Source of the DNA: Dongia sedimenti
GTDB taxonomy: Bacteria; Pseudomonadota; Alphaproteobacteria; Dongiales; Dongiaceae
Length of the DNA: 64,000 nt
Assembly (NCBI GenBank): GCA_030715195.1
Contig: JAUYVI010000003.1
Coordinates: forward strand, 586,960-650,959
Direction: 5' to 3'
Both the position numbers and the translations under genes were made by a program. This document shows, piece after piece, positions 1 to 64,000 of the stretch. Position 1 is the first letter of the stretch; each line of letters opens with the position of its first letter. Below the pieces are notes generated by a model that was given only the letters and a program-made list of their open reading frames with translations, searched no databases and had not been told where the DNA came from.

Positions 1-288
1 CGCGGCGCGGGCACTTTGCGCTGCGGCGGCCAGGTTCTCGCCCCGGCCGATTACGAGCTCGACGGCTATCTGGTGCCGCCGGCCGGCGTTGCCGGCAGCG
101 GCGAGATCCGGACCGCGCCGGAAGTCCTGCGCAAGGTGTTCGGCCGCCGCGACCTGGAGCTGGTCACCGAGAACGGGCGGAGCCTGAGCTTTCGCTTCTC
201 CGACAAGAAGCTCGCGGCCGGTGACGATGCCGCGCATATCGACGTGACCGGCGGCCTGCCGGAAGCGAAGAACTGGCGCGCGGCCTAA
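1..288 (+). CDS. Hypothetical protein, 3' part
   Basis: An open frame runs from the window edge to a TAA at 286-288, so the gene is probably cut at its 5' end. A TTG at 16 is the only in-window start candidate and has no clear ribosome binding site. The visible 95 residues contain no membrane segment and no motif I recognise. They have a mixed charged composition and end NWRAA. Coding use looks normal for the window, with strong GC at third positions. It converges on the alpha/beta hydrolase gene, 12 nt away. Confidence 0.55.
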   Translation, partial: RGAGTLRCGGQVLAPADYELDGYLVPPAGVAGSGEIRTAPEVLRKVFGRRDLELVTENGRSLSFRFSDKKLAAGDDAAHIDVTGGLPEAKNWRAA

Positions 289-300
289 GCGCCGCCCCGC

Positions 301-1197
301 TCAAGGGCCGGCCATTTCCGGCCGGTCCAGGAAGCGGACGATCTCCTCCCGCAGCATGCGGCCCGGATACCACGGCGAGAGCTTCCACAGCACATCGGCG
401 TGGCCGAGGCCGGGAAGTTCCAGCAACCGCACCGGACTCTTTGCCGCTGCGAGACGGCGCGCGAGGCTGCGGCTGTTTTCCGGATCGACCGTCTCGTCCC
501 GGTCGCCCGTCACCAGCAGGACCGGCGGTGCGCCGGAAGCCGCGAAGCGGACCGGTTGGGTCGCGCTGAGGTCGGACGCCGCGCCGAACACCCAGCGCCA
601 CAAATCGGTATCCAGCTTGAAGTCATAGGGCCCCGCGAGCCCCACCACGCCGCGGATCCGCGCCGCATCGACTCCCGCCGCCGCGCCATAGTGCCGGTGG
701 AGCGCCAGCATTATCGCGTTATAGGCACCGGCCGAATGGCCCATCAGGAACAGCCGCTGCGGATCGCCGCCATGCTCCGCGATGTGGTCCTGGACCCAGC
801 GCAGAGCCTTGGCGCCGTCATCGAGGAAGGCGGGAAACGCGGCCTCGGACCGGAGCCGGTAATCGGGAATGACCGCGACGAAGCCCTCGCCCGCCAGGAA
901 GCGGCCGACGAAGCGGACATCGGCGCGATCGCCGCTGCTCCAGGCGCCGCCATAGAAGAACACCACCACCGGCGCCGGAACCGCACGCGACTGCGACGGC
1001 CGATAGAGATCGAGATGCTGCCGCGCGAGATCGCCATAGGCGATGTCCGCCTCGAGGATGCCTTGGCTTCCGATCGACAGTGCGTTGAGCAGGCCGGTCG
1101 GATCCTTCGCCGCGCGCAGGATGCCGACGGCGAGCAGCCCGGCGAGAGCGCAAGAGACGACCGTGCGAACGAGCCTCCTGGAGCGACCCGGGGTCAC
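301..1197 (-). CDS. Alpha/beta hydrolase, carboxylesterase-like
   Basis: A 298-residue serine hydrolase of the alpha/beta fold. An N-terminal hydrophobic segment (residues about 9-26) suggests export or membrane anchoring. An oxyanion-hole motif FFYGGAW is followed by the nucleophile elbow GHSAG, an acid in GDRDETV and a histidine in GLGHADV near the C-terminus. That is the full catalytic triad order for esterases of the BD-FAE/lipase-like group. The GTG start at 1197 overlaps the TGA of the upstream PAS gene (GTGA), so translational coupling is likely. The open frame extends further upstream, but that part only shadows the PAS gene. Substrate is unknown; a small acyl ester is the usual inference. 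Confidence 0.85.
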   Translation of the reverse strand: MTPGRSRRLVRTVVSCALAGLLAVGILRAAKDPTGLLNALSIGSQGILEADIAYGDLARQHLDLYRPSQSRAVPAPVVVFFYGGAWSSGDRADVRFVGRFLAGEGFVAVIPDYRLRSEAAFPAFLDDGAKALRWVQDHIAEHGGDPQRLFLMGHSAGAYNAIMLALHRHYGAAAGVDAARIRGVVGLAGPYDFKLDTDLWRWVFGAASDLSATQPVRFAASGAPPVLLVTGDRDETVDPENSRSLARRLAAAKSPVRLLELPGLGHADVLWKLSPWYPGRMLREEIVRFLDRPEMAGP

Positions 1198-1736
1198 GTC
1201 GGATCGTCGCTCTTTCGCGGTTGGGTTCGCGCCAGCACCGACCCGGGTTCGACCCGTCGATGGTCGCGGTAGTCGAAGTAGAACAGCAGGATCATGTTCA
1301 CGGTCTCGCCGTCTTCGGACAGCGGCAGGAAGATCACGTCCTCGTTCTCGACGAAGCCGTCCTGCACGTCGAAATCGCCGCGATAGCAGTACGGTGCTTT
1401 GTGCTCGACCACATAGCCGTAATGCTCGAAGGCGAGTTCGCGGTTGGGGCCGAAGAACCCCTCGCCTACCGACTTCCCGGTCGGGTCGTAGCCGCGCAAG
1501 GCCACTTCCTCGGTGCCGACCAGCCGATAGACGAAACGCCGCTCGTCCGGCACCACGTCGATCAGGCTGATCCGCGGCAGATAGGGCTTTAGTTCGGCGG
1601 GATCGATATCGCTGCGCTTGGGCATGCGCCGCTCGCCCTTCTTGCCGCGCCAATAATCCACCAGGACGCGGATGTCCGGATGGCTTTCGGCGATCAGCGC
1701 CTCGATTTCGGCCGCGGTGGGGCTGTCGGACGCCAA
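1194..1736 (-). CDS. Single-domain PAS protein (PAS_5-like)
   Basis: About 180 residues resembling the stand-alone PAS proteins abundant in Rhodospirillales. It has an N-terminal helix with DYWRGKKGERRMP, then LPRISLIDV, FVYRLVGTEE, DPTGKSVGE and a C-terminal beta segment with FLPLSEDGETVNMIL. No output domain is present, so it is probably a sensor or adaptor. The start is uncertain. I chose TTG 1736, preceded by AAGGT at about 6 nt; an ATG at 1919 would also be in frame but has no ribosome binding site and lies inside the start of the opposite gene. It is coupled to the downstream hydrolase by a GTGA overlap. A relative lies at 4959-5462. Confidence 0.75.
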   Translation of the reverse strand: MASDSPTAAEIEALIAESHPDIRVLVDYWRGKKGERRMPKRSDIDPAELKPYLPRISLIDVVPDERRFVYRLVGTEEVALRGYDPTGKSVGEGFFGPNRELAFEHYGYVVEHKAPYCYRGDFDVQDGFVENEDVIFLPLSEDGETVNMILLFYFDYRDHRRVEPGSVLARTQPRKSDDPT

Positions 1737-1917
1737 AGACGGACCTTTCGTTGCGCCGGATTCGCTGTCCGGCAGATGAGACGCTGCAACCTGGACAATC
1801 CGAACGGGAACGGCAAGCGCCTTCGGCCGCGCCGGGCGCACATTCCTATCCGCAGGCGAGGACGGAACCTTTGGGGCGGAAATCCGCTGTTTCGTTGCAC
1901 AGCAAAGAGAGTCGTCC

Positions 1918-2124
1918 ATGCCGCATGAGCCAGCGAACGAGCCCGTGAGCACCGTCTTCGAGGGCTCGAATCACGTGCTGCGCGGAATCCTGCAACAGCT
2001 CGATTTCTGGAATGCGCTCGAAGGCCATGTTGCGGAAAAGCGGGAGATGCTGCCCGGACTGACGGCCGCCGCCGAAGCGCTGCGCGGCGCGCTGCAGCGC
2101 GCCAGGGGTGGGACCGCGCTCTGA
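1918..2124 (+). CDS. Small hypothetical protein (68 aa)
   Basis: A 68-residue mostly helical, soluble protein, with segments such as LRGILQQLDFWNAL and AAEALRGALQRA. ATG 1918 is preceded by AGAGAG at a workable distance. It diverges from the PAS gene and is followed after about 70 nt by a small membrane protein on the same strand. I do not recognise a family. It could be a short regulatory or adaptor protein, but the only support is a clean frame with plausible codon use. Confidence 0.5.
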   Translation: MPHEPANEPVSTVFEGSNHVLRGILQQLDFWNALEGHVAEKREMLPGLTAAAEALRGALQRARGGTAL

Positions 2125-2193
2125 GCCGGCAACCAACCGGGGGCGCCCGGGTTGTTGAGCCACACCGCGAAATGCACCTACTGGAGGTATGCT

Positions 2194-2490
2194 ATGCAGA
2201 ACCTCGTCCCCGGCGTCACCACGCCAAGCCTCACGACACGGATCCTGATGACCGCCCTGGTCTACATGATGTTGCAGGGCGTGCTGTTCGGCTTCGGCGC
2301 CATGCTGATCCTCGGCACCCCGCTCGCTGCCCATGCCATGGCGCTGATGCCGTGGATGATCGGCGTCACGGCGCTCGTCGCCCTGCCCCTCTCCTGGATG
2401 CTGGTGCCCTATTTGCGGACGCGGCGGGAGAACCAGATCGCCCGCCAGCGTGAGCATCTCAACCTGCCGGGCGTCGGCCAGGTCAGCTAA
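2194..2490 (+). CDS. Small two-helix membrane protein (98 aa)
   Basis: ATG 2194 follows a strong CTGGAGG site at 2181-2187 with ideal spacing, which decides the start over an ATG 42 nt upstream. The protein has two hydrophobic helices, roughly residues 16-40 and 47-68, and a basic cytoplasmic tail (RTRRENQIARQRE), so the positive-inside rule puts the C-terminus in the cytoplasm. I do not recognise the family. Its TAA overlaps the stop codon of the convergent monooxygenase by four bases (2487-2490). Confidence 0.7.
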   Translation: MQNLVPGVTTPSLTTRILMTALVYMMLQGVLFGFGAMLILGTPLAAHAMALMPWMIGVTALVALPLSWMLVPYLRTRRENQIARQREHLNLPGVGQVS

Positions 2491-3737
2491 CCCGCCGCCC
2501 GATAGCTTTCGTAGCTGCGCTGGATCACGATCTGGTCGGCGATGAACTTGGCATCGTGCCAGACGCCCCAGATGAAGCTCGAGCCGCGGCGCGACAGCCA
2601 GGGCAGCCCAAGGAAATAGAGTCCCGGCACCGCCGAGACACCGCGGCGCTGTCTCGGCTTGCCCTTCGCGTCGAGCACGGGGAGCTTCAGCCAGCCGTAG
2701 TCGACCGCGAAACCGGTCGCCCAGACGATCGACGTGACGCCGGCCTGCTTGAGGTCGAGCTCCAGAATGGGCTTGGCCATGCAGGCGGGATCGGGGCCGA
2801 TCTTCCGCGCTTCGGGCTCCTCGGGAAGGTCGAGGCCGTTGCGGGCAATATAGGCATCCGCTTCGTCGAGCAGCGCCAGATAGTCCGCATCGCCCTGCGC
2901 CACGTTGCGCGCGAGATCGGGGGCGAAGCGCATCACGCCGTTCTTGAAGGACTCCGCGCGACCGACCAGTTGCATGCCGCGCGCGGCGAGCCGGCGGAAG
3001 TCGACCGTGTTGCCGCCATAGGCACCACTCACCGCAATGGTGACATGCTCGGCGCCGGCCGGCGGGGTCTCGAGGTCCCATTTGCCAAGCACGCCCAGCC
3101 ACCAGACGAAGTCGCGGCCGCGATAGCGCCGCGGCGGCCGGCCATGCGGACCGACCGAGAGAAACACCCGCCGCCCGGCGCGCAGCAACTCGTCGGCGAT
3201 CTGCGTGCCCGAGGACCCCGCCCCCACCACCAGCACCGCGCCTTCCGGCAACTGCGTGGGATTGCGATAGGCGTTCGAATGGATCTGCAGCAGGCCCGCG
3301 GTCTCCGGCACGATGGCCGGAATGATCGGCCGCTGGAACGGGCCGGTGGCGACCACCACGCGCGCCGCCTCGATCGGGCCTCGCGAGGTCTCGACGCGAA
3401 AGCCGCGCCGGCCGGATTGCGCTTCGACTGAAGTCACTTCGACGCCGCAGCGGATCGGCGCGCCGATCTTCTCGGCATAGGCGACGAAATAATCCGCGAC
3501 GCTTTCCTTGCCGGGAAAGGCATCGGGATCGCCGGCAAACTCCAGGTTTGGAAACCGGTCATGCCAGGCCGGCCCGTTGGCGACCAGGGAGTCCCAGCGC
3601 TCCGACCGCCAGCGCTCGGCGATGCGGTGCCGCTCCAGCACCAGATGCGGCACCCCGGCCTTGCCCAGATGCTCGCTCATCGCGACGCCGGCCTGGCCGG
3701 CGCCGATCACCAGCGTATCCACTCTCTCGACCGACAT
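2487..3737 (-). CDS. Flavin-dependent monooxygenase (CzcO/FMO-like NAD(P)-binding protein)
   Basis: A 416-residue flavoprotein. It has an N-terminal FAD Rossmann motif GAGQAG (about residues 12-17), the conserved ERWRSERWDSL segment typical of this group, VVATGPFQRP, and a second NAD(P)H dinucleotide motif GAGSSGTQIA near residue 170. VWATGF comes late in the chain. This architecture fits class B flavin monooxygenases and the CzcO proteins annotated as 'involved in K+ transport', an annotation not to be taken literally. The substrate cannot be read from sequence. It stands alone, convergent with a small membrane-protein gene and tail-to-head with rsgA. Confidence 0.85.
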   Translation of the reverse strand: MSVERVDTLVIGAGQAGVAMSEHLGKAGVPHLVLERHRIAERWRSERWDSLVANGPAWHDRFPNLEFAGDPDAFPGKESVADYFVAYAEKIGAPIRCGVEVTSVEAQSGRRGFRVETSRGPIEAARVVVATGPFQRPIIPAIVPETAGLLQIHSNAYRNPTQLPEGAVLVVGAGSSGTQIADELLRAGRRVFLSVGPHGRPPRRYRGRDFVWWLGVLGKWDLETPPAGAEHVTIAVSGAYGGNTVDFRRLAARGMQLVGRAESFKNGVMRFAPDLARNVAQGDADYLALLDEADAYIARNGLDLPEEPEARKIGPDPACMAKPILELDLKQAGVTSIVWATGFAVDYGWLKLPVLDAKGKPRQRRGVSAVPGLYFLGLPWLSRRGSSFIWGVWHDAKFIADQIVIQRSYESYRAAG

Positions 3738-3838
3738 GGCTGCGTCCCTGTTGCGCTCTGATGTCAGCCTAGTCGAGCAGCCTGCATAGAGAAAATATGA
3801 TTTATCGAGGCATTGCTTCGGATATTTCTATTGGCCGG

Positions 3839-4903
3839 CTACCGGTCCTTCTTCGCGGACTTGACCAGCCGGCCGAACGCCCGCTCCTTCTTCCGCTTCT
3901 CGGCGGGCGACAGCGCGCCGAGCTTCGCCTCCCGCGCCAGCTTGAGGAAGTTGTCGTAATGTCCGCGATCGAGGGTACCGGCGCTGACGGCGGCGAGCAC
4001 CGCGCAGCCCGGCTCGCTGACATGCGTGCAGTTGTTGAACTTGCATTGCGGTGCCAGCGCCAGGATGTCGGCGAAGCCGCCGGCGAGGCCGGCCTCGGCG
4101 TCGAGCAGGCCGAACTCGCGCATGCCGGGATTGTCGATCACCATGGCGCCGTTCGCGAGCACGATCAGCTCGCGGCGCACCGTGGTGTGACGGCCCTCGC
4201 CGCTGCCGCTGACGGTCTTGGTTTCCTGTTGCGCATGGCCGATCAGCCCGTTGATGAGCGTGCTCTTGCCCACGCCCGACGAGCCGACGAAGCAATAGGT
4301 CTGGCCCGGCACCAGCATGCGCTGGAGCTCATCGATGCCCTCATGGGTGACGTTGCTCAAGCGCAGCACCGGCGCGGCGATCCCCGCGCCGCGGATCTCC
4401 GCGATCTGCCCTTCCACGATCTCCGGCGCGACCAGATCGGTCTTGGTCAACAGGATCCACGGCGTTGCCCCGCCTTCGGCGACCATGGTCAGATAGCGCT
4501 CCAGCCGCTTCAGGTTGAAGTCGTAATGACAGGACTGGACGACGATCACGCAATCGACATTGGCGGCGATCATCTGCTCCCCGACGGCGCCCGCTGCCTT
4601 GCGGCGCAGGGAGGTCTGGCGCTCCAGCAAGGCCTGCACTGAGCCGAAGCCGTCGGCCCCGGCGCGCGCCACGCAGACCCAATCGCCGACGCAGGGCCGC
4701 GCCGCCGCCGCCCGCGCGCTGTGCAGCAGGTTGCCGGAGAGCTGCGCCCGAAAGACGCCGGTCTCGTTCAGCAGCACCAGCCAGCCGCGATCCACCGAGG
4801 TCACCCGCGCCGCGGTGTCCGCCGGGCCGCAATGCAGCCGGGCCTGCTCGGCGAACCAGGGGTTCCAGCCCAGGGCGGCGCGATCAGGGTTCAAGTCAGG
4901 CAC
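3839..4903 (-). CDS. rsgA: Ribosome small subunit-dependent GTPase RsgA
   Basis: A 354-residue circularly permuted GTPase that helps 30S subunit maturation. After an OB-fold N-terminus come the permuted G motifs: TKTD (G4, about 153-156), GSSGVGKS (G1, 207-214) and DNPG as G3, where DTPG is the commoner form. A C-terminal zinc knuckle follows (CKFNNC, then H and C a few residues on). The lysine-rich C-terminus fits RNA binding. GTG 4903 is preceded by GGAG at 8 nt. The length is typical. The gene is monocistronic here. Confidence 0.95.
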   Translation of the reverse strand: MPDLNPDRAALGWNPWFAEQARLHCGPADTAARVTSVDRGWLVLLNETGVFRAQLSGNLLHSARAAAARPCVGDWVCVARAGADGFGSVQALLERQTSLRRKAAGAVGEQMIAANVDCVIVVQSCHYDFNLKRLERYLTMVAEGGATPWILLTKTDLVAPEIVEGQIAEIRGAGIAAPVLRLSNVTHEGIDELQRMLVPGQTYCFVGSSGVGKSTLINGLIGHAQQETKTVSGSGEGRHTTVRRELIVLANGAMVIDNPGMREFGLLDAEAGLAGGFADILALAPQCKFNNCTHVSEPGCAVLAAVSAGTLDRGHYDNFLKLAREAKLGALSPAEKRKKERAFGRLVKSAKKDR

Positions 4904-4958
4904 TCATTCAACTCCGTTGCCGATTGCCGCATGACGAGCCACGCTTTCGCCCGCGGCG

Positions 4959-5462
4959 TCAAGGCCGATGGCGCGCCGCGCGCGACGCTTCCTGCGACCC
5001 GCGCAGGAAGTCGACGAAGATCATCAGCATGTCCACGTGCTCGTGGTCGGTCGCGAGCGGCAGTAACACGGATTCGATGTGCAGGAACTCCCTGTGCGGC
5101 CCGACATAGGCCGGGCGCAGGAAGACCGGCGCCCGGGTCGCGACCGCTTCCGCGTGATAGTCCCAGAGCGGATTGCCCGGCCCCTGGCCGGGGATCGCGG
5201 TCATCCACTGTCCGGTGGGGTCGCGCTCAAGATGGTGGCGCACGGCGGAGCCGACCAGGCGATAGCGGAAATCCAAGGGCTGAAGCCGCACGTCCTTCAG
5301 CATCATATAGGGCGCCAGCTCGGGCACCTCGATCAGCGGATCGAAGTCGCCACGCGCGGGCAGCGCGCGCGCCCCCTTCTTCGCGGTCCAGTACGCCACC
5401 CCGGCGCGCACCAGCGGCGACTGCAGCTCCATCTCGGCGATCATGGCAGGCATCGCCGGCAT
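4959..5462 (-). CDS. Single-domain PAS protein (PAS_5-like)
   Basis: About 167 residues with the same layout as the PAS protein at 1194-1736: a start helix ending AYWTAKKGARALPARGDFDP, then LAPYMMLKDV, DFRYRLVGSAV, RDPTGQWM and a late strand VLLPLATDHEHVDML. It carries no output domain. Start choice is uncertain between ATG 5462 and an upstream ATG at 5510; neither has a good ribosome binding site. The two PAS proteins flank a monooxygenase and rsgA, and the next gene on the right is a PAS-PAS-HD-GYP protein. Confidence 0.75.
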   Translation of the reverse strand: MPAMPAMIAEMELQSPLVRAGVAYWTAKKGARALPARGDFDPLIEVPELAPYMMLKDVRLQPLDFRYRLVGSAVRHHLERDPTGQWMTAIPGQGPGNPLWDYHAEAVATRAPVFLRPAYVGPHREFLHIESVLLPLATDHEHVDMLMIFVDFLRGSQEASRAARHRP

Positions 5463-5680
5463 CCTACCGGCTTTCCACCGCAGCGCAGCGCTGTAGCTGA
5501 TGATCTGCATCAAGCATCGCGCATGAAGCTTGGGATTCCGGACGCCTGCGACAATTCGTCGGCGCCGGTTACGCACGGCAACTCAACGCTTGAGCCGCAA
5601 ATCCCGAAAAGTTGAGGAAGAATTAATAGGTCCATCGATAGCGTCGATCGAAGTTGCAACCGCATCCGCTCGGCCCCGCC

Positions 5681-7210
5681 ATGTACAAGAAGCCTGCGAT
5701 TACCCTCGCCTCGTCCTGGACCGCCCTCGGCGTCGTGCTGGTCGGATGGAAGGCGGCGAGCCCGAACATCGGGATGCCGACCTTCTCGGGCGAGCTGGCC
5801 GAGATCGCGGCTCTCGTCGCCCTGGGCGGAGCGCTGCTCTATTTCGGCACGATCTGCCTGGGGCGCCGCCTCGAGGCGCGCTACGAGTTGATGTTCGCCG
5901 ACAACCCGAGCCCGCTGCTGGTCTATGACCGCGAGACGCTGCGGATCAGCGCGGTGAACGACGCCGCCCTCACGCTCTACGGCTACAGCCGCGAGGAGTT
6001 CCTGCGGATGCGGGCCGACCAGCTGATCGTGCCCGAGGAGATCCCCACGCTGCATGAATACCTCGCGTCGCTGAAGGGACCGATGCGGGCGCAGCGGATC
6101 TGGCGGCAGGTCCGCAAGGACGGCCGCCCGCTGCTGGTCGAGATCGCCTCCAACGACGTGCCGCTGTCGGGCCGCCCGACGCGCCTGTGCTGCATCCGCG
6201 ACGTGACCGAGGTGCAGGAGTCGCTGGCCCGGCTGCAGCAATCCGAGCAACGCTATCGCACGCTGACCGAGCAGCCGATCGCCGGCGTCTACATGCTGCG
6301 CGACGACCGCATCGACTATATCAACAAGCGCGGCGCCGAGATCTTCGGCTACAGCCCCGAGGAACTGACCGGCAAGCCGGTCCACGCGCTGATCCTCCCG
6401 GCCGACGTGACCCGGATCGAGAACCACATCCAGCGCCTGCTCTCCGGCGCGGTCAAGGCGGTGCGCGACGAGTTCGGCGTGCGGCGCAAGGACGGCGTGG
6501 AGATCGTCATCGGCGCCCATGCCGCGGTGACCGAGCTGCAGGGCGACCGCGTGATCCTGGGCATCATGCAGGACATCACCGAGGTGGCCCGTTCGCGCGA
6601 CACCATCGACGAATATGCCGAGCGGCTGGAGCGGACGGTGGTCGGCACGCTGGACATGATCGCGCATGTGATCGAGCTGCGCGATCCCTACACCGCCGGC
6701 CATGAATCGCGCGTGGGCGAGCTCGCGGCGGCGATCGGCGCGGAGATGGGCCTGGACGAGGCGAAGCAGCGCGGCCTGCGCATCGCCGGCGCGGTGCACG
6801 ACGTCGGCAAGATCCGCGTGCCGGCGGAGATCCTGACCCGGCCCGGCAAGCTCTCCGCCACCGAATACCATCTTGTGCAGGAGCATGCCCAGTCCGGCTA
6901 CGACATCCTGAAGGCGGTCGACTTCCCCTGGCCGGTCGCCGAAGTCGCGCGGCAGCATCACGAGCGTCTCGACGGCAGCGGCTATCCCGCGGGGCTCAAG
7001 GGCGACGCGATCATCCTCGAGGCCCGCATCGTCGCGGTCGCCGACGTGGTGGAATCCATGGCCGCGCACCGCCCCTACCGCCCCGGCCTCGGCATCGACC
7101 GCGCCCTGGCCGAGATCGAAGCCCATGCCGGGACCCATTACGATCCGGACGCCGTCGCCGCCTGTCTCCGGCTGTTCCGCACCCAGGGCTACCACCTGCC
7201 CGCGGAATAG
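5681..7210 (+). CDS. Membrane PAS-PAS-HD-GYP phosphodiesterase
   Basis: A 509-residue predicted cyclic-di-GMP phosphodiesterase. Two membrane helices (about residues 6-23 and 40-61) are followed by PAS domain 1 (about 66-185, ending CIRDVTE), PAS domain 2 (about 195-310, ending GIMQDITE), a short coiled linker and an HD-GYP domain. The HD-GYP metal ligands are visible: HESR, HDVGKI, and the signature HHERLDGSGYP. All catalytic residues seem intact. ATG 5681 begins the hydrophobic leader; an in-frame ATG at 5654 adds nine unremarkable residues. A role lowering c-di-GMP in response to a PAS-sensed signal is inferred from the family. Confidence 0.9.
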   Translation: MYKKPAITLASSWTALGVVLVGWKAASPNIGMPTFSGELAEIAALVALGGALLYFGTICLGRRLEARYELMFADNPSPLLVYDRETLRISAVNDAALTLYGYSREEFLRMRADQLIVPEEIPTLHEYLASLKGPMRAQRIWRQVRKDGRPLLVEIASNDVPLSGRPTRLCCIRDVTEVQESLARLQQSEQRYRTLTEQPIAGVYMLRDDRIDYINKRGAEIFGYSPEELTGKPVHALILPADVTRIENHIQRLLSGAVKAVRDEFGVRRKDGVEIVIGAHAAVTELQGDRVILGIMQDITEVARSRDTIDEYAERLERTVVGTLDMIAHVIELRDPYTAGHESRVGELAAAIGAEMGLDEAKQRGLRIAGAVHDVGKIRVPAEILTRPGKLSATEYHLVQEHAQSGYDILKAVDFPWPVAEVARQHHERLDGSGYPAGLKGDAIILEARIVAVADVVESMAAHRPYRPGLGIDRALAEIEAHAGTHYDPDAVAACLRLFRTQGYHLPAE

Positions 7211-7221
7211 CGCCGCGCGCA

Positions 7222-7557
7222 TCAGCGGCCGCGTTTCTCCCGCGGCTGCATCGCGGTCATCAGCGGGAGTTGCAGCTCGCGCGGATCGGGCCGCTTGCTC
7301 TTGGCGCGCCGGCCGGTGCCTGCGCCAGGGGGCGGCGCGGTCTTGCCGGCGGCGCTCTCGGTTAGGCGCAAAGCCATGGCGCTGACCTGGAACGCGGCAC
7401 CCGATTGCAGCACCGGACGCACGGCGCGGATGAAGCGGTTGCGGATCCGGACCGGCGTCTCGGCCCAGCCGGTCCGGTTGCCGGCCGGCCCGAGCTCGTC
7501 GGCGATGAGCGCGCTCCACAGCGCGTCCATGAACGGGTCGGTCGATTTCTTCGGCAT
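7222..7557 (-). CDS. Hypothetical protein (111 aa)
   Basis: A 111-residue soluble basic protein. The N-terminal half is helical and conserved-looking (FMDALWSALIADELG, then RIRNRFIRAVRPVL). The C-terminus is Pro/Arg/Lys-rich and probably disordered. ATG 7557 is preceded by GGGAGAGA at a good distance, which rules out a longer start at 7635. It converges with the HD-GYP gene, leaving only 11 nt between stops. I do not recognise a family. Confidence 0.6.
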   Translation of the reverse strand: MPKKSTDPFMDALWSALIADELGPAGNRTGWAETPVRIRNRFIRAVRPVLQSGAAFQVSAMALRLTESAAGKTAPPPGAGTGRRAKSKRPDPRELQLPLMTAMQPREKRGR

Positions 7558-8132
7558 GGGTCTCTCCCGGCGAGTCCGACTGGAATCGCATGATAGAGCA
7601 GCGGACCCAAAATGGCGGCCCGTTGCCGGCGGCACCGGCGCGTCCGCAAACCCTTAACGCAAACCTGAACAACACAGACAACCCGCCAGGGCGCGACCCG
7701 GTTGGGCATTCGCAAAGCCTTGAAGAATTTACAAAATTCCCACCCCGACCCAGACGATGCGGTGAAATCGAATGCTCGTTCTGTCTGCGTCCTGTCTGCG
7801 ATGCGGTGCAGCAAAGCGGGCTCGGGCCGCGCGCAGCAACCGGCCGCGAAATCCCCGTTCGTCAACGTCCGGTCAACCTTGGCGAACCGCCTTCGCGCGG
7901 CGCGCGGTGAGAGAAGCACTGCAGGCGACACAGACCGCTGTGGTTGCCCTGCAGAACCGATATGGAGTCTTTTCCGGTCTGGGTCCTGTCTGGGTTGCCC
8001 GCGACCGAGGGCGATCTGCACATGTCAAACAACAGACTATTGTACTCGTTTTGTTCTTGCCGATCAATCGACCGTCCTTGCCTGCAGGCGCCTCGCGTTG
8101 CGCCAGACCCCGCGGAATCAGGCGGCGCGGAA
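7558..8132. other. 575-nt gap without a convincing gene
   Basis: This lies between the 111-aa hypothetical gene and the PEP-CTERM gene. Open frames exist on the plus strand, but their predicted proteins are Arg/Cys-rich and look like noise. It holds a locally AT-richer stretch near 7715-7745, a short tandem repeat of CTGTCTGCG (7781-7789 and 7792-7800) and a related GTCCTGTCTGG near 7985. I see no RNA gene, terminator or mobile-element end. Confidence 0.5.
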
Positions 8133-8738
8133 TCAGGCCGTCGCGGGCGCCGCCAAGCGCTTCTCCGCCCGCGCGCGCCGCCAGTGCAGACCGCCGAGGC
8201 CGGCCAGCGCCGAGAGCAGCAACGGCAGGGCGCCGGGGATCGGGGTGGTCGCGACCGCCGAGACCTTCACGTTGTCGATCAGGAAGGTCGCACCCGGCCC
8301 GATCGGCTGCAGCCACACGTTGGAGAGGTTGGTCAGACCGAGGTTCAGGGTCTGCAGTCCCGCGGCGGCATCGGTCGTGATGACGCTGTTCAGCACCGGA
8401 ACCCCGTCGATGCGCGACGCTTGGATCTGAAACGACACCACGTTGCCGCTGTTCGCGATATCCGCGAAGTCCAGACTGTCGAGATTGAATGCGACCAGGC
8501 CGCCGAGGCTGAACATCATCGGCCCGAAGATCGACAGGGTGTGGAACGGCTGCGGTTGGAACTGGTCGAAGGTGTTGGCACTCACCGCCCCCGCGAACGT
8601 GTATCCGGACTCGGTGTAGATGCCGGTGGTCGGCGCATCGAAGGTCACGGTGGTGGCCGATGCCCCCGCCGAGAACAGGCCGCACAATCCCGCCGCTGCC
8701 GCGGCCAGCACGAGACTCCGTAAGTTCGAACCCCACAT
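8133..8738 (-). CDS. PEP-CTERM/VPLPA-type secreted surface protein
   Basis: A 201-residue exported protein. A signal peptide (hydrophobic from about residue 8, ending ASA at 25-27) leads into a beta-rich body that begins TTVTFDAPTTGIYTESGY. The body resembles the extracellular jelly-roll-like domains common in PEP-CTERM proteins. The C-terminus is a sorting signal: the motif ATTPIPGALPLL, a hydrophobic helix, then an Arg-rich tail (HWRRARAEKR). Such signals are processed by an exosortase, which is not in this window. Three other proteins here carry the same ATTPIP motif. The start is ATG 8738. Confidence 0.85.
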   Translation of the reverse strand: MWGSNLRSLVLAAAAAGLCGLFSAGASATTVTFDAPTTGIYTESGYTFAGAVSANTFDQFQPQPFHTLSIFGPMMFSLGGLVAFNLDSLDFADIANSGNVVSFQIQASRIDGVPVLNSVITTDAAAGLQTLNLGLTNLSNVWLQPIGPGATFLIDNVKVSAVATTPIPGALPLLLSALAGLGGLHWRRARAEKRLAAPATA

Positions 8739-8890
8739 GATGGCCCCCCCATTTGGCGTTGCAGGAACGCAACTTTACGGTTTCAATTTCCGCGTGTCTG
8801 CCAAAAATCGCCGCCGCGGCCGCCGGTTCGCCAAACATTCATCGCCGCCTAGGAATATGATGACGACAGCGCGACAGGAGACGCGCCGAC

Positions 8891-9307
8891 ATGACGACAC
8901 GCGAAGCCAAATGCTGCTGCGGCGCCTGCGCGATCCAGGTGAAGGGCGAGCCGGCGATCAACGCGATCTGCCACTGCGAGGACTGCCGCCGCCGCACCGG
9001 CTCCGCCTTCGGCTGGTCGGCGTATTTTCCGAGCGAGGCCGTGACGGCGACGCTCGGCGCGTTTCGCACCTATTCGCCGCGCGGCAAAGAGCCGGACACG
9101 GGGAAAGACGAGTGGCAGGAGCGCGTCTTCTGCGGCAAATGCGGCACCACCCTCTCCTGGCGCTCGGCCGATTTCGCAGGCCTGACCGGCATCGCCGGCG
9201 GCTGCTTCACCGGCGCGGCGCCGCTGCCGGAGCCGACGCTGAGCGTCGCCAATGAAACGCGCTGCGCTTGGGTGACGGTGCCGGCGGGGTGGAAGACGGC
9301 GTGGTGA
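8891..9307 (+). CDS. GFA family protein (CENP-V/GFA zinc fold)
   Basis: A 138-residue protein with the zinc-binding cysteine sets of the glutathione-dependent formaldehyde-activating (GFA/CENP-V) fold: CCCGAC near the N-terminus, CHCEDCRRRTG and FCGKCGT. The family contains S-(hydroxymethyl)glutathione synthase, but most small members have no proven reaction. A CAGGAG site precedes ATG 8891. The C-terminus reads VTVPAGWKTAW. The last 37 nt of the gene recur in decayed form at 11324, 12257 and 13027, suggesting past duplications. A second, more distant GFA gene lies at 44315. Confidence 0.9.
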   Translation: MTTREAKCCCGACAIQVKGEPAINAICHCEDCRRRTGSAFGWSAYFPSEAVTATLGAFRTYSPRGKEPDTGKDEWQERVFCGKCGTTLSWRSADFAGLTGIAGGCFTGAAPLPEPTLSVANETRCAWVTVPAGWKTAW

Positions 9308-9334
9308 GAACCGCCGGCTGCACGCGCCGAGGAA

Positions 9335-10030
9335 CTAGGCCGCGGCCTGCCCGCGGCGACGCCGCCAGCCGACGAAGCCGAGCCCGCCCAAAGCCGAAAT
9401 GAACAGCGGCAGTGCCGCCGGGATCGGCGTGGTCGCGACCGGCGCCGCCGGCGGCAGGTTGATCGAAAAGGTGACGCTGCCGAGATTGGTCACTTCGAAC
9501 TTGCCGAACAGACTCGCAATCGAACCGGACAGCAGGCCGGGCACCTGGCCCCAGTCGGTCAACCCGACCAGGCTCTCCAGCGGCACGTTGGCGGCGCCGG
9601 TCTCATAGTAGAGCGAGAGCTGGGTGACCGGGCCGAAGGCGGTCAAGAAAAGCGAGCTCGTGGTGCCGCCGTACAGTTGGGAGAGGATGCTTCCGATGCC
9701 ATCATTCTCGAACGTGAATTTCGACACGCCATGGCTGACCTGGAAAGCGCTCGGCATCGGGAACTGGCTGAACAGGCGGTTGAACACCAGGGCCGAAGAG
9801 AACTCCGAGTAGACATCGAGGTTCTCCAGCCCGACCGTCCCGGAGACCGCGTCGCCCCCGGTGACCCCGAGCGTGCTGAACATGCCGGTCGCGGCGGTGA
9901 CCTGACCGGAATAGGTCAACGTATAGGTTGACGCAGCGCTCGGCGCCGACGCCGCGAACAGCATCGCGGCAAATCCGAGCAAGCCAGCGCCGATCGCGCG
10001 CAACCGCGCGTTGTTCAACATCGCAATCAT
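9335..10030 (-). CDS. PEP-CTERM/VPLPA-type secreted surface protein
   Basis: A 231-residue exported protein. ATG 10030 follows GGGGAAAA, which decides the start; the longer open frame upstream is noise. A signal peptide (hydrophobic about residues 10-28, ending SAASTYT) is followed by a body rich in Thr, Ser, Gly and Phe. The C-terminal sorting signal is ATTPIPAALPLF, then a hydrophobic helix and WRRRRGQ. It converges with the GFA gene (27 nt between stops) and diverges from the phosphodiesterase gene across 265 nt. An exosortase elsewhere in the genome is implied. Confidence 0.85.
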   Translation of the reverse strand: MIAMLNNARLRAIGAGLLGFAAMLFAASAPSAASTYTLTYSGQVTAATGMFSTLGVTGGDAVSGTVGLENLDVYSEFSSALVFNRLFSQFPMPSAFQVSHGVSKFTFENDGIGSILSQLYGGTTSSLFLTAFGPVTQLSLYYETGAANVPLESLVGLTDWGQVPGLLSGSIASLFGKFEVTNLGSVTFSINLPPAAPVATTPIPAALPLFISALGGLGFVGWRRRRGQAAA

Positions 10031-10295
10031 GGTTTTCCCCAATTCGGTCTCGACTTTTCGGTGCGGGATGCTAGGGGCGCGGCACCGCTTGAAGCAACCG
10101 AAATGCAGCGTGTTGAACGGGTCGCGGCGCGAATTCGCACGAAATGGGCGCGCGTTCCTGCGCATCTGACGGCGCGCCGACCGGATGTTCGTCGATACGA
10201 AACACGGCGATCGGCCTGTCATCGGGAGATCACAGTTTCGCTCTATCCAGGAGGGGTAACCGAATCCCCGCCCCCACGAGTCCCCCGAGATCACC

Positions 10296-11159
10296 ATGAC
10301 CTTCAAAGACTTCATCGCCGATCCGGCGCGGCCCTGCGCCGTCGTCGCCCATCGCGGCGCCTGGCAGAACGACGGCCCTGGCGCGCCGGAGAACAGCCTG
10401 GCCGCGCTCGAGCGCGCCATCGCGCTGGGCTGCGCCATCGTCGAGGTGGATATCCAGCAGAGCGCGGATGGCGACCTGTTCCTGCTGCATGACGATACGC
10501 TGCAGCGCATGGCGGGCGTCGATGCGCGCGCCGATACGCTGACCCTCGCGGAGCTCCAGCGTCTCAGGCTCCGCAGGGGCGATGGAGGGCCGGACCGGGT
10601 GATGACGGCCGAGACGATCCCCAGCTTCGACGCGGTGCTGGAGACCGCGCGGGGCCGCGTCTTCCTCGACCTCGACGTCAAGCATCCGGCGCAGATGCCG
10701 GCGGTCGCGGCCCGGGTCAAGGCGATGGGCATGCAGGATCAGGTGGATCTCAAGGAGCGCATCGACTCAACCGCCGCGCGGGCCTGGCTCCAGGCGCAGC
10801 CCGGGCTCGACGGCATCCCCTTCATGGGCAAGGCGCTGTTCCGCGGCGCCGCTGCCGACGCGACCGCCGCCGAGGTGATCGCGCTCCGCCCCTTCATGTG
10901 CGAGGCCGAGTTCGACCGGCTCGAGACCCTGGCCGCGCAAGCCGAGCGCCTGCGCGCCGCCGGCATCGCGCTCTGGGTCAACACGCTGGATTCGGTCTCG
11001 TCGGCGGGGTTCACCGACACCGCCGCCCGCGCCGATCCGGACGCGGTCTGGGGCCGGCTGATCGCGGCGGGGGTCAGCGTGATTCAGACCGATGCGGTGG
11101 AGGAACTGCTGGGGTATGTGGGGCGGGAGAATCTCGAAATCGTTGAGTGGTCGAGATAG
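10296..11159 (+). CDS. Glycerophosphodiester phosphodiesterase family protein
   Basis: A 287-residue TIM-barrel enzyme of the GDPD family, which hydrolyses glycerophosphodiesters to glycerol-3-phosphate and an alcohol. Visible motifs are AHRGAW (first catalytic His), PENSLAALERAIALG, VEVDIQ, LLHDDTLQRM (second His) and the late VIQTDAVEELL. No signal peptide is seen, so it is probably cytoplasmic. The last ten codons (GRENLEIVEWSR region) and the stop are not native-looking. Their DNA matches an antisense remnant of a GNAT acetyltransferase gene, so the original C-terminus was probably replaced by a rearrangement. Confidence 0.9.
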   Translation: MTFKDFIADPARPCAVVAHRGAWQNDGPGAPENSLAALERAIALGCAIVEVDIQQSADGDLFLLHDDTLQRMAGVDARADTLTLAELQRLRLRRGDGGPDRVMTAETIPSFDAVLETARGRVFLDLDVKHPAQMPAVAARVKAMGMQDQVDLKERIDSTAARAWLQAQPGLDGIPFMGKALFRGAAADATAAEVIALRPFMCEAEFDRLETLAAQAERLRAAGIALWVNTLDSVSSAGFTDTAARADPDAVWGRLIAAGVSVIQTDAVEELLGYVGRENLEIVEWSR

Positions 11160-11260
11160 GCGGCGTATTCGCTGGCTTGCATCGGGCGGAGGTGGAACAC
11201 CGAGCCGTTCCTTTGTTGGCTTCATCGAGAGGCCAGAGACATAGCGTTGAATTGGCTTTC
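11123..11260 (-). pseudogene. GNAT acetyltransferase remnant overlapping the end of the GDPD gene
   Basis: Positions 11123-11146 are identical over 24 nt to 12598-12621 inside the intact GNAT gene. Positions 11151-11217 match 12843-12909 at 64 of 67 bases, covering that gene's start and 5' flank. The roughly 220 bp between these parts in the intact gene are missing. What remains is a GNAT copy with an internal deletion, read antisense to the GDPD gene. Further weak similarity to the 5' flank of the second GNAT runs to about 11260. It cannot encode a protein. Confidence 0.8.
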
Positions 11261-11277
11261 CGCGCCGAGAGCTCGAT

Positions 11278-11300
11278 AATTAAGTATTGTGTCCCCGGAT
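11278..11300. repeat. REP-like motif relic next to the GNAT remnant
   Basis: The motif AATTAAGTATTGTGTCCCCG followed by GAT resembles the dispersed sequence found beside REP-associated transposases in many proteobacteria (recalled from general knowledge, not checked). Its TGTGTCCCCGGATGG part is tandemly repeated at about 11304-11319. A diverged copy sits at 14356-14378, at the equivalent place upstream of the second GNAT gene, which supports common descent of the flanks. Confidence 0.5.
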
Positions 11301-11323
11301 GGTCTGTGTCCCCGGATGGGATG

Positions 11324-11360
11324 GTGACGTTGCCTGAAGGGTGGAAGACGGCGTGGTGAG
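11324..11360 (+). pseudogene. Duplicated 3' tail of a GFA gene
   Basis: Thirty-three of 37 bases match the last codons and stop of the intact GFA gene (9272-9308), ending in the same GWKTAW-stop. No GFA coding sequence precedes it; the upstream frame is GNAT flank. It lies just before the 3' end of a convergent gene, as does the intact copy. Confidence 0.75.
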
Positions 11361-11377
11361 GCACCGGCTCCGGACGC

Positions 11378-12004
11378 TCAGCGGTATGGGGGAATGCCGT
11401 TCACGAACTCCTTGAAGCGTTCTCCCGTCTCCTCGGGAGACAAGAACTTCTGAAAAGGATCGCGGAGAATGTAGCCCAATTGGGCGTTCTCGACGGCGTT
11501 GCACAAATATGTATCGCGCGTCGCAGACTCCACATTCGCCTTTGCCAGCAGTTTTTGAACTTCCCGCAGGCTGCGCCGCCGGAACTGCTGCATATTCTTC
11601 ATCTCGAGCAGCTCATTGATGCGCGTTTGATTGCGCGCCAGCGGTATGCAGACAACGGCGCTGGCCGCCAATAGCAGGAAGAGCGACCACCCGTTACCGA
11701 TCTTGAGAGTGACGGTGAAAACCACCACGATCGTGATCACGCTGATGGCCACGACGAAGCCGACAATATAGCCCATCAGAGCTCCCACGGCCGAGGCCGC
11801 TGCCGCAGCGGGATCCCTGTGAACGCGATCGATGCGCGCCAGTCTTCTGGCAATCGAGCGCGCTCTGCGCAGGGCCCATCTTCGGTTCCAGGTTGCCGTC
11901 CAGTTGAGAACTGGACGCCAGCTCTGCCCGATTCCGATGAGGAGCGTGACGATGAGTGCGAACCAGGCGAGTGCATTCGGGATCGCCGGAAAACTATCAA
12001 GCAT
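11378..12004 (-). CDS. Hypothetical membrane protein (208 aa)
   Basis: ATG 12004 follows GGGGAAG at a suitable distance; the longer frame upstream looks non-coding. An N-terminal helix (about residues 9-28) is followed by an Arg-rich stretch, then two hydrophobic segments (about 70-100 and 105-123) and a soluble C-terminal half. That half has a helix QFRRRSLREVQKLLAKAN and a tail ending NGIPPYR. No family is recognised. The gene is less GC-rich than its neighbours and sits between decayed GFA/GNAT fragments, so recent acquisition is plausible. Confidence 0.6.
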   Translation of the reverse strand: MLDSFPAIPNALAWFALIVTLLIGIGQSWRPVLNWTATWNRRWALRRARSIARRLARIDRVHRDPAAAAASAVGALMGYIVGFVVAISVITIVVVFTVTLKIGNGWSLFLLLAASAVVCIPLARNQTRINELLEMKNMQQFRRRSLREVQKLLAKANVESATRDTYLCNAVENAQLGYILRDPFQKFLSPEETGERFKEFVNGIPPYR

Positions 12005-12412
12005 TCGTTCTTCCCCAGACTTCCCCAGACGACGGACGACAACCGATGTCTGCATCTTGGAATTGCAGACCAGGCCTCCTGACTGCCGCGACCGCTCTCC
12101 GGGCATTGCCCCCTGCACGCTGTGGGAGGCTGCCCGCAACGGCTGCACCTTCCCACCGCACGTGACGTCCCCGAGACAGTTGCAGGCCCCCCAAGATAAT
12201 ACGGCTATTAAGGGAATGCTGTCGACTCTGGAGTTGTCGCGCGCGTCGAGGCCCGCGTGACGTTGCCGGCGGGGTGTAAAGCGGGAGAGAACGATTGAGT
12301 CTCGGGCTTGCCGTCGGCTTCAATCGGATGGCGGCGGTTTTGCGCGTCAAATCAGAAGGCTGGCGCCGATAGAGGGGACGGTTTCGACGGCGAAGCGGAA
12401 GGCGACGCAGCG
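12005..12412. other. 408-nt gap holding a gene-tail remnant
   Basis: No open frame here looks coding. The gap contains the upstream region of the 208-aa membrane protein gene and, at 12257-12283, a third decayed copy of the GFA gene tail (GTGACGTTGCCGGCGGGGTG, then a diverged TAAAGCG). The rest has no recognisable signal. Confidence 0.55.
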
Positions 12413-12892
12413 TCACTCCGCCACGAGCGACTTGCTCATGTTGATCCCGGTGACTTGAAAGCCGGTCGCTTCATAGACGCGCCGGGCGCGCGCGTTGTCC
12501 GGCGCCACGCGGAGCTTGATCTGCTCGAAGCCTTCGCGTTTCAACTCGCTGGCCAGCAGCGCCATGGCCTGCTTGCCGAGCCCCTTGCCCCGATGCGGCG
12601 GGAGAATCTCGAAATCGTTGATGAAGACCGAGCGCTTCGCCGCATCGGGCTTGACCCACAGGTAGCCGATGACCTCCTCCGCCCCGCCGGCCGGATCGAC
12701 CAGACAGAGCAGGCGGTGGCCGTCGGTGTGAACGCCCTCCGGCAGATCCGCCGCGATCTCCCGCTTCACCCGCGCGAGCGCGTCATCCGCCGACAGCCCG
12801 TAGCTGGCAGCGACCTCCGCGGCATAATCGGGGACGAAGTATTCGAGATAGGCGGCGTATTCGCCGGCTTGCATCGGGCGGAGTTGGAGCAC
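12413..12892 (-). CDS. GNAT family N-acetyltransferase
   Basis: A 159-residue acetyltransferase of the GNAT fold. The acetyl-CoA pyrophosphate-binding motif is HRGKGLGKQAM (about residues 99-109), preceded by the strand VFINDFEILP and followed by IKLRVAPDNARARRVYEATGF. The GTG start at 12892 is at the position homologous to that of the second copy. The N-terminal segment YAAYLEYFVPDYAAEVA is typical of a subgroup acting on small molecules or peptides. The acceptor is unknown. A close paralogue (13813-14277) and a deleted remnant (11123) lie nearby. Confidence 0.9.
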   Translation of the reverse strand: MLQLRPMQAGEYAAYLEYFVPDYAAEVAASYGLSADDALARVKREIAADLPEGVHTDGHRLLCLVDPAGGAEEVIGYLWVKPDAAKRSVFINDFEILPPHRGKGLGKQAMALLASELKREGFEQIKLRVAPDNARARRVYEATGFQVTGINMSKSLVAE

Positions 12893-13026
12893 CGAGCCGT
12901 TCCTTTGTTACCGTCTTTGAGAGACCAACCCGTAGCGCAGAGTTGGCCGCTCCGGCGAGATCGCATCCGGGTCAGGCTGGGATCAGGCTAGGATGACGGT
13001 CGGGCGTGGGACGCGGGGAGGCGTGG

Positions 13027-13051
13027 GTGACGCTGCCGGCGGGGTGGTGAG
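13027..13051 (+). pseudogene. Duplicated GFA 3' tail with 12-bp deletion
   Basis: GTGACGCTGCCGGCGGGGTG, then GTGAG. This is the GFA gene tail minus the 12 bases between two GTGG repeats. As in the intact copy at 9272-9308, a convergent PEP-CTERM gene ends about 20 nt further on. Confidence 0.7.
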
Positions 13052-13071
13052 CCTCGCCCTTCCCGCCTTTC

Positions 13072-13674
13072 TCAGGCCACCGCTTCTCCGCTGCGGCGAC
13101 GACTGCCGAGCTTCCATGCGGCGAGACCGCCCAGCGCCGTCACCAGCAGCGGCAAGGCGCCGGGGATCGGGGTGGTCGCGACGTTCGACAGAACGCTCTG
13201 CGTCACGACGATTCCATTCGTGCTCAACCAAAGATTGCCGTTCGTCCCGTTGGTCATCACGAAACTGAGCAGCGCCGGCGAGGTCGTGAAGTTACCCACG
13301 ACCACGGCGAAATCGACATCCGTAGTGGTCAAGGTCGCGGGGCCAAAGGCGCTTCCGCCGATGGTCAGTCGATCGTTCGCGAGGTCGTAGCCGAAGGTCA
13401 CCGGCGAACCGACCGCAACGCTGAGGAACGTCGTGCTGATCGACGAGTCCAGGTAGTCGCCCGGTACAGCGTAGTCATGCGTGGGGTCGAAGGTAAGCCT
13501 GAACAGGCCGCCCGCCGTCGTCGTCGGCACCGGAGCGGGCCCCGTAATGTTTTGGGCCGCGAACAGGACGTCGAAAGTGAGGGGGGCGGCTTTGGCCGGC
13601 AGTACCGGCAGTACCAGGATCGCCAATATGGCGGTCAGCCAGAAGCTGGCGCGTTTCCACGGACCGGCAATCAT
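13072..13674 (-). CDS. PEP-CTERM/VPLPA-type secreted surface protein
   Basis: A 200-residue exported protein. ATG 13674 is preceded by GGGGAGG at 8 nt, a strong site that fixes the start. A signal peptide (hydrophobic about residues 10-24, cleavage near AKAAP) precedes a beta-rich body. The body includes VPTTTAGGLFRLTFDPTHDY and TTDVDFAVVVGNF. The C-terminal sorting signal reads ATTPIPGALPLL, then a hydrophobic stretch and KLGSRRRSGE. The reading frame is open all the way upstream into the GNAT copy at 13813-14277, so a GNAT-to-PEP-CTERM read-through product is possible. Confidence 0.85.
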   Translation of the reverse strand: MIAGPWKRASFWLTAILAILVLPVLPAKAAPLTFDVLFAAQNITGPAPVPTTTAGGLFRLTFDPTHDYAVPGDYLDSSISTTFLSVAVGSPVTFGYDLANDRLTIGGSAFGPATLTTTDVDFAVVVGNFTTSPALLSFVMTNGTNGNLWLSTNGIVVTQSVLSNVATTPIPGALPLLVTALGGLAAWKLGSRRRSGEAVA

Positions 13675-13812
13675 CTCGAAATCCTCCCCTGCAGGCATCG
13701 GTGGCAAGTCTGGCACGGTGCTTGGGACGAGGCAATGCGGAACGGGCACTGGATGAGCCAGGCGCAAATGCCCTGTTCCGCACCCTCCCCTCGGGCGCCC
13801 AGCCGGAGCGCG

Positions 13813-14277
13813 CCAGGCCTGCGGCCGCCTCGAGAACCGCACCACCGGGCCCTGCAAGCCGGCGGCTTTATAGACGCGCCGCGTGCGCGCATTGCGCGGC
13901 GGCGGCCGGAGCTCGATCTGCTCGAAGCCTTCGCGCCGCAGCGCGTCGGCCAGGAGCGCCATGGCCTGTTTGCCGAGCCCCCTGCCCCGATGCGACGGGA
14001 GAATCTCGAAATCGTTGATGAAGACCGAGCGCCTCGCCGCATCGGGCTTGAACCACAGGGTGCCGATGCCCCCGACCGGATCGACTAGGCACAGCAGCCG
14101 GTGGCCGTCGGTGTGCACGCCGTCCGGCTGATCCGCCGCGATCTCCCGCTTCACCCGCCCGAGCGCGTCATCCGACGGAAGCCCGTAGGTGGATGCGACG
14201 TCCGCGGCGTAGTCGGGGATGAAGTGGTCGAAGTAAGCGGGGTATTCGCTGGCTCGCATTGGGCGCAGGGAGAGCAC
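13813..14277 (-). pseudogene. Second GNAT acetyltransferase, stop codon lost
   Basis: A paralogue of the protein at 12413-12892 (start VLSLRPMRASEY at GTG 14277), with the acetyl-CoA motif HRGRGLGKQAM intact and a 4-residue gap after LVDPVGG. At the homologous C-terminus the sequence continues without a stop. The frame runs through 46 low-complexity Pro/Arg/Gly residues into the next gene's start at 13674. It is therefore either a decaying gene or one that makes an extended or fused product. The fold itself looks complete, so activity is not excluded. Confidence 0.65.
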
Positions 14278-14355
14278 CGGGCGGTTCCCTCTATCAGAGC
14301 ACTGAGAGGGCCGAGACATAGCACTGAATCCGCCGATCCCGTCAAAGGTTCGTTG

Positions 14356-14378
14356 ATTCAGTACAGTATCCCCCGGAT
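14356..14378. repeat. Diverged REP-like motif copy
   Basis: ATTCAGTACAGTATCCCCCG then GAT. This is a diverged copy of the motif at 11278-11300, in the same position relative to a GNAT gene start. Confidence 0.4.
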
Positions 14379-14415
14379 GATCTGCTGAAAGCCGTGTACT
14401 GGTCAGCGCGGCATC

Positions 14416-15333
14416 CTAATCTGCCTCCGAGTTCTCTGCGTTCACGCCAGGCCGTTCCGGCTTCTTGCGGTAAACGTCGAGTGCGACGCCTACCGCCGGC
14501 GTTGCAAAGTAAACGTAGCGCGTCACGTACTCCCACATCTTTTGCTCTTCGGCGAGCGTATCCGGAAGCGCGAGGCCAAGTTGCTTGGCGAGCGGCACTC
14601 GGCCGAGATTGACGATAGCCTGAACAACCTGACTCCAGTTCTGGGTAGTACGCACTGCGACCCAGTGAGATAGAACCGCTATGCCGAAGCTGGCGAGTGT
14701 GATCACCATCAGGTCAAGTGGGAAACTCTGCCTGGCGGCGATTACGAACGTAACAACACCGAAGGCAGCGCAGAGATAGATTCCGGCAACGAAGAAATCG
14801 ACCGCGGCTTTCGCGCGGTCCTCTTCCGTCTGCAGGTATTCAGGCGCTGCGGCGCAAATCTCGCTCCATAGGGTTTGCGAGTCGAGATTGAACCTCGTCT
14901 TGCCGTAAGTTTCGAACGAACGTAGCGCGTTGCCGAAACGGGTTGGCACTACCTGCTCGTCATTCATCGGATAGAGTGCCAGCGCCTCGAGCGCTAAGCC
15001 GCGCTTCCAGCCGGTACCGTTCACAGCCCCCTCCATCTTCCGCTTACGCGCAAGTTGGCGCTCGACGCCCCAACGCTGCAGACAGGCGGGCCACAGCAGA
15101 TAGCCCTCGAGGATGCGGTAGAGCGGGGTCGAGAAGGTGCTGAGAGTGAAGGCGATAGTGCCAGCTAGTGCGACGAAAACAATAGCCTTCTCCTCGGCCG
15201 TCGCCGTGTCTAACCATGAGATCTTGAACTGGGCCTGCGGATATACCAGCAGCCAAAAGGCGCCAAGCGTGAGAGCGCTAGGCATGGCCCAAGCGTATAG
15301 CTTGCTCCAAATGTTATTGAGTACATCAGCCAC
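14416..15333 (-). CDS. Hypothetical four-helix membrane protein (305 aa)
   Basis: A 305-residue integral membrane protein with hydrophobic segments at about 13-31, 50-68, 180-200 and 206-227. A soluble loop of about 110 residues lies between the second and third, and a soluble C-terminal tail ends NAENSEAD. The loop contains EALALYPMNDEQVVPTRFGN, a segment I cannot assign. The GTG start at 15333 is the furthest plausible. The gene is clearly less GC-rich than the window average and opens a block of unrecognised membrane proteins running to ssb. No mobility gene accompanies it. Confidence 0.65.
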   Translation of the reverse strand: MADVLNNIWSKLYAWAMPSALTLGAFWLLVYPQAQFKISWLDTATAEEKAIVFVALAGTIAFTLSTFSTPLYRILEGYLLWPACLQRWGVERQLARKRKMEGAVNGTGWKRGLALEALALYPMNDEQVVPTRFGNALRSFETYGKTRFNLDSQTLWSEICAAAPEYLQTEEDRAKAAVDFFVAGIYLCAAFGVVTFVIAARQSFPLDLMVITLASFGIAVLSHWVAVRTTQNWSQVVQAIVNLGRVPLAKQLGLALPDTLAEEQKMWEYVTRYVYFATPAVGVALDVYRKKPERPGVNAENSEAD

Positions 15334-15399
15334 GACAGTCCGTCCGGGCAGACACCGTGCGGATTGCCCGCAACCGGCGGTCCGAGTTGGATGCCACCA

Positions 15400-15513
15400 T
15401 CAACGACCACGCGGTCCCGGATCGGGCGGTCCGGGTGGGCGGTTGACGGGTTCCGGCGGCAGCGGAGGCTTGGGGATAGCCAGCAAATCCAACAGAAATT
15501 TCTCGGTCTTCAT
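15400..15513 (-). CDS. Possible tiny protein (37 aa)
   Basis: ATG 15513 follows GAGGAGG at about 8 nt, one of the best ribosome binding sites in this region. The frame encodes MKTEKFLLDLLAIPKPPLPP and a Pro/Gly/Arg-rich end. An amphipathic start followed by a poly-proline tail is unusual. It lies in the otherwise empty 15334-15784 gap between two membrane-protein genes. It may be a small acidic/hydrophobic peptide gene or chance; there is no homology argument. Confidence 0.35.
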   Translation of the reverse strand: MKTEKFLLDLLAIPKPPLPPEPVNRPPGPPDPGPRGR

Positions 15514-15784
15514 GCGCCACGCCTCCTCGGTCATGTGCATCCCGGCTCCCGGCCATCTTGGGACAAAACCGCCTTGGTTGCAAGTAATTGGTGTTTTTCT
15601 CGCCGACTCCTGCAGAATTCCGGTGACGGTTACTGAATGCACCGCCGGCTTCGAAGGCCTCGCAGGCGCCAACGACCGAACCGTGATCCAACAGAGTGAC
15701 CGATATCCACCATCGAATTGAGGCTGGTCTAGCGACTGGCACCATAATTCCGCCGTACCGACTCTGGCTCTGGAGGAAAGCCTG

Positions 15785-16483
15785 TCAGGCTGCTGGTTGG
15801 TGTCCTGCCCATTCGGCAATTTCCTGCCTGACCATCCCGAGATCTTCGAACTGACGAGCATAATGGTCGCGCTGACTTCTGATCCAATCGAGTTCCTTGC
15901 TATGTGGGCCAATGAAGACCCCTTGTGGAAATTTGGTCGCGAATTGCCGATTCATCTCGCTGAGTTGAGCGCAGCAGTTCAGCAATCTATCGCTGGTCTT
16001 CGCACCGAGAACATGAAGCGTGTGCCACGTCTGGTCAACGAAGGGCGGTATTTCCACCTGTGTCTGCTCATAGCTAAGCACATTGTTGCTTCCCGAGTTT
16101 TCTAGCACAGCGGAGAGCAAATCTCTGACACCATCACACCGATTGTGAAGAAGCCTTAACTCCGGCACCAACCTGATCGATAGTGCTCTCCGTAAAATAG
16201 CGTCTTGCTGAGCGCGTTCCTGTTGCGCAGAGCGGCCTTCGAGTTTGTGCTGAATGTCGACCAACGCCACGGCCAAGACGATCGCCACCAATGTCCCTAC
16301 GGCCTGGATCAAGGCCGGCACGTCATGAGTGCTATCGAACTCCCAAACGCCCCAAGCACTGACGGCCGTGACCACAAGGCAGATAATCGAGTATCGCCAC
16401 AACTCGCCCCTAACGTGTCCCAAGCCTTCGATCGTTCTTCTAATTTTTCCGCGCTGACTTCGAGACCAAAGCTGCAAACGCAT
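15785..16483 (-). CDS. Hypothetical two-helix membrane protein (232 aa)
   Basis: ATG 16483 starts a protein with a basic N-terminus, two hydrophobic helices (about 30-48 and 57-77) and a long soluble C-terminal region (about 80-232). That region is helical (QQERAQQDAILRRALSIRLV) and ends EWAGHQPAA. The layout, a short membrane hairpin with a cytoplasmic domain, resembles many uncharacterised island proteins. I recognise no family. Lower GC than the core genes suggests acquisition. Confidence 0.6.
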   Translation of the reverse strand: MRLQLWSRSQRGKIRRTIEGLGHVRGELWRYSIICLVVTAVSAWGVWEFDSTHDVPALIQAVGTLVAIVLAVALVDIQHKLEGRSAQQERAQQDAILRRALSIRLVPELRLLHNRCDGVRDLLSAVLENSGSNNVLSYEQTQVEIPPFVDQTWHTLHVLGAKTSDRLLNCCAQLSEMNRQFATKFPQGVFIGPHSKELDWIRSQRDHYARQFEDLGMVRQEIAEWAGHQPAA

Positions 16484-16708
16484 CTCATCACCTCTCTGCT
16501 GGCGAGGCAGGACAGATTAGCAACCCCAACATACAGAGATTTAGATGCTGTGAAAGACGCTCCCCGCGTGCGCTCTTCCGGCTTAACGATGGTCTGGCTG
16601 GTACGGCCCTCCGCGCGGTGGGACGTCGGCGGCGCTAGTCCTTGTTCGCATCTAACTGCGCCATGGTCCTCCTACGTGGATCATGGCGTTCGTAACGACC
16701 AGAGCAGG

Positions 16709-17176
16709 TCATTCCTGCTTATGCTCCAGGTATCGCTGCGTTAGTGCTTCGATCTTTGGCTTTCTGGTTTCGCAGAAAGCTATCAACTCGGAGTAAGTGC
16801 TTTCGCTGCTAATCGATCCTTCAATCGCAATTCGCATCTTTGGGTCGGATCGTGCCCAAGCCCAAGCCTCAATCAGGAAATTTTCCACGTACTTGAGAGT
16901 CGAAGGGGCGATCTTTCTTGCGTTTGCAAGGTGAGCAAGCGCTTCTAACAAGTTTAACAGCTCACGGAATTCGAAATCCCAGTCAGCCTCGCTAGCATCT
17001 CGAACTCTTCTCTGAGCCTCACCGAGGCTTGCTACGATTTCCAGGCAACTGTCGAATTCTGCTAGATCTGCTCCAACTCGAGTTGATCTCCACATGAATC
17101 CAGCTGCAGCCAATGAACCGCAGGCCGATATTGCGGACGCAACGGCAGCAACGATTGCCCAATCACTCGGATCCAT
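16709..17176 (-). CDS. Hypothetical single-helix membrane protein (155 aa)
   Basis: An N-terminal helix (about residues 5-29) is followed by a soluble, strongly helical domain with FEFRELLNLLEALAHLANAR, and a charged end LEHKQE. ATG 17176 directly abuts the TAG of a small upstream gene (17177-17356), implying cotranscription and probably translational coupling. No family is recognised. The 225 nt between this gene and the 16483 start hold nothing I can identify. Confidence 0.6.
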   Translation of the reverse strand: MDPSDWAIVAAVASAISACGSLAAAGFMWRSTRVGADLAEFDSCLEIVASLGEAQRRVRDASEADWDFEFRELLNLLEALAHLANARKIAPSTLKYVENFLIEAWAWARSDPKMRIAIEGSISSESTYSELIAFCETRKPKIEALTQRYLEHKQE

Positions 17177-17356
17177 CTATTTCTTGGACGCGCCGCCTTG
17201 GCTCGATTTGCCGCCGCCGCCGGAACTGGATCCGGAAGATTGGGAATGTGCTGGTGCCTTTGACCCACTACCCAGCGATTGAAAGTTGCTACTGCTCAGG
17301 GATTTCTGTGAGCCCGTCAAACCTGAAGTGTTCTTCTGCCCTTTATCACCAGCCAC
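17177..17356 (-). CDS. Small Ser/Gly/Lys-rich protein (59 aa)
   Basis: GTG 17356 is preceded by AGGAGG at 8 nt, a near-perfect ribosome binding site. The frame encodes 59 residues beginning MAGDKGQKNTSGLTGSQKSL, continuing with Ser/Gly-rich low-complexity sequence, and ending GGASKK-stop. The TAG is immediately followed by the ATG of the 155-aa membrane protein. With about 40% Ser plus Gly and mostly lysine as charge, it is probably disordered. I know of no family. The ribosome binding site and exact abutment make a real gene more likely than chance. Confidence 0.6.
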   Translation of the reverse strand: MAGDKGQKNTSGLTGSQKSLSSSNFQSLGSGSKAPAHSQSSGSSSGGGGKSSQGGASKK

Positions 17357-17385
17357 GTGACTACCCTCCTAACGTGCTTTCTACC

Positions 17386-17913
17386 TCAAAACGGAATATC
17401 GTCGTCCAGATCCCCGCCGCCACCGCCGCCGCTAGAACGGCCACCGCCGGAACCACCACCGCCGCCGCCATAGCCGCCGCCGCTGCCCCCACCGAAGCCG
17501 CCGCCACTGCCGCCGCCGTAGCCGCCCGCGTCGGCCATTTCATCGCCGCCGCCTCCGCCGCCCCGGCCGCCCAGCATGGTGAGCTCGCCGCGGTATTTCT
17601 GCAGGACGATCTCGGTGGTGTATTTCTCCTGGCCGCTCTGGTCGGTCCATTTGCGGGTCTGCAGCGCGCCCTCGATGTAGATCGTGGCGCCCTTCTTCAG
17701 GTACTTCTCGATCACGTCGACCAGGCGGTCGTTGAACACCACGACGCGGTGCCATTCGGTCTTCTCGCGGCGCTCGCCGGAGGTCTTGTCGCGCCAGTTC
17801 TCCGAGGTCGCGAGCGAGAGGTTCGCCACCTTGGTGCCGTCCTGGGTCGTGCGGATCTCCGGATCGCGGCCGAGATTGCCGATCAGAATCACCTTGTTCA
17901 CGCTGCCTGCCAT
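17386..17913 (-). CDS. ssb: Single-stranded DNA-binding protein
   Basis: A 175-residue SSB. It has an N-terminal OB fold (about 1-115: [39 protein letters not shown]), a long linker that is almost pure glycine with Tyr/Ser/Phe (about 120-165), and the acidic tip DDDIPF that recruits repair and replication partners. ATG 17913 begins the conserved MAGSVNKV. It is transcribed divergently from uvrA across a region with a LexA-type box, the classical ssb-uvrA arrangement. Confidence 0.97.
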
Positions 17914-18145
17914 GATGTCCCCGTGTCTTTCCGATTTGTCTGTGTGGTGGTGGTTGGTGGTCGAGTGCGTGTTCTTATTTGAGAGAGCGGGCCGCCGTCC
18001 AGACCCCCACCCTGCCCTCCCCCGAATCGGGGGCGGGTTCTCCACCGAGCGGTCTCTGGCGATGAGAATCCCCGGATGGATCGGACGGAGTCAAAAGCGC
18101 AGTTCAGCCAGTTGACACCCGCTGTCAGGAGGCACACTTAGCACC

Positions 18146-18160
18146 GAACGATCGTAGAAC
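18146..18160. promoter_or_regulatory. LexA SOS box (GAAC-N7-GAAC)
   Basis: GAAC, seven bases (GATCGTA), GAAC. This is the direct-repeat operator recognised by alphaproteobacterial LexA. It lies 97 nt before the uvrA start and 233 nt before the ssb start in the 343-nt divergent region, so it most likely controls uvrA and perhaps both genes. Confidence 0.85.
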
Positions 18161-18256
18161 AAAGGGCTTTGCACAAGCCCGGGTCCGGCTATAGTGGCGG
18201 CCCGGCTCAGAGCCGTTCGGCGCCCCCTAACATCTTGATTTTCCGGTTGAATACTC

Positions 18257-21190
18257 ATGGCTAACGGCTCGACAAAGCGCGATTCTTCGGTGAAATCCAC
18301 GCTGGAACCCAATGCGGGTCACGTGATCTCCGTGCGGGGGGCGCGAGAGCACAATCTGAAGAACGTGGACGTCGATATTCCGCGCGACCAGCTGGTGGTG
18401 ATCACCGGGCTTTCCGGCTCGGGCAAGTCGAGCCTTGCCTTCGACACGATCTATGCCGAGGGGCAGCGGCGCTATGTGGAATCGCTGTCGGCCTATGCGC
18501 GGCAGTTCCTGGAGCTGATGCAGAAGCCCGATGTCGATTCGATCGAGGGCCTGTCGCCGGCGATCTCCATCGAGCAGAAGACCACCTCGAAGAACCCGCG
18601 CTCGACCGTCGGCACGGTGACCGAGATCTACGACTATCTGCGCCTGCTCTATGCGCGGATCGGCATCCCCTACTCGCCCGCGACTGGCCTGCCCATTGAG
18701 AGCCAGACGGTCAGCCAGATGGTCGATCGGATCATGGCGCTGCCCGAGGGGTCGCGGCTCTATGTGCTGGCGCCGATCGTGCGCGGGCGCAAGGGCGAGT
18801 ACAAGAAGGAGCTCGTGGACCTGCAGAAGCGCGGCTTCCAGCGCGTGCGGGTGGACGGCAAGATCTATGAGATCGGCGAGGCGCCGAACCTCAACAAGAA
18901 GCTGAAGCACGATATCGAGGTGGTGGTCGATCGCGTGGCGGTGAAGCCCGGGATCGAGCAGCGGCTGGCGGATTCGGTGGAGACGTCGCTGGGCCTGGCC
19001 GACGGGCTGCTGTTCGTCGATTTCGCCGACACGCCGCCGAAAGGATACGAGCCGAGAATCCTGTTCTCGGCCAAGTTCGCGTGTCCCGTGTCGGGTTTCA
19101 CCATCGATGAGATCGAACCGCGGCTGTTCTCGTTCAACAACCCGTTCGGCGCCTGCCCGGTCTGCGACGGGCTCGGCTCGAAGCTCTATTTCGATCCGGA
19201 GCTGGTGATCCCCGACGAGCGCAAGACCCTGCGCGACGGCGCAATCGCGCCCTGGGCGCATTCCAGCTCGCAGTATTACACCCAGACCATCGACAGCCTG
19301 GCGCGGCATTACAAGTTCAGCCTCGGCATGCCGTGGAAGGACCTGCCGAAGAAGATCCGCGACGTGATCCTGTTCGGCTCCGGCGACGAGGCGGTGACGC
19401 TCACCTTCGACGACGGCACCCGCAGCTACAAGACCACCAAGCCGTTCGAAGGCGTCATCATCAATATGGAGCGGCGCTTCCGCGAGACCGATTCCTCCTG
19501 GATGCGCGACGAGCTCAGCCGCTATCAGGCGAGCTCGCCCTGCGATGCCTGCCATGGGCAGCGCCTCAAGCCCGAGGCGCTGGCGGTGAAGATCGACGGG
19601 CTCAACGTGGCGCAGGTCTCGGAATTCTCGATCCTGCAGGCGGCGCAGTGGTTCGGCGCGCTCAACGCCAAGCTCGGGTCCAAGCAGCAGGATATCGCCT
19701 ATCGGATCCTGAAGGAGATCAACGAGCGGCTGGGATTCCTGAATTCGGTGGGCCTGGAATATCTGACGCTCAGCCGCGCCTCGGCGACCTTGAGCGGCGG
19801 CGAGAGCCAGCGCATTCGCCTCGCCTCGCAGATCGGCTCGGGGCTGACCGGCGTGCTCTACGTGCTGGACGAGCCGTCGATCGGCCTGCATCAGCGCGAC
19901 AATGACCGGCTGCTGACCACGCTGAAGAGATTGCGCGATCTCGGCAACTCGGTGCTGGTGGTGGAGCATGACGAAGATGCGATCCGCGAGGCCGATTACC
20001 TGATCGACATGGGACCGGCCGCCGGCATCCATGGCGGCCAGGTGGTCGCCAAGGGCACGCCCAAGCAGGTGATGCAGGGCAACTCGCTGACCGCGCAGTA
20101 TCTGAACGGCACGCGCACCATCCCGGTGCCGGAGGTGCGGCGCGCCGGCGCGACCGACCAGAAGGGCAATCCGCTCAGCGTCAAGATCGTCGGCGCCAAG
20201 GCCAACAATCTGAAGAATGTCAGCGTCGAGATTCCGCTGGGCGTGATGACCTGCGTCACCGGCGTCTCCGGCGGCGGCAAGTCGACCCTGATCATCGAGA
20301 CGCTCTACAACGCGCTGGCCAAGCGCCTGCACGACGCGCGCACCCATCCGGGTCTGCATGACCGGATCGAGGGGCTGGAATATCTCGACAAGGTGATCGA
20401 CATCGACCAGTCGCCGATCGGGCGCACGCCGCGCTCCAATCCGGCGACCTATACCGGCGCCTTCACCCCGATCCGCGACTGGTTCGCAGGCCTCCCCGAA
20501 GCGCAGGCGCGCGGCTACAAGCCGGGCCGGTTCTCCTTCAACGTGAAGGGCGGGCGCTGCGAGGCCTGCGAGGGCGACGGCGTCATCAAGATCGAGATGC
20601 ACTTCCTGCCGGACGTCTATGTCCAGTGCGACCAGTGCAAGGGCAAGCGCTACAACCGCGAGACCCTGGAGATCCACTTCAAGGGCAAGTCGATCGCCGA
20701 CGTGCTCGACATGACGGTCGAGGAAGGCGTGGAGTTCTTCAAGGCGGTGCCGGTGATCCGCGACAAGCTCGCCATGCTGGAACAGGTGGGGCTCGGCTAT
20801 ATCCATATCGGCCAGGCGGCGACCACACTGTCCGGCGGCGAAGCGCAGCGGGTGAAGCTCTCGAAGGAGCTGGCGCGGCGCGCCACGGGCCGCACCATGT
20901 ACATCCTCGACGAGCCGACCACCGGCCTGCATTTCGAGGACGTGCGCAAGCTGCTGGAGGTGCTGCACCAGCTGGTCGACCAGGGCAACACGGTGGTGGT
21001 GATCGAGCACAGTCTCGAAGTCATCAAGACCGCCGACTGGATCATCGACCTCGGCCCCGAGGGCGGCGACAAAGGCGGCAAGATCGTCGCCGCCGGCACG
21101 CCGGAACAGGTGGCGCAAACGGCGGGCAGCTATACCGGCCACTACCTGGCCCCGCATCTCACCGCGAAGGCGAAAAAGAAGCGGGCTTGA
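18257..21190 (+). CDS. uvrA: Excinuclease ABC subunit A
   Basis: A 977-residue damage-recognition ATPase of nucleotide excision repair. The first Walker [10 protein letters not shown], is near residue 48 and the second, GVSGGGKST, near 670. Both ABC signatures are present ([12 protein letters not shown] and [12 protein letters not shown]), and the zinc modules CPVSG/CPVC and CEAC/CDQC are complete. Length is typical of alphaproteobacterial UvrA. ATG 18257 fits the family N-terminus with a short extension before [18 protein letters not shown]. The likely SOS box lies upstream. Confidence 0.98.
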
Positions 21191-21195
21191 GGGCC

Positions 21196-21924
21196 GTGAA
21201 GGCCTTTGCCGGCTGGGATTTCGGCGACACGGTGCGGGTGGCGATGGTGGCCGGCATGGTCTGGCTCACCATCGAGGCGCCGGCGACGACCACGCTGCCG
21301 GAGCCCTGGGCCACGCTCTCGCTGACCGGCTATTACGGCGCCCTGGCGAGCGCGCTGTTCGCGCCGCAATTCTGGGCCCGGTTCGGCCGGCCGCGCGCGC
21401 GGTCCGGCGCGGCGGTGATCCTGCCGGGCGACCGGCTGTTCCAGATCGTGACCTTCCTGGCGCTGCTGGCGGCGACGCCGCAGACGATCCTTTGGGCGGT
21501 CGAGACCCCCACATCGGAGCCGTGGAGCCTCGGCTTCTACTGGCTCTGCGTCGCGCTGTTCGTGCTGGCGGCTTTGGTCTGCCTGCGCAACCTGCTGCGC
21601 TCGAACGCGCTGCTGCGTCTCCAGGACGATGGCATCGCCGCGCCGCGGCTCTGGCACGCGGCGATCCCGTGGAACGCGCTCACCGCCGCGCGCGCGATCG
21701 GCACGCGCAGCAACAACGCGCTGCTGCTGCAATTCGCGACCCCGACCGAGCTCGCGCTGGCGAAACGCCCGTGGCTGGACTGGTCGGTCCGCCTCGGCAC
21801 CGAGAAGCGCTCGGTGACCATCCCCGGCATCATGCTCGGCATGCCGGCCGAGACGGTGGCGAGAATGTTAGAGGACCGGATCCCGAGCCCCGCCGCGCCT
21901 CCGTCCACCTTCAGCGGACTTTAG
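21196..21924 (+). CDS. Hypothetical membrane protein downstream of uvrA (242 aa)
   Basis: Four predicted hydrophobic helices lie in the N-terminal half (about 12-27, 40-55, 76-94 and 110-134), followed by a soluble beta-rich domain from about 140 with LRLQDDGIAAPRLWHAAIPW. That domain looks like the PH-like region found after membrane helices in several small-protein families. GTG 21196 is chosen; a TTG at 21187 overlapping the uvrA stop is an alternative. It is probably cotranscribed with uvrA. Its stop overlaps that of the convergent PEP-CTERM gene by four bases. Confidence 0.65.
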   Translation: MKAFAGWDFGDTVRVAMVAGMVWLTIEAPATTTLPEPWATLSLTGYYGALASALFAPQFWARFGRPRARSGAAVILPGDRLFQIVTFLALLAATPQTILWAVETPTSEPWSLGFYWLCVALFVLAALVCLRNLLRSNALLRLQDDGIAAPRLWHAAIPWNALTAARAIGTRSNNALLLQFATPTELALAKRPWLDWSVRLGTEKRSVTIPGIMLGMPAETVARMLEDRIPSPAAPPSTFSGL

Positions 21925-22484
21925 GAAAGCGGTCCGGCGATACGGCGGCGGCGCCAAGCCAATCCGCCGAGAGCGCCCATGCCGGTCAGCAGCATCAGGA
22001 CCGCGCCGGGGATCGGGGTGGTGGCGACCGCCGGCGCACTGGCGGCGACCACGGATCCGGCGATCAGACCGGCGGGCGCGCCCGGTCCGGCGGGATCCCG
22101 GTACATATCAATCAGCAGCGTGTAGCTGCCGGGGGCGGCCAAGCTGCCCAGGATATCGAATGCATTCAGCACTTTCACCAGAGGGGAGCCGCCCAATATC
22201 CCGACCGCGAAGCCGCCGGGCCCACTCAGCTGCATGCTGAAGTTCACGGCTTCGAAAATGCCCGGCGCCATGATATTGGTCGCGGTGGTCACGATCACGC
22301 TCGGGGCGGTGAGCGTGAACGTGAACTCCTGTGAACTCAAGCCGGTCGCCGTCGCGCTGAAGGAAAAGGCGACCGCATTTCCGGAGGTGAGGGTCCCGAG
22401 ATCGATCGGCAGGGCCGATGCGCCACGACCGCCCAGCACCAACACAAACATGAAAGCCACAACGATTCCGGCCAATCGACGCAT
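21921..22484 (-). CDS. PEP-CTERM/VPLPA-type secreted surface protein
   Basis: A 187-residue exported protein. ATG 22484 follows AGGGAG. A signal peptide (hydrophobic about residues 5-22, ending GASALP) leads to a beta-rich body with NAVAFSFSATATGL and PGSYTLLIDMYRD. The C-terminal sorting signal is ATTPIPGAVLMLL, then a hydrophobic stretch and AWRRRRIAG. It shares its ATTPIP motif with proteins at 8133, 9335 and 13072 although their bodies differ. It converges on the membrane protein downstream of uvrA. Confidence 0.85.
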   Translation of the reverse strand: MRRLAGIVVAFMFVLVLGGRGASALPIDLGTLTSGNAVAFSFSATATGLSSQEFTFTLTAPSVIVTTATNIMAPGIFEAVNFSMQLSGPGGFAVGILGGSPLVKVLNAFDILGSLAAPGSYTLLIDMYRDPAGPGAPAGLIAGSVVAASAPAVATTPIPGAVLMLLTGMGALGGLAWRRRRIAGPLS

Positions 22485-22562
22485 GGTCAGCTCCCTGTCT
22501 TTTGGGTTCTCTACCATGCCTTGCGGAGCCTGCCAACCATGCCGAATGGCTAACGACCCGGG

Positions 22563-23426
22563 CTAGCCGTTCCCTGCCGTCACGATCCAGATGCCGGCGC
22601 CGAGCAGGACCTTGCCGTCCTTTTGCAGCGGGGTGAAGACGGTGCGCAGCGCCTCCTTGGCCTTGGCGTGCACTTCCGGCGCGGCGCCTTGGAGCGCGCG
22701 GCTGGCCGGGCCGATCTCCATGGCGTTGACCAGCGCTTCCGCCATGCCCTGGCCGTTGCTGATGTCGGATTGGACATCGACCGGCTCGAGCGCGACCCCC
22801 GTGAAGCCGGCGGCCGAGAGGATGCGCTTCACCCGCTCCGGATCCTGAAAGGCGAAGGGACCGGGATCGTCCGGGTTCATCTTCGGCAAGGGCGGCACGA
22901 ACTCGCTCACCGCCGCCAGGATGGTGGTGATCAGCCCGTTCTCCTTCGGCGTGCGGAAGCAGGAGAAGGCCACGCGGCCGCCCGGCTTCAGCGCGGTGCG
23001 GAGGTTGGCGAAGGCGCGCTCCGGCTCGGCGAAGAACATCACGCCGTGGCGGGAGAACAGCAGGTCGGCGGCGGCGCGCTCGAACGGATAGGTCGTGGCG
23101 TCGGCCTCGGCGAAGCGCAGCACCGGGTTGCCGGCGCCCCGCTCCTTGGCCCGCGCCAGCATCGGCTTCGAGACATCGACGCCGAGCACGCTGCCCTTGG
23201 GGCCGACCAGCTCGGCGAGCTGCAGCGACGTGGCACCGCAGCCGCAGCCGATGTCGATCACCCGCTCGCCCGGCCGGACCGCCGCCCGGATCAGCGCCGC
23301 GTCGGAGAACGGCTTCATGGCGGTGTCCCAGGATTGCTGCCGGGCGACCCAGGCCCGGCCGGCCTCGGTGTTCCAATATTCGATCTGGTCGGGGATGGCG
23401 CGCTGGCCCGTCTCTTCCTGACTCAT
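22563..23426 (-). CDS. Class I SAM-dependent methyltransferase
   Basis: A 287-residue methyltransferase. Motif I is VIDIGCGCGATS (about residues 57-68), with the acidic post-motif VLGVDVSK, motif II-like AADLLFSRHGVMFF and the post-motif LKPGGRVAFSCF. The start segment IEYWNTEAGRAWVARQ is typical of a group of small-molecule methyltransferases found beside GST or oxidoreductase genes. The substrate is unknown. It diverges from the GST gene with 69 nt between starts. Confidence 0.9.
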   Translation of the reverse strand: MSQEETGQRAIPDQIEYWNTEAGRAWVARQQSWDTAMKPFSDAALIRAAVRPGERVIDIGCGCGATSLQLAELVGPKGSVLGVDVSKPMLARAKERGAGNPVLRFAEADATTYPFERAAADLLFSRHGVMFFAEPERAFANLRTALKPGGRVAFSCFRTPKENGLITTILAAVSEFVPPLPKMNPDDPGPFAFQDPERVKRILSAAGFTGVALEPVDVQSDISNGQGMAEALVNAMEIGPASRALQGAAPEVHAKAKEALRTVFTPLQKDGKVLLGAGIWIVTAGNG

Positions 23427-23495
23427 GGTGACAGGATCCTTGTGCTATGGAGACGCAGAACAACACCTCACCATAGAACCTCACGGGGGAGAAGC

Positions 23496-24134
23496 ATGTA
23501 CAAACTCTACTACGCACCGGGCAGCGCGGCGATGGCGCCGCAGGTCATCCTGAACGCGATCGGCGCGAAGCACGAGTTGATCCTGGTCGATGACGACAAG
23601 CGCGAGCAGAAGAGCGCGGCCTATATGGCGCTCAATCCGCACGGCCGCGTGCCGACCCTGGTCTATGACGGCGCGAACGTCATGTACGAGAGCGCCGCGA
23701 TCTGCCTGTTCCTGACCGAGCGGCATCCCGAGGCCGGGCTCGCCCCCGCCGTCGATCATCCGGATCGCGGGCTGTTCCTGCAATGGATGGCCTACCAGAC
23801 CAACACCTTGCAGGAAGCGCTGATGCATTACTGGCACGGCGAGTATTTCATCGACGGCGTGGACCAGCAGGCACAGCTCTCCGCCAAGGCGGAGCAGCGC
23901 TGCGACGAGATGTTCGGCTTCCTGGACGGCGTGCTCGCCCGCTCCGGGCCCTATCTCTGCGGCAAGAACTTCTATGCCTGCGACATCTTCCTGGCGATGC
24001 TGGCGCGCTGGACCCGCAAGATGGAGAAGCCTGCCATCCGGCATGCGCAGATCAAGCGCATCGTGCAGCACTGCCTGGCCCTGCCCGCCTATGCGAAGAT
24101 GCTGAAGGACCAGGGCATCGAGCAGGCGGCGTAG
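23496..24134 (+). CDS. Glutathione S-transferase family protein
   Basis: A 212-residue GST. The thioredoxin-like N-terminal domain starts KLYYAPGSAAMAPQVILN and has the cis-proline GRVPTLV and the glutathione gamma-Glu binding pair ESAAI. An all-helical C-terminal domain follows, ending with YACDIFLAMLARWTRKM. ATG 23496 follows GGGGGAGAAG. The first-strand Ser/Tyr pattern suggests a beta- or eta-like class, which is inference. It sits one base from the stop of the convergent PilZ gene. Confidence 0.9.
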   Translation: MYKLYYAPGSAAMAPQVILNAIGAKHELILVDDDKREQKSAAYMALNPHGRVPTLVYDGANVMYESAAICLFLTERHPEAGLAPAVDHPDRGLFLQWMAYQTNTLQEALMHYWHGEYFIDGVDQQAQLSAKAEQRCDEMFGFLDGVLARSGPYLCGKNFYACDIFLAMLARWTRKMEKPAIRHAQIKRIVQHCLALPAYAKMLKDQGIEQAA

Positions 24135-24135
24135 C

Positions 24136-24426
24136 CTATTTCAAGAACCGGACGCCGATTTCCTTGCCCATGGCGCGGACGCGCTCGCATTCCATGCTCG
24201 TCCCGTCATGCAGCTCCAGGGTAAAGGTCCGCGGCACCGGCATCAGGTCGCCGAGGCTGAGCTTGGCGCCGGTCGGCGACAGATCGCGCACGAAGCAGTC
24301 GATCACGCTCTGCCTTTTGTTGAAGATGATCTTGGCGCTTTTCAGCGTCTTGCTGCGGGCGGTCACGCGGCGCGGGCCGGTGCCGGCCCGTTTCGCGCGA
24401 CGCCTGTCGGATGTCCCTACGGCCAC
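24136..24426 (-). CDS. PilZ domain protein
   Basis: A 96-residue protein made essentially of one PilZ fold. Arginine-rich residues lead into RRVTARSK, followed by VRDLSPTGAKLSL, the DxSxxG c-di-GMP-binding signature, and a final strand GKEIGVRFLK. The first RxxxR arginine spacing is not textbook, so nucleotide binding is likely but not certain. GTG 24426 follows AAGGAGG and is preferred over an upstream ATG at 24453. The window also has an HD-GYP phosphodiesterase, so c-di-GMP signalling is used. Confidence 0.8.
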   Translation of the reverse strand: MAVGTSDRRRAKRAGTGPRRVTARSKTLKSAKIIFNKRQSVIDCFVRDLSPTGAKLSLGDLMPVPRTFTLELHDGTSMECERVRAMGKEIGVRFLK

Positions 24427-24525
24427 GCATCCCCTCCTTGCCGCCTGCCCCAACCGCGGCTATTGCTGACCGGATATTCTAGCCCCCAATCCGATGGTTA
24501 ATGCAATGCGCGATATGAGCACAGA

Positions 24526-25929
24526 ATGAGCGTTCCCGCGGCGATCCATATCATCGGCGGCGGCCTGGCCGGGTCGGAAGCGGCCTGGCAGGCGGCCTCG
24601 CTGGGCGTTCCGGTGGTGCTGCACGAGATGCGGCCGGTGCGCGGCACCGATGCCCACAAGACCGACTCCCTGGCCGAGCTGGTCTGCTCCAATTCCTTCC
24701 GCTCCGACGACGCGTTGAACAACGCCGTGGGCCTGCTGCATGAGGAGATGCGGCGGATGGGATCGCTGGTGCTGGCGGCGGCCGACCGGCACAAGCTGCC
24801 GGCCGGCGGCGCGCTGGCGGTTGATCGCGAGGGCTTCGCCGCGGAGATCACCGCGCGGATCGCCCAGCATCCGCGGATCGAGATCCGGCGCGAAGAAGTC
24901 GGCGGAATTCCCCCGGCCGATTGGGACAACGTGGTGATCGCCACCGGGCCGCTGACCTCGCCCGATCTGGCCCAGGCGATCCTGGAGCTCACCGGCGAGA
25001 CCGCCCTCTCCTTCTTCGATGCGATCGCGCCGATCGTGCACAAGGACAGCATCGATTTCGACAAGGCCTGGTTCCAGTCGCGCTATGACCGGGTCGGGCC
25101 GGAAGGCGACGGGGCCGACTACATCAACTGCCCCTTGAGCCGCGCCGAATACGACGCCTTCCACGCGGCGCTGATGGCCGGCGAGAAGACCGACTTCAAG
25201 GAATGGGAGAAATCCACGCCCTATTTCGAGGGCTGCCTGCCGGTCGAGGTGATGGCCGAGCGCGGACCCCGCACGCTCTGCTTCGGCCCGATGAAGCCGG
25301 TGGGGCTGACCGATCCCAAGACCGGGCGCCGGCCGCATGCCGTGGTGCAGCTGCGTCAGGACAACGCGCTGGGCACGCTCTACAACATGGTCGGCTTCCA
25401 GACCAAGCTGAAGCATGGCGAGCAGGCGCGGATCTTCCGCATGATCCCCGGCCTCGAGCACGCCGAGTTCGCGCGCCTGGGCGGGCTGCACCGCAACACC
25501 TTCATCAACTCCCCGCGCCTGCTCGACCGCGACCTGCGCCTGAAGCAGCAGCCGCGCCTGCGCTTCGCCGGCCAGGTGACCGGGGTCGAGGGCTATGTCG
25601 AGAGTGCCGCGATCGGTCTCCTGGCCGGGCAGTTCGCGGGACGCGAGCGGCTGGGCCTCGCCACCGAGGCGCCGCCGGCGACCACGGCTCTGGGCGCGCT
25701 GCTGAACCACATCACCGGCGCCGCCGATGCCAAAACCTTCCAGCCGATGAACGTCAATTTCGGCCTGCTCCCCGAGCTGCCGGCACCACCCGGCCTCACC
25801 CGCGCCCAGGAGAAGCAATGGCGCGCCGAGCGCAAGCCCGCCATGGCGCGGCGCGCCCTGGACGAGCTCGCCGCCTGGAAGGCACGACTCGGAATCGGCG
25901 ACCCGGCGCCGCTGGCGGCGGCGTCCTGA
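24526..25929 (+). CDS. trmFO: tRNA uracil-54 C5-methyltransferase TrmFO
   Basis: A 467-residue folate- and FAD-dependent enzyme that makes ribothymidine at position 54 of tRNA. The FAD-binding motif [14 protein letters not shown] is at about residues 8-21. The diagnostic HEMRP segment and [15 protein letters not shown] follow, then [12 protein letters not shown] and [14 protein letters not shown] further on. Length and order match the family closely. ATG 24526 begins just before the first strand. It is convergent with the lipoprotein gene. Confidence 0.97.
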
Positions 25930-25971
25930 TCGAGGCTCGCCCACCGCGCCGCGGTCACGCCGCCGCAGGGA

Positions 25972-26667
25972 TCAGATGCTGAGCCCCGGCAAGCGGGCGA
26001 TGTGCTCCTGCAGGAAGCGGACCGTCGCCGCCTGGGCGAGGCAGGAGCCGCGTTCCCCGGTGGAGAGATCGTGCCCGCATTTCTTTGTCAGCGCCTCGGG
26101 CACGGTCAGCTTCGACTGCAGGTAGTCGAACATGCAGGTCGTCGCCGATGCCTCGGTCTTTGCGTCGCCGCATGCCGCGATCGTCGAAACAACCACGATC
26201 TTTCCCAGGAAGTCCGCGAAGGGACGACGGCCGGTCCAGACCGCGGGATCAACCTTGATGTTCGCGTCGAGCCGCTTCGCGAGGTCCACGGCCATGTTCC
26301 CGAGAACGATGCAGTCGGTGAACCCGTCGATGTCGGTCTGTGACTTGCAATTGCTGCGACCCTGGCCGCTGTCGTCGAACGTGTCGACCAGCCCTTTCCT
26401 GAGGCAGGCCTCCATCTCGCCGCGATTCTGAAGATGGGAATAACAGCCGCCCAACAGGCCGGAAATCATCCGCTTGCGAACATCTGTCATCTCGGCCTCG
26501 AAGTATTTCGACTTCTGCTCGCCGCCGCGCGCGCTCCAATCCTGGGGAATATCGCGGTTCTCGATGAAGGTCTCGGATCCGGCGGCTGCCGGGCCCGGCG
26601 CCGGCGGCTGCTGGCAGGCCGCCAGAAACAGGAATCCCGCAATCGCACACCACCGCCACATCTTCAT
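25972..26667 (-). CDS. Hypothetical lipoprotein downstream of upp
   Basis: A 231-residue protein with a lipoprotein signal: basic start, hydrophobic core and the lipobox LAAC, cysteine at about residue 18. The mature part is Cys-rich, with eight or so cysteines including GGCYSH, EACLRKG, SNCKSQ, DCIVLG and TTCMFDY, which suggests disulfides in the periplasm. ATG 26667 is five bases after the upp stop, so it is cotranscribed and probably coupled. I do not recognise a family. Confidence 0.75.
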   Translation of the reverse strand: MKMWRWCAIAGFLFLAACQQPPAPGPAAAGSETFIENRDIPQDWSARGGEQKSKYFEAEMTDVRKRMISGLLGGCYSHLQNRGEMEACLRKGLVDTFDDSGQGRSNCKSQTDIDGFTDCIVLGNMAVDLAKRLDANIKVDPAVWTGRRPFADFLGKIVVVSTIAACGDAKTEASATTCMFDYLQSKLTVPEALTKKCGHDLSTGERGSCLAQAATVRFLQEHIARLPGLSI

Positions 26668-26672
26668 CCCCG

Positions 26673-27326
26673 CTATTTTGTCCCGAACAGCCGGTCGCCG
26701 GCATCGCCCAATCCGGGAACGATATACGCGTTCTCGTTGAGATGGGAATCCAAAGCGGCCACGTAGACCGGAATGGTCGGATGGGCGGCGCTGAGGACCC
26801 TGACCCCTTCCGGCGCCGCCACCAGGGCCATGAACCGGATGTTGTCGTCGGAGACGCCGCGCTTGTTGAGAACATCGACCGCGGCCGAAGCGGAATGGCC
26901 GGTCGCCAGCATCGGATCGACCAGGATGAAGATGCGGCCCTCGGGATCGGGCAGCTTCACGAAATACTCGACCGGCCGCTTGGTCTCGTGGTCGCGATAG
27001 AGGCCGATATGCCCCATGCGCGCCGCCGGAATGAGATCGAGCAGACCGTCCGCCATGCCGAGCCCGGCCCGCAGGATCGGCACCACCGCCACCTTCTTTC
27101 CGGCGATGGTCGGCGCCTGGAAGATGGTGATCGGCGTCTCGATCTCCTTGGTCGTCATCGGCAGGCTGCGGGTCAGCTCGTAGCCCATCAGCAACGCGAT
27201 CTCCTTCAGCAACTGCCGGAACTGGGTGGTCGACGTGGTCTTGTCGCGCATGATGCTGAGTTTGTGCTGGATCAGCGGATGATCGAGCACGAAGAGATTG
27301 GGGAAGTCCTTGTGCGGCGTGGCCAT
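26673..27326 (-). CDS. upp: Uracil phosphoribosyltransferase
   Basis: A 217-residue salvage enzyme converting uracil and PRPP to UMP. The PRPP-binding loop is [11 protein letters not shown], flanked by the typical [24 protein letters not shown] and the C-terminal uracil-contacting [16 protein letters not shown] 27326 is chosen because AGGG lies 7 nt before it; an ATG six bases upstream is too close to that site. It is divergent from the flavoprotein gene and followed by a lipoprotein gene. Confidence 0.96.
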
Positions 27327-27405
27327 GCGCATCCCTGGGTTTTCGTGGTGCTGGGCGGAGATTAGGGAGATCGACGGAAGGCCGCAACGTGGCTAGTTTG
27401 CCGCC

Positions 27406-28605
27406 ATGGCCGAGGCTTCCGAGATATCCACAGACGTTGCCATCATCGGCGCCGGGCCGGCCGGACTGATGGCCGCGGAACGCCTGTCCGGCCGGGGCCT
27501 CAAGGTCACCGTGTTCGACGCCATGGCAACGCCGGGACGGAAGTTCCTGATGGCCGGCCGCGGCGGGCTCAACTTGACGCATTCCGAACCGCTGCCGCAG
27601 TTCGTCGCACGCTATGGTGAGCGGGCGGCGCAGATCGCGCCGTGGCTCGAGCGGTTCTCACCCGAGGATCTCCGTCGGTGGGCCGACGGACTGGGTGCGG
27701 AGACCTTCATCGGCAGTTCGGGGCGGGTTTTTCCGAAGGCGATGAAAGCGAGCGGGCTGTTGCGCAACTGGCTGAAGCGGCTCGCCGAGAGCGGCGTGGA
27801 CTTCAAGCTCCGCCAGCGCTGGAGCGGCTTCGACGGCAATAGGCTGTTGTTCGACGGGGGTCCGTCGGTCTCAGCCCGCGCGACGGTCCTCGCGCTCGGC
27901 GGCGCGAGCTGGCCGAAGCTGGGCTCGGATGCCGCGTGGGTCCCGATCCTGGCGGCCCGCGGCGTCCAGATCGCGCCATTGCAGCCGGCCAATTGCGGTT
28001 TCGACGTCGCCTGGTCCGCGCATTTCCGCGACCGCGCCGCCGGGCAGCCGTTGAAGAACATCGCGCTCATGATCGACGGCCGCCGCGTGCTCGGGGAAAT
28101 GGTGATCACGCGCAACGGTATCGAAGGCGGCGCCGTCTATGCGATCAGCGCCGCCTTGCGCGACCGGCTTCCGGCGGTCCTGTCGCTCGATCTGAAGCCG
28201 CAGATACATGCCGACGCACTCGCGGGAAAGCTGGCCGCACGCCGGAAAGGCCGCTCGCTCTCGGCTTGGCTCAGCGGAGAACTCAATCTCACCCCCCTCG
28301 CCTATTCCCTGCTGCGCGAGGTCGCCGACCCGCTGCCGGACAATCTTGCAGCGCTGGCACGGCTGATCAAGAACGTGCCGCTGAAGATCGAACGCGCGCG
28401 CCCGATTGCCGAGGCGATCTCGTCGGCGGGCGGCATCGCGTTCGACGCCGTCGATGAGACACTGATGGTGCGGACATTGCCGGGCGTGTTCGTCGCGGGC
28501 GAGATGCTGGATTGGGAGGCGCCGACCGGCGGCTATCTGCTGCAGGCGTGCATGAGCTCGGCGGTGGTCGCGGCGGATGGCGTGGTGGCGTGCGTGGGCC
28601 GCTAG
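27406..28605 (+). CDS. BaiN/HI0933-like flavoprotein (TIGR03862-type)
   Basis: A 399-residue FAD-binding oxidoreductase. The N-terminal dinucleotide motif is IIGAGPAGLMAAERL, followed by GRKFLMAGRGGLNLTHSEP, the signature of the HI0933/BaiN group. FIGSSGRVFPKAMKAS and the C-terminal FVAGEMLDWEAPTGGYLLQ complete the pattern, the latter closing the FAD site. Members are widespread and mostly of unknown reaction; BaiN acts on bile acids in gut bacteria, which is not implied here. Divergent from upp. Confidence 0.9.
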   Translation: MAEASEISTDVAIIGAGPAGLMAAERLSGRGLKVTVFDAMATPGRKFLMAGRGGLNLTHSEPLPQFVARYGERAAQIAPWLERFSPEDLRRWADGLGAETFIGSSGRVFPKAMKASGLLRNWLKRLAESGVDFKLRQRWSGFDGNRLLFDGGPSVSARATVLALGGASWPKLGSDAAWVPILAARGVQIAPLQPANCGFDVAWSAHFRDRAAGQPLKNIALMIDGRRVLGEMVITRNGIEGGAVYAISAALRDRLPAVLSLDLKPQIHADALAGKLAARRKGRSLSAWLSGELNLTPLAYSLLREVADPLPDNLAALARLIKNVPLKIERARPIAEAISSAGGIAFDAVDETLMVRTLPGVFVAGEMLDWEAPTGGYLLQACMSSAVVAADGVVACVGR

Positions 28606-28639
28606 TAAGTCAGTCGAACATTTAACCCAATACTCGGCC

Positions 28640-28674
28640 GTCATCCCAAGGCTTGGCCTTGGGATCCACGAGTT
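28640..28674 (+). repeat. Left 35-bp inverted repeat arm
   Basis: GTCATCCCAAGGCTTGGCCT followed by TGGGATCCACGAGTT. It contains the hairpin CCCAAGGC-TTG-GCCTTGGG. It lies just past the 3' end of the GIY-YIG gene. Confidence 0.9.
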
Positions 28675-28691
28675 TGTGGGTCGCAGATCGG

Positions 28692-28979
28692 CTATCCGTT
28701 GATCTGATCGTAGAGGTCATCCCAGTTCGGATTCATGCCGGTGATCAGCCGGACCTTCCATGCCCGCGGCCAGCTCTTGATAAGAGCCTCGCGCTGGATC
28801 GCCTGCTCGATGCGATCGTGTTGCTCGACATAGACCAGGCGGCGCAGCTTGTAGCGGCGCGTGAAGACACCGCCGTTGCCGTTCCGGTGATCCCAGATGC
28901 GCTGCGGCAGATTCGCTGTGACGCCTACGTAGATAATTCCGTTCGGCTTGTTGGTTAGAATATAGACACAGCCGGACAC
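28692..28979 (-). CDS. GIY-YIG nuclease domain protein
   Basis: A 95-residue single-domain nuclease of the UPF0213 type. It has VYILTNKPNGIIYVGVT, the GIY-YIG core in which the second motif reads IYVGVT, RIWDHRNG, the tyrosine/arginine helix, and IEQAIQREALIKSW with the conserved metal-binding glutamate. All catalytic positions look present. Such proteins have no established role. Here the gene is enclosed by perfect inverted repeats. No ribosome binding site stands out before ATG 28979. Confidence 0.9.
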   Translation of the reverse strand: MSGCVYILTNKPNGIIYVGVTANLPQRIWDHRNGNGGVFTRRYKLRRLVYVEQHDRIEQAIQREALIKSWPRAWKVRLITGMNPNWDDLYDQING

Positions 28980-28997
28980 GCCTCAGCGCTCGATGTG

Positions 28998-29032
28998 AAC
29001 TCGTGGATCCCAAGGCCAAGCCTTGGGATGAC
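28998..29032 (-). repeat. Right 35-bp inverted repeat arm
   Basis: Exact reverse complement of 28640-28674, located 18 nt upstream of the GIY-YIG start codon. Confidence 0.9.
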
Positions 29033-29071
29033 GAGCGAGTGAGGGGAAAGAGCAGAGGAACGCTTGTGACA

Positions 29072-29102
29072 TGACGATTTCATTCGATGAATGAAATCGT
29101 CA
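29072..29102 (-). terminator. 14-bp perfect hairpin over the epimerase stop codon
   Basis: TGACGATTTCATTC pairs with GAATGAAATCGTCA around a 3-nt loop. The stem includes the TGA stop of the epimerase gene (29100-29102). No T-run follows on the minus strand, so it may be a 3'-end stabiliser or Rho-assisted terminator rather than an intrinsic terminator. Confidence 0.5.
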
Positions 29103-30101
29103 CTGCACAACGAAGCCGTGCTTATACGGATCGCGGTCGTCGATGAAGATCGTGTTGTAGCCGGTGACGCGGGCCCATCCTTCGATCGAGGGGATGATGG
29201 CGGCATGGTTGCCGACCTTCGCCTCGTTCACCACGCGGCCCTTGAACAGGCTGCCGATGATGCTCTCGTGGACGAAGCTGTCGCCGACCTTCAGCTTGCC
29301 CTTGGCGGCGAGCTGGGCCATGCGGGCCGAGGTGCCGGTGCCGCAGGGCGAGCGGTCGATCGCCTTGTCGCCGTAGAAGACCGCGTTGCGGGCGTCGGCC
29401 TCAGGATGTTTCGGCGCGCCGGTCCACAGGATGTGCGACAGGCCCTTGATGGTCGGGTTGTCGGGATGCTGGAAGGTGTATTTCTCGTTCATCCGCTTCC
29501 TGAGGATCGGGCTCATCCGCACCAGATCGCCGGCGGCGAAATCCGCCATGTCCCGATAGTTCGCCTGCGGCTCGACGATCGCATAGAAGTTGCCGCCATA
29601 AGCGACATCGACCTTGATGGTCCCCAGATCCGGGCAGTCGATCTCCAGGTCTTCCGAGTGCAGGAAGGCCGGCACATTGGTGAGGCGCACGGATTCCACG
29701 TATTCGCCGACCTGATTGTATTCGGCGATGACCAGACCGGCCGGCGTTTCGAGCCGCAATGTCCCCGGCGTCTTCGGCTTCACCAACCCGTTCTCGATCG
29801 CGACCGTCACTGTGCCGATCGTGCCATGGCCGCACATCGGCAGACAGCCGGAAGTTTCGATGAACAGGATGCCGACGTCGCAATCCTCGCGCGTGGGCGT
29901 GTAGAGAATGCTGCCCGACATCATGTCATGGCCGCGCGGCTCGAACATGAGGCCGGTGCGGATCCAGTCGAACTCTTTCAGGAAATGCTGCCGGCGTTCG
30001 CTCATGCTGGCGCCCTGAAGCTGCGGGCCGCCGCCGGAGACGACCCGCACCGGGTTGCCGCAGGTATGGGCGTCGATGCAGGAGAAGGTATGCTTGGCCA
30101 T
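29100..30101 (-). CDS. 4-hydroxyproline 2-epimerase (proline racemase family)
   Basis: A 333-residue cofactor-independent epimerase. The two catalytic cysteines are visible: Cys90 in MCGHGT and a second near residue 253 in SPCGTGTS, so the protein belongs to the racemase/epimerase branch and not the dehydratase branch, which has Thr at the second site. Length fits 4-hydroxyproline epimerases, which convert trans-4-hydroxy-L-proline to cis-4-hydroxy-D-proline. The downstream catabolic genes are not adjacent. It follows mscL by 10 nt and may share its transcript. Confidence 0.85.
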   Translation of the reverse strand: MAKHTFSCIDAHTCGNPVRVVSGGGPQLQGASMSERRQHFLKEFDWIRTGLMFEPRGHDMMSGSILYTPTREDCDVGILFIETSGCLPMCGHGTIGTVTVAIENGLVKPKTPGTLRLETPAGLVIAEYNQVGEYVESVRLTNVPAFLHSEDLEIDCPDLGTIKVDVAYGGNFYAIVEPQANYRDMADFAAGDLVRMSPILRKRMNEKYTFQHPDNPTIKGLSHILWTGAPKHPEADARNAVFYGDKAIDRSPCGTGTSARMAQLAAKGKLKVGDSFVHESIIGSLFKGRVVNEAKVGNHAAIIPSIEGWARVTGYNTIFIDDRDPYKHGFVVQ

Positions 30102-30111
30102 GATGGTGTTC

Positions 30112-30546
30112 TTAGCGACCTTTCTTCAGTTCGTCGCGGATCTCGGCGAGCAGCTTCTCGCTGGTGGTCGGCGGCGGAGGCGCCACTTCGCCGGCCGCTT
30201 CTTTCCTGTGGAAGCGGTTGATCTGCTTCACCACCATGAACAGCGCGAAGGCGATGATCAGGAAGTTGATGACCGCGTTGATGAAGACGCCGTAATTGAT
30301 GGTGACCGCCCCCGCGTCCTTGGCCGCCTTCAGAGAGGCATAGCTGGCCGCGCCGTCGGCACCCGGCTTGAGGGTGACGAAGTAGTTCGAAAAGTCGAGA
30401 CCGCCGCTGATATAGCCGATCGGCGGCATGATGATGTCATTGACCAGCGAATTCACGATGGCGCCGAAAGCGACGCCGATGATCACGCCGAAGGCGAGGT
30501 CGATGACGTTGCCCCGCATCGCGAAGTCCCGGAATTCCTTGAGCAT
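30112..30546 (-). CDS. mscL: Large-conductance mechanosensitive channel
   Basis: A 144-residue MscL. Starts with the amphipathic [20 protein letters not shown], then TM1 ([18 protein letters not shown]), a periplasmic loop, TM2 ([19 protein letters not shown]) and the cytoplasmic KQINR and C-terminal helix ending [11 protein letters not shown]. It forms a homopentamer and releases solutes on hypo-osmotic shock. ATG 30546 gives the family N-terminus exactly. Confidence 0.97.
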
Positions 30547-30586
30547 GTCCGTCCCCCTCGGTGGATGTTCCTAGAGCGAGGCTAAG

Positions 30587-31792
30587 TCAGCGGATCAAGG
30601 CTTGCAAGGCACTGACCACGCGGTCGACGTCGTCGTCCTGCATGGTGGGATAAAGCGGGATCGAGAGCGCGCGCGCATAGTAGGCCTCCGCCCCCGGCAA
30701 GCGGATCTCGCCGTAGCGCCAGCGGTAGTATGGCTGCCGGTTGACCGGAATGTAGTGGACCATGGTGCCGATGCCGGCCGCCTTGAGGTCGCGCATCACC
30801 GCGGCCCGGCTGCGCCCGAGCACGGCGAAATCGATCAGCACCGCGTAGAGATGAAGGACCGGATCGTCACCGGGCGCCGGCGAGACCGGACGGATGACCG
30901 GGGCCAGCGGCGCCAGGAGCCTGTCATAGCGCGCGGCCAAGTCGCGCCGCCGCCGGGAATAGGTGTCGAGCCGTTTCAACTGGCTCGAGCCGAGCGCGCA
31001 GGCGAAATCCGTGATCCGGTAGTTATAGCCGAGCGCCTGCATCTCGTAATACCAGGGGTTCGCCTCCCCGTCGGCGTCGAACCCGAGGTCGGCGTGCAGG
31101 AAATCGGCCGGCTCGCGCACCATGCCGTGGCTGCGGAAGGTGCACATACGCCGGTAGGCGGCTTCGTCATTGGTGCTGGTGACCCCGCCCTCGCCGCTGG
31201 TGATGGTCTTCACCGGATGGAGCGAGAAGCAGGCCAACTCCGACAGCGCACAGGAGCCGACCGGCGCCAGCGAGCGGTTGCCGGCCTGGTGCCGGCCGCC
31301 GATCGCATGGCAGGCATCCTCGATGACGGCGATGCCGCGGGCTTCGGCGATGGCGCGGATCGCCGGCATGTCGACGCAATGGCCGTTGAGATGCACCGGC
31401 AGCACGGCGCGGATGGAAGCCTGGGGATGCTGCGCCAGCGCCGCCTCGAAGGCGGCGGCGGTCAGCCGGCCGGAGTCCGGATCGACATCGGCGAAGATCA
31501 CCTCGGCGCCGCAGAAGCGCGCCGCGTTCGCGGTGGCCAGGAAGGTGACGGCCGGCACGACCACGCTGTCGCCCGGGCCGAGATCGAGGGCGATGCAGGC
31601 GAGATGCAAAGCGGCGGTGCCGCTGTTGCTGACCACGGCATGGCGGGCGCCCACGCTCTTGGCGAACGCCGCCTCGAACTCTGCGACCCGCGGGCCGGTG
31701 GTCAGGTAGCCCGATTGCAGCGCCTCGGCGACAGCCGCGAGGTCGCTCGCGTCGATATCCTGCCGTCCGTAAGGCAGGAACGGGCCGCTCAC
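30587..31792 (-). CDS. pseC: PseC-type UDP-sugar 4-aminotransferase
   Basis: A 401-residue PLP-dependent sugar aminotransferase of the DegT/DnrJ/EryC1 family. It starts FLPYGRQDIDASDLAAV, has SNSGTAALHLA, VVPAVTFLATANA, VIEDACHAIG and the PLP lysine in FSLHPVKTITSGEGG. It acts on the 4-keto sugar made by PseB to give UDP-4-amino-4,6-dideoxy-N-acetyl-beta-L-altrosamine for pseudaminic acid. GTG 31792 overlaps the pseB stop (GTGA), so the genes are coupled; the longer frame upstream is a pseB shadow. Confidence 0.92.
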   Translation of the reverse strand: MSGPFLPYGRQDIDASDLAAVAEALQSGYLTTGPRVAEFEAAFAKSVGARHAVVSNSGTAALHLACIALDLGPGDSVVVPAVTFLATANAARFCGAEVIFADVDPDSGRLTAAAFEAALAQHPQASIRAVLPVHLNGHCVDMPAIRAIAEARGIAVIEDACHAIGGRHQAGNRSLAPVGSCALSELACFSLHPVKTITSGEGGVTSTNDEAAYRRMCTFRSHGMVREPADFLHADLGFDADGEANPWYYEMQALGYNYRITDFACALGSSQLKRLDTYSRRRRDLAARYDRLLAPLAPVIRPVSPAPGDDPVLHLYAVLIDFAVLGRSRAAVMRDLKAAGIGTMVHYIPVNRQPYYRWRYGEIRLPGAEAYYARALSIPLYPTMQDDDVDRVVSALQALIR

Positions 31793-32826
31793 GCGGGCTC
31801 TGCCTGGAGAATCCGCGCGAGGCTCTCGGCCGGCATCCATTCGGAGTTGTTCAGGCTGTCGTAGCGGAAGCCTTCCGCAACCCGGTTCGCGCCGGAAATC
31901 GCCGGGCGCTTCGCTTCCCAATGGGCATGCGCGGGCTCGATCACGAAACGGTCCGGCAGCTCGTAGGTGGTCCAGGCGTCTTCCTCGGTGATCAGCACCT
32001 CGTGAAGCTTCTCGCCGGGACGGATGCCGATCACGTTGCTCTTGAGCTTCGGGCCGATGGCGGCGGCCACGTCGGTGATCTTCATGCTGGGGATCTTCGG
32101 CACGAAAATCTCGCCGCCGCGCATCAGCGACATCGAGGACAGCACGAAATTCACGCCCTGCTGCAGGGTGATCAGGAAGCGGGTCATGCGCGCGTCGGTG
32201 ATCGGCAATTCCTTCGCGCCTTCGGCGACCATCCTGCGGAACAGCGGGATGACGCTGCCGCGCGAACCGATCACGTTGCCATAGCGCACCACGCTGAAGC
32301 GGCAGCCATCGGCGCCGGCCAGATGGTTCGCGGCGATGAAGATCTTGTCCGAGGCCAGCTTGCTGGCGCCGTAGAGATTGATCGGGTTGGCGGCCTTGTC
32401 GGTCGAGAGCGCCACCACCCGCTTGACCCCGGTGCGGATCGCGGCATTCACCACGTTCTCCGCGCCGTGCACGTTGGTCGCGATGCATTCGAACGGGTTG
32501 TATTCCGCGGTCGGCACCTGCTTCAGCGCGGCGGCATGGATGACGAGGTCGACGCCGCGCATCGCCATTTCCAGGCGGCCGGCGTCGCGGACATCGCCGA
32601 TGAAATAGCGGAGCGCCGGATTTTTCGCGACCGGCAGTTCCAGGCCCATCTCGTATTGCTTCAGCTCGTCCCGGCTGTAGACGATCAGACGGGACGGCTT
32701 GTAGTGCTCGGCCACGGTCTTGATGAACCGTTTGCCGAACGAACCGGTGCCACCGGTGACCAGGATGCTATGCCCGTCGAGCTGCGCTCGCGGCTCCAGA
32801 AAATCGAACAACGCGATATTCCCCAA
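31789..32826 (-). CDS. pseB: UDP-N-acetylglucosamine 4,6-dehydratase (inverting)
   Basis: A 345-residue short-chain dehydrogenase. Rossmann motif VTGGTGSFGKRF, FIGDVRD, HAAALKQVPTAEYNP, VALSTDKAANPINLYGASK (YxxxK catalytic pair) and VRYGNVIGSRGSVIP are all diagnostic of PseB/FlaA1. It starts pseudaminic acid synthesis, used to glycosylate flagellin or to build surface polysaccharide. Only PseB and PseC lie here; PseH, G, I and F must be elsewhere if the pathway is complete. Confidence 0.95.
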   Translation of the reverse strand: MGNIALFDFLEPRAQLDGHSILVTGGTGSFGKRFIKTVAEHYKPSRLIVYSRDELKQYEMGLELPVAKNPALRYFIGDVRDAGRLEMAMRGVDLVIHAAALKQVPTAEYNPFECIATNVHGAENVVNAAIRTGVKRVVALSTDKAANPINLYGASKLASDKIFIAANHLAGADGCRFSVVRYGNVIGSRGSVIPLFRRMVAEGAKELPITDARMTRFLITLQQGVNFVLSSMSLMRGGEIFVPKIPSMKITDVAAAIGPKLKSNVIGIRPGEKLHEVLITEEDAWTTYELPDRFVIEPAHAHWEAKRPAISGANRVAEGFRYDSLNNSEWMPAESLARILQAEPA

Positions 32827-32960
32827 CTGTCATTGGCTGCGGTGCTTATCAGCCCGGACCCAAGGGCGTCAATTCGATGGGATGACGCTGGGTCCCCGGC
32901 CCGCTCGCCGGTTTCCGAGTCGACTTGCCAGACTCCGGCCCAGCGCCGGAACCGGTGCGA

Positions 32961-33008
32961 TGCTTTCATATTTTATCTTTTATAATCAATATAATACTGC
33001 ATATTTTG
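32961..33008. promoter_or_regulatory. AT-rich patch upstream of parE
   Basis: Only 9 of these 48 bases are G or C, in a window that is otherwise strongly GC-rich. The patch lies about 75 nt before parE and 135 nt before pseB on the opposite strand. It includes TTATAATCAATATAA with inverted halves. It may hold promoters or a site for an AT-binding nucleoid protein. Confidence 0.5.
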
Positions 33009-33083
33009 CGACATGGCTTTCCGATTGCGACAAGGCACCTGAGGGGCTATCACTCGGTCCTGCGTTAACGAATCCGGCGTGCC

Positions 33084-35069
33084 ATGAGCGACCTGTTTGA
33101 GAATGCGCCCAAGAAGGGCGGCGAATATTCGGCCAAGGATATCGAGGTCCTGGAGGGCCTGGAGCCGGTGCGCCGGCGCCCCGGCATGTATATCGGCGGC
33201 ACCGACGAGCGGGCGCTGCACCATCTGGTGGCCGAAGTCCTCGACAACTCCATGGACGAGGCGGTCGCCGGCCATGCCAGCCGAATCGAAGTCGAGCTCG
33301 GCGCCGACTTCTATGTGACCGTCCGGGATAACGGCCGCGGCATCCCGATCGACCCGCATCCGAAGTTCAAGAACCAGTCGGCGCTGGAGGTCATCCTCAC
33401 CACCCTGCATTCCGGCGGCAAGTTCAGCGGCAAGGTCTACCAGACCTCCGGCGGCCTGCACGGCGTCGGCCTGAGCGTGGTGAACGCCCTCTCCGACGAC
33501 CTCATCGTCGAGGTGGCGCGGGACAAGCAGCTCTACGTCCAGCATTACAAGCGCGGCAAGCCCACCGGCAAGCTGAAGAACACCGGCGCGGTCAACCGGC
33601 GCGGCACGACGGTGAAATTCCACGCCGATCCGGAGATCTTCGGCCCGCAGGCGCATTTCAAGGCGGCGCGGCTCTATCGCATGTGCCGCTCCAAGGCCTA
33701 TCTGTTCCGCGGCGTGGAGATTCGCTGGTCCTGCGATCCCAGCCTGATCGCCGAAGGCGACGATACGCCGGCGAGCGACACCCTGCATTTCCCGGGCGGC
33801 TTGAGCGACTATCTCACCTCGACGGTCAACGGCCGCAAGATGGTGACCGCGACGCCCTTCGCGGGCCAGGCGGATTTCCCCGACAGCCAAGGCCGCGCCG
33901 AATGGGCGATCGCCTGGCCGGTCGATGGCGACGGCTTCCTCAACTCCTATTGCAACACCGTGCCGACGCCCGAGGGCGGGACCCACGAGGCGGGCTTGCG
34001 CAGCGCCCTGGCCCGGGGCTTGCGCGCCTATGGCGAGCTGGTCGGCAACCGCAAGACTTCGATCATCACCGCGGAAGACGTGACCGGCGGCGCGGCCATG
34101 CTGCTCTCGGTGTTCATCCGCGATCCGCAGTTCCAGGGCCAGACCAAGGAGAAGCTCGCCTCGGCCGAGGCGACCAGGCTGGTCGATACCACGATCAAGG
34201 ACCATTTCGACCACTGGCTCTCCGGCGATACCGGCCGCGCCCGCGACCTCCTGGAGCGGGTGATCGAAGTCGCGGAAGAGCGCCTGCGCAAACGCCAGGA
34301 CAAGGAACTCTCGCGCAAGACCGCGACGCGGAAGCTGCGCCTCCCCGGCAAGCTGGCCGACTGCGCGAAGGATTCCCAGGACGGCACCGAGCTCTTCCTG
34401 GTCGAGGGCGATTCCGCCGGCGGCTCGGCCAAGCAGGCACGCGACCGCGAGACCCAGGCCGTGCTGCCGCTGCGGGGCAAGATCCTCAACGTCGCCAGCG
34501 CCTCGGCCGACAAGCTCTCCGGCAACCAGGAGCTGGTCGATCTCATCCAGGCGCTCGGCTGCGGCACGCGCGACAAGTTCAATCTCGACCGGCTGCGCTA
34601 CGACAAGATCGTCATCATGACCGATGCCGATGTCGACGGCGCGCATATCGCTTCGCTGCTGATGACCTTCTTCTATCGGGAAATGCCGGGCCTGATCGAG
34701 CACGGCAAGCTCTATCTCGCCCAGCCCCCGCTCTATCGCCTGGCGCAAGGCGGCAAGGTCGCCTATGCCCGCGACGACGCCCATCGCGAGGAGCTGATGA
34801 AGGCCGAGTTCTCCGGCAAGGGGAAGATCGAGGTCAGCCGCTTCAAGGGCCTCGGCGAGATGCCGGCGAGCCAGCTCAAGGAAACCACCATGGACCCGCG
34901 CAAGCGCATCCTGCTCCGGGTCCGCATGCCGCACCGCTATAACGAGGAAGAACGCGCCGAGGCGCGGGAAACCGCGGACCTGGTGGAACGGCTGATGGGC
35001 CGCAAGCCGGAGCTGCGCTTCCAGTACATCCAGGAGAATGCGCAGTTCGCGCACGATCTGGACGTGTGA
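33084..35069 (+). CDS. parE: DNA topoisomerase IV subunit B
   Basis: A 661-residue type II topoisomerase ATPase subunit. N-terminal GHKL ATPase: VRRRPGMYIGGTDERALHHL, DNSMDEAVAG, DNGRGIP, and GGLHGVGLSVVNALS. A transducer domain follows, then TOPRIM with EGDSAGGSAKQARD, PLRGKILNV and DADVDGAHI. The length and the spacing of the motifs, without the extra insertion of many GyrB proteins, favour ParE, which decatenates daughter chromosomes with ParC. ParC is not in the window. Confidence 0.95.
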   Translation: MSDLFENAPKKGGEYSAKDIEVLEGLEPVRRRPGMYIGGTDERALHHLVAEVLDNSMDEAVAGHASRIEVELGADFYVTVRDNGRGIPIDPHPKFKNQSALEVILTTLHSGGKFSGKVYQTSGGLHGVGLSVVNALSDDLIVEVARDKQLYVQHYKRGKPTGKLKNTGAVNRRGTTVKFHADPEIFGPQAHFKAARLYRMCRSKAYLFRGVEIRWSCDPSLIAEGDDTPASDTLHFPGGLSDYLTSTVNGRKMVTATPFAGQADFPDSQGRAEWAIAWPVDGDGFLNSYCNTVPTPEGGTHEAGLRSALARGLRAYGELVGNRKTSIITAEDVTGGAAMLLSVFIRDPQFQGQTKEKLASAEATRLVDTTIKDHFDHWLSGDTGRARDLLERVIEVAEERLRKRQDKELSRKTATRKLRLPGKLADCAKDSQDGTELFLVEGDSAGGSAKQARDRETQAVLPLRGKILNVASASADKLSGNQELVDLIQALGCGTRDKFNLDRLRYDKIVIMTDADVDGAHIASLLMTFFYREMPGLIEHGKLYLAQPPLYRLAQGGKVAYARDDAHREELMKAEFSGKGKIEVSRFKGLGEMPASQLKETTMDPRKRILLRVRMPHRYNEEERAEARETADLVERLMGRKPELRFQYIQENAQFAHDLDV

Positions 35070-35179
35070 AATGACTCTGTGAGGGTCCGCACACCCGGAG
35101 CCTCAACCCGCATCCGAACCACCCTGGCGCCCGTAACGTCTCTAAGAATAGACTGATTGGCGTGGAGGGTCGGGGCGCG

Positions 35180-36010
35180 ATGATGGGTCACCACAGCTTG
35201 GGCACCGCTCGGCGGCTGGTCGTCGCCGCGATCCTTTGCGTGTCCCTGATCCTGGCGGCGTCCCAGGCCTTCGCCGCCGCCTTCGTGGCCCAGGCGGTGA
35301 AGACCCGCGGCGACATCCGCATCACCCGCGACGGCGGCGACATATCCTGCTCGATGGGAACGGCGGTCCAGCTCGGTGACCTGATCAGGACCGGCGCCGA
35401 CGCGCGGCTGCGGCTGCGCTTCGTCGACGGCTCGATCCTGACGCTCGGCGAGAACACCAAGCTCTCGGTCGATCTCTTCGCGGTCGATGCGACCAACAAG
35501 TCGCGCACCGTGGTGCTGACCGTGCTGGAGGGCATCGTCAACGCCAGCGCCGCCAAGTCGGGCGAGAGCAAGTTCGACTATCAGATCAAGACCGGCGCCG
35601 GGTATTCCGCGGTGCGCGGCACGAAATGGATCGTGTCCTTCCGGCAAGCCCTGATGACCGTCTATGTGCTGAACGGCACCGTCGAGATGGGCGGCAATGC
35701 CGGCGGCCCTCCGGCGCTGATCAACGCCGGGCAATGGGGTTCGATCGACGCCGCCGGTATCCTCTCGCCGGTGCAGCCGACCACGCCCGAACTGCTGAAG
35801 CCGGTGCTGGATGCGACGTCCGATACCGCGATGAACAGCGTGCCGCCATCGACCACGCCGGCCCAGCCGCCGATCCCACTGCCGCAGATTACGCCGACAC
35901 CGACGCAGCCCAAGCCGCCGACCCGTGCCAACAAGGGCAACCAAGGCGGCAACAACAACAACAGCGGCGGCAAGGGCGGCTACGGCGGCAGCGGCATGGG
36001 CACCAATTAG
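35180..36010 (+). CDS. Secreted FecR-domain protein with Asn/Gly-rich tail
   Basis: A 276-residue exported protein. A signal peptide (hydrophobic about 16-30, ending AFAAAF) is followed by a FecR-like beta domain: GDIRITRDGG, GTAVQLGDLIRTGADARLRLRFVDGSILTLGENTKLSVD, and SAVRGTKWIV. After about residue 215 the chain becomes Pro/Thr-rich, then Asn/Gly-rich, and probably disordered. No transmembrane anchor or TonB/ECF partner is adjacent, so this is the stand-alone periplasmic FecR type, not a sigma-factor regulator. ATG 35180 follows GAGGGTCGGGG. Confidence 0.8.
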   Translation: MMGHHSLGTARRLVVAAILCVSLILAASQAFAAAFVAQAVKTRGDIRITRDGGDISCSMGTAVQLGDLIRTGADARLRLRFVDGSILTLGENTKLSVDLFAVDATNKSRTVVLTVLEGIVNASAAKSGESKFDYQIKTGAGYSAVRGTKWIVSFRQALMTVYVLNGTVEMGGNAGGPPALINAGQWGSIDAAGILSPVQPTTPELLKPVLDATSDTAMNSVPPSTTPAQPPIPLPQITPTPTQPKPPTRANKGNQGGNNNNSGGKGGYGGSGMGTN

Positions 36011-36116
36011 CCGAGCGGTTCACGCGTCCCAATTGCCGCGCGGAACCACCGCGCGGAGAGGCGCGATGCCGTCGATCGGATCGAAGCGAGTTTGGGGCGC
36101 GGAGCGCGCGGCCGTG

Positions 36117-36443
36117 TCAGGCCACCGGGACGATATGCACGCTGATATCGGTCGGGAAATAGACGGTGACCCCGTCGCCGAAGGCGAAATAAGCCAAGCC
36201 GGAAAGATCGCCGCCATTGGCATCGACGGCCTCGACCGCCACGCCGTGCTCGACCACGGACTGATCGGTGACGAGCTGCACGGCCAGATTGCCGCCATCA
36301 TACTCGATGACGATGTTGCCGGCGCTGTCCGGCAGCAGATCGCCCAGCGCCAAGCTGATGGTATCCGGTTCGGCGGACACGGGAACGCCGTCGCCGGGCT
36401 CGGACATGTCGGGGGCTGCGCTTTGATCGATCATCATCATCAC
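36117..36443 (-). CDS. Hypothetical acidic protein (108 aa)
   Basis: An acidic soluble protein starting with four in-frame ATGs (36443 to 36434) after a CTGAAGAG site, so the true start may be any of them. The body is a series of short beta strands (NIVIEYDGGNLAVQLV, GVAVEAVDANGG, VTVYFPTDISVHIV). No signal peptide is seen. It resembles the N-terminal or linker segments of very large repeat-containing secreted proteins, but no such gene is attached. I do not recognise it further. Confidence 0.55.
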   Translation of the reverse strand: MMMMIDQSAAPDMSEPGDGVPVSAEPDTISLALGDLLPDSAGNIVIEYDGGNLAVQLVTDQSVVEHGVAVEAVDANGGDLSGLAYFAFGDGVTVYFPTDISVHIVPVA

Positions 36444-36646
36444 TCTTCAGAGATAGATTTCGGCAGTTCGCCCCCGACTCGAGACAGGATTCGGAGGCAC
36501 TCGACAGCAAGATAAGCATGGAACGGGCCGGGGCAAAACGCTGTGCGCCGCAGCATCTGTATACGATGGTGTGTGCAAGGCAGCTTTTAGCGCGAATATC
36601 GCGAAAATTCTCGATTTCCGGCTTGCAGGCCCGAAATGGCGAGAAA

Positions 36647-36723
36647 TGGTCGGAGTGGCCGGATTTGAACCGACGACCCTCAGTCCCCCAGACTGATGCG
36701 CTACCAGGCTGCGCTACACTCCG
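36647..36723 (-). tRNA. tRNA-Pro (GGG)
   Basis: A 77-nt cloverleaf with CCA encoded. The acceptor stem CGGAGTG pairs with CACTCCG, the D arm contains AGCCTGGTAGC, the anticodon stem TCAGT/ACTGA encloses loop CTGGGGG (anticodon GGG, reading CCC), and the T arm is GTCGG-TTCAAAT-CCGGC. Confidence 0.95.
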
Positions 36724-36811
36724 ACCGTGGGGCCGCGCCGGCCTCGAACAGAGGCTAATGCGCAGCAGGGGCTATATATCCAGCCCCTGGAGCGGGTGCA
36801 AGCGAGATACC

Positions 36812-37348
36812 TCAGCGGCCGTCGATGGCCTTGCGGAGACGATCGCGAAGCTCGGAGAGCTCGCCGGCGATGCCGCGGATCTCGCGGAGCTGCTGGTCGT
36901 CCATCGAGGCGCGGAACAGAGGCAGATCCTCGGAGGCCGCGCGCGCAGCCGTGCCGGCGGCGCCCGGCTCCGCGGCAGCCTCGGCTTCCGCTTGCGTCTC
37001 GACGACGCCTTCCTCGCCGATCTTCAGGCCGCCCTCGCGCATCAGCTTCTGGACGCCCTTGATCGTATAGCCCTGCTCGTAGAGCAGGTCGCGGATGGCG
37101 CGCAGGAGGTCGATGTCCTCCGGCCGGTAATAGCGCCGGCCGCCGCCGCGCTTCATCGGGCGGATTTGCGGAAACTTGGTCTCCCAGAACCTGAGCACGT
37201 GCTGCGGCACTTCGAGGTCGTCGGCGACCTCGCTGATGGTGCGGAAGGCGGTGGCGGACTTCTCCGCCCGGCGCGGCGCCGGACGGCGGGCCGCTTCCCC
37301 AGTCGGCTGAGGGGCGTGCGGATTGCGCGCGCGCTGTGCGCCGGTCAT
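36812..37348 (-). CDS. MerR family transcriptional regulator
   Basis: A 178-residue regulator. After a basic Pro/Ala-rich start, the winged helix-turn-helix of MerR is clear at about 35-105: [58 protein letters not shown]. The rest is Ala/Glu-rich and ends with a coiled-coil-like helix ([16 protein letters not shown]) for dimerisation; no effector-binding cysteines are present. It is the alphaproteobacterial MerR always found after ihfA. ATG 37348 overlaps the ihfA stop (ATGA). Confidence 0.93.
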
Positions 37349-37653
37349 GCCGGATTACCCGCGCCCTTGTTCACGCGGTCCTTGAGGACGTGCGAGGAGC
37401 GGAACACCAGAACCCGGCGCGGCTTGATCGGCACTTCCTCACCGGTCTTCGGATTGCGGCCGATGCGCTCGCCCTTCATGCGGACCAGGAAGCTGCCGAA
37501 AGACGAGATCTTCACGCTCTCGCCGCGGGCGAGAGCGTCCGAAATCTCGTTGAGCACGCTATCGACCAATTCGGCCGACTCGTTCCGCGACAGACCTACC
37601 TCCTGGTAGACCGCCTCGGCCAAGTGCGCACGGGTGACTGTGTTGCCCTTCAT
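37345..37653 (-). CDS. ihfA: Integration host factor subunit alpha
   Basis: A 102-residue HU/IHF-family DNA-bending protein. [27 protein letters not shown], then [41 protein letters not shown] containing the DNA-intercalating proline arm, identify the alpha subunit. IhfB is elsewhere. It overlaps the merR start by four bases. The 127-nt gap to fabH upstream leaves room for a promoter of its own. Confidence 0.95.
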
Positions 37654-37780
37654 GGCTCGCCTCTCGCTGATCCGGCGCCCTGTTCCAGCGCCCGCTTTCC
37701 GGCTGAGGGAAAAGCCTATCGATTCCTCTGAAATCAGTCAATTAGAGAGGGACGTTGCGACGGAAGCTGGCCCGTCATGG

Positions 37781-38752
37781 TTACCAGCGCAGAAGCGCCG
37801 ATCCCCAGGTGAATCCGCCGCCCATCGCCTCCATCAGGACCAGCTGGCCGCGCTGGATCCGGCCGTCGGTCACCGCCTCGGCCAAGGCCAGCGGCACCGA
37901 GGCCGCCGAGGTGTTGGCATGGCGCTCGATCGTGTAGACGACCTTTTCGGGCGGCAGCTTCAGACGGTGCGCCATCCCGTCCATGATCCGCCGATTCGCC
38001 TGATGCGGCACCAGCCAGTCGATCTCCTCGGCCGTGATGCCGGTGGAGGCGATCGCGGCATCCACGGCCGCTGCAAGGTTCACGACAGCGTGCCGGAAGA
38101 CTTCCTTGCCGTTCATCCGGACGCTGCCGGTGGTCTGGGTCGAGGACGGCCCGCCGTCCACATAGAGCTGCTCGTAATGGGCGCCGTCCGAGAACAGGTG
38201 GGTGCAGAGCACGCCGCGGTCCTGCGACGTCCCCTGCCCTTCATGGGCTTCGAGGATCAGCGCGCCGGCGCCGTCGCCGAACAGCACGCAAGTGTTGCGG
38301 TCGTTCCAGTCGAGGATGCGCGAGAAGGTCTCGGCGCCGATCACCAGCGCGCGCTTGGCCTGGCCGGCCTTGATGAAATTGTCGGCGATCGCCAGCGCAT
38401 AGATGAAGCCCGAGCAGACCGCCTGGACGTCGAGCGCGAAGCCGCCCTTCATGCCGATCCGGTGCTGGACCCGGGTCGCAGTCGCGGGGAAGGTGTGGTC
38501 CGGCGTGGCGGTCGCAAGCACGATGGCGTCGATATCGGCACCGCGCAGGCCGGCTGCTTGCAGCGCCTGCTCTGCCGCTTTCACCGCCAGGTCGGAGGTC
38601 ATCTCGCCTTCGGCGGCGACATGACGCTGGGTGATGCCGGTGCGCTGGCGAATCCATTCGTCGGTGGTATCGACGCGCTTCGACAATTCGTCATTGCTGA
38701 CGACGGTCTTCGGCAGATAGGCGCCGACGGCGAGCCCGACAGAGCGTCTCAT
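37781..38752 (-). CDS. fabH: Beta-ketoacyl-ACP synthase III
   Basis: A 323-residue condensing enzyme that joins acetyl-CoA and malonyl-ACP to start fatty-acid synthesis. The catalytic triad is visible: Cys in [10 protein letters not shown] (about 112), His in VPHQANRRI, and Asn in [11 protein letters not shown]. The N-terminus [21 protein letters not shown] is typical. It follows plsX by 19 nt, as in most proteobacteria. Confidence 0.97.
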
Positions 38753-38771
38753 TGAATCCCCCCTGATCCGG

Positions 38772-39818
38772 TCAGAGCGCTGCGGCTTGGGGGCCGGTGG
38801 AAGCGGTCATGGTGGCGAAATCCTGGCGCATCTTCTCGATCGTGCCGTTGGTCAGCATGTCCACGGCGACGCCGATCGCATTGGCGAAGCCGAACGCATC
38901 GGTGCCGCCATGGCTCTTCACGCAGACGCCGTTCAGCCCCATGAAGATGGCGCCGTTGTAGCGCCGAGGATCCACCCGCGCACGCAGCGCATTCATCGCC
39001 GGCCGCGCCAGCAGATAGCCCAAACCCGCCATCCACGAGCTCTTGAAAGTCTGGCGCAGGAAATGGCTGTAGAGCTTCACCGCGCCCTCGATGCTCTTCA
39101 GCGCGACATTGCCGGTGAAGCCATCGGTCACGATCACATCGACCGTGCCGCGCGTGATGTCGTCGCCTTCGACGAAGCCAATGAATTTTCCGGGCAGACC
39201 GGTCGCCTGACGCAGGATGCCGTGCGCGACCTTGACCGCGTCATGGCCCTTCAACTCCTCGGAGCCGACATTGAGCAGACCCACGGTCGGCTCGCGCACG
39301 CCGAGCACGGTGCGGGCGAACACGTTCCCCATCACCGCGAATTGCACGAGGTTGTCGGCGTCGCATTGCACGTTGGCGCCGAGATCGAGCATCACGCTCT
39401 CGCTGCGCAAGGTCGGGAAGAAGGAGGCGATCGCGGGGCGGTCGATGCCGGGCATGGTCTTCAGCACGAACTTCGCCATCGCCATCAGCGCGCCGGTATT
39501 GCCGGCCGAGACGATCGCATCGGCCTCGCCGTTATGCACGGCGTCGATCGACAGGCGCATGGAGCTGCCGCGCCCCGAGCGCAAGGCCTGGCTGGGCTTG
39601 TCGTCCATGGTGACGACCGAGACGGTGTGACGAAGGGTGCTGACCTTCTTCAGCTCGGGCAGCGAATCCAGCAATGGCCGGACTTTCGCTTCGTCGCCGA
39701 AGAACAGGAAGCGGCATTGCGGAAAGCGGCGCCGCGCGATGTCCGCGCCGCGCACCACCATCTCCGGCGCATTGTCGCCGCCCATTGCATCCAGGGATAT
39801 CGCCAGACTGGCGCTCAA
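38772..39818 (-). CDS. plsX: Phosphate acyltransferase PlsX
   Basis: A 348-residue enzyme converting acyl-ACP to acyl-phosphate for phospholipid synthesis. The start [18 protein letters not shown] is diagnostic; [32 protein letters not shown] and [20 protein letters not shown] follow in order. It is cotranscribed with rpmF (43 nt upstream) and fabH, linking membrane lipid initiation and ribosome supply. Confidence 0.97.
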
Positions 39819-39861
39819 GAGTGGTCACTCCTTCCTGGGCGCACTATAGCAGGCAATGCGG

Positions 39862-40053
39862 TTAGGCCGCGCTGGACTCCGCGCTGGCGACGACTTCGCG
39901 CTTGTCGTAATGGCCGCAGGAACCGCACACGTGATGCGGGCGCTTCAGCTCGCCGCAATTCGGGCATTCCATGGCGGCAACCACCTTCAACGCATGGTGG
40001 CTGCGCCGCATATCGCGCCGCGACTTGGAGACTTTCTTCTTGGGGACTGCCAT
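39862..40053 (-). CDS. rpmF: 50S ribosomal protein L32
   Basis: A 63-residue L32. Start [20 protein letters not shown] at ATG 40053 is family-exact; the zinc-ribbon cysteines are CPNC and CGSC, and HYDKREVV ends the core. The open frame upstream of this ATG is not coding. Confidence 0.97.
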
Positions 40054-40174
40054 GATTGTGCTCGCACAAAAGAAAAGGCAGCCCAATGCTGCCACCGAAT
40101 GGCGGGTTCTTATCCAAAAACCGACGCGCTGGCAAGTTAATCACGCGCCTGCCGATTCCAGGGTGGATCCGGGT

Positions 40175-40717
40175 CTAGTTTGGTTTCTTCAATATTGAGA
40201 AGGGGTTAATGGGCCGGACGGGCTCGTCCTCCGCGTCGGGGTCAGGGCTGAGCTCCGGCGGAATGGCGGCTCCGGGGGCCCTCGGGTAGGGATCCAGGGC
40301 CAAAGCCAGCTGTTCCGCCGCCAATTCCCCGAGGTCGATATGCCCGTTCCGGATCGGTTCCGGCGGGTCGTCCGCCTCGAAATCAACGTCCAGCTCGGTC
40401 GTCCGGCGCCGGTCTTCGTCCGCGAAATCGGCAGAGAATGCCTCGGCGACCTTGGCCGGGACCGGAGCCAGAGTGACCACGCAGGCCTGGGTGACCTCCG
40501 CCGCGATCTCGCCGGCGACATGGATGACCCCGCCGCCGGCCCGCTTCAACGAGAAGACGGCCTCCAGCCGCTCGATGCCGAGCAGGCCGAAGCGCTTGGC
40601 GAGGGCGGCACGCTCCTCGGGATTGGCGCTAATCCGGCGCTCCATCCGATGGGTGCCGACGCTGTCGGCCTCGACGAAGCGCGAGAACTCCTGGGAATCG
40701 GAATGCTGACGGGGCAT
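40175..40717 (-). CDS. YceD/DUF177 family protein
   Basis: A 180-residue member of the YceD family, linked in plants and bacteria to 23S rRNA accumulation and nearly always upstream of rpmF. FSLKRAGGGVIHVAGEIAAEVTQACVVTLAPV contains the conserved Cys near the strand preceding an acidic segment, and NGHIDLGELAAEQLALALDPYPRAPGA is the typical second half. It follows the CBP3-type chaperone gene by 9 nt. Confidence 0.92.
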   Translation of the reverse strand: MPRQHSDSQEFSRFVEADSVGTHRMERRISANPEERAALAKRFGLLGIERLEAVFSLKRAGGGVIHVAGEIAAEVTQACVVTLAPVPAKVAEAFSADFADEDRRRTTELDVDFEADDPPEPIRNGHIDLGELAAEQLALALDPYPRAPGAAIPPELSPDPDAEDEPVRPINPFSILKKPN

Positions 40718-40726
40718 TGCTCTAAC

Positions 40727-41296
40727 TTAGTAATCCAGGCGGTCCGGTGCGAGGGCCGGAAAATGCAGCACGCCACGCATCAGCTGGTCGATCGGCAAGG
40801 CAGCCAACTCGGCATCGGCGCGCTTCAGGTAATCCGCCATCCGCTTCAGGCATTCATCGACCGGCTCGATGGTGCCGTAGAGATTGCGCTTCAAGGCCAG
40901 CTCCAGCTCGGTTCCACCCTGGGCGAGCCCCGCCTCGTAGGCCGCGAACCGTCCGTTCATCGCCTCGGTCATGAACTTGATGCGCCGCCCGACCCCGAGA
41001 TCCTGCGCGCCCATCTCACGCACCGAGGCGTCGAAATCGGCGAACATGACGTCATAGACCGATTGCGCGACGGCCCCGGCCTTGTCGCCCTGCCCCTTCA
41101 ATCGCCGGAACAGCAGAAAGGCGTGCAGCGCCACCATCTCGAACCGGCCGTCGATCGTGTCCGGGACCCCGTAGGAGACGTAGAAATCCGGCCGCCGCGC
41201 CTGGGCGGTCAGCGCGGCATAGAGCCGTTGGGCAATCACCTCCCGGCGGTCCGGGCCGCTCAGGACGCGATCGATCAGTTTACCGAGCACACTCAC
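40727..41296 (-). CDS. Ubiquinol-cytochrome c chaperone (CBP3-like)
   Basis: A 189-residue protein of the CBP3/Ubiq_cyt_C_chap family, which assists cytochrome bc1 assembly. It is helical throughout: RLYAALTAQARRPDFYVSYGVPDT is the family hallmark, then MVALHAFLLFRRLKG, FADFDASVREMGAQDLGVGRRIKFM. GTG 41296 is chosen because AAGGAAA lies 9 nt upstream; the longer frame has no support. Divergent from bamE. Confidence 0.92.
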   Translation of the reverse strand: MSVLGKLIDRVLSGPDRREVIAQRLYAALTAQARRPDFYVSYGVPDTIDGRFEMVALHAFLLFRRLKGQGDKAGAVAQSVYDVMFADFDASVREMGAQDLGVGRRIKFMTEAMNGRFAAYEAGLAQGGTELELALKRNLYGTIEPVDECLKRMADYLKRADAELAALPIDQLMRGVLHFPALAPDRLDY

Positions 41297-41472
41297 GGCG
41301 GATTTTCCTTTGCTGCTGAGACCCTTAACGCCCCGGTTCCTGGCGCTGCCAATTCTTGACAGCGTGGGGGGTGGGTGCAATCTTCGCCCCGCCGGCCGCT
41401 ACAACGCCGAGCCTAGGCGCCGGGTGCCATGATTCGCAACACGCGGCATCCGGAGGCAAGCGGATCGGCTGG

Positions 41473-41952
41473 ATGATCGGGACCGCCATGGTGGATGTAA
41501 GGAAGATCGCGACTGCCCTCTGCTCCGGCCTCTGGCTGGCCGGATTGGCCGCCTGCGCGCCGACCATTCAGCAGGAAGGCAACGTCCCCGACCCCGACCA
41601 GGTGGTGCAGATCAATCCGGGCGTCGATGACAAGAACCGGGTGACCCAGGTGCTCGGCTCGCCCTCCTCGGTCTCCGCGTTCCAGGATCGCACCTGGTAC
41701 TATATCTCGCGTCGCACCGAGCAGACCGCCTTCCTCGATCCCGAAGTGGTCGAGCAGGAAGTCCTGGCGATCAGCTTCGACAACCAGAACATCGTCCAAG
41801 ACATGAAGGTCTACGGCCTCGAGAACGGCCGCATGGTGCCGATGGTCGACCGCGTCACGCCGACCCACGGCAACGACCTCACCTTGATGCAGCAGGTCCT
41901 CGGCAATCTCGGCCGCTTCAACAATCCGAACAAGAAGTCGACGCCGTTCTAA
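41473..41952 (+). CDS. bamE: Outer membrane protein assembly factor BamE
   Basis: A lipoprotein of about 159 residues from the SmpA/OmlA family, part of the BAM complex that inserts outer-membrane beta-barrels. The signal ends with lipobox LAAC. The mature part has GVDDKNRVTQVLGSPSSVSAF and RTWYYISRRTEQTAFLDPEVVEQEVLAISF, the BamE fold. The start is ATG 41473 or ATG 41488; both keep the lipobox. Divergent from the CBP3-like gene, as in many alphaproteobacteria. Confidence 0.93.
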   Translation: MIGTAMVDVRKIATALCSGLWLAGLAACAPTIQQEGNVPDPDQVVQINPGVDDKNRVTQVLGSPSSVSAFQDRTWYYISRRTEQTAFLDPEVVEQEVLAISFDNQNIVQDMKVYGLENGRMVPMVDRVTPTHGNDLTLMQQVLGNLGRFNNPNKKSTPF

Positions 41953-42013
41953 GGCGCTGCGCCGAGTTCGTTTCGCAGGTACAGACGGCCTCCGTCATCC
42001 CGCGACCACAAGC

Positions 42014-42053
42014 AAAAACCCCGGCGGATCGCTCCACCGGGGTTTCGCTTTTC
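42014..42053. terminator. Bidirectional terminator between bamE and hppA
   Basis: AAACCCCGG (42016-42024) pairs with CCGGGGTTT (42037-42045) around a 12-nt loop. An A-run precedes it and a T-rich stretch follows, so it can act for both convergent genes. Confidence 0.85.
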
Positions 42054-42071
42054 AGCCGATGTGTCTTGCTA

Positions 42072-44174
<2,103 letters not shown>

Positions 44175-44314
44175 TCCATCCCTTTGAAAGTTATCATTTT
44201 TCTTTGATTGCGGCGTGGCGATTCGAGCCCGCCCCCGCGCCGCAAAGTCGGCGGAAGATACTGAAATCATTGGAGGGATGCAATCTGGCGGGAGCCTCGG
44301 ATAGCATCCGCAGC

Positions 44315-44662
44315 ATGCAGACCTACCAGGGTTCCTGTCATTGCGGCCGCGTCCGGTTCGAGATCGATGCCGATCTCGACCATGTCCGGGTCTGCGACTG
44401 CTCGATCTGCCGCAAGCGGGGTGCCCTGCTCCACCGGGTCGAGGAGGCGCAGTTTCGCCTGCTGACCCCGCTCGAGGACCTGGCGCTCTACCAGTTCCAT
44501 ACCCACACGGCCCGGGACTACTTCTGCCCGACCTGCGGCATCCTGCCGTTCCGCCGCCCGCGCACGGCGCCCGAGCAATGGAGCGTCAACGTCCGTTGCC
44601 TCGAGGGCGTCGATCTCGACGCCATTCCGGTGAAGCGGGTCTTCGGCAGCAGGCTGCCCTGA
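44315..44662 (+). CDS. GFA family protein
   Basis: A 115-residue CENP-V/GFA-fold protein with zinc ligands in [21 protein letters not shown] and FCPTCGI. The N-terminal half fits the family and the C-terminal end ([10 protein letters not shown]) differs from the other GFA protein at 8891. ATG 44315 starts the conserved [11 protein letters not shown]. The reaction is unknown. Confidence 0.88.
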
Positions 44663-44829
44663 GCCTCGCCGGGGCATCAGGGTACCATCGACACAAATAG
44701 TTCTTGGCGATCGCCCAGCTATCGCTTGCAAAGGGTGGGGCCGGCACCCCTAGTGAGCTTTGATCCTGGCGGTCGATTATCCGCTGAACCCGCGGGCACA
44801 AGACAGCGCCCGAACCAAGGAGCGCGGCG

Positions 44830-45063
44830 ATGAACCTGAAACCATTGGATGCCGGCGATCCCGCCAACAAGCAACAGATCAAGGCTTCGATCACCGACGC
44901 CATCGCCAAGCAGGTGACCGGCTCGGATCACGACGAAATCGCGCGTCGCGTGGAAATTCAGTACGAGCGGCTCCTGGTCGGCGCGGCCGTTATGACGATG
45001 ATACCCTCGCTCACAGCCGGCTATGTCCGGCGCGAGATGGTGGCGCTCGCCGAACTCCGCTAA
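44830..45063 (+). CDS. Small helical protein (77 aa, DUF3562-like)
   Basis: A 77-residue soluble protein with AAGGAGCG before ATG 44830. The core, IAKQVTGSDHDEIARRVEIQYERLLVGA followed by LTAGYVRREMV, resembles the DUF3562/three-helix-bundle small proteins common in alphaproteobacteria, of unknown function. The assignment is by pattern only. Its TAA overlaps the stop of the convergent LysE gene by four bases. Confidence 0.7.
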   Translation: MNLKPLDAGDPANKQQIKASITDAIAKQVTGSDHDEIARRVEIQYERLLVGAAVMTMIPSLTAGYVRREMVALAELR

Positions 45064-45659
45064 TGCGGAATCAACAGCGCGGCTGAGGCGAGCAGCAGCA
45101 CCGCGAAGGCGATATTGATCGCCCGGCTGGCCCGCGGGCTCCGGAAGAAACGCGCCAACCCGGCGCCGACGTTGAGCCAGATCACGTTCACGAAGACGAT
45201 GATCACCAGGGTGACGGCAATCTTCAGTGCGGCGTCGGTGATCAGGTTTGCGGCAATCAGGGTGTGGCTGGCGAACAGCGCCAGCATCGCCGCGTAGCCC
45301 TTGGAGTTGACCAGCGACAACAGCAGCCCGTCGGCGAGCGACGGCGCGCGGCGATCCGGCCCGGCTTCGGACAGAGGCGGCGCCGTCGCGATCTTCCAGG
45401 CGAGATAGGCGAAGTAGAGCAAAGCCGCGATGGTCGCGACCGGCGCGATACCCGGCACCGCCAGCAGCATGGCCACGACCCCGCTGGCGACGATGGCCAT
45501 GACGGCGAGCATGCCGAGTGCCAGCCCGATCATATAGGCGATCGACTGTTTCGCGCCGAACGCCGCCCCGGCTGCGGCGAGGCTCATGGTGTTCGGGCCC
45601 GGGCTCCCGGCCAGCACCAGGCCGGCGAGGATCAGCGCGATGAGGGCGTCAGCGTCCAT
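45060..45659 (-). CDS. LysE family amino acid exporter
   Basis: A 199-residue LysE/RhtB-type exporter with about six membrane helices. GSPGPNTMSLAAAGAAFG (about 18-35) is the family signature; NSKGYAAMLALFAS and the C-terminal hydrophobic run ending LLIPH complete it. The exported amino acid cannot be told. It stands alone. Confidence 0.9.
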   Translation of the reverse strand: MDADALIALILAGLVLAGSPGPNTMSLAAAGAAFGAKQSIAYMIGLALGMLAVMAIVASGVVAMLLAVPGIAPVATIAALLYFAYLAWKIATAPPLSEAGPDRRAPSLADGLLLSLVNSKGYAAMLALFASHTLIAANLITDAALKIAVTLVIIVFVNVIWLNVGAGLARFFRSPRASRAINIAFAVLLLASAALLIPH

Positions 45660-45750
45660 GCCGCACGCTAGTCATGAGCAAGAATGCAGTCTTGAATGTT
45701 TGTGCGGCTAGACCCGTCGCCCGCTCACCGACGATCACTCCGCGCCCGCC

Positions 45751-47382
45751 TCAAACCTCCTTCGCCTTCTCGCGCAGCACGTATTTCTGCACCTTGCCGG
45801 TGACGGTCTTGGGCAGCTCGCCGAAGACGATGTAATGCGGGCGCTTGAAGCCGGCCATGTGCTCCTTGCACCAGGCCTTGAGATCGTCGGCGCTGGGCGC
45901 GGCAACGCCCTCCTTCAGCGCCACATAGGCACAGGGCGTCTCGCCCCAATGGCTGTCGGGCTTGGCGACGACCGCGACCTCGCGCACCGCCGGGTGGCGT
46001 GACAGGATCTCCTCGATCTCGAGCGAGGAGATGTTCTCGCCGCCGGAGATGATGATGTCCTTGGAGCGGTCCTTGACCTCGACATAGCCGTCGGGATGCA
46101 GCACGCCGAGATCGCCGGAGCGAAACCAGCCGCCTTTGAACACGGCGTTCGAGGCTTCGGGATTCTTCAGGTAGCCCATCATCACCGTGTTGCCGCGGAT
46201 CGCGATCTCGCCCATCGACTCGCCGTCGGCCGGCATGGTCGCGCCGGTGTCCGGATCGATCACCGTCAAGCCGGCCGAGGTCACGTAGCGCACGCCCTGC
46301 CGTGCCATCAGCTTGGCCTTCTCCGGCAGCTCCAGATCGTGCCATTCCGGCTGCATCTCGCACAGGCTCGCCGGGCCGTAGGTCTCGGTCAGGCCGTAGG
46401 CGTGGATCACCTGGAAGCCCATCCTTTCCATGGCGCCGATCACCGTGCTGGTCGGCGCGGCGCCGCCGGTCATGATCGTCACCTTCTGCTTCAGGCGCCG
46501 GGTCTCGCTGCCCGGCGCGAAAGCCAGCATGCCGAGCACGGTCGGCGCGCCGCAGAGATGGGTCACGCCATGCCGCTCGATCTTCTCGAAGATCTCGGCC
46601 GGCACGATGGCGCGTTGGACGACATGGGTGCCGCCGGCGGCGGTGACGCCCCAGGTATAGGTCCAACCATTGCAATGGAACATCGGCAGGGTCCAGAGAT
46701 AGACGCTGTCCGGCCCCAGCCGCCCGGCCATCCCCTGCCCCAGCGCGTTCAGATAGGCACCGCGATGATGGCAGACCACGCCCTTGGGATTGCCGGTCGT
46801 GCCCGACGTGTAGTTGAGGCTGATTGCGCGCCATTCGTCTTCGGGCCAGTCGATCCGGCCCTCCGGATCGCCGGCGCCGATGAAGGCCTCGTATTCGATG
46901 AAATCGCCGCTGGCGGCGTGCTTCGGCGCGGCGATCTCGACCACGGTCAGCTTACGCTTCACCTCGGCCAGGGCCGCCCGCGCGACCGGTGCCAGCTCGG
47001 CGTCGAACATGAAGACCTTGGTCTCGGCATGCTCCAGGATGAAGGCGACGGTCGGCGCATCGAGGCGGAAGTTGATCGCGTTCAAGACCGCGCCGGCCAT
47101 CGGGGCCGCGAAGTGCATCTCCAGCATGGCGATGCTGTTCGGCGCCAGGACCGAGACCGTGTCCAGGGATCCGACGCCGGCCTTGCGCAGCGCGTCGGCG
47201 GCCTGGCGGCAGCGGCGGAACATATCGCCATAGGTGATGACGCGCCCCTCTTCCGCACCATTGCCGTCGATGATGGCGCGGCCGTTCGGATAGACCAGGG
47301 CCGAGCGTTCCAGGAAGCTGATCGGGGTCAGCGGCTCGTAATTGGCCGGGCGCTTCTCGAGCCCGGTGACGTATTTCTCCAT
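45751..47382 (-). CDS. Acyl-CoA synthetase (AMP-dependent ligase)
   Basis: A 543-residue adenylate-forming enzyme. The P-loop is YTSGTTGNPKGV (about 190), the A5 motif YGLTETYG, the hinge GGWFRSGDL, and the C-terminal catalytic lysine segment PKTVTGKVQKYVLR. LPMFHCNGWTYTWG and the N-terminal LTPISFLERSALVYP are typical of the medium/long-chain and dimethylmalonyl-type subgroup (AlkK/AMP-ligase PA0883-like). It activates a carboxylic acid with ATP and CoA; the chain length is not decidable. Monocistronic. Confidence 0.92.
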   Translation of the reverse strand: MEKYVTGLEKRPANYEPLTPISFLERSALVYPNGRAIIDGNGAEEGRVITYGDMFRRCRQAADALRKAGVGSLDTVSVLAPNSIAMLEMHFAAPMAGAVLNAINFRLDAPTVAFILEHAETKVFMFDAELAPVARAALAEVKRKLTVVEIAAPKHAASGDFIEYEAFIGAGDPEGRIDWPEDEWRAISLNYTSGTTGNPKGVVCHHRGAYLNALGQGMAGRLGPDSVYLWTLPMFHCNGWTYTWGVTAAGGTHVVQRAIVPAEIFEKIERHGVTHLCGAPTVLGMLAFAPGSETRRLKQKVTIMTGGAAPTSTVIGAMERMGFQVIHAYGLTETYGPASLCEMQPEWHDLELPEKAKLMARQGVRYVTSAGLTVIDPDTGATMPADGESMGEIAIRGNTVMMGYLKNPEASNAVFKGGWFRSGDLGVLHPDGYVEVKDRSKDIIISGGENISSLEIEEILSRHPAVREVAVVAKPDSHWGETPCAYVALKEGVAAPSADDLKAWCKEHMAGFKRPHYIVFGELPKTVTGKVQKYVLREKAKEV

Positions 47383-47471
47383 GGACGCTCCGCCTCCCAG
47401 ATTCCGCTCTTTCGAAGAGCGGTTGATGCGGCGATGTTAGCGCGGTCGGCGCGCCGGAAGGAAGCACCGTG

Positions 47472-48260
47472 TCAGCGAGGTTTCCTCGCCCGCATCCGCG
47501 CCGGCCGCAATTCGCCCTTGTCGAGCACGACGGTGAGCGAGCGCCAATCCTCGATGAAGAAGTCGCGCGCTTCGGCCCCCAGCGCCTGAGTGAGGGTGTC
47601 GTGGAGCGGGCCCTTCATGCGCGCGAGCTCGTCTTGCGCATCTTTGGCATTCCGCGCAGTGATGTCTTCAAGCGTGACATCGCCGAAACCGGCCCCATGC
47701 ACGAGCTGCCCGTATTCGGCCAGGGTGACCAGGTTGTAGGTCAGCCCCTCCATCTTGAAGAAGTACTCCATGTCGCGGCTGTAAGGCCCGGGCGACTTCA
47801 TCCAGTCGCCGCAGGTCACGATGCCGCCGGGCTTCAAGACCCGGAACACTTCGGCGAAGAAGCCGGCCTTGTCCGGAATATGCAGCCAGGCATCCTTGCC
47901 GAACACCACGTCGAAGCTGGCATCCGCGAAGGGCAAGGGCCCCGGTTCGGTCAGCCGGATCTCGATCCGGTCGCGCAGCGGCGACCTGGCGATGCGCGCC
48001 TGGCCCAGCTGGACGATGAGCTTCGCCACATCCAGGCCGACGACGCGCGCGCCGCATTCCCCGGCCAGGACTTCATCCAGGCCACCGATACCGCAGCCGA
48101 TGTCGAGCACCGTCTTGTCCCGGAGGTCCAGCCCTTCGACGATCGCCCGCACCGCCTGCGGACCACCCGGCGAGAGAAAGCCTTCGCCCCAGATGATTTG
48201 CAACAGCGTCAGCATGCGGGCGTCGTATTCCTCATGCGCCGCGCTTGCTTCGGCGCTCAC
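47472..48260 (-). CDS. SAM-dependent methyltransferase
   Basis: A 262-residue class I methyltransferase. Motif I VLDIGCGIGGLD (about 51-62), VVGLDVAK, FDVVFGKDAWLHIPDK and VLKPGGIVTCGDW are in order. The start MLTLLQIIWGEGFLSPGG and the downstream pattern resemble phosphoethanolamine/sarcosine-type N-methyltransferases, which is inference. GTG 48260 overlaps the stop of the FliL-like gene (GTGA), so the two are coupled, an odd partnership. Confidence 0.88.
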   Translation of the reverse strand: MSAEASAAHEEYDARMLTLLQIIWGEGFLSPGGPQAVRAIVEGLDLRDKTVLDIGCGIGGLDEVLAGECGARVVGLDVAKLIVQLGQARIARSPLRDRIEIRLTEPGPLPFADASFDVVFGKDAWLHIPDKAGFFAEVFRVLKPGGIVTCGDWMKSPGPYSRDMEYFFKMEGLTYNLVTLAEYGQLVHGAGFGDVTLEDITARNAKDAQDELARMKGPLHDTLTQALGAEARDFFIEDWRSLTVVLDKGELRPARMRARKPR

Positions 48261-48706
48261 TCCGCCCGCTCCATGTTGGTGACCGAGACCTGGTAGACCG
48301 TGCCGGCGCCGAGCCGCCGGTCGCAGACCTTCTGCAGCTGCTTCTGGATCAGGTCCGGATCGTACTTGCTCTCCTCGACCAGCTTGCGCGCCATCAGCCC
48401 GTGCAGCTCCTCATTGAAGTCGTTGATCAGCACCGGCATCAGCTTGCTCGCCTTGTCGCGTTTCTCCGGCGCGTCGAAGATCAGGGTGAACCGGAAGAAG
48501 AAATGCTTCTCGATCTTGCCGTTCTTGACGATGTTGACGACGAGGGAATCCTCGGACTTCTCCGGGATGGTGAGCTGCGACAATTCCGGGGTCGGCGGCG
48601 GCGGGGGCGGCGCGTTGGGATCGGCGCGGAAATAGAACCACCAGGCGGCGGCCCCACCGCCGCCGAGCAGCAGAAGAACGAGCAGGATGATCAGCACTTT
48701 CTTCAT
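48257..48706 (-). CDS. FliL-like membrane protein
   Basis: A 149-residue protein with a single N-terminal membrane helix (about 4-26), a proline run (PPPPPPTPE) as linker, and a periplasmic domain (about 45-149) with SLVVNIVKNGKIEKHFFFRF and a final strand TVYQVSVTNMERA. This is the layout of FliL, which supports flagellar stator function, but no flagellar gene is nearby and identity is by pattern. It could be a stomatin-like regulator of another envelope complex. Confidence 0.6.
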   Translation of the reverse strand: MKKVLIILLVLLLLGGGGAAAWWFYFRADPNAPPPPPPTPELSQLTIPEKSEDSLVVNIVKNGKIEKHFFFRFTLIFDAPEKRDKASKLMPVLINDFNEELHGLMARKLVEESKYDPDLIQKQLQKVCDRRLGAGTVYQVSVTNMERAE

Positions 48707-48810
48707 GGGCCCGCGGTCGTCTTCTCCCCTACCCGACTCAGACTGTCACTTGTCAAGCGCGGGCGCAGTCTATACGACGCCAGCGGTCGAGAGAAACAGT
48801 GGAGGTTGGT

Positions 48811-49419
48811 GTGGGCGTCGAGGCGATGATCTTCGATTTCGGCAATGTGCTGATCGGCTGGGACCCCGAGAATCTCTATCGCAAGCTGATCCCCGACGCC
48901 GCCGAGCGGAAGCACTTCCTGACCGAGATCTGCCACGGCCAGTGGAACGCGGTCCAGGACGCCGGCCGCTCCTGGGAAGAGGCGATCGCCGAGCGAATCG
49001 CCCTGCACCCCGATCGCGCCGACCATATCCGCGCCTATCGGGACCGCTTTGCCGAGATGCTGACCGGTCCGGTCGCCGAGGGTCATGCCATCCTCGACAA
49101 GATCCATGCCGCCGGCATCCCCTGCTACGGCCTCACCAACTGGTCGTCGGAGACCTACCATGCGAGCCGGGAGGCGATGCCCTTCCTCGACCGCATGACC
49201 TATACGGCGGTGTCGGGCGACCTGAAGATGGCGAAGCCCGAGCCGGAGATCTTCCGGCACCTGCTCGGCGTGATCGGCAAGCCGGCCGAGGTTTGCGCCT
49301 TCATCGACGACAATGAAGCCAACATCGCCACGGCGAAGCGGCTCGGCATCCGGGCGGTGCTGTTCAAGAACGACGGCAGTGCGACGGCGGAACTGCGGGC
49401 GCTGGGACTGCCGGTCTAG
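48811..49419 (+). CDS. HAD family hydrolase
   Basis: A 202-residue HAD phosphatase. Motif I reads IFDFGNVLIGW (the second Asp replaced by Asn, as in YihX-type and several small HAD enzymes), motif II is GLTNWSS, motif III is the lysine of KMAKPEPEIF, and motif IV is CAFIDDNEANI. The helical cap contains WNAVQDAGRSWEEAIAE. GTG 48811 lies 5 nt after GGAGG. The substrate is unknown; sugar or FMN phosphates are common for this subgroup. It converges on thiL with a 4-base stop overlap. Confidence 0.88.
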   Translation: MGVEAMIFDFGNVLIGWDPENLYRKLIPDAAERKHFLTEICHGQWNAVQDAGRSWEEAIAERIALHPDRADHIRAYRDRFAEMLTGPVAEGHAILDKIHAAGIPCYGLTNWSSETYHASREAMPFLDRMTYTAVSGDLKMAKPEPEIFRHLLGVIGKPAEVCAFIDDNEANIATAKRLGIRAVLFKNDGSATAELRALGLPV

Positions 49420-50402
49420 AAGTGCTGCCAGCCGCCGACCGTCAGCGGAATCTCGACGCCGTCCCGGTCCAGCACTTTGACGCCGCTGCCTGAAACGACC
49501 GCACCGATCTCCGCGACGGGCGTGCCGGATCCGGGCGCGGTGAAACCCGCGCCCGCCGTGAACAGCAGTTCGTAGTCGTCGCCGCCGCTGAGCAGCACCG
49601 GCAACAGGTCGAGATCCTCCGCCAGGGCCTCCTGCGCCGCCGGCGAGAGCGGCACGCGGTCGGCGTGGATGATCAGCCCGCAATGCGAGGCGTCGGCAAT
49701 GTGGCCGGCATCGGCGACCAAGCCATCGGAGACATCCATCGCCGCCGTCACCGCGCCGCCGGCCAGCAGCGCGGCGCCGAGCTGCACTCGCGGCTGCGGC
49801 AGATGATAGCGATCCGCCAGGGCGTCGCGATGGTTCGAGCCGAGTTCGAGCAGCTCGGCGCGCAGCACCTTCAGCCCCAGGATGCCGTCGCCGATCGTGC
49901 CGCTCACGAACAGGCGGTCTCCCGGCCTCGCACCCCTGCGCCGCAAGGCGCGGCCGGTCGGCACGATGCCGAGCGCGGTCACCGACAGCGTGGTCGGTCC
50001 CGGCGTCGCGACCGTGTCGCCGCCCATGAGGGCGAGGCCGTATTCCCGCTGATCCGCCGCGAGGCCGGCGGCGAATTTCGCGATCCAGTCCTCGTCGATG
50101 TCGGGTCCCAGCGCGGTCGTCATCAGATAGCCGACCGGCTTGGCACCCTTGGCCGCGAGATCGGAGAGATTGACCCGCAGCATCTTGCGCGCGATCAGGT
50201 CGGCGGGATCGGTGCCGAGATAGTGCCGCCCCTCGACCAGTGCGTCGGCGGTCAGCACCAGCTCATGCCCCGCCGGCACCGCGTAGGTGCAGGCATCGTC
50301 CTCGAGGTCGAGCGCGCCGGAGAACCCCGCGGCCAGCGGGGCGAAGTACTTCCGGATCAGCGCGAACTCACCGGGGAGCGGCGCTCGGTTTCCCACGCCC
50401 AT
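49416..50402 (-). CDS. thiL: Thiamine-monophosphate kinase
   Basis: A 328-residue kinase that phosphorylates thiamine monophosphate to the diphosphate. LEDDACTYAVPAG, LTADALVEGRHYLG, VNLSDLAAKGAKPVGYL, and MGGDTV are family-specific and line the Mg-ATP site; MDVSDGLVADAGHIA follows. ATG 50402 lies inside the end of nusB (35-nt overlap), as often seen in alphaproteobacteria, so thiL is the last gene of the rib-nus transcript. Confidence 0.95.
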   Translation of the reverse strand: MGVGNRAPLPGEFALIRKYFAPLAAGFSGALDLEDDACTYAVPAGHELVLTADALVEGRHYLGTDPADLIARKMLRVNLSDLAAKGAKPVGYLMTTALGPDIDEDWIAKFAAGLAADQREYGLALMGGDTVATPGPTTLSVTALGIVPTGRALRRRGARPGDRLFVSGTIGDGILGLKVLRAELLELGSNHRDALADRYHLPQPRVQLGAALLAGGAVTAAMDVSDGLVADAGHIADASHCGLIIHADRVPLSPAAQEALAEDLDLLPVLLSGGDDYELLFTAGAGFTAPGSGTPVAEIGAVVSGSGVKVLDRDGVEIPLTVGGWQHF

Positions 50403-50868
50403 GCTCCATCTCCGCCGGCCGCAGCAGATGGGCGAGACGGTCCAGCACGCCGTTGGTGAGCGCGGTTTCCTTGTCACCCAGGAAGGCATCGGCCACGGCC
50501 AGGTATTCGCTGATCGTCACCTTCGGCGGAATGTCGGTACGGTGCGCCAGCTCATAGGCGCCGCCGCGCAGGATCGCGCGGAGGATCGATTCCAGCCGCT
50601 CGACGCTCCAATCCTCGGTGAGCACGCCGGCCACCATCGAATCGAGCTCGTCGGCGGTCGCGATGGCGCCGCGCACCAGGTTGCCGAACAGGCGGATATC
50701 CGCCGGCGGCAGCTCCATGCCATCGACCGTGTTGCCGATGCGGTGCTCGGCGAACTCCTTGACGATGGCGTCGGCGGAGGCGCCGCTCTGCTCCCACTGA
50801 TAGAGCGCCTGCACCGCCGCGAGCCGTGCCGCGCGGCGCTCCATGGCCTTGTCGTGCTTCGGGCTCAC
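50368..50868 (-). CDS. nusB: Transcription antitermination protein NusB
   Basis: A 166-residue all-helical protein that with NusE/S10 binds boxA in rRNA leaders. RRAARLAAVQALYQWEQSG is the hallmark start, and LRGGAYELAHRTDIPPKVTISEYLAVADAF follows. GTG 50868 overlaps the ribH stop (GTGA). A basic, probably disordered tail ends KPSAAPR. Confidence 0.96.
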   Translation of the reverse strand: MSPKHDKAMERRAARLAAVQALYQWEQSGASADAIVKEFAEHRIGNTVDGMELPPADIRLFGNLVRGAIATADELDSMVAGVLTEDWSVERLESILRAILRGGAYELAHRTDIPPKVTISEYLAVADAFLGDKETALTNGVLDRLAHLLRPAEMEHGRGKPSAAPR

Positions 50869-51326
50869 GCGGACAACCCGAGCTTCTTGCGGATGGCGAT
50901 CAGCGCGAGCACCGCCTCGGCGGCACCCCCGCCCTTGTCCTTCTCGGTCATGCGGGCGCGGGTCCAGGCCTGGTCGTCGTTCTCGACCGTCAGGATGCCG
51001 TTGCCGATGCAGACGCCGAAATGGATGCCGAGCTCGGTCAACCCGCGGGCGCTCTCGTTGCAGACGGACTCATAATGCGTGGTCTCGCCGCGAATGACGC
51101 AACCGAGCGCGAGATAGCCATCGAACGGCTTCTTCAGCGCACCCTGCTTCTGCGCCTCGATCGCGAGGCGGATGGCGCCCGGAATCTCCAGGGCACCGGG
51201 CACCTGGAAACGCTCGTGCGTCGCCCCGCCCTTCTTCAGCGCGCGCTCGGCGCCCTCGAACAACGCATCGGAAATCTCGGTGTAGAACCGGGCCTCCACG
51301 ACCATGATATGCGGTTTCTTCGCCAC
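50865..51326 (-). CDS. ribH: 6,7-dimethyl-8-ribityllumazine synthase
   Basis: A 153-residue lumazine synthase, penultimate step of riboflavin synthesis. FYTEISDALFEGA, VPGALEIPGAI, and GCVIRGETTHYESVCNESARG carry the substrate-binding residues, including the catalytic His of the latter motif. GTG 51326 starts it. Coupled to nusB by GTGA overlap and 9 nt after ribBX. Confidence 0.97.
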   Translation of the reverse strand: MAKKPHIMVVEARFYTEISDALFEGAERALKKGGATHERFQVPGALEIPGAIRLAIEAQKQGALKKPFDGYLALGCVIRGETTHYESVCNESARGLTELGIHFGVCIGNGILTVENDDQAWTRARMTEKDKGGGAAEAVLALIAIRKKLGLSA

Positions 51327-51335
51327 GCAATCCTC

Positions 51336-52460
51336 TTAAGCGATATCCAGTGGAATGGCCTGCTGGCCCTCGACCGTGAGGCCATAGCCCTCCAGGCCGA
51401 CAATCGTCTTCTTGTGGTTCGATAGCAGCGTCATCTTGCGCACGCCGAGATCGAGCAGGATCTGCGCGCCGACGCCGTAGTCGCGCAGCTCCGCTCCGCT
51501 CTTGCCCTTCGATCCATCGCCGGACCGGCTGCGCACCGCATCGGACAGCGAGGTCGCCAGCGGCTCGCGGATCAGCACCACGACGCCGCGGCCCTTGCGC
51601 TCGATCTCGCGCATCGCGGCGGCCAGCTCGCCGCCGCGTCCCGAGCGCACATCGCCGAGCACGTCGTCGAGAATGCTCATCGCATGCATGCGCACCAGCA
51701 CCGGATCCTCGGTGTGGAGATCGCCCTTCACCAGCGCCACGTGCTCGGCATGCGCCACGGTGTTGGTGTAGACGTAGAGCTTGAATTGACCGCCGAACCG
51801 GCTCTCGAAGGTGGTCTCCAGCGTGCGCTCGACGATCCGGTCATAGCGCCGACGATAGGCGATGAGATCCGCGATGGTGCCGATCTTCAAGCCGTGGAAC
51901 TGCGCAAACTGCACCAGGTCGTCGCGCCGCGCCATCGAACCGTCTTCGTTCAGCACCTCGCAGATGACGCCCGCCGGCGTCAGACCCGCCAGCCGCGCCA
52001 CGTCGACCGCGGCCTCGGTGTGGCCGGTGCGCACCAGCACACCGCCGTCGCGCGCCACCAGCGGGAAGACATGGCCCGGCGTTACGATATCGCCCGCGCC
52101 TTTAGAAGGATCGATCGCGACCTGGATGGTGCGCGCGCGGTCGAAGGCCGAGATGCCGGTCGAGATTCCGTCGCGCGCCTCGATCGAGATGGTGAAAGCG
52201 GTCTGGTGCCGCGTGCCGTTGCGCAGCGACATCAGCGGCAGGCCGAGCTGCTCGACGCGCTCGCGCTCCATGGCCAGGCAGATCAGGCCACGGCCGTGCT
52301 TGGCCATGAAGTTGATGGTCTCCGGCGTCGCCATCTGGGCCGGGATCACCAGATCGCCCTCGTTCTCCCGGTCCTCGTCATCGACCAGGACGAACATGCG
52401 GCCCTGCTTCGCCTCTGCGATGAGGTCGGCCGTGGTCGATTTGAACTGCTCGAAACTCAA
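51336..52460 (-). CDS. ribBX: 3,4-dihydroxy-2-butanone-4-phosphate synthase with degenerate GCH II domain (RibBX)
   Basis: A 374-residue protein. The N-terminal RibB half (about 1-205) is intact: DDEDRENEGDL, GHVFPLVARDGGVLVRTGHTEAAVD. The C-terminal half has the GTP cyclohydrolase II fold but lost its chemistry: where RibA has HSECLTGDVFGSLRCDCG this protein reads HAMSILDDVLGDVRSGRG, so all three zinc cysteines are gone. This matches the RibBX variant described from Proteobacteria. It supplies the four-carbon unit only; an independent RibA is expected elsewhere. TTG 52460 overlaps the ribE stop (TTGA). Confidence 0.93.
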   Translation of the reverse strand: MSFEQFKSTTADLIAEAKQGRMFVLVDDEDRENEGDLVIPAQMATPETINFMAKHGRGLICLAMERERVEQLGLPLMSLRNGTRHQTAFTISIEARDGISTGISAFDRARTIQVAIDPSKGAGDIVTPGHVFPLVARDGGVLVRTGHTEAAVDVARLAGLTPAGVICEVLNEDGSMARRDDLVQFAQFHGLKIGTIADLIAYRRRYDRIVERTLETTFESRFGGQFKLYVYTNTVAHAEHVALVKGDLHTEDPVLVRMHAMSILDDVLGDVRSGRGGELAAAMREIERKGRGVVVLIREPLATSLSDAVRSRSGDGSKGKSGAELRDYGVGAQILLDLGVRKMTLLSNHKKTIVGLEGYGLTVEGQQAIPLDIA

Positions 52461-53050
52461 AGGGCATCCTTCCCGAGAAGGCGCGCAACATATCGCGCCA
52501 CCTGGTCGATTTCCAGGTTCACGGCGGAACCGGCCTGGATCGAGCCTAGATTGGTAACCTCTTGGGTTATCGGGATAATGTTCACGCCGAAGGTCGTGTC
52601 GGTGACCTCGTTGACGGTGAGCGAAATGCCATCGACCGCAATCGAGCCCTTGGAGGCGATGAAGCGCATCATCGGCTTCGGCGCCTCGAAGGTGATGCGG
52701 ATGCTGCCGCCGTCCGGATGCTGCGCGACGATCTTGCCGACCCCGTCCACATGGCCGCTGACCAGATGGCCGCCCAACTCGTCGCCCACCTTCAGCGCCC
52801 GCTCCAGGTTGACCCGCGTCCCGACCTTCCAGGTGCCGAGCGTGGTCACCGACAGCGTCTCGCCGCTGACCTCGAAGGCCATCCAGTTCGGGCCTTTCTC
52901 GACGACCGAGAGGCAGCAACCGTTGCAGCAGACCGAGGCGCCCAGCGCGATCTCAGCCACCGGATAGGCGGTTTCGATCTCGAGCCGCGTCACCGGTCCC
53001 GGCGTGATCCGCCGCACCGTGCCCAGATCCGTCACGATTCCAGTAAACAT
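52457..53050 (-). CDS. ribE: Riboflavin synthase, alpha subunit
   Basis: A 197-residue dismutase making riboflavin from two lumazines. Two repeats of the same barrel: MFTGIVTDLGTV, GASVCCNGCCLSV, then GHLVSGHVDGVGKI and GSIAVDGISLTVNEV. Family length and both lumazine sites are present. It is followed 4 bases overlapped by ribBX and preceded by ribD. No FMN riboswitch is seen upstream. Confidence 0.97.
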   Translation of the reverse strand: MFTGIVTDLGTVRRITPGPVTRLEIETAYPVAEIALGASVCCNGCCLSVVEKGPNWMAFEVSGETLSVTTLGTWKVGTRVNLERALKVGDELGGHLVSGHVDGVGKIVAQHPDGGSIRITFEAPKPMMRFIASKGSIAVDGISLTVNEVTDTTFGVNIIPITQEVTNLGSIQAGSAVNLEIDQVARYVARLLGKDAL

Positions 53051-53067
53051 GCTTTGTATTCAGGACT

Positions 53068-54192
53068 TTAAGAGGATTTCTTCCGGTAGATCTCGACCGT
53101 GTCAGGGCCGGCGGCGAACTGCGCCGTGCGCTGGAACCTAGTCATCTGACTGACCCTATCCAAGCCGATTTCCGCGATCGACGCCAGCCCATCCCCGCCA
53201 ATGATGCCCGGCGCCCGGAACCAGTGCAGCCGATCCACCAGATCGGCCTTGAGCAGCGCGGCGGCGACTGTCGCGCCACCCTCAACCAGAAGGCGCGTGA
53301 TCCCGAGATTGCCGAGCGCCTTCAGGACCAGATGAAGATCGGGGTGCCTGTCGGCGCCTTGCGGCGCTTCCACGATCTCGACACCGGCCTTGCGATAGCG
53401 ATCGAGCGCGGCTTCCGGGTGCCCGAGAATCGTCGCTAGATAGGTCGGTGTGGCCTTGGCTGTCGTCACGAGGCGGCTCGAGAGCGGCAGCCGCAAGCGC
53501 CCATCGAGCACGACGCGGCGCGGCGAGCGGTCCTCCAGCCCGGGCAGCCGGCAGGTCAGTTCCGGATCGTCGGCCAGGGCCGTGCCGCTACCAATCAGGA
53601 TCGCGTCATGGGTCGCGCGCAGGCGATGCCCGTGCGCCCGCGCCAGGTCGCCGGTGATCCATTTGCTGTCGCCGCTCGCCGTCGCGATCCGGCCGTCGAG
53701 GCTGCTTGCAAGCTTCAGCGTAATCATGGGCCGGTGGCTCGCGACATGAGTCAGGAAGCCGGCGTTCAGTTCGGACGCTTCGTCATGCAACAGGCCCAGC
53801 TCGACGGCGATGCCTGCATCTTTCAGGCGCTGGATCCCCCGCCCATCCACCTCCGGATAGGGATCCCACAAAGCCACGACGCAGCGCTTGATGCCGGCCG
53901 CGATCAGCGCATCGGCGCAAGGCGGCGTCTTGCCGTGATGCGAGCAGGGTTCCAGCGTGACATAGGCGGTGCCGCCGCGCGCCGCCGAGCCCGCCATGCG
54001 CAAGGCCTCGGTCTCGGCATGCGGGCGACCGCCGGGCTGGGTCCAGCCACGCCCGACGACATGGCCCGCCGCATCGACGATCACGCAGCCGACGGCGGGA
54101 TTGGGCGCGACGCGGCCCAGCCCGCGCTCCGCCAGCAGGAGCGCGGTCCGCATGTGCTCGAGATCGGTGTGCTTATTCGTTGCCGTCGCCAA
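53068..54192 (-). CDS. ribD: Bifunctional riboflavin deaminase/reductase RibD
   Basis: A 374-residue bifunctional enzyme. The deaminase domain has HAETEAL and [11 protein letters not shown] zinc ligands (about 55-95). The reductase domain (about 155-374) has [23 protein letters not shown] and [14 protein letters not shown]. The start is uncertain: TTG 54192 overlaps the end of nrdR, while ATG 54153 would shorten it by 13 residues. Both keep the deaminase core. Confidence 0.94.
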
Positions 54193-54631
54193 GCTTGTCC
54201 ACGAAGGCCTCGAAATCCTTCGCCTCGCGGAAGTTGCGATAGACCGAGGCGAAGCGGACGAAGGCGACCTTGTCGAGGTTGGAGAGCGCGTCCATCACCG
54301 CCTCGCCGATGGCCGAGGTCTGGATCTCGTTCTCCCCCGAGCTTTCCAGCCGCCGCACGATGCCGTTGACCACCCGCTCCAGGCGCTCGGCCTCGACCGG
54401 GCGCTTCCGGAGCGAGATCTGCATCGAGCGCATCAGCTTGTCGCGGTCGAAGGGCTCGCGCTGGCCGTTGCTCTTCACCACCGTGAGCTCGCGCAGCTGC
54501 ACGCGCTCGAAGGTGGTGAAGCGCGCGCCGCAATTGGTGCATTGCCGGCGCCGGCGGATCGCCGCGTTGTCGTCGGTCGGCCGTGAATCCTTGACCTGGG
54601 TATCCTCGTTACCGCAGAACGGACAACGCAT
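54173..54631 (-). CDS. nrdR: Transcriptional repressor NrdR
   Basis: A 152-residue regulator of ribonucleotide reductase genes. The zinc ribbon is [17 protein letters not shown] and [13 protein letters not shown]; the ATP-cone (about 48-140) contains [20 protein letters not shown]. Its location before ribD is a common proteobacterial arrangement. It follows glyA by 26 nt. Confidence 0.97.
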
Positions 54632-54657
54632 CGGTTCCCCTTATCCCCGCATTCGCC

Positions 54658-55944
54658 TCAGTTGTAGATCGGGAAGCGCTTGCACAGCGCACTCACTTCC
54701 TTGCGGACTTCCTGCTCGACCGCGCCGTTGTTCTGCGGGTTCGCCGCCAGAGCGTCCAAGACCTTCACGATCATCTCGCCGACCTGTTTGAACTCCGCGG
54801 TGCCGAAGCCGCGCGTGGTCGCGGCCGGCGTGCCGAGGCGGACGCCGGAGGTGATGGTCGGCTTCTCGGTGTCGAACGGAATGCCGTTCTTATTGCAGGT
54901 CATGCCGGCATGCTCGAGGCTCGCCTCGGAGATCTTGCCGTTCAGCTTCTTCGGCCGCAGATCGACCAGCATCAGGTGATTGTCCGTGCCGCCGGTGGTG
55001 ATCGCGAAGCCGCCGTCGACCAGCGTCTTGGCCAGCACTTTCGCGTTGTCGATGACCTGCTGCGAATAGACCTTGAACTCCGGCAGCAGCGCCTCGCCGA
55101 ACGCGACCGCCTTGGCGGCGATCACATGCATCAGCGGGCCGCCCTGGAGGCCCGGGAAGATCGCCGAGTTGATCTTCTTGCCGAGTTCCTCGTCGGTGGA
55201 GAGGATCATGCCGCCGCGCGGACCGCGCAGGGTCTTGTGCGTGGTCGTGGTCGCGACATGGGCGTGCGGGAACGGGCTCGGATGCACGCCCGCGGCGACC
55301 AGGCCGGCGAAATGCGCCATATCGACGAAGAAATACGCACCGACCGCGTCGCAGATCTTGCGGAAGCGCGCGAAGTCCCAGAACCGCGGATAGGCCGAAC
55401 CGCCGGCCAGGATCAGCTTCGGCTTGTGCTCATGGGCGAGGCGCTCGACCTCGTCCATATCGACGGTCAGCGTCTCCGGATTGACCGTATAGGGCACCGG
55501 CTTGAACCACTTGCCCGACTGGTTGGCGGGTGAGCCGTGGGTCAGATGCCCGCCGGCCGCGAGATTGAGGCCCATGAAGGTGTCGCCGGGCTGCAGCAGC
55601 GCCATGAACACGCCCTGGTTCGCCTGCGCGCCGGAATGCGGCTGCACATTGGCGAAGGCGCAGTTGAACAGCTTCTTCGCGCGCTCGATCGCGAGGGCCT
55701 CGGCGACGTCCACATACTCGCAGCCGCCGTAATAGCGCCGGCCGGGATAGCCCTCGGCATATTTGTTGGTCAGCACCGAGCCCTGCGCCTCGAGAACGGC
55801 GCGGGAGACGATGTTCTCCGAGGCAATGAGCTCGATCTGGTCCTGCTGGCGGTGCAGTTCTTCGCCGATCGCCTTGAAGAGATCGGGATCGCGCTCGGCG
55901 AGCGTGGTGGTGAAAAATCCGGGCATCGGCTTGTAGGCATTCAT
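54658..55944 (-). CDS. glyA: Serine hydroxymethyltransferase
   Basis: A 428-residue PLP enzyme interconverting serine and glycine with tetrahydrofolate. [35 protein letters not shown], and [15 protein letters not shown] (PLP lysine) are present, plus the C-terminal [18 protein letters not shown] 55944 after GAGGGA gives the typical start. It is the head of the glyA-nrdR-rib-nusB-thiL run. Confidence 0.97.
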
Positions 55945-55985
55945 CGTCTGGCTATCCCTCGTATGCGCGACGGGCGCACTGCCCG

Positions 55986-56426
55986 TCACCCCAGTTTCGC
56001 GACACGGTTTTGGTGGCGCCCACCTTCGAAATCTGTCTCCAAAAACACCCGCAAACAGTCTTTTGCGACATCGAGCCCGATGATCCTGGCGCCCAGGCAG
56101 AGCACGTTGGCGTTGTTGTGCAGGCGGGTCAGCCGCGCCGTGGTCGCGTCATGAACGACGCCGGCGCGGATGTGGCGATGCCGGTTGGCGGCGATCGAGA
56201 TTCCGATCCCGGTGCCGCAGACCAGCACCCCGCGCTTCGCCTTGTCCTCGGCCAGGGTGCTGGCGAGCTTTCCGGCGAAGTCCGGGTAATCGACCGAGGC
56301 GGGTCCGTCGGTGCCGAGGTCCAATGGCGAAAAGCCGAGCTCCTCCAGGGTGCCTTTCAAGGCCTCCTTGAGCTCGAAACCAGCGTGGTCGCTGGCAATC
56401 GCGATGGTTTCCCGGTTACCCGTCAT
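55986..56426 (-). CDS. rpiB: Ribose-5-phosphate isomerase B
   Basis: A 146-residue RpiB/LacAB-type isomerase. [30 protein letters not shown] (with the catalytic Cys), and [15 protein letters not shown] identify it. ATG 56426 is chosen; a longer frame upstream adds non-conserved sequence. The gap to glyA is 41 nt. Confidence 0.95.
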
Positions 56427-56607
56427 CTCCGCCCGGCCGCCTTGGGTTTCGGGGCCTGGGGCTGCCCCGTTCGCCCCGGATCTGGAGGGCCAGACCCGGA
56501 AGGCGCATACCATATCTCCGGGGCCGGGCCGTCGCCAACCACAATCTAGGGGGTGGCCGTTGGTACCCCGGTGGATCAGGGCCTGATCTTAACCGGCCGG
56601 AATTGCG

Positions 56608-57750
56608 TCATTCCGGCGCCTCGGTATAGGTGCCGTCCTTCCAGACGTACCAGGTGAAGTTCTGCTGAACGAGGTCGCCCTTGGCGTCCCAGGCCAGCGT
56701 GCCCATGACGGTCGGCACCTGGTTGTTCCGCAGCCATTCGCCGAGCTTGCGGCCGTCCGTCGAGCCGGTGGCGGAGGCAGCCGCCGCGAAGGCCTGGACC
56801 GCCGCGTAGGCGTTCAACGTGTAGCCCTCGGGCTCATAGTGATCGCGGCGGAAGCGGGCCACAGCCTCTTCAGCCGAAGGCCGCCCGATAAGCGAAGGCG
56901 CATCCGAGAAGCGCAGCCCTTCCCCGGCGGGGCCGGCCAGGCTCCAGAACTCGCCGGTGTTCATTGCATCGACCGAGACGAACTCGGCCTTCAGCCCTTG
57001 GGTGCGCGCCTGTCGCATCAGTGGCGCAACCTCGTCATGATAGGCACCGACATAGACGACATCGATTCCGGCCGCCTGCAGCTTGCCGATCACGGACTGA
57101 AAATCCTTGCTCCTCCCCGGGAAGCTGGCGCGGAGCGCGGGAGAAAGGCCGGCCCCCGTCGCCACGCTTGCGGTCCGGTCGGCAACGCCGCGGCCGTACG
57201 CGGATCCGTCATCCAGCACCGCGAGCTTGCGCCCGGCATAGGCCTTCGCCAGCCACCGTCCGGCGAAGACACCCTGTTGATCGTCCCGGTTGCCGACACG
57301 CATCACGGTCTTGATGCCCTTGGCGGCCGCATCGTCGGTCAGGGCCGGATTGGTCGATGACGGCGTGATCTGCAAGACGCCCGCCTCCGCATAGACCGCG
57401 GACGCGGGGATGGAAGAGCCGGAGCAGAAATGCCCGTCCACGAAGACAGCGCCCTGGTTGACCAGCGCGTTGGCGGCGCGGACCGCCTTGGCGGGGTCAC
57501 ATTGGTCGTCCCCGATCGCCAGCCGCAGGGTCTTGCCGAGCACCCCGCCTTTGGCGTTGATGTCCTTGACCGCCATTTCGGCGCCCCTGCGCTCCTGCTC
57601 ACCGAAGACGGCCAGATCGCCGGTCATCGGACCAGCAACCCCGATGACGATCTCGTTCGGATTGATCGGTGTTTTCTGAGCCGCACAAGCGGCCAGCATC
57701 GCGGCCGTCGCAAGGGTTGCGACGGCGAACGTCCGTGTCCTGGTGAGCAT
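56608..57750 (-). CDS. Branched-chain amino acid-type substrate-binding lipoprotein
   Basis: A 380-residue periplasmic binding protein of the LivJ/LivK type, made a lipoprotein by the lipobox LAAC (about residue 22). IVIGVAGPMTGDLAVFGEQ, DDQCDPAKAVRAAN, GHFCSGSSIPASAVYAE, and VLQITPSSTNPALTD match its neighbour at 57889 almost position by position. ATG 57750 follows GGGGA; ATG 57762 is also possible. It is the outermost gene of the liv cluster, behind a terminator, so it may be expressed separately. Confidence 0.92.
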   Translation of the reverse strand: MLTRTRTFAVATLATAAMLAACAAQKTPINPNEIVIGVAGPMTGDLAVFGEQERRGAEMAVKDINAKGGVLGKTLRLAIGDDQCDPAKAVRAANALVNQGAVFVDGHFCSGSSIPASAVYAEAGVLQITPSSTNPALTDDAAAKGIKTVMRVGNRDDQQGVFAGRWLAKAYAGRKLAVLDDGSAYGRGVADRTASVATGAGLSPALRASFPGRSKDFQSVIGKLQAAGIDVVYVGAYHDEVAPLMRQARTQGLKAEFVSVDAMNTGEFWSLAGPAGEGLRFSDAPSLIGRPSAEEAVARFRRDHYEPEGYTLNAYAAVQAFAAAASATGSTDGRKLGEWLRNNQVPTVMGTLAWDAKGDLVQQNFTWYVWKDGTYTEAPE

Positions 57751-57828
57751 GCGAGTCCCCATTGTTTCTCGGCCGATACTAGACAGCCGCGGGTTGCATC
57801 TCAATGACACGGACGAAGGAATCGCTCG

Positions 57829-57864
57829 CAAAAGAAAAAGGCCCGGGCTTGCACCCGGGCCTTT
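57829..57864 (-). terminator. Intrinsic terminator after the second liv binding-protein gene
   Basis: An 11-bp perfect stem, AAAGGCCCGGG (57837-57847) with CCCGGGCCTTT (57854-57864), and a 6-nt loop. On the minus strand it is followed by a T-rich run (complement of AAAAGAAAAA), so it stops leftward transcripts. Confidence 0.9.
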
Positions 57865-57888
57865 CCGTCAGTCCTCGAAGGGCGCTGC

Positions 57889-59022
57889 TTAGTTCAGCGG
57901 CTCCTGGGTGGCCTTGCCGTCATGATAGACGTACCAGGCGTAGTTCACCTTGGTCAGGTCGCCCTTGGCATCCCACTTCAGTTCGCCGATCGCGGTGTTG
58001 AACGGATGGCTGCGGAGAGTCGCGGCAACCTTCTCGCTGTCGGTGGTCTTCGCCTCGTTGGCCGCGGCAGCCCAAGCCTGGATCGCCGCATAGCTGTTGA
58101 GGGTGTAGCCTTCCGGCTCGTACTTCGCGGCGCGGAACTTCTCGACCACCGCCTTGGCGGAATCGAGGTTCACCGCCGAAGCGCCGTCGCTGTAGCGCAG
58201 GCCTTCGCCGGCCGGACCGGAGATCGACCAGAACTCCGCGGTGTTCAGAGCGTCGGCGGAGATGAAGTCCGCCTTCAGGCCCTGCTCACGCGCCTGACGC
58301 ACCATCAGGCCCACGTCGTTGTGGTAGCCGCCGATGTAGACGGCGTCGATCTTCGCTTCCTTCATCTTGGAGATGAGGGCCGAGAAGTCCTTTTCCTTCT
58401 GGGTATAGGTCTCGCGCAGCGCGGTCTTCTGGCCGGCCGCGTTGAAGTTCTTCTCGGTCTCGATGGCGAGACCCTGACCATAGGCCGACTTGTCGTCGAG
58501 GATGGCGACGTTCTTGCCGGCATAGGTCTTGGCCAGCCACGGACCGGCGAACACGCCCTGGGCATCGTCACGGCCGCAGGTGCGCATCACGGTCATGACG
58601 CCCTTCTTCGCCGGATCCTCGGTGAAGGCCGGATTGGTCGAAGCCGGAGTGATCTGCAGCACGCCTTCCTCGATGTAGACGGCCGAGGCCGGGATCGAAG
58701 AGCCGGAGCAGAAGTGGCCGGCCACGAACACCGCACCCTTCTTCACCAGATCGTTGGCGACCTGCACCGCCTGCTTCGGATCGCACTGGTCGTCGCCGAC
58801 TTCCAGCTTCAGCTTCTCGCCGTTGACGCCGCCGGCGGCGTTGATGTCTTCCACCGCCATCTCGGAGCCGCGACGCAGCTGCTCGCCGAACGCGGCGAGA
58901 TCGCCGGTCATCGGACCCGCGACGGCGATCGTGATGTCCGCCTGGGCCGAAGGGCCGAAGGCAAACGCGCCGACAGCCAAGGCCGCGGCCATGGCCGTCG
59001 TGGTAATGAGCTTCTTGTACAT
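57889..59022 (-). CDS. Branched-chain amino acid-type substrate-binding protein
   Basis: A 377-residue periplasmic binding protein. The signal peptide (MYKKLITTTAMAAALAVGAF) is cleaved near SAQAD. Mature sequence ITIAVAGPMTGDLAAFGEQ, ILDDKSAYGQGL, IYIGGYHNDVGLMVRQ is the LivK/Leu-Ile-Val group. ATG 59022 follows GGGAAGAGG. Close paralogue of the lipoprotein next to it. It probably feeds LivHMGF. Confidence 0.94.
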   Translation of the reverse strand: MYKKLITTTAMAAALAVGAFAFGPSAQADITIAVAGPMTGDLAAFGEQLRRGSEMAVEDINAAGGVNGEKLKLEVGDDQCDPKQAVQVANDLVKKGAVFVAGHFCSGSSIPASAVYIEEGVLQITPASTNPAFTEDPAKKGVMTVMRTCGRDDAQGVFAGPWLAKTYAGKNVAILDDKSAYGQGLAIETEKNFNAAGQKTALRETYTQKEKDFSALISKMKEAKIDAVYIGGYHNDVGLMVRQAREQGLKADFISADALNTAEFWSISGPAGEGLRYSDGASAVNLDSAKAVVEKFRAAKYEPEGYTLNSYAAIQAWAAAANEAKTTDSEKVAATLRSHPFNTAIGELKWDAKGDLTKVNYAWYVYHDGKATQEPLN

Positions 59023-59164
59023 TATAGGCCTCTTCCCGTTCGTTTATGCCCGATCGACTTCCGCAATCGAGCTTGATTTCAGTCTTGCGCACCAAGCCTC
59101 GCGGGGTCAACCCGCTTCCCACCGCCGGTTGCGCCAGCCGGCGGCGATATCCATCACCCTTGCG

Positions 59165-59515
59165 TTACGCTCCGGCGCCGCCGCCCGCCCGCTCCCGCCA
59201 CGAGAGCAGGCCGCTACGCTCATACAACCAAGGGTACTGCTGAACCATCTTGCGGGCAAGCGTCACGCGGTGCGCGAACAGCGCGATCACGATGATGATC
59301 GCCGCGTCGAGGAGGTAATGGCTGAGCGACAGCCAATCCCCGCCGAACAAGGCGCAATCGATGAAATGATTGCCCAGCGCGAGCAACAGGCCATAGCCGA
59401 TGTTCTGCCAGGCCGGGCGCCAGGTCTCGGCGATCGCCTGGCCCATCAGGAACGCCGCGAAGCCGAACATCACGAGGCTGACGCCGAGAATCTCGCCGAA
59501 ATTGAACTCGCTCAT
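59165..59515 (-). CDS. Small membrane protein of the liv cluster (DUF6867-like)
   Basis: A 116-residue protein with about three hydrophobic segments (roughly 8-28, 36-50 and 65-84) and a polar C-terminus with QQYPWLYERSGLLSW. Its place between livF and the binding-protein gene is typical of Rhodospirillales liv clusters, where such a gene is labelled DUF6867 (from memory). An accessory role in the transporter is inferred only from position. Confidence 0.75.
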   Translation of the reverse strand: MSEFNFGEILGVSLVMFGFAAFLMGQAIAETWRPAWQNIGYGLLLALGNHFIDCALFGGDWLSLSHYLLDAAIIIVIALFAHRVTLARKMVQQYPWLYERSGLLSWRERAGGGAGA

Positions 59516-59533
59516 GACCTTCCCCTCACGCCT

Positions 59534-60262
59534 TCAATGATGCCCGCCCTCGAGATAGGCGGCGCGCACTTCGGCATTGCTGAGCAATTCCCGCCCGGTT
59601 CCGGACAGCGTGATCGTGCCGTTGACCATGACATAGCCGCGATGCGCGAGGCGCAGCGCGTGGTTCGCGTTCTGCTCGACCAGGAAGACGGTGACGCCCT
59701 GCTGCTCGTTGATCTCCTTGATGATGCCGAAGATCTGCTTGACGATCAGCGGCGCCAGACCGAGCGACGGCTCATCGAGCAGCAGCAGGCGCGGACGGCT
59801 CATCAACGCCCGGCCGATCGCGAGCATCTGCTGTTCGCCGCCGGAGAGCGTGCCGCCGCGCTGGCTGCGGCGCTTGTCCAGGATCGGGAACATCGTCATC
59901 ACGCGGGCGAGATCTTCCTCGAACACCTTCGGATCGGCGGTCAGCGCGCCCATCTTCAGATTCTCCAGCACCGTCATCCGCGGGAAGATGCGGCGGCCTT
60001 CCGGCGACTGGGCGATTCCGAGGCGCATGATCTCGTTGGTCGGCAGGCGCGAGACATCCCGTCCTTCGAACACGATCGAGCCTTCGCGCGCGCGCGGCGA
60101 GCCGCAGATCGTCATCAGCAGCGTCGACTTGCCGGCGCCGTTCGCGCCGATCAAGGTCACGATCTCGCCCCGATTGACGGTCACGTCGACGCCCTTCAGG
60201 GCCTCGATATGGCCGTAGAACGTATGGATCCCGGAAACCTGGAGAAGAGTCTCGCCGCTCAT
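59534..60262 (-). CDS. livF: High-affinity branched-chain amino acid ABC transporter ATPase LivF
   Basis: A 242-residue ABC ATPase. Walker A GANGAGKST (about 36-44), signature LSGGEQQMLAIGRAL and Walker B RLLLLDEPSLGL, then the switch His in LVEQNANHAL. The length and signature fit LivF, the second ATPase of the pair. It overlaps the livG stop by four bases (ATGA). Confidence 0.95.
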   Translation of the reverse strand: MSGETLLQVSGIHTFYGHIEALKGVDVTVNRGEIVTLIGANGAGKSTLLMTICGSPRAREGSIVFEGRDVSRLPTNEIMRLGIAQSPEGRRIFPRMTVLENLKMGALTADPKVFEEDLARVMTMFPILDKRRSQRGGTLSGGEQQMLAIGRALMSRPRLLLLDEPSLGLAPLIVKQIFGIIKEINEQQGVTVFLVEQNANHALRLAHRGYVMVNGTITLSGTGRELLSNAEVRAAYLEGGHH

Positions 60263-61101
60263 CGGTCGTCTTTTTCCTCTTCGCCGAGATAGGCGCGGAT
60301 CACGGCCGGGTCGCGCTGGATCTCCGTCGGCGTCCCGTCGGCGATCTTGCGGCCGTAATCGAGCACGACGATATGGTCGGAAATCCCCATGACCACGCTC
60401 ATGTCATGCTCGATCAGCAGGATGCCGATGCCGATCTGGTCGCGGATCTCGAGCAGCAGGTGGTTGAGCTCGGCCGATTCCCGCGGGTTCAACCCGGCCG
60501 CCGGCTCGTCGAGGCAGAGCAGCACCGGGTCGGTGCACATCGCGCGCGCGATCTCCAGCCGGCGCTGGGCACCGTAGGGCAGGCTCCCGGCGGGGTCGTC
60601 GGCCAGGTTCACCATGCCGAGGCGCTCCAGCCATCGCACCGCCTTCTCCTTGGCCTCGGCTTCGGCCCGGCGATAACCGGGCATGCCGATCAGGCCGAGA
60701 AAGGTGAAGCCGGAGGCGCGCATCAGCTTGTTGTGCTGGGCCACCATCAGGTTCTCGAGCGCTGACATGCCGGGAAACAGCCGGATGTTCTGGAAGGTGC
60801 GGGCCACCCGCGCCTTCTGCCCGATCAGATAGCCGTCCATCTGCTCCAGCAGCAGCGGCGGGCCATCGTCGCGGTGCAGGCTGAGCCGGCCGGTGGTCGG
60901 CTTGTAGAAGCCGGTGATGCAGTTGAACAGCGTGGTCTTGCCGGCGCCGTTCGGACCGATCACGCCGGTGATCTGCCGGCGCTTAGCTTCGAACGTGACC
61001 TCCTCGACGGCCACCAGGCCGCCGAAGCGCATGGTCAGATGCTCGACGGTCAGCAACGTGTCGTCGGGCAACGCGACGGACGTGGCGGCGGCGGCGCTCA
61101 T
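60259..61101 (-). CDS. livG: High-affinity branched-chain amino acid ABC transporter ATPase LivG
   Basis: A 280-residue ABC ATPase. Walker [10 protein letters not shown], the LivG-type unusual signature [15 protein letters not shown] in place of LSGGQ, Walker [14 protein letters not shown], and switch [12 protein letters not shown]. The extra Ser/Ala-rich N-terminus is short. ATG 61101 overlaps the livM stop (ATGA); the longer frame upstream is shadow. Confidence 0.95.
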
Positions 61102-62630
61102 CGGGAATACCCGCGCTTCTTGAGCTGGATCGTCGGCTCGCGATGGGCGAGCAGGCCGCGCGGGCGCAGCAGCATGATCAGCACCATGCACATGCCGTAG
61201 AACAGCATGCGATAGAGCGAAAGCTCGCGCATCACTTCGGGCAGGCCGATCAGCAGGATCGCCGCCAGCGCGACGCCGACCTGGCTGCCCATGCCGCCCA
61301 GCACGACGATTGCCAGGATCTGCGCCGATTCGATGAAGACGAAGCTCTCCGGGCTGACGAAACCCTGGCGACTGGCGAAGAAGGAACCGGCGAAGCCGGC
61401 GAACATCGCGCCGATGGCGAAGGCCGTGAGCTTGGTGTTGGTCGGATTGATGCCGAGCGCGCGGCAGGCGGTCTCGTCCTCGCGCAAGGCTTCCCAGGCG
61501 CGGCCGATCGGTAGGCGCCGCAGCCGGATGGTGACGAAGTTGGTGATCAGCGCCAGCACCAGGATCACGTAATAGAGAAAGAAAACGCGATGGGAAGTGC
61601 TGAAATCGAGCCCGAAAAAGCTCGCGAACGTATCCTCTCCGGGCGGCGCCTTGCGCTCGAACGGCAGGCCGAAGAAGTCGATCTTCGGGATGCTGCCGAT
61701 TCCGTTCGGGCCGCCGGTGAAATCCTGCCAGTTGATCAGCACGATGCGGATCATCTCGCCGAAGCCCAGGGTGACGATCGCCAGATAGTCGCCGCGCAGC
61801 CGCAGCACCGGGAAGCCGAGCATAACGCCGAAGCTCGCCGCCAGGATGCCGGCCAGCGGCAGGCACTCCCAGAAGTTCAGGCCGAGCTCGGTCGACAGCT
61901 TCGCATAGGTGTAGGCGCCGACCGCGTAGAAGGCGACGTAACCGAGGTCGAGCAACCCGGCCAAGCCGACGACAATGTTGAGCCCCCAGCCCAGCATTAC
62001 GTAGGTGAGAATGAGGACCAGGGTCTCGACCACCTGCCGGGTCGCTCCCGACCATGGGGAGAATGGCATGAAGACCGGGATCACCACCGCGACGCCGACC
62101 AGCATCGGACCGAGGATGCCGGACATCCGCCGCGCCCAGCTGGCGCTGCGCTGCTCCTTCGCCTCGCGCTGATCGATGGTGAGGCCGCCATGGCGCCGCG
62201 TCCGGGTGCCGTGATACGCGGCGCCGAAGATGTAGATTCCGCCGAGCCCGAAGATGATGTTCACCATCGGCTCGTCGAAGGGATGCGGGAACGTGTCATA
62301 GGCCAGGCTGCCGGCCAGGCCGAACGTGCCGACGCCGAACAGATAGACGAAGGAGACGATGCCGCCGATCAGCGCCGGCAGGTGCAGGCCCTGCCGGTCG
62401 AGCGCGATCAGATAGCGGCCGCAGGGCACCAGGATGCAGGCCCAGAACACGTCTGCGAAGCGGGTGGTGAAGCTCAGCGGCTGGCCTTGCGAAGCCTGGG
62501 TCTGCAAGCCGACCATGTAGACCGAGAGCAGGAAGACCAGGACGGCCGTGACCGAGGCTTCCTTGAACGCCTCGACATAGATGTTCGGCTTCTTCGCGGG
62601 CAGCGCGGTTCTCATGACGGCGTCAGTCAT
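61098..62630 (-). CDS. livM: Branched-chain amino acid ABC transporter permease LivM
   Basis: A 510-residue permease, much longer than the core LivM (about 300-350), because an N-terminal extension (about 1-170) carries extra membrane helices and a cytoplasmic basic loop ([20 protein letters not shown]). The core has [19 protein letters not shown] and the EAA-like [20 protein letters not shown] contacting the ATPases. It starts 3 nt after the livH stop. Confidence 0.95.
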
Positions 62631-62633
62631 GCC

Positions 62634-63566
62634 CTACACCTTCTCGACTTCCGGCCGGCCGAGCAGGCCGGTCGGACGGAAAATCAGCACCAGGACCAGG
62701 ATCGAGAACGCAGCGACATCCTTGTATTCGGCGCTGAAGTAAGCCGACCAGAAGGCCTCGATCAGCCCGATCAGGATCCCCCCGAGCATCGCGCCCGGCA
62801 GCGAGCCGATGCCGCCCAGCACCGCCGCCGTGAACGCCTTGATGCCGGCCACGAAGCCCATGAAGAAGTCGTTGTTGCCGTAGTAGAGCGTGACCATCAT
62901 GCCGGCCACGGCCGCCAGGGCCGCGCCGAGCACGAAGGTCAGCGAGATGGTGCGGTCGACGTTTACGCCGAGCAGCGAAGCCATCTTCATGTCCTGCTCG
63001 CAGGCGCGCTGCTGCCGGCCCAGCGAGGTGTTGCCGATCGCCATGGCGAAGGCGCCCATCAGGATGATGGTGATCATCACGATCACGATCTGCATGTAGC
63101 CGAGCTGGACGACGAAGGAATTGTCCGCGCCGCCGCCCATCAGCTGAAAGCCGCCGCGAATGAGCGGCTCGACCGGCTTCGGCCGCGGCCCCTGCACCAG
63201 CTGCACGTAGTTCTCGAGCAGGACCGACATGCCGATCGCCGAGATCAGCGGCGCCAGCCGGCTGGAGCCGCGCAACGGCCGATAGGCGATGCGCTCGACC
63301 GTCCAGCCGTAGGCGGCGGTGAGGACCACGGAGACGATCAGCATCAACAGCAGAATGGCCGGCACCCAGCTGATCCCGAGCGCGCCGCAGATCAGCAGCA
63401 TGATCATCGCCTGGAAGGCGCCGATCATATAAACGTCGCCATGGGCGAAATTCACCATGCCGATGATGCCGTAGACCATGGTGTAGCCGATCGCGATCAG
63501 CCCGTAGACCGAGCCGAGCGTCAGGCCGTTGATCAACTGCTGGAGAAAATACGGAAACCAATCCAT
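62634..63566 (-). CDS. livH: Branched-chain amino acid ABC transporter permease LivH
   Basis: A 310-residue permease with about eight helices. LINGLTLGSVYGLIAIGYTMVYGIIGMVNFAHGDVYM is the diagnostic N-terminus; the EAA-like loop is RACEQDMKMASLLGVNVDRTI and the end ILVLIFRPTGLLG. It heads the livH-M-G-F operon; the 296 nt upstream to the next gene hold its promoter. Confidence 0.96.
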   Translation of the reverse strand: MDWFPYFLQQLINGLTLGSVYGLIAIGYTMVYGIIGMVNFAHGDVYMIGAFQAMIMLLICGALGISWVPAILLLMLIVSVVLTAAYGWTVERIAYRPLRGSSRLAPLISAIGMSVLLENYVQLVQGPRPKPVEPLIRGGFQLMGGGADNSFVVQLGYMQIVIVMITIILMGAFAMAIGNTSLGRQQRACEQDMKMASLLGVNVDRTISLTFVLGAALAAVAGMMVTLYYGNNDFFMGFVAGIKAFTAAVLGGIGSLPGAMLGGILIGLIEAFWSAYFSAEYKDVAAFSILVLVLIFRPTGLLGRPEVEKV

Positions 63567-63862
63567 GAACGGTGCCTGACCGTATTATTCCGAGGAAAGT
63601 CGGATCGGCGTCGCCGAGACGGACTGGCTCGCCGGCGCCTGCGGATGGCCGCGCGCTTCACTGCCCGTGTTCCAGATCTGAACGATTGTCTTTCCCGGCT
63701 CCGAAGGAACCAGGCTCCACTGCACGACGCTCAGCATTCCCCGCTCTCGACCTTCGCTGGCCGGCCGATGGTTCGGCCCGGACCGCGCTGTCGTTATGGG
63801 CCGGAACCTAGCGCAACCCCCTTGAAGGAACAAGAGATATCACGCCGCTGGGTCTGCGTTCC
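63567..63862. other. Upstream region of the liv operon, no convincing gene
   Basis: Positions between livH and the gene cut by the window edge. A 50-codon frame (start ATG 63737, minus strand) exists but has no family resemblance and poor evidence. It presumably holds the liv promoter and any operator. No repeat or RNA is seen. Confidence 0.45.
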
Positions 63863-64000
63863 TCACTCGTTCCCGGAATTGGTCCCGCGCTTGGCGAGCA
63901 TGTATTCCAGCTTGCGCACGACCAGCCGGGTCAGTTCCTTGTCACCGAAGCCCGGCGCGCCGACCATCGATACTTCGGTCAAGGTGACCGGGTCCATGGC
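63863..64000 (-). CDS. Hypothetical protein, 3' part
   Basis: The last 45 codons of a gene entering from the right edge, ending TGA at 63863-63865. The readable end contains MVGAPGFGDKELTRLVVRKLEYMLAKRG and a short polar tail. An ATG near 63997 could be internal or the start. No motif is recognised. Confidence 0.5.
   Translation of the reverse strand, partial: AMDPVTLTEVSMVGAPGFGDKELTRLVVRKLEYMLAKRGTNSGNE

Follow-up and report, generated by a model that had tools for sequence, protein, structure and literature searches.

A 393-bp unit in the genome of Dongia sedimenti consists of a single GIY-YIG nuclease gene enclosed by two identical, inverted copies of a CGTC-tagged REP. The unit lies in a 64-kb stretch of contig JAUYVI010000003.1, which is referred to here as the window. 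It probably represents an autonomous REP element (at a probability of roughly 0.7), in which an Ssn-like GIY-YIG gene is carried between two cognate CGTC REPs. The observations that bear on this reading are the anatomy of the unit, the specific link between its gene subfamily and CGTC REPs, the agreement of arm types with protein clades, and the presence or absence of related units at the same places in relatives. On our best reading, the Ssn-like REP-associated nuclease would be an analog of RAYT for the CGTC REPs.

CGTC REPs were surveyed by Di Nocera, De Gregorio and Rocco (2013; PMC3733652). In the main text of that survey, they are characterized by a CGTC (or TGTC) foot, AT-starting stems, loops of 4-5 nt, and a tail that is mostly CCA; head-to-head dimers predominate, the hosts are mainly alphaproteobacteria, and the dRS3 repeats of Neisseria and the RPEs of Rickettsia are included in the group (PMC3733652). 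The same text describes these REPs as "apparently" lacking a dedicated transposase, deems the few cases that adjoin transposase genes fortuitous, and does not contain the term GIY (PMC3733652). Among the matches listed in a search of open-licence papers, no title or abstract opening linked a GIY-YIG nuclease family to REPs. The novelty of the unit is nevertheless smaller than the first-pass annotation of this DNA had supposed, since CGTC REPs were already in print (PMC3733652), and a nuclease family named Ssn, treated below, narrows it further.

Organization of the Unit

The first-pass annotation had described perfect 35-bp inverted repeats around a lone 95-aa GIY-YIG gene and had read each repeat as a hairpin, and both descriptions were borne out. 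The arms are identical at 35 of 35 positions, and their match widens to 43 nt at 95% identity (28632-28674 and 28998-29040; Table 1). A search of the 64-kb window with up to three mismatches returned two matches, both of them the arms themselves, and no third copy; 100 dinucleotide shuffles gave none. The single arms are predicted to fold as DNA hairpins (z scores of -4.2 and -7.7), and 28630-29042 as a whole is predicted to form a single long hairpin whose loop contains the gene (z = -8.7). Both arms read CGTC-ATCCCAAGG-CTTGG-CCTTGGGAT-CCA, a form that fits the CGTC REP superfamily in its CGTC/TGTC foot, its AT-starting stem of 8-9 bp, its loop of 4-5 nt, and its CCA tail.

Table 1. Features of the window unit and its surroundings.
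Feature	Position	Strand	Basis or remark
Left neighbor gene	27406..28605	+	Converges on the unit; presumably flavoprotein-like (named from its sequence)
Whole unit, with imperfect outer arm extension	28632..29040	none	
Left arm, a CGTC-tagged REP	28640..28674	+	Repeat match, fold, and a tail type common to REPs elsewhere in the genome
Tag CGTC of the left arm	28639..28642		Followed by stem-loop ATCCCAAGG-CTTGG-CCTTGGGAT and tail CCACGAGTT
GIY-YIG nuclease gene	28692..28979	-	95 aa, GTG start, Ssn-like subfamily
Right arm, the left-arm REP inverted	28998..29032	-	Tag outward (CGTC at 29033-29030 on the - strand)
Right neighbor gene	29100..30101	-	Presumably proline racemase / hydroxyproline epimerase-like

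The unit is intergenic and stands between convergent genes, so that its gene, unlike group I intron or classical homing endonuclease genes, does not interrupt a recognition site within a host gene or intron. Neither an intrinsic-terminator-like nor a sigma-70-like site was found in 28500-29200, and terminators were rejected as an explanation because none of the consensus type was found in that stretch; the earlier view that they are not common terminators was also upheld by their association with one GIY-YIG subfamily, described below. Membership of a defence island was rejected, the PADLOC match being weak (E = 0.017). Just to the right of the unit is a second, unrelated inverted repeat (29064-29110; 22-nt arms, 86% identity, 3-nt spacer) that runs into the end of the epimerase-like gene.

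The Encoded Protein and Its Relationship to Ssn

The window protein belongs to the GIY-YIG superfamily by its domain match (PF01541, E = 9.8e-16) and its conserved columns. An alignment of 51 sequences, from which broken or cut genes and some near-copies were left out, has the invariant positions Y6, Y17, G19, R27, H31, F39, E64, K68, R72, and N83, and we take Y6, Y17, R27, E64, and N83 to be the residues expected in the catalytic site of a GIY-YIG enzyme. The fold is shared with the UPF0213, UvrC, and Slx1 nucleases: a confident AlphaFold2 model (pLDDT 95.9) matched the structure 1zg2 (UPF0213) at E = 3.3e-4 and, more weakly, the GIY-YIG domains of Slx1 (best E = 0.02), while sequence matches were to 1ywl and 1zg2. 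No NCBIfam family scored above its cut-off, and the match to TIGR01453 was partial and below the cut-off of that family.

A homolog in Neisseria gonorrhoeae, presumably Ssn itself, is 45% identical to the window protein over 93 residues. It stands among dense CGTCATTCCCGCG repeats, with six repeats of the CGTCATTCCC type within 300 bp. Ssn was reportedly described by Chenal and colleagues in Nature Communications in 2025 as a family of site-specific single-stranded nucleases; the Neisseria enzyme is said to cut single-stranded DNA at these repeats (NTS) and to modulate natural transformation, and homologs are said to number thousands. The kind of enzyme encoded in the window is thus probably already known in part. 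Like Ssn, the window protein is short, has the GIY-YIG fold, and goes with a palindrome that occurs in many copies; its homology to the Neisseria enzyme points to membership of the Ssn family, and a cognate repeat occurs both near the gene and genome-wide. By analogy, it is a putative sequence-specific single-stranded DNA nuclease. To what is reported for Ssn, the present analysis may add the placement of the gene inside a matched REP pair and the turnover of such units among relatives. The CGTCATTCCC type corresponds to dRS3, which the main text of the 2013 survey counts among the CGTC REPs (PMC3733652).

CGTC REPs and GIY-YIG Genes in Dongia sedimenti

The genome of D. sedimenti (6.13 Mb in 26 contigs) contains two stem types of CGTC REP, with 86 and 18 exact copies, while reversed-pattern controls gave none. 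These 104 copies are a lower bound, another pattern having yielded 124. Sixty-eight of the 104 listed REPs are paired within 120 bp, and all 34 pairs are head-to-head with tags outward, 25 of them with a start distance of 57-58 bp. The tail was ACGAGTT or ACGCCTT at the nine places inspected. The arms are therefore dispersed through the genome mostly as head-to-head dimers, as in the CGTC REP superfamily. Two proposals of the first-pass annotation are sustained here: the arms are REPs in the REPIN (head-to-head) arrangement, with a CGTC build and all 34 tight pairs bearing outward tags, and the genome search that it had called for recovered at least 104 related REPs together with a second unit (L032) that has the same arms and a related gene. 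The arm is not unique to the window unit, and the annotation withstood most of its own refuting tests.

Six GIY-YIG domains are encoded in this genome, four of them in the subfamily of the window gene. Each of the four has at least one CGTC REP no more than about 130 bp away, and none accompanies the remaining two GIY-YIG genes, UvrC and a small gene that we take to be UPF0213-like. The window gene and L032 each lie between identical arms with the tail ACGAGTT, and when the two units are compared, their arms are identical and their interiors 75% alike (239 of 318 aligned bases). A third gene (L033) has arms of another stem, with the tail ACGCC and tags inward, and the fourth (L034) adjoins a REP pair with the tail ACGCCTT.

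Association of the Nuclease Subfamily with CGTC REPs in Related Bacteria

A census covered every GIY-YIG domain detected in 17 genomes of the family, D. sedimenti among them (71 domains in total); the subfamily was defined by a motif of our own choosing and one gene (L174) was placed in its class by hand. An arm score threshold of 17 was used throughout, set from the first controls (maximum 16 of 312); of 450 later control placements, 2 exceeded it with inverted and 7 with direct repeats. Flanking inverted arms were present at 23 of the 29 subfamily genes, none of the 17 UvrC genes, and 3 of the 25 other GIY-YIG genes, and a CGTC REP lay within 300 bp of 21, 0, and 1 of them, respectively, so that UvrC and other GIY-YIG genes are mostly without CGTC REPs, unlike the window subfamily (Fisher p about 1e-10 for the subfamily against all others). 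By chance, a mean of about 0.009 REPs per 600 bp would be expected. Four of the six subfamily genes below the arm threshold still have at least one CGTC REP nearby, and of the 17 genes with REPs to the left and right, 13 have the same REP sequence at both. The suggestion that an enzyme other than a RAYT is tied to the palindromes was largely right; that this enzyme cleaves or copies them, as was also suggested, is a hypothesis. Whereas the main text of the earlier survey associates no transposase gene with CGTC REPs (PMC3733652), most genes of one GIY-YIG subfamily are bordered by such REPs here.

Not every unit is built as in the window. In some, the tags point inward, and several of these have a complete REP pair to one side of the gene instead of a single pair enclosing it (L033, L115, L140, and L151). 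The three armed genes of the "other" class (L130, L133, and L144, in genomes G015 and G007) form a related subclass with the motifs GSTR and ...KGWSRAKK in common. The palindromes at their flanks are of another type, such as CTCATCCTGAGCCTGTCGAAGGATGAG in L133, which would fit a separate REP type for every nuclease subclass.

The relationship between enzyme and palindrome extends to the clades within the subfamily. When arm tails were mapped on the subfamily protein tree, four changes sufficed (the minimum possible being three), while shuffled tail labels needed a mean of 10.8 and none of 200 shuffles was as low as four. The tree had 28 rows, of which 23 were labeled and five were not, with L174 left out; it was a quick tree in which 12 of 25 inner branches are open, the labels were assigned by eye, and orthologous near-copies add to the clustering. 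Judged in this way, arm type follows the protein tree.

Turnover of Units Among Relatives

The first-pass annotation had proposed a search for empty sites, and for related units, though not for the window unit itself, places were found that are occupied in some relatives and lack the unit in others. One such unit is present in genomes G006 and G002 of the genus, and both of its flanks occur together in four other members. The matched flanks are 17 bp apart in G003 and 49 bp apart in G005, with no REP at the empty place in either; G004 (65 bp) and G001 (127 bp) have REP-like remains there and no gene. In D. sedimenti, the two flanks match different contigs. A second unit is found in G009 and G008, and G011 has 150 bp at that place without a gene, including REP-like palindromes that were seen by eye in the alignment and missed by the REP pattern. 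Presence and absence of these units are observed directly, while divergence of the flanks obscures the junctions and any target-site duplication; because the intergenic spaces have diverged, neither a target-site duplication nor an exact junction can be defined.

At a third syntenic place, G011 (L225) and G008 (L226) have different subfamily genes that are 70% alike, and the one in G011 has a closer counterpart (80%) at another place in G008. Of the two genes at the shared place, one has arms, whereas no more than a remnant arm is left at the other. One unit may have replaced another here.

The place and copy number of subfamily genes differ between relatives, and 5 of the 29 census genes are damaged, three by stops, one by a frame shift, and one by an internal deletion. 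For the window unit, no clean empty site was found among the six other genomes of the genus, because in none of them were its two neighbor genes found adjacent to each other. The right neighbor is kept in all six (77-83% DNA identity), and the 2.4-3.5 kb around it contain no GIY-YIG match and no CGTC REP. The left neighbor was matched in five: three have it 18-43 kb from the right neighbor on one contig, and two have it on a different contig; in G004 it was not among the matches listed.

Relatives Beyond the Order

Cross-phylum relatives of the window gene numbered 52 in a genome collection, 49 of them with enough flank (L073, L081, and L083 are left out of the counts for lack of it). Going by record titles, they comprise among others Alpha- and Gammaproteobacteria, Bacteroidetes, Anaerolineaceae, Moraniibacteriota, and Wolfebacteria. 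Inverted arms flank 24 of the 49, compared with 2 of the 450 control placements; with direct repeats included, 30 of the 49 are flanked, against 2 inverted plus 7 direct of the controls, and 19 have no flanking repeat at the threshold. A palindrome taken from such flanks, GTCATTGCGA...GCAATCTC, occurs in 12 of 15 tested genomes at 1 to 62 copies and in no control. In Sphingobacterium rhinopitheci (L076), it is matched 15 times (14 distinct ends) over 1.6 kb (2364-3985), all in one orientation and at steps of mostly 83-85 bases, and the GIY-YIG match (3001-3270) falls within this array.

Matches were also obtained to 34 records of a plasmid collection (PLSDB), of which 13 were examined. Nine of the 13 reach an inverted score of at least 17; R. 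tumorigenes, Photobacterium, Spirosoma, and Planktothrix fall below it, the last having direct repeats with a score of 78.5. CGTC REPs were detected by pattern in eight, namely seven of the nine armed relatives plus Photobacterium, which has a single REP on one side. Two of the records, judged by their size, look like misfiled chromosomes (L227, N. gonorrhoeae, 2.17 Mb; L235, Aeromonas caviae, 4.94 Mb). On plasmid AZO_p3 of Azospirillum lipoferum 4B (L229), sufB and sufC are separated by a unit whose gene has one REP pair to its left and another to its right. The relative on plasmid p1 of Planktothrix agardhii (L239) has as its neighbors a gene for a type IIL restriction enzyme (MmeI) on one side and drmA, which encodes the DISARM helicase, on the other.

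How the Units Might Spread

The closest parallel is the RAYT/REPIN (REPtron) system, in which, likewise, the gene of a DNA-cutting enzyme is flanked by its own REP, gene-less pairs occur genome-wide, and enzyme clades are matched to REP types. RAYTs belong to the HUH Y1 tyrosine transposases and are paired with GTAG REPs, whereas the present protein has the GIY-YIG fold and its REPs the CGTC tag, which places the unit outside the RAYT/REPtron class. We infer that the enzyme moves the REPs. It would recognize the REP that flanks its own gene, and gene-less head-to-head REP pairs would be non-autonomous relatives of the unit, in the same relation to it in which REPINs stand to RAYT genes. The enzyme might cut a REP while it is single-stranded, on the lagging strand or in incoming DNA, with the cut falling close to the CGTC foot, which the hairpin leaves unpaired. 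Repair templated by another REP copy could then multiply, replace, or move REPs, and the gene would travel along whenever the template carried it. GIY-YIG enzymes hydrolyze DNA, while RAYTs form a covalent joint with it; joining must therefore fall to host repair, and we think that copying by repair is likelier than cut-and-paste.

In its widest form, this model holds that a dedicated GIY-YIG nuclease moves CGTC REPs without a RAYT or a classical transposase, from the Alphaproteobacteria to the Bacteroidota, Chloroflexi, and candidate phyla, and that paralogous enzyme/REP pairs reside together in one genome. So general a claim is tentative, and we put it at a little under even odds. Evidence against a mobilizing enzyme comes from copy numbers, since the number of REPs does not track the number of intact subfamily genes across the 17 genomes (rho = 0.24, p = 0.35). 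One genome (G015) has 98 REPs and only a frame-shifted subfamily gene, and another (G010, 68% complete) has 69 REPs and no subfamily gene; past activity and gene loss could account for these findings.

A close rival of the mobilizing model is homing into existing REPs, in which the nuclease cuts gene-less REPs or REPINs and the gene-bearing unit templates the repair, the REPs themselves having spread by other means. GIY-YIG is a classic homing-nuclease fold. Homing would account for the gene-less palindromes at unit places (in G011 against G009 and G008, by eye, and as remains in G004 and G001), for the different subfamily genes of G011 and G008 at one syntenic place, and for the S. rhinopitheci gene inside a REP array. 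It is harder to reconcile with the empty places that lack a REP in G003 and G005 and with the units that have tags inward or a full REP pair on one side, and the same pattern would result if a unit had lost its gene. On balance, homing appears rather unlikely, at something under one chance in three.

The nuclease might instead be kept by the cell for a function of its own, such as limiting or shaping the uptake of REP-bearing single-stranded DNA, with the arms serving in autoregulation or as a needed cognate site. The dense repeats around the N. gonorrhoeae homolog, the reported modulation of natural transformation by Ssn, and the preservation of the invariant columns and fold residues are consistent with such a role. 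A gene retained for the host would not readily be expected to be damaged in 5 of 29 cases, to vary in place and copy number among relatives, or to lie between sufB and sufC, and as a full explanation this function is improbable, more so than homing. A role in DNA uptake is possible alongside any of the other readings.

Two further explanations have very little in their favor. A RAYT, that is, a Y1 tyrosine transposase, could move the REPs in trans with the GIY-YIG gene as cargo, and D. sedimenti does have one Y1_Tnp gene (L097), yet no CGTC REP was detected by pattern in the 3.3 kb examined around it, and according to the main text of the 2013 survey no tyrosine transposase gene of the CGTC-positive species is flanked by CGTC REPs (PMC3733652), so that this explanation is highly improbable. 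Strongly disfavored, and the least probable of all, is the notion that REPs gather in any loose convergent intergenic space, where the gene is tolerated: the window unit does lie in such a space, which the abstract of the survey gives as a common REP location (PMC3733652), but its arms are identical and matched, arm type follows the protein clade, CGTC REPs accompany none of the 17 UvrC genes and one of the 25 remaining GIY-YIG genes, and inverted arms stand at 2 of 450 control placements.

Implications

CGTC REPs are widespread, dRS3 of Neisseria and RPE of Rickettsia among them, and the mechanism of their spread was left open in the main text of the 2013 survey (PMC3733652). A nuclease subfamily that is physically and evolutionarily locked to these REPs provides a candidate enzyme for that spread and, with it, a direct assay. 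Judging from the related genomes, the enzyme and its palindromes seem to move as one and to have evolved in step, and the genome of D. sedimenti offers paralogs with two arm-tail types for comparison. If the reading of the window protein as an Ssn-like enzyme is true, each enzyme/REP pair may be a ready-made site-specific single-strand nuclease.
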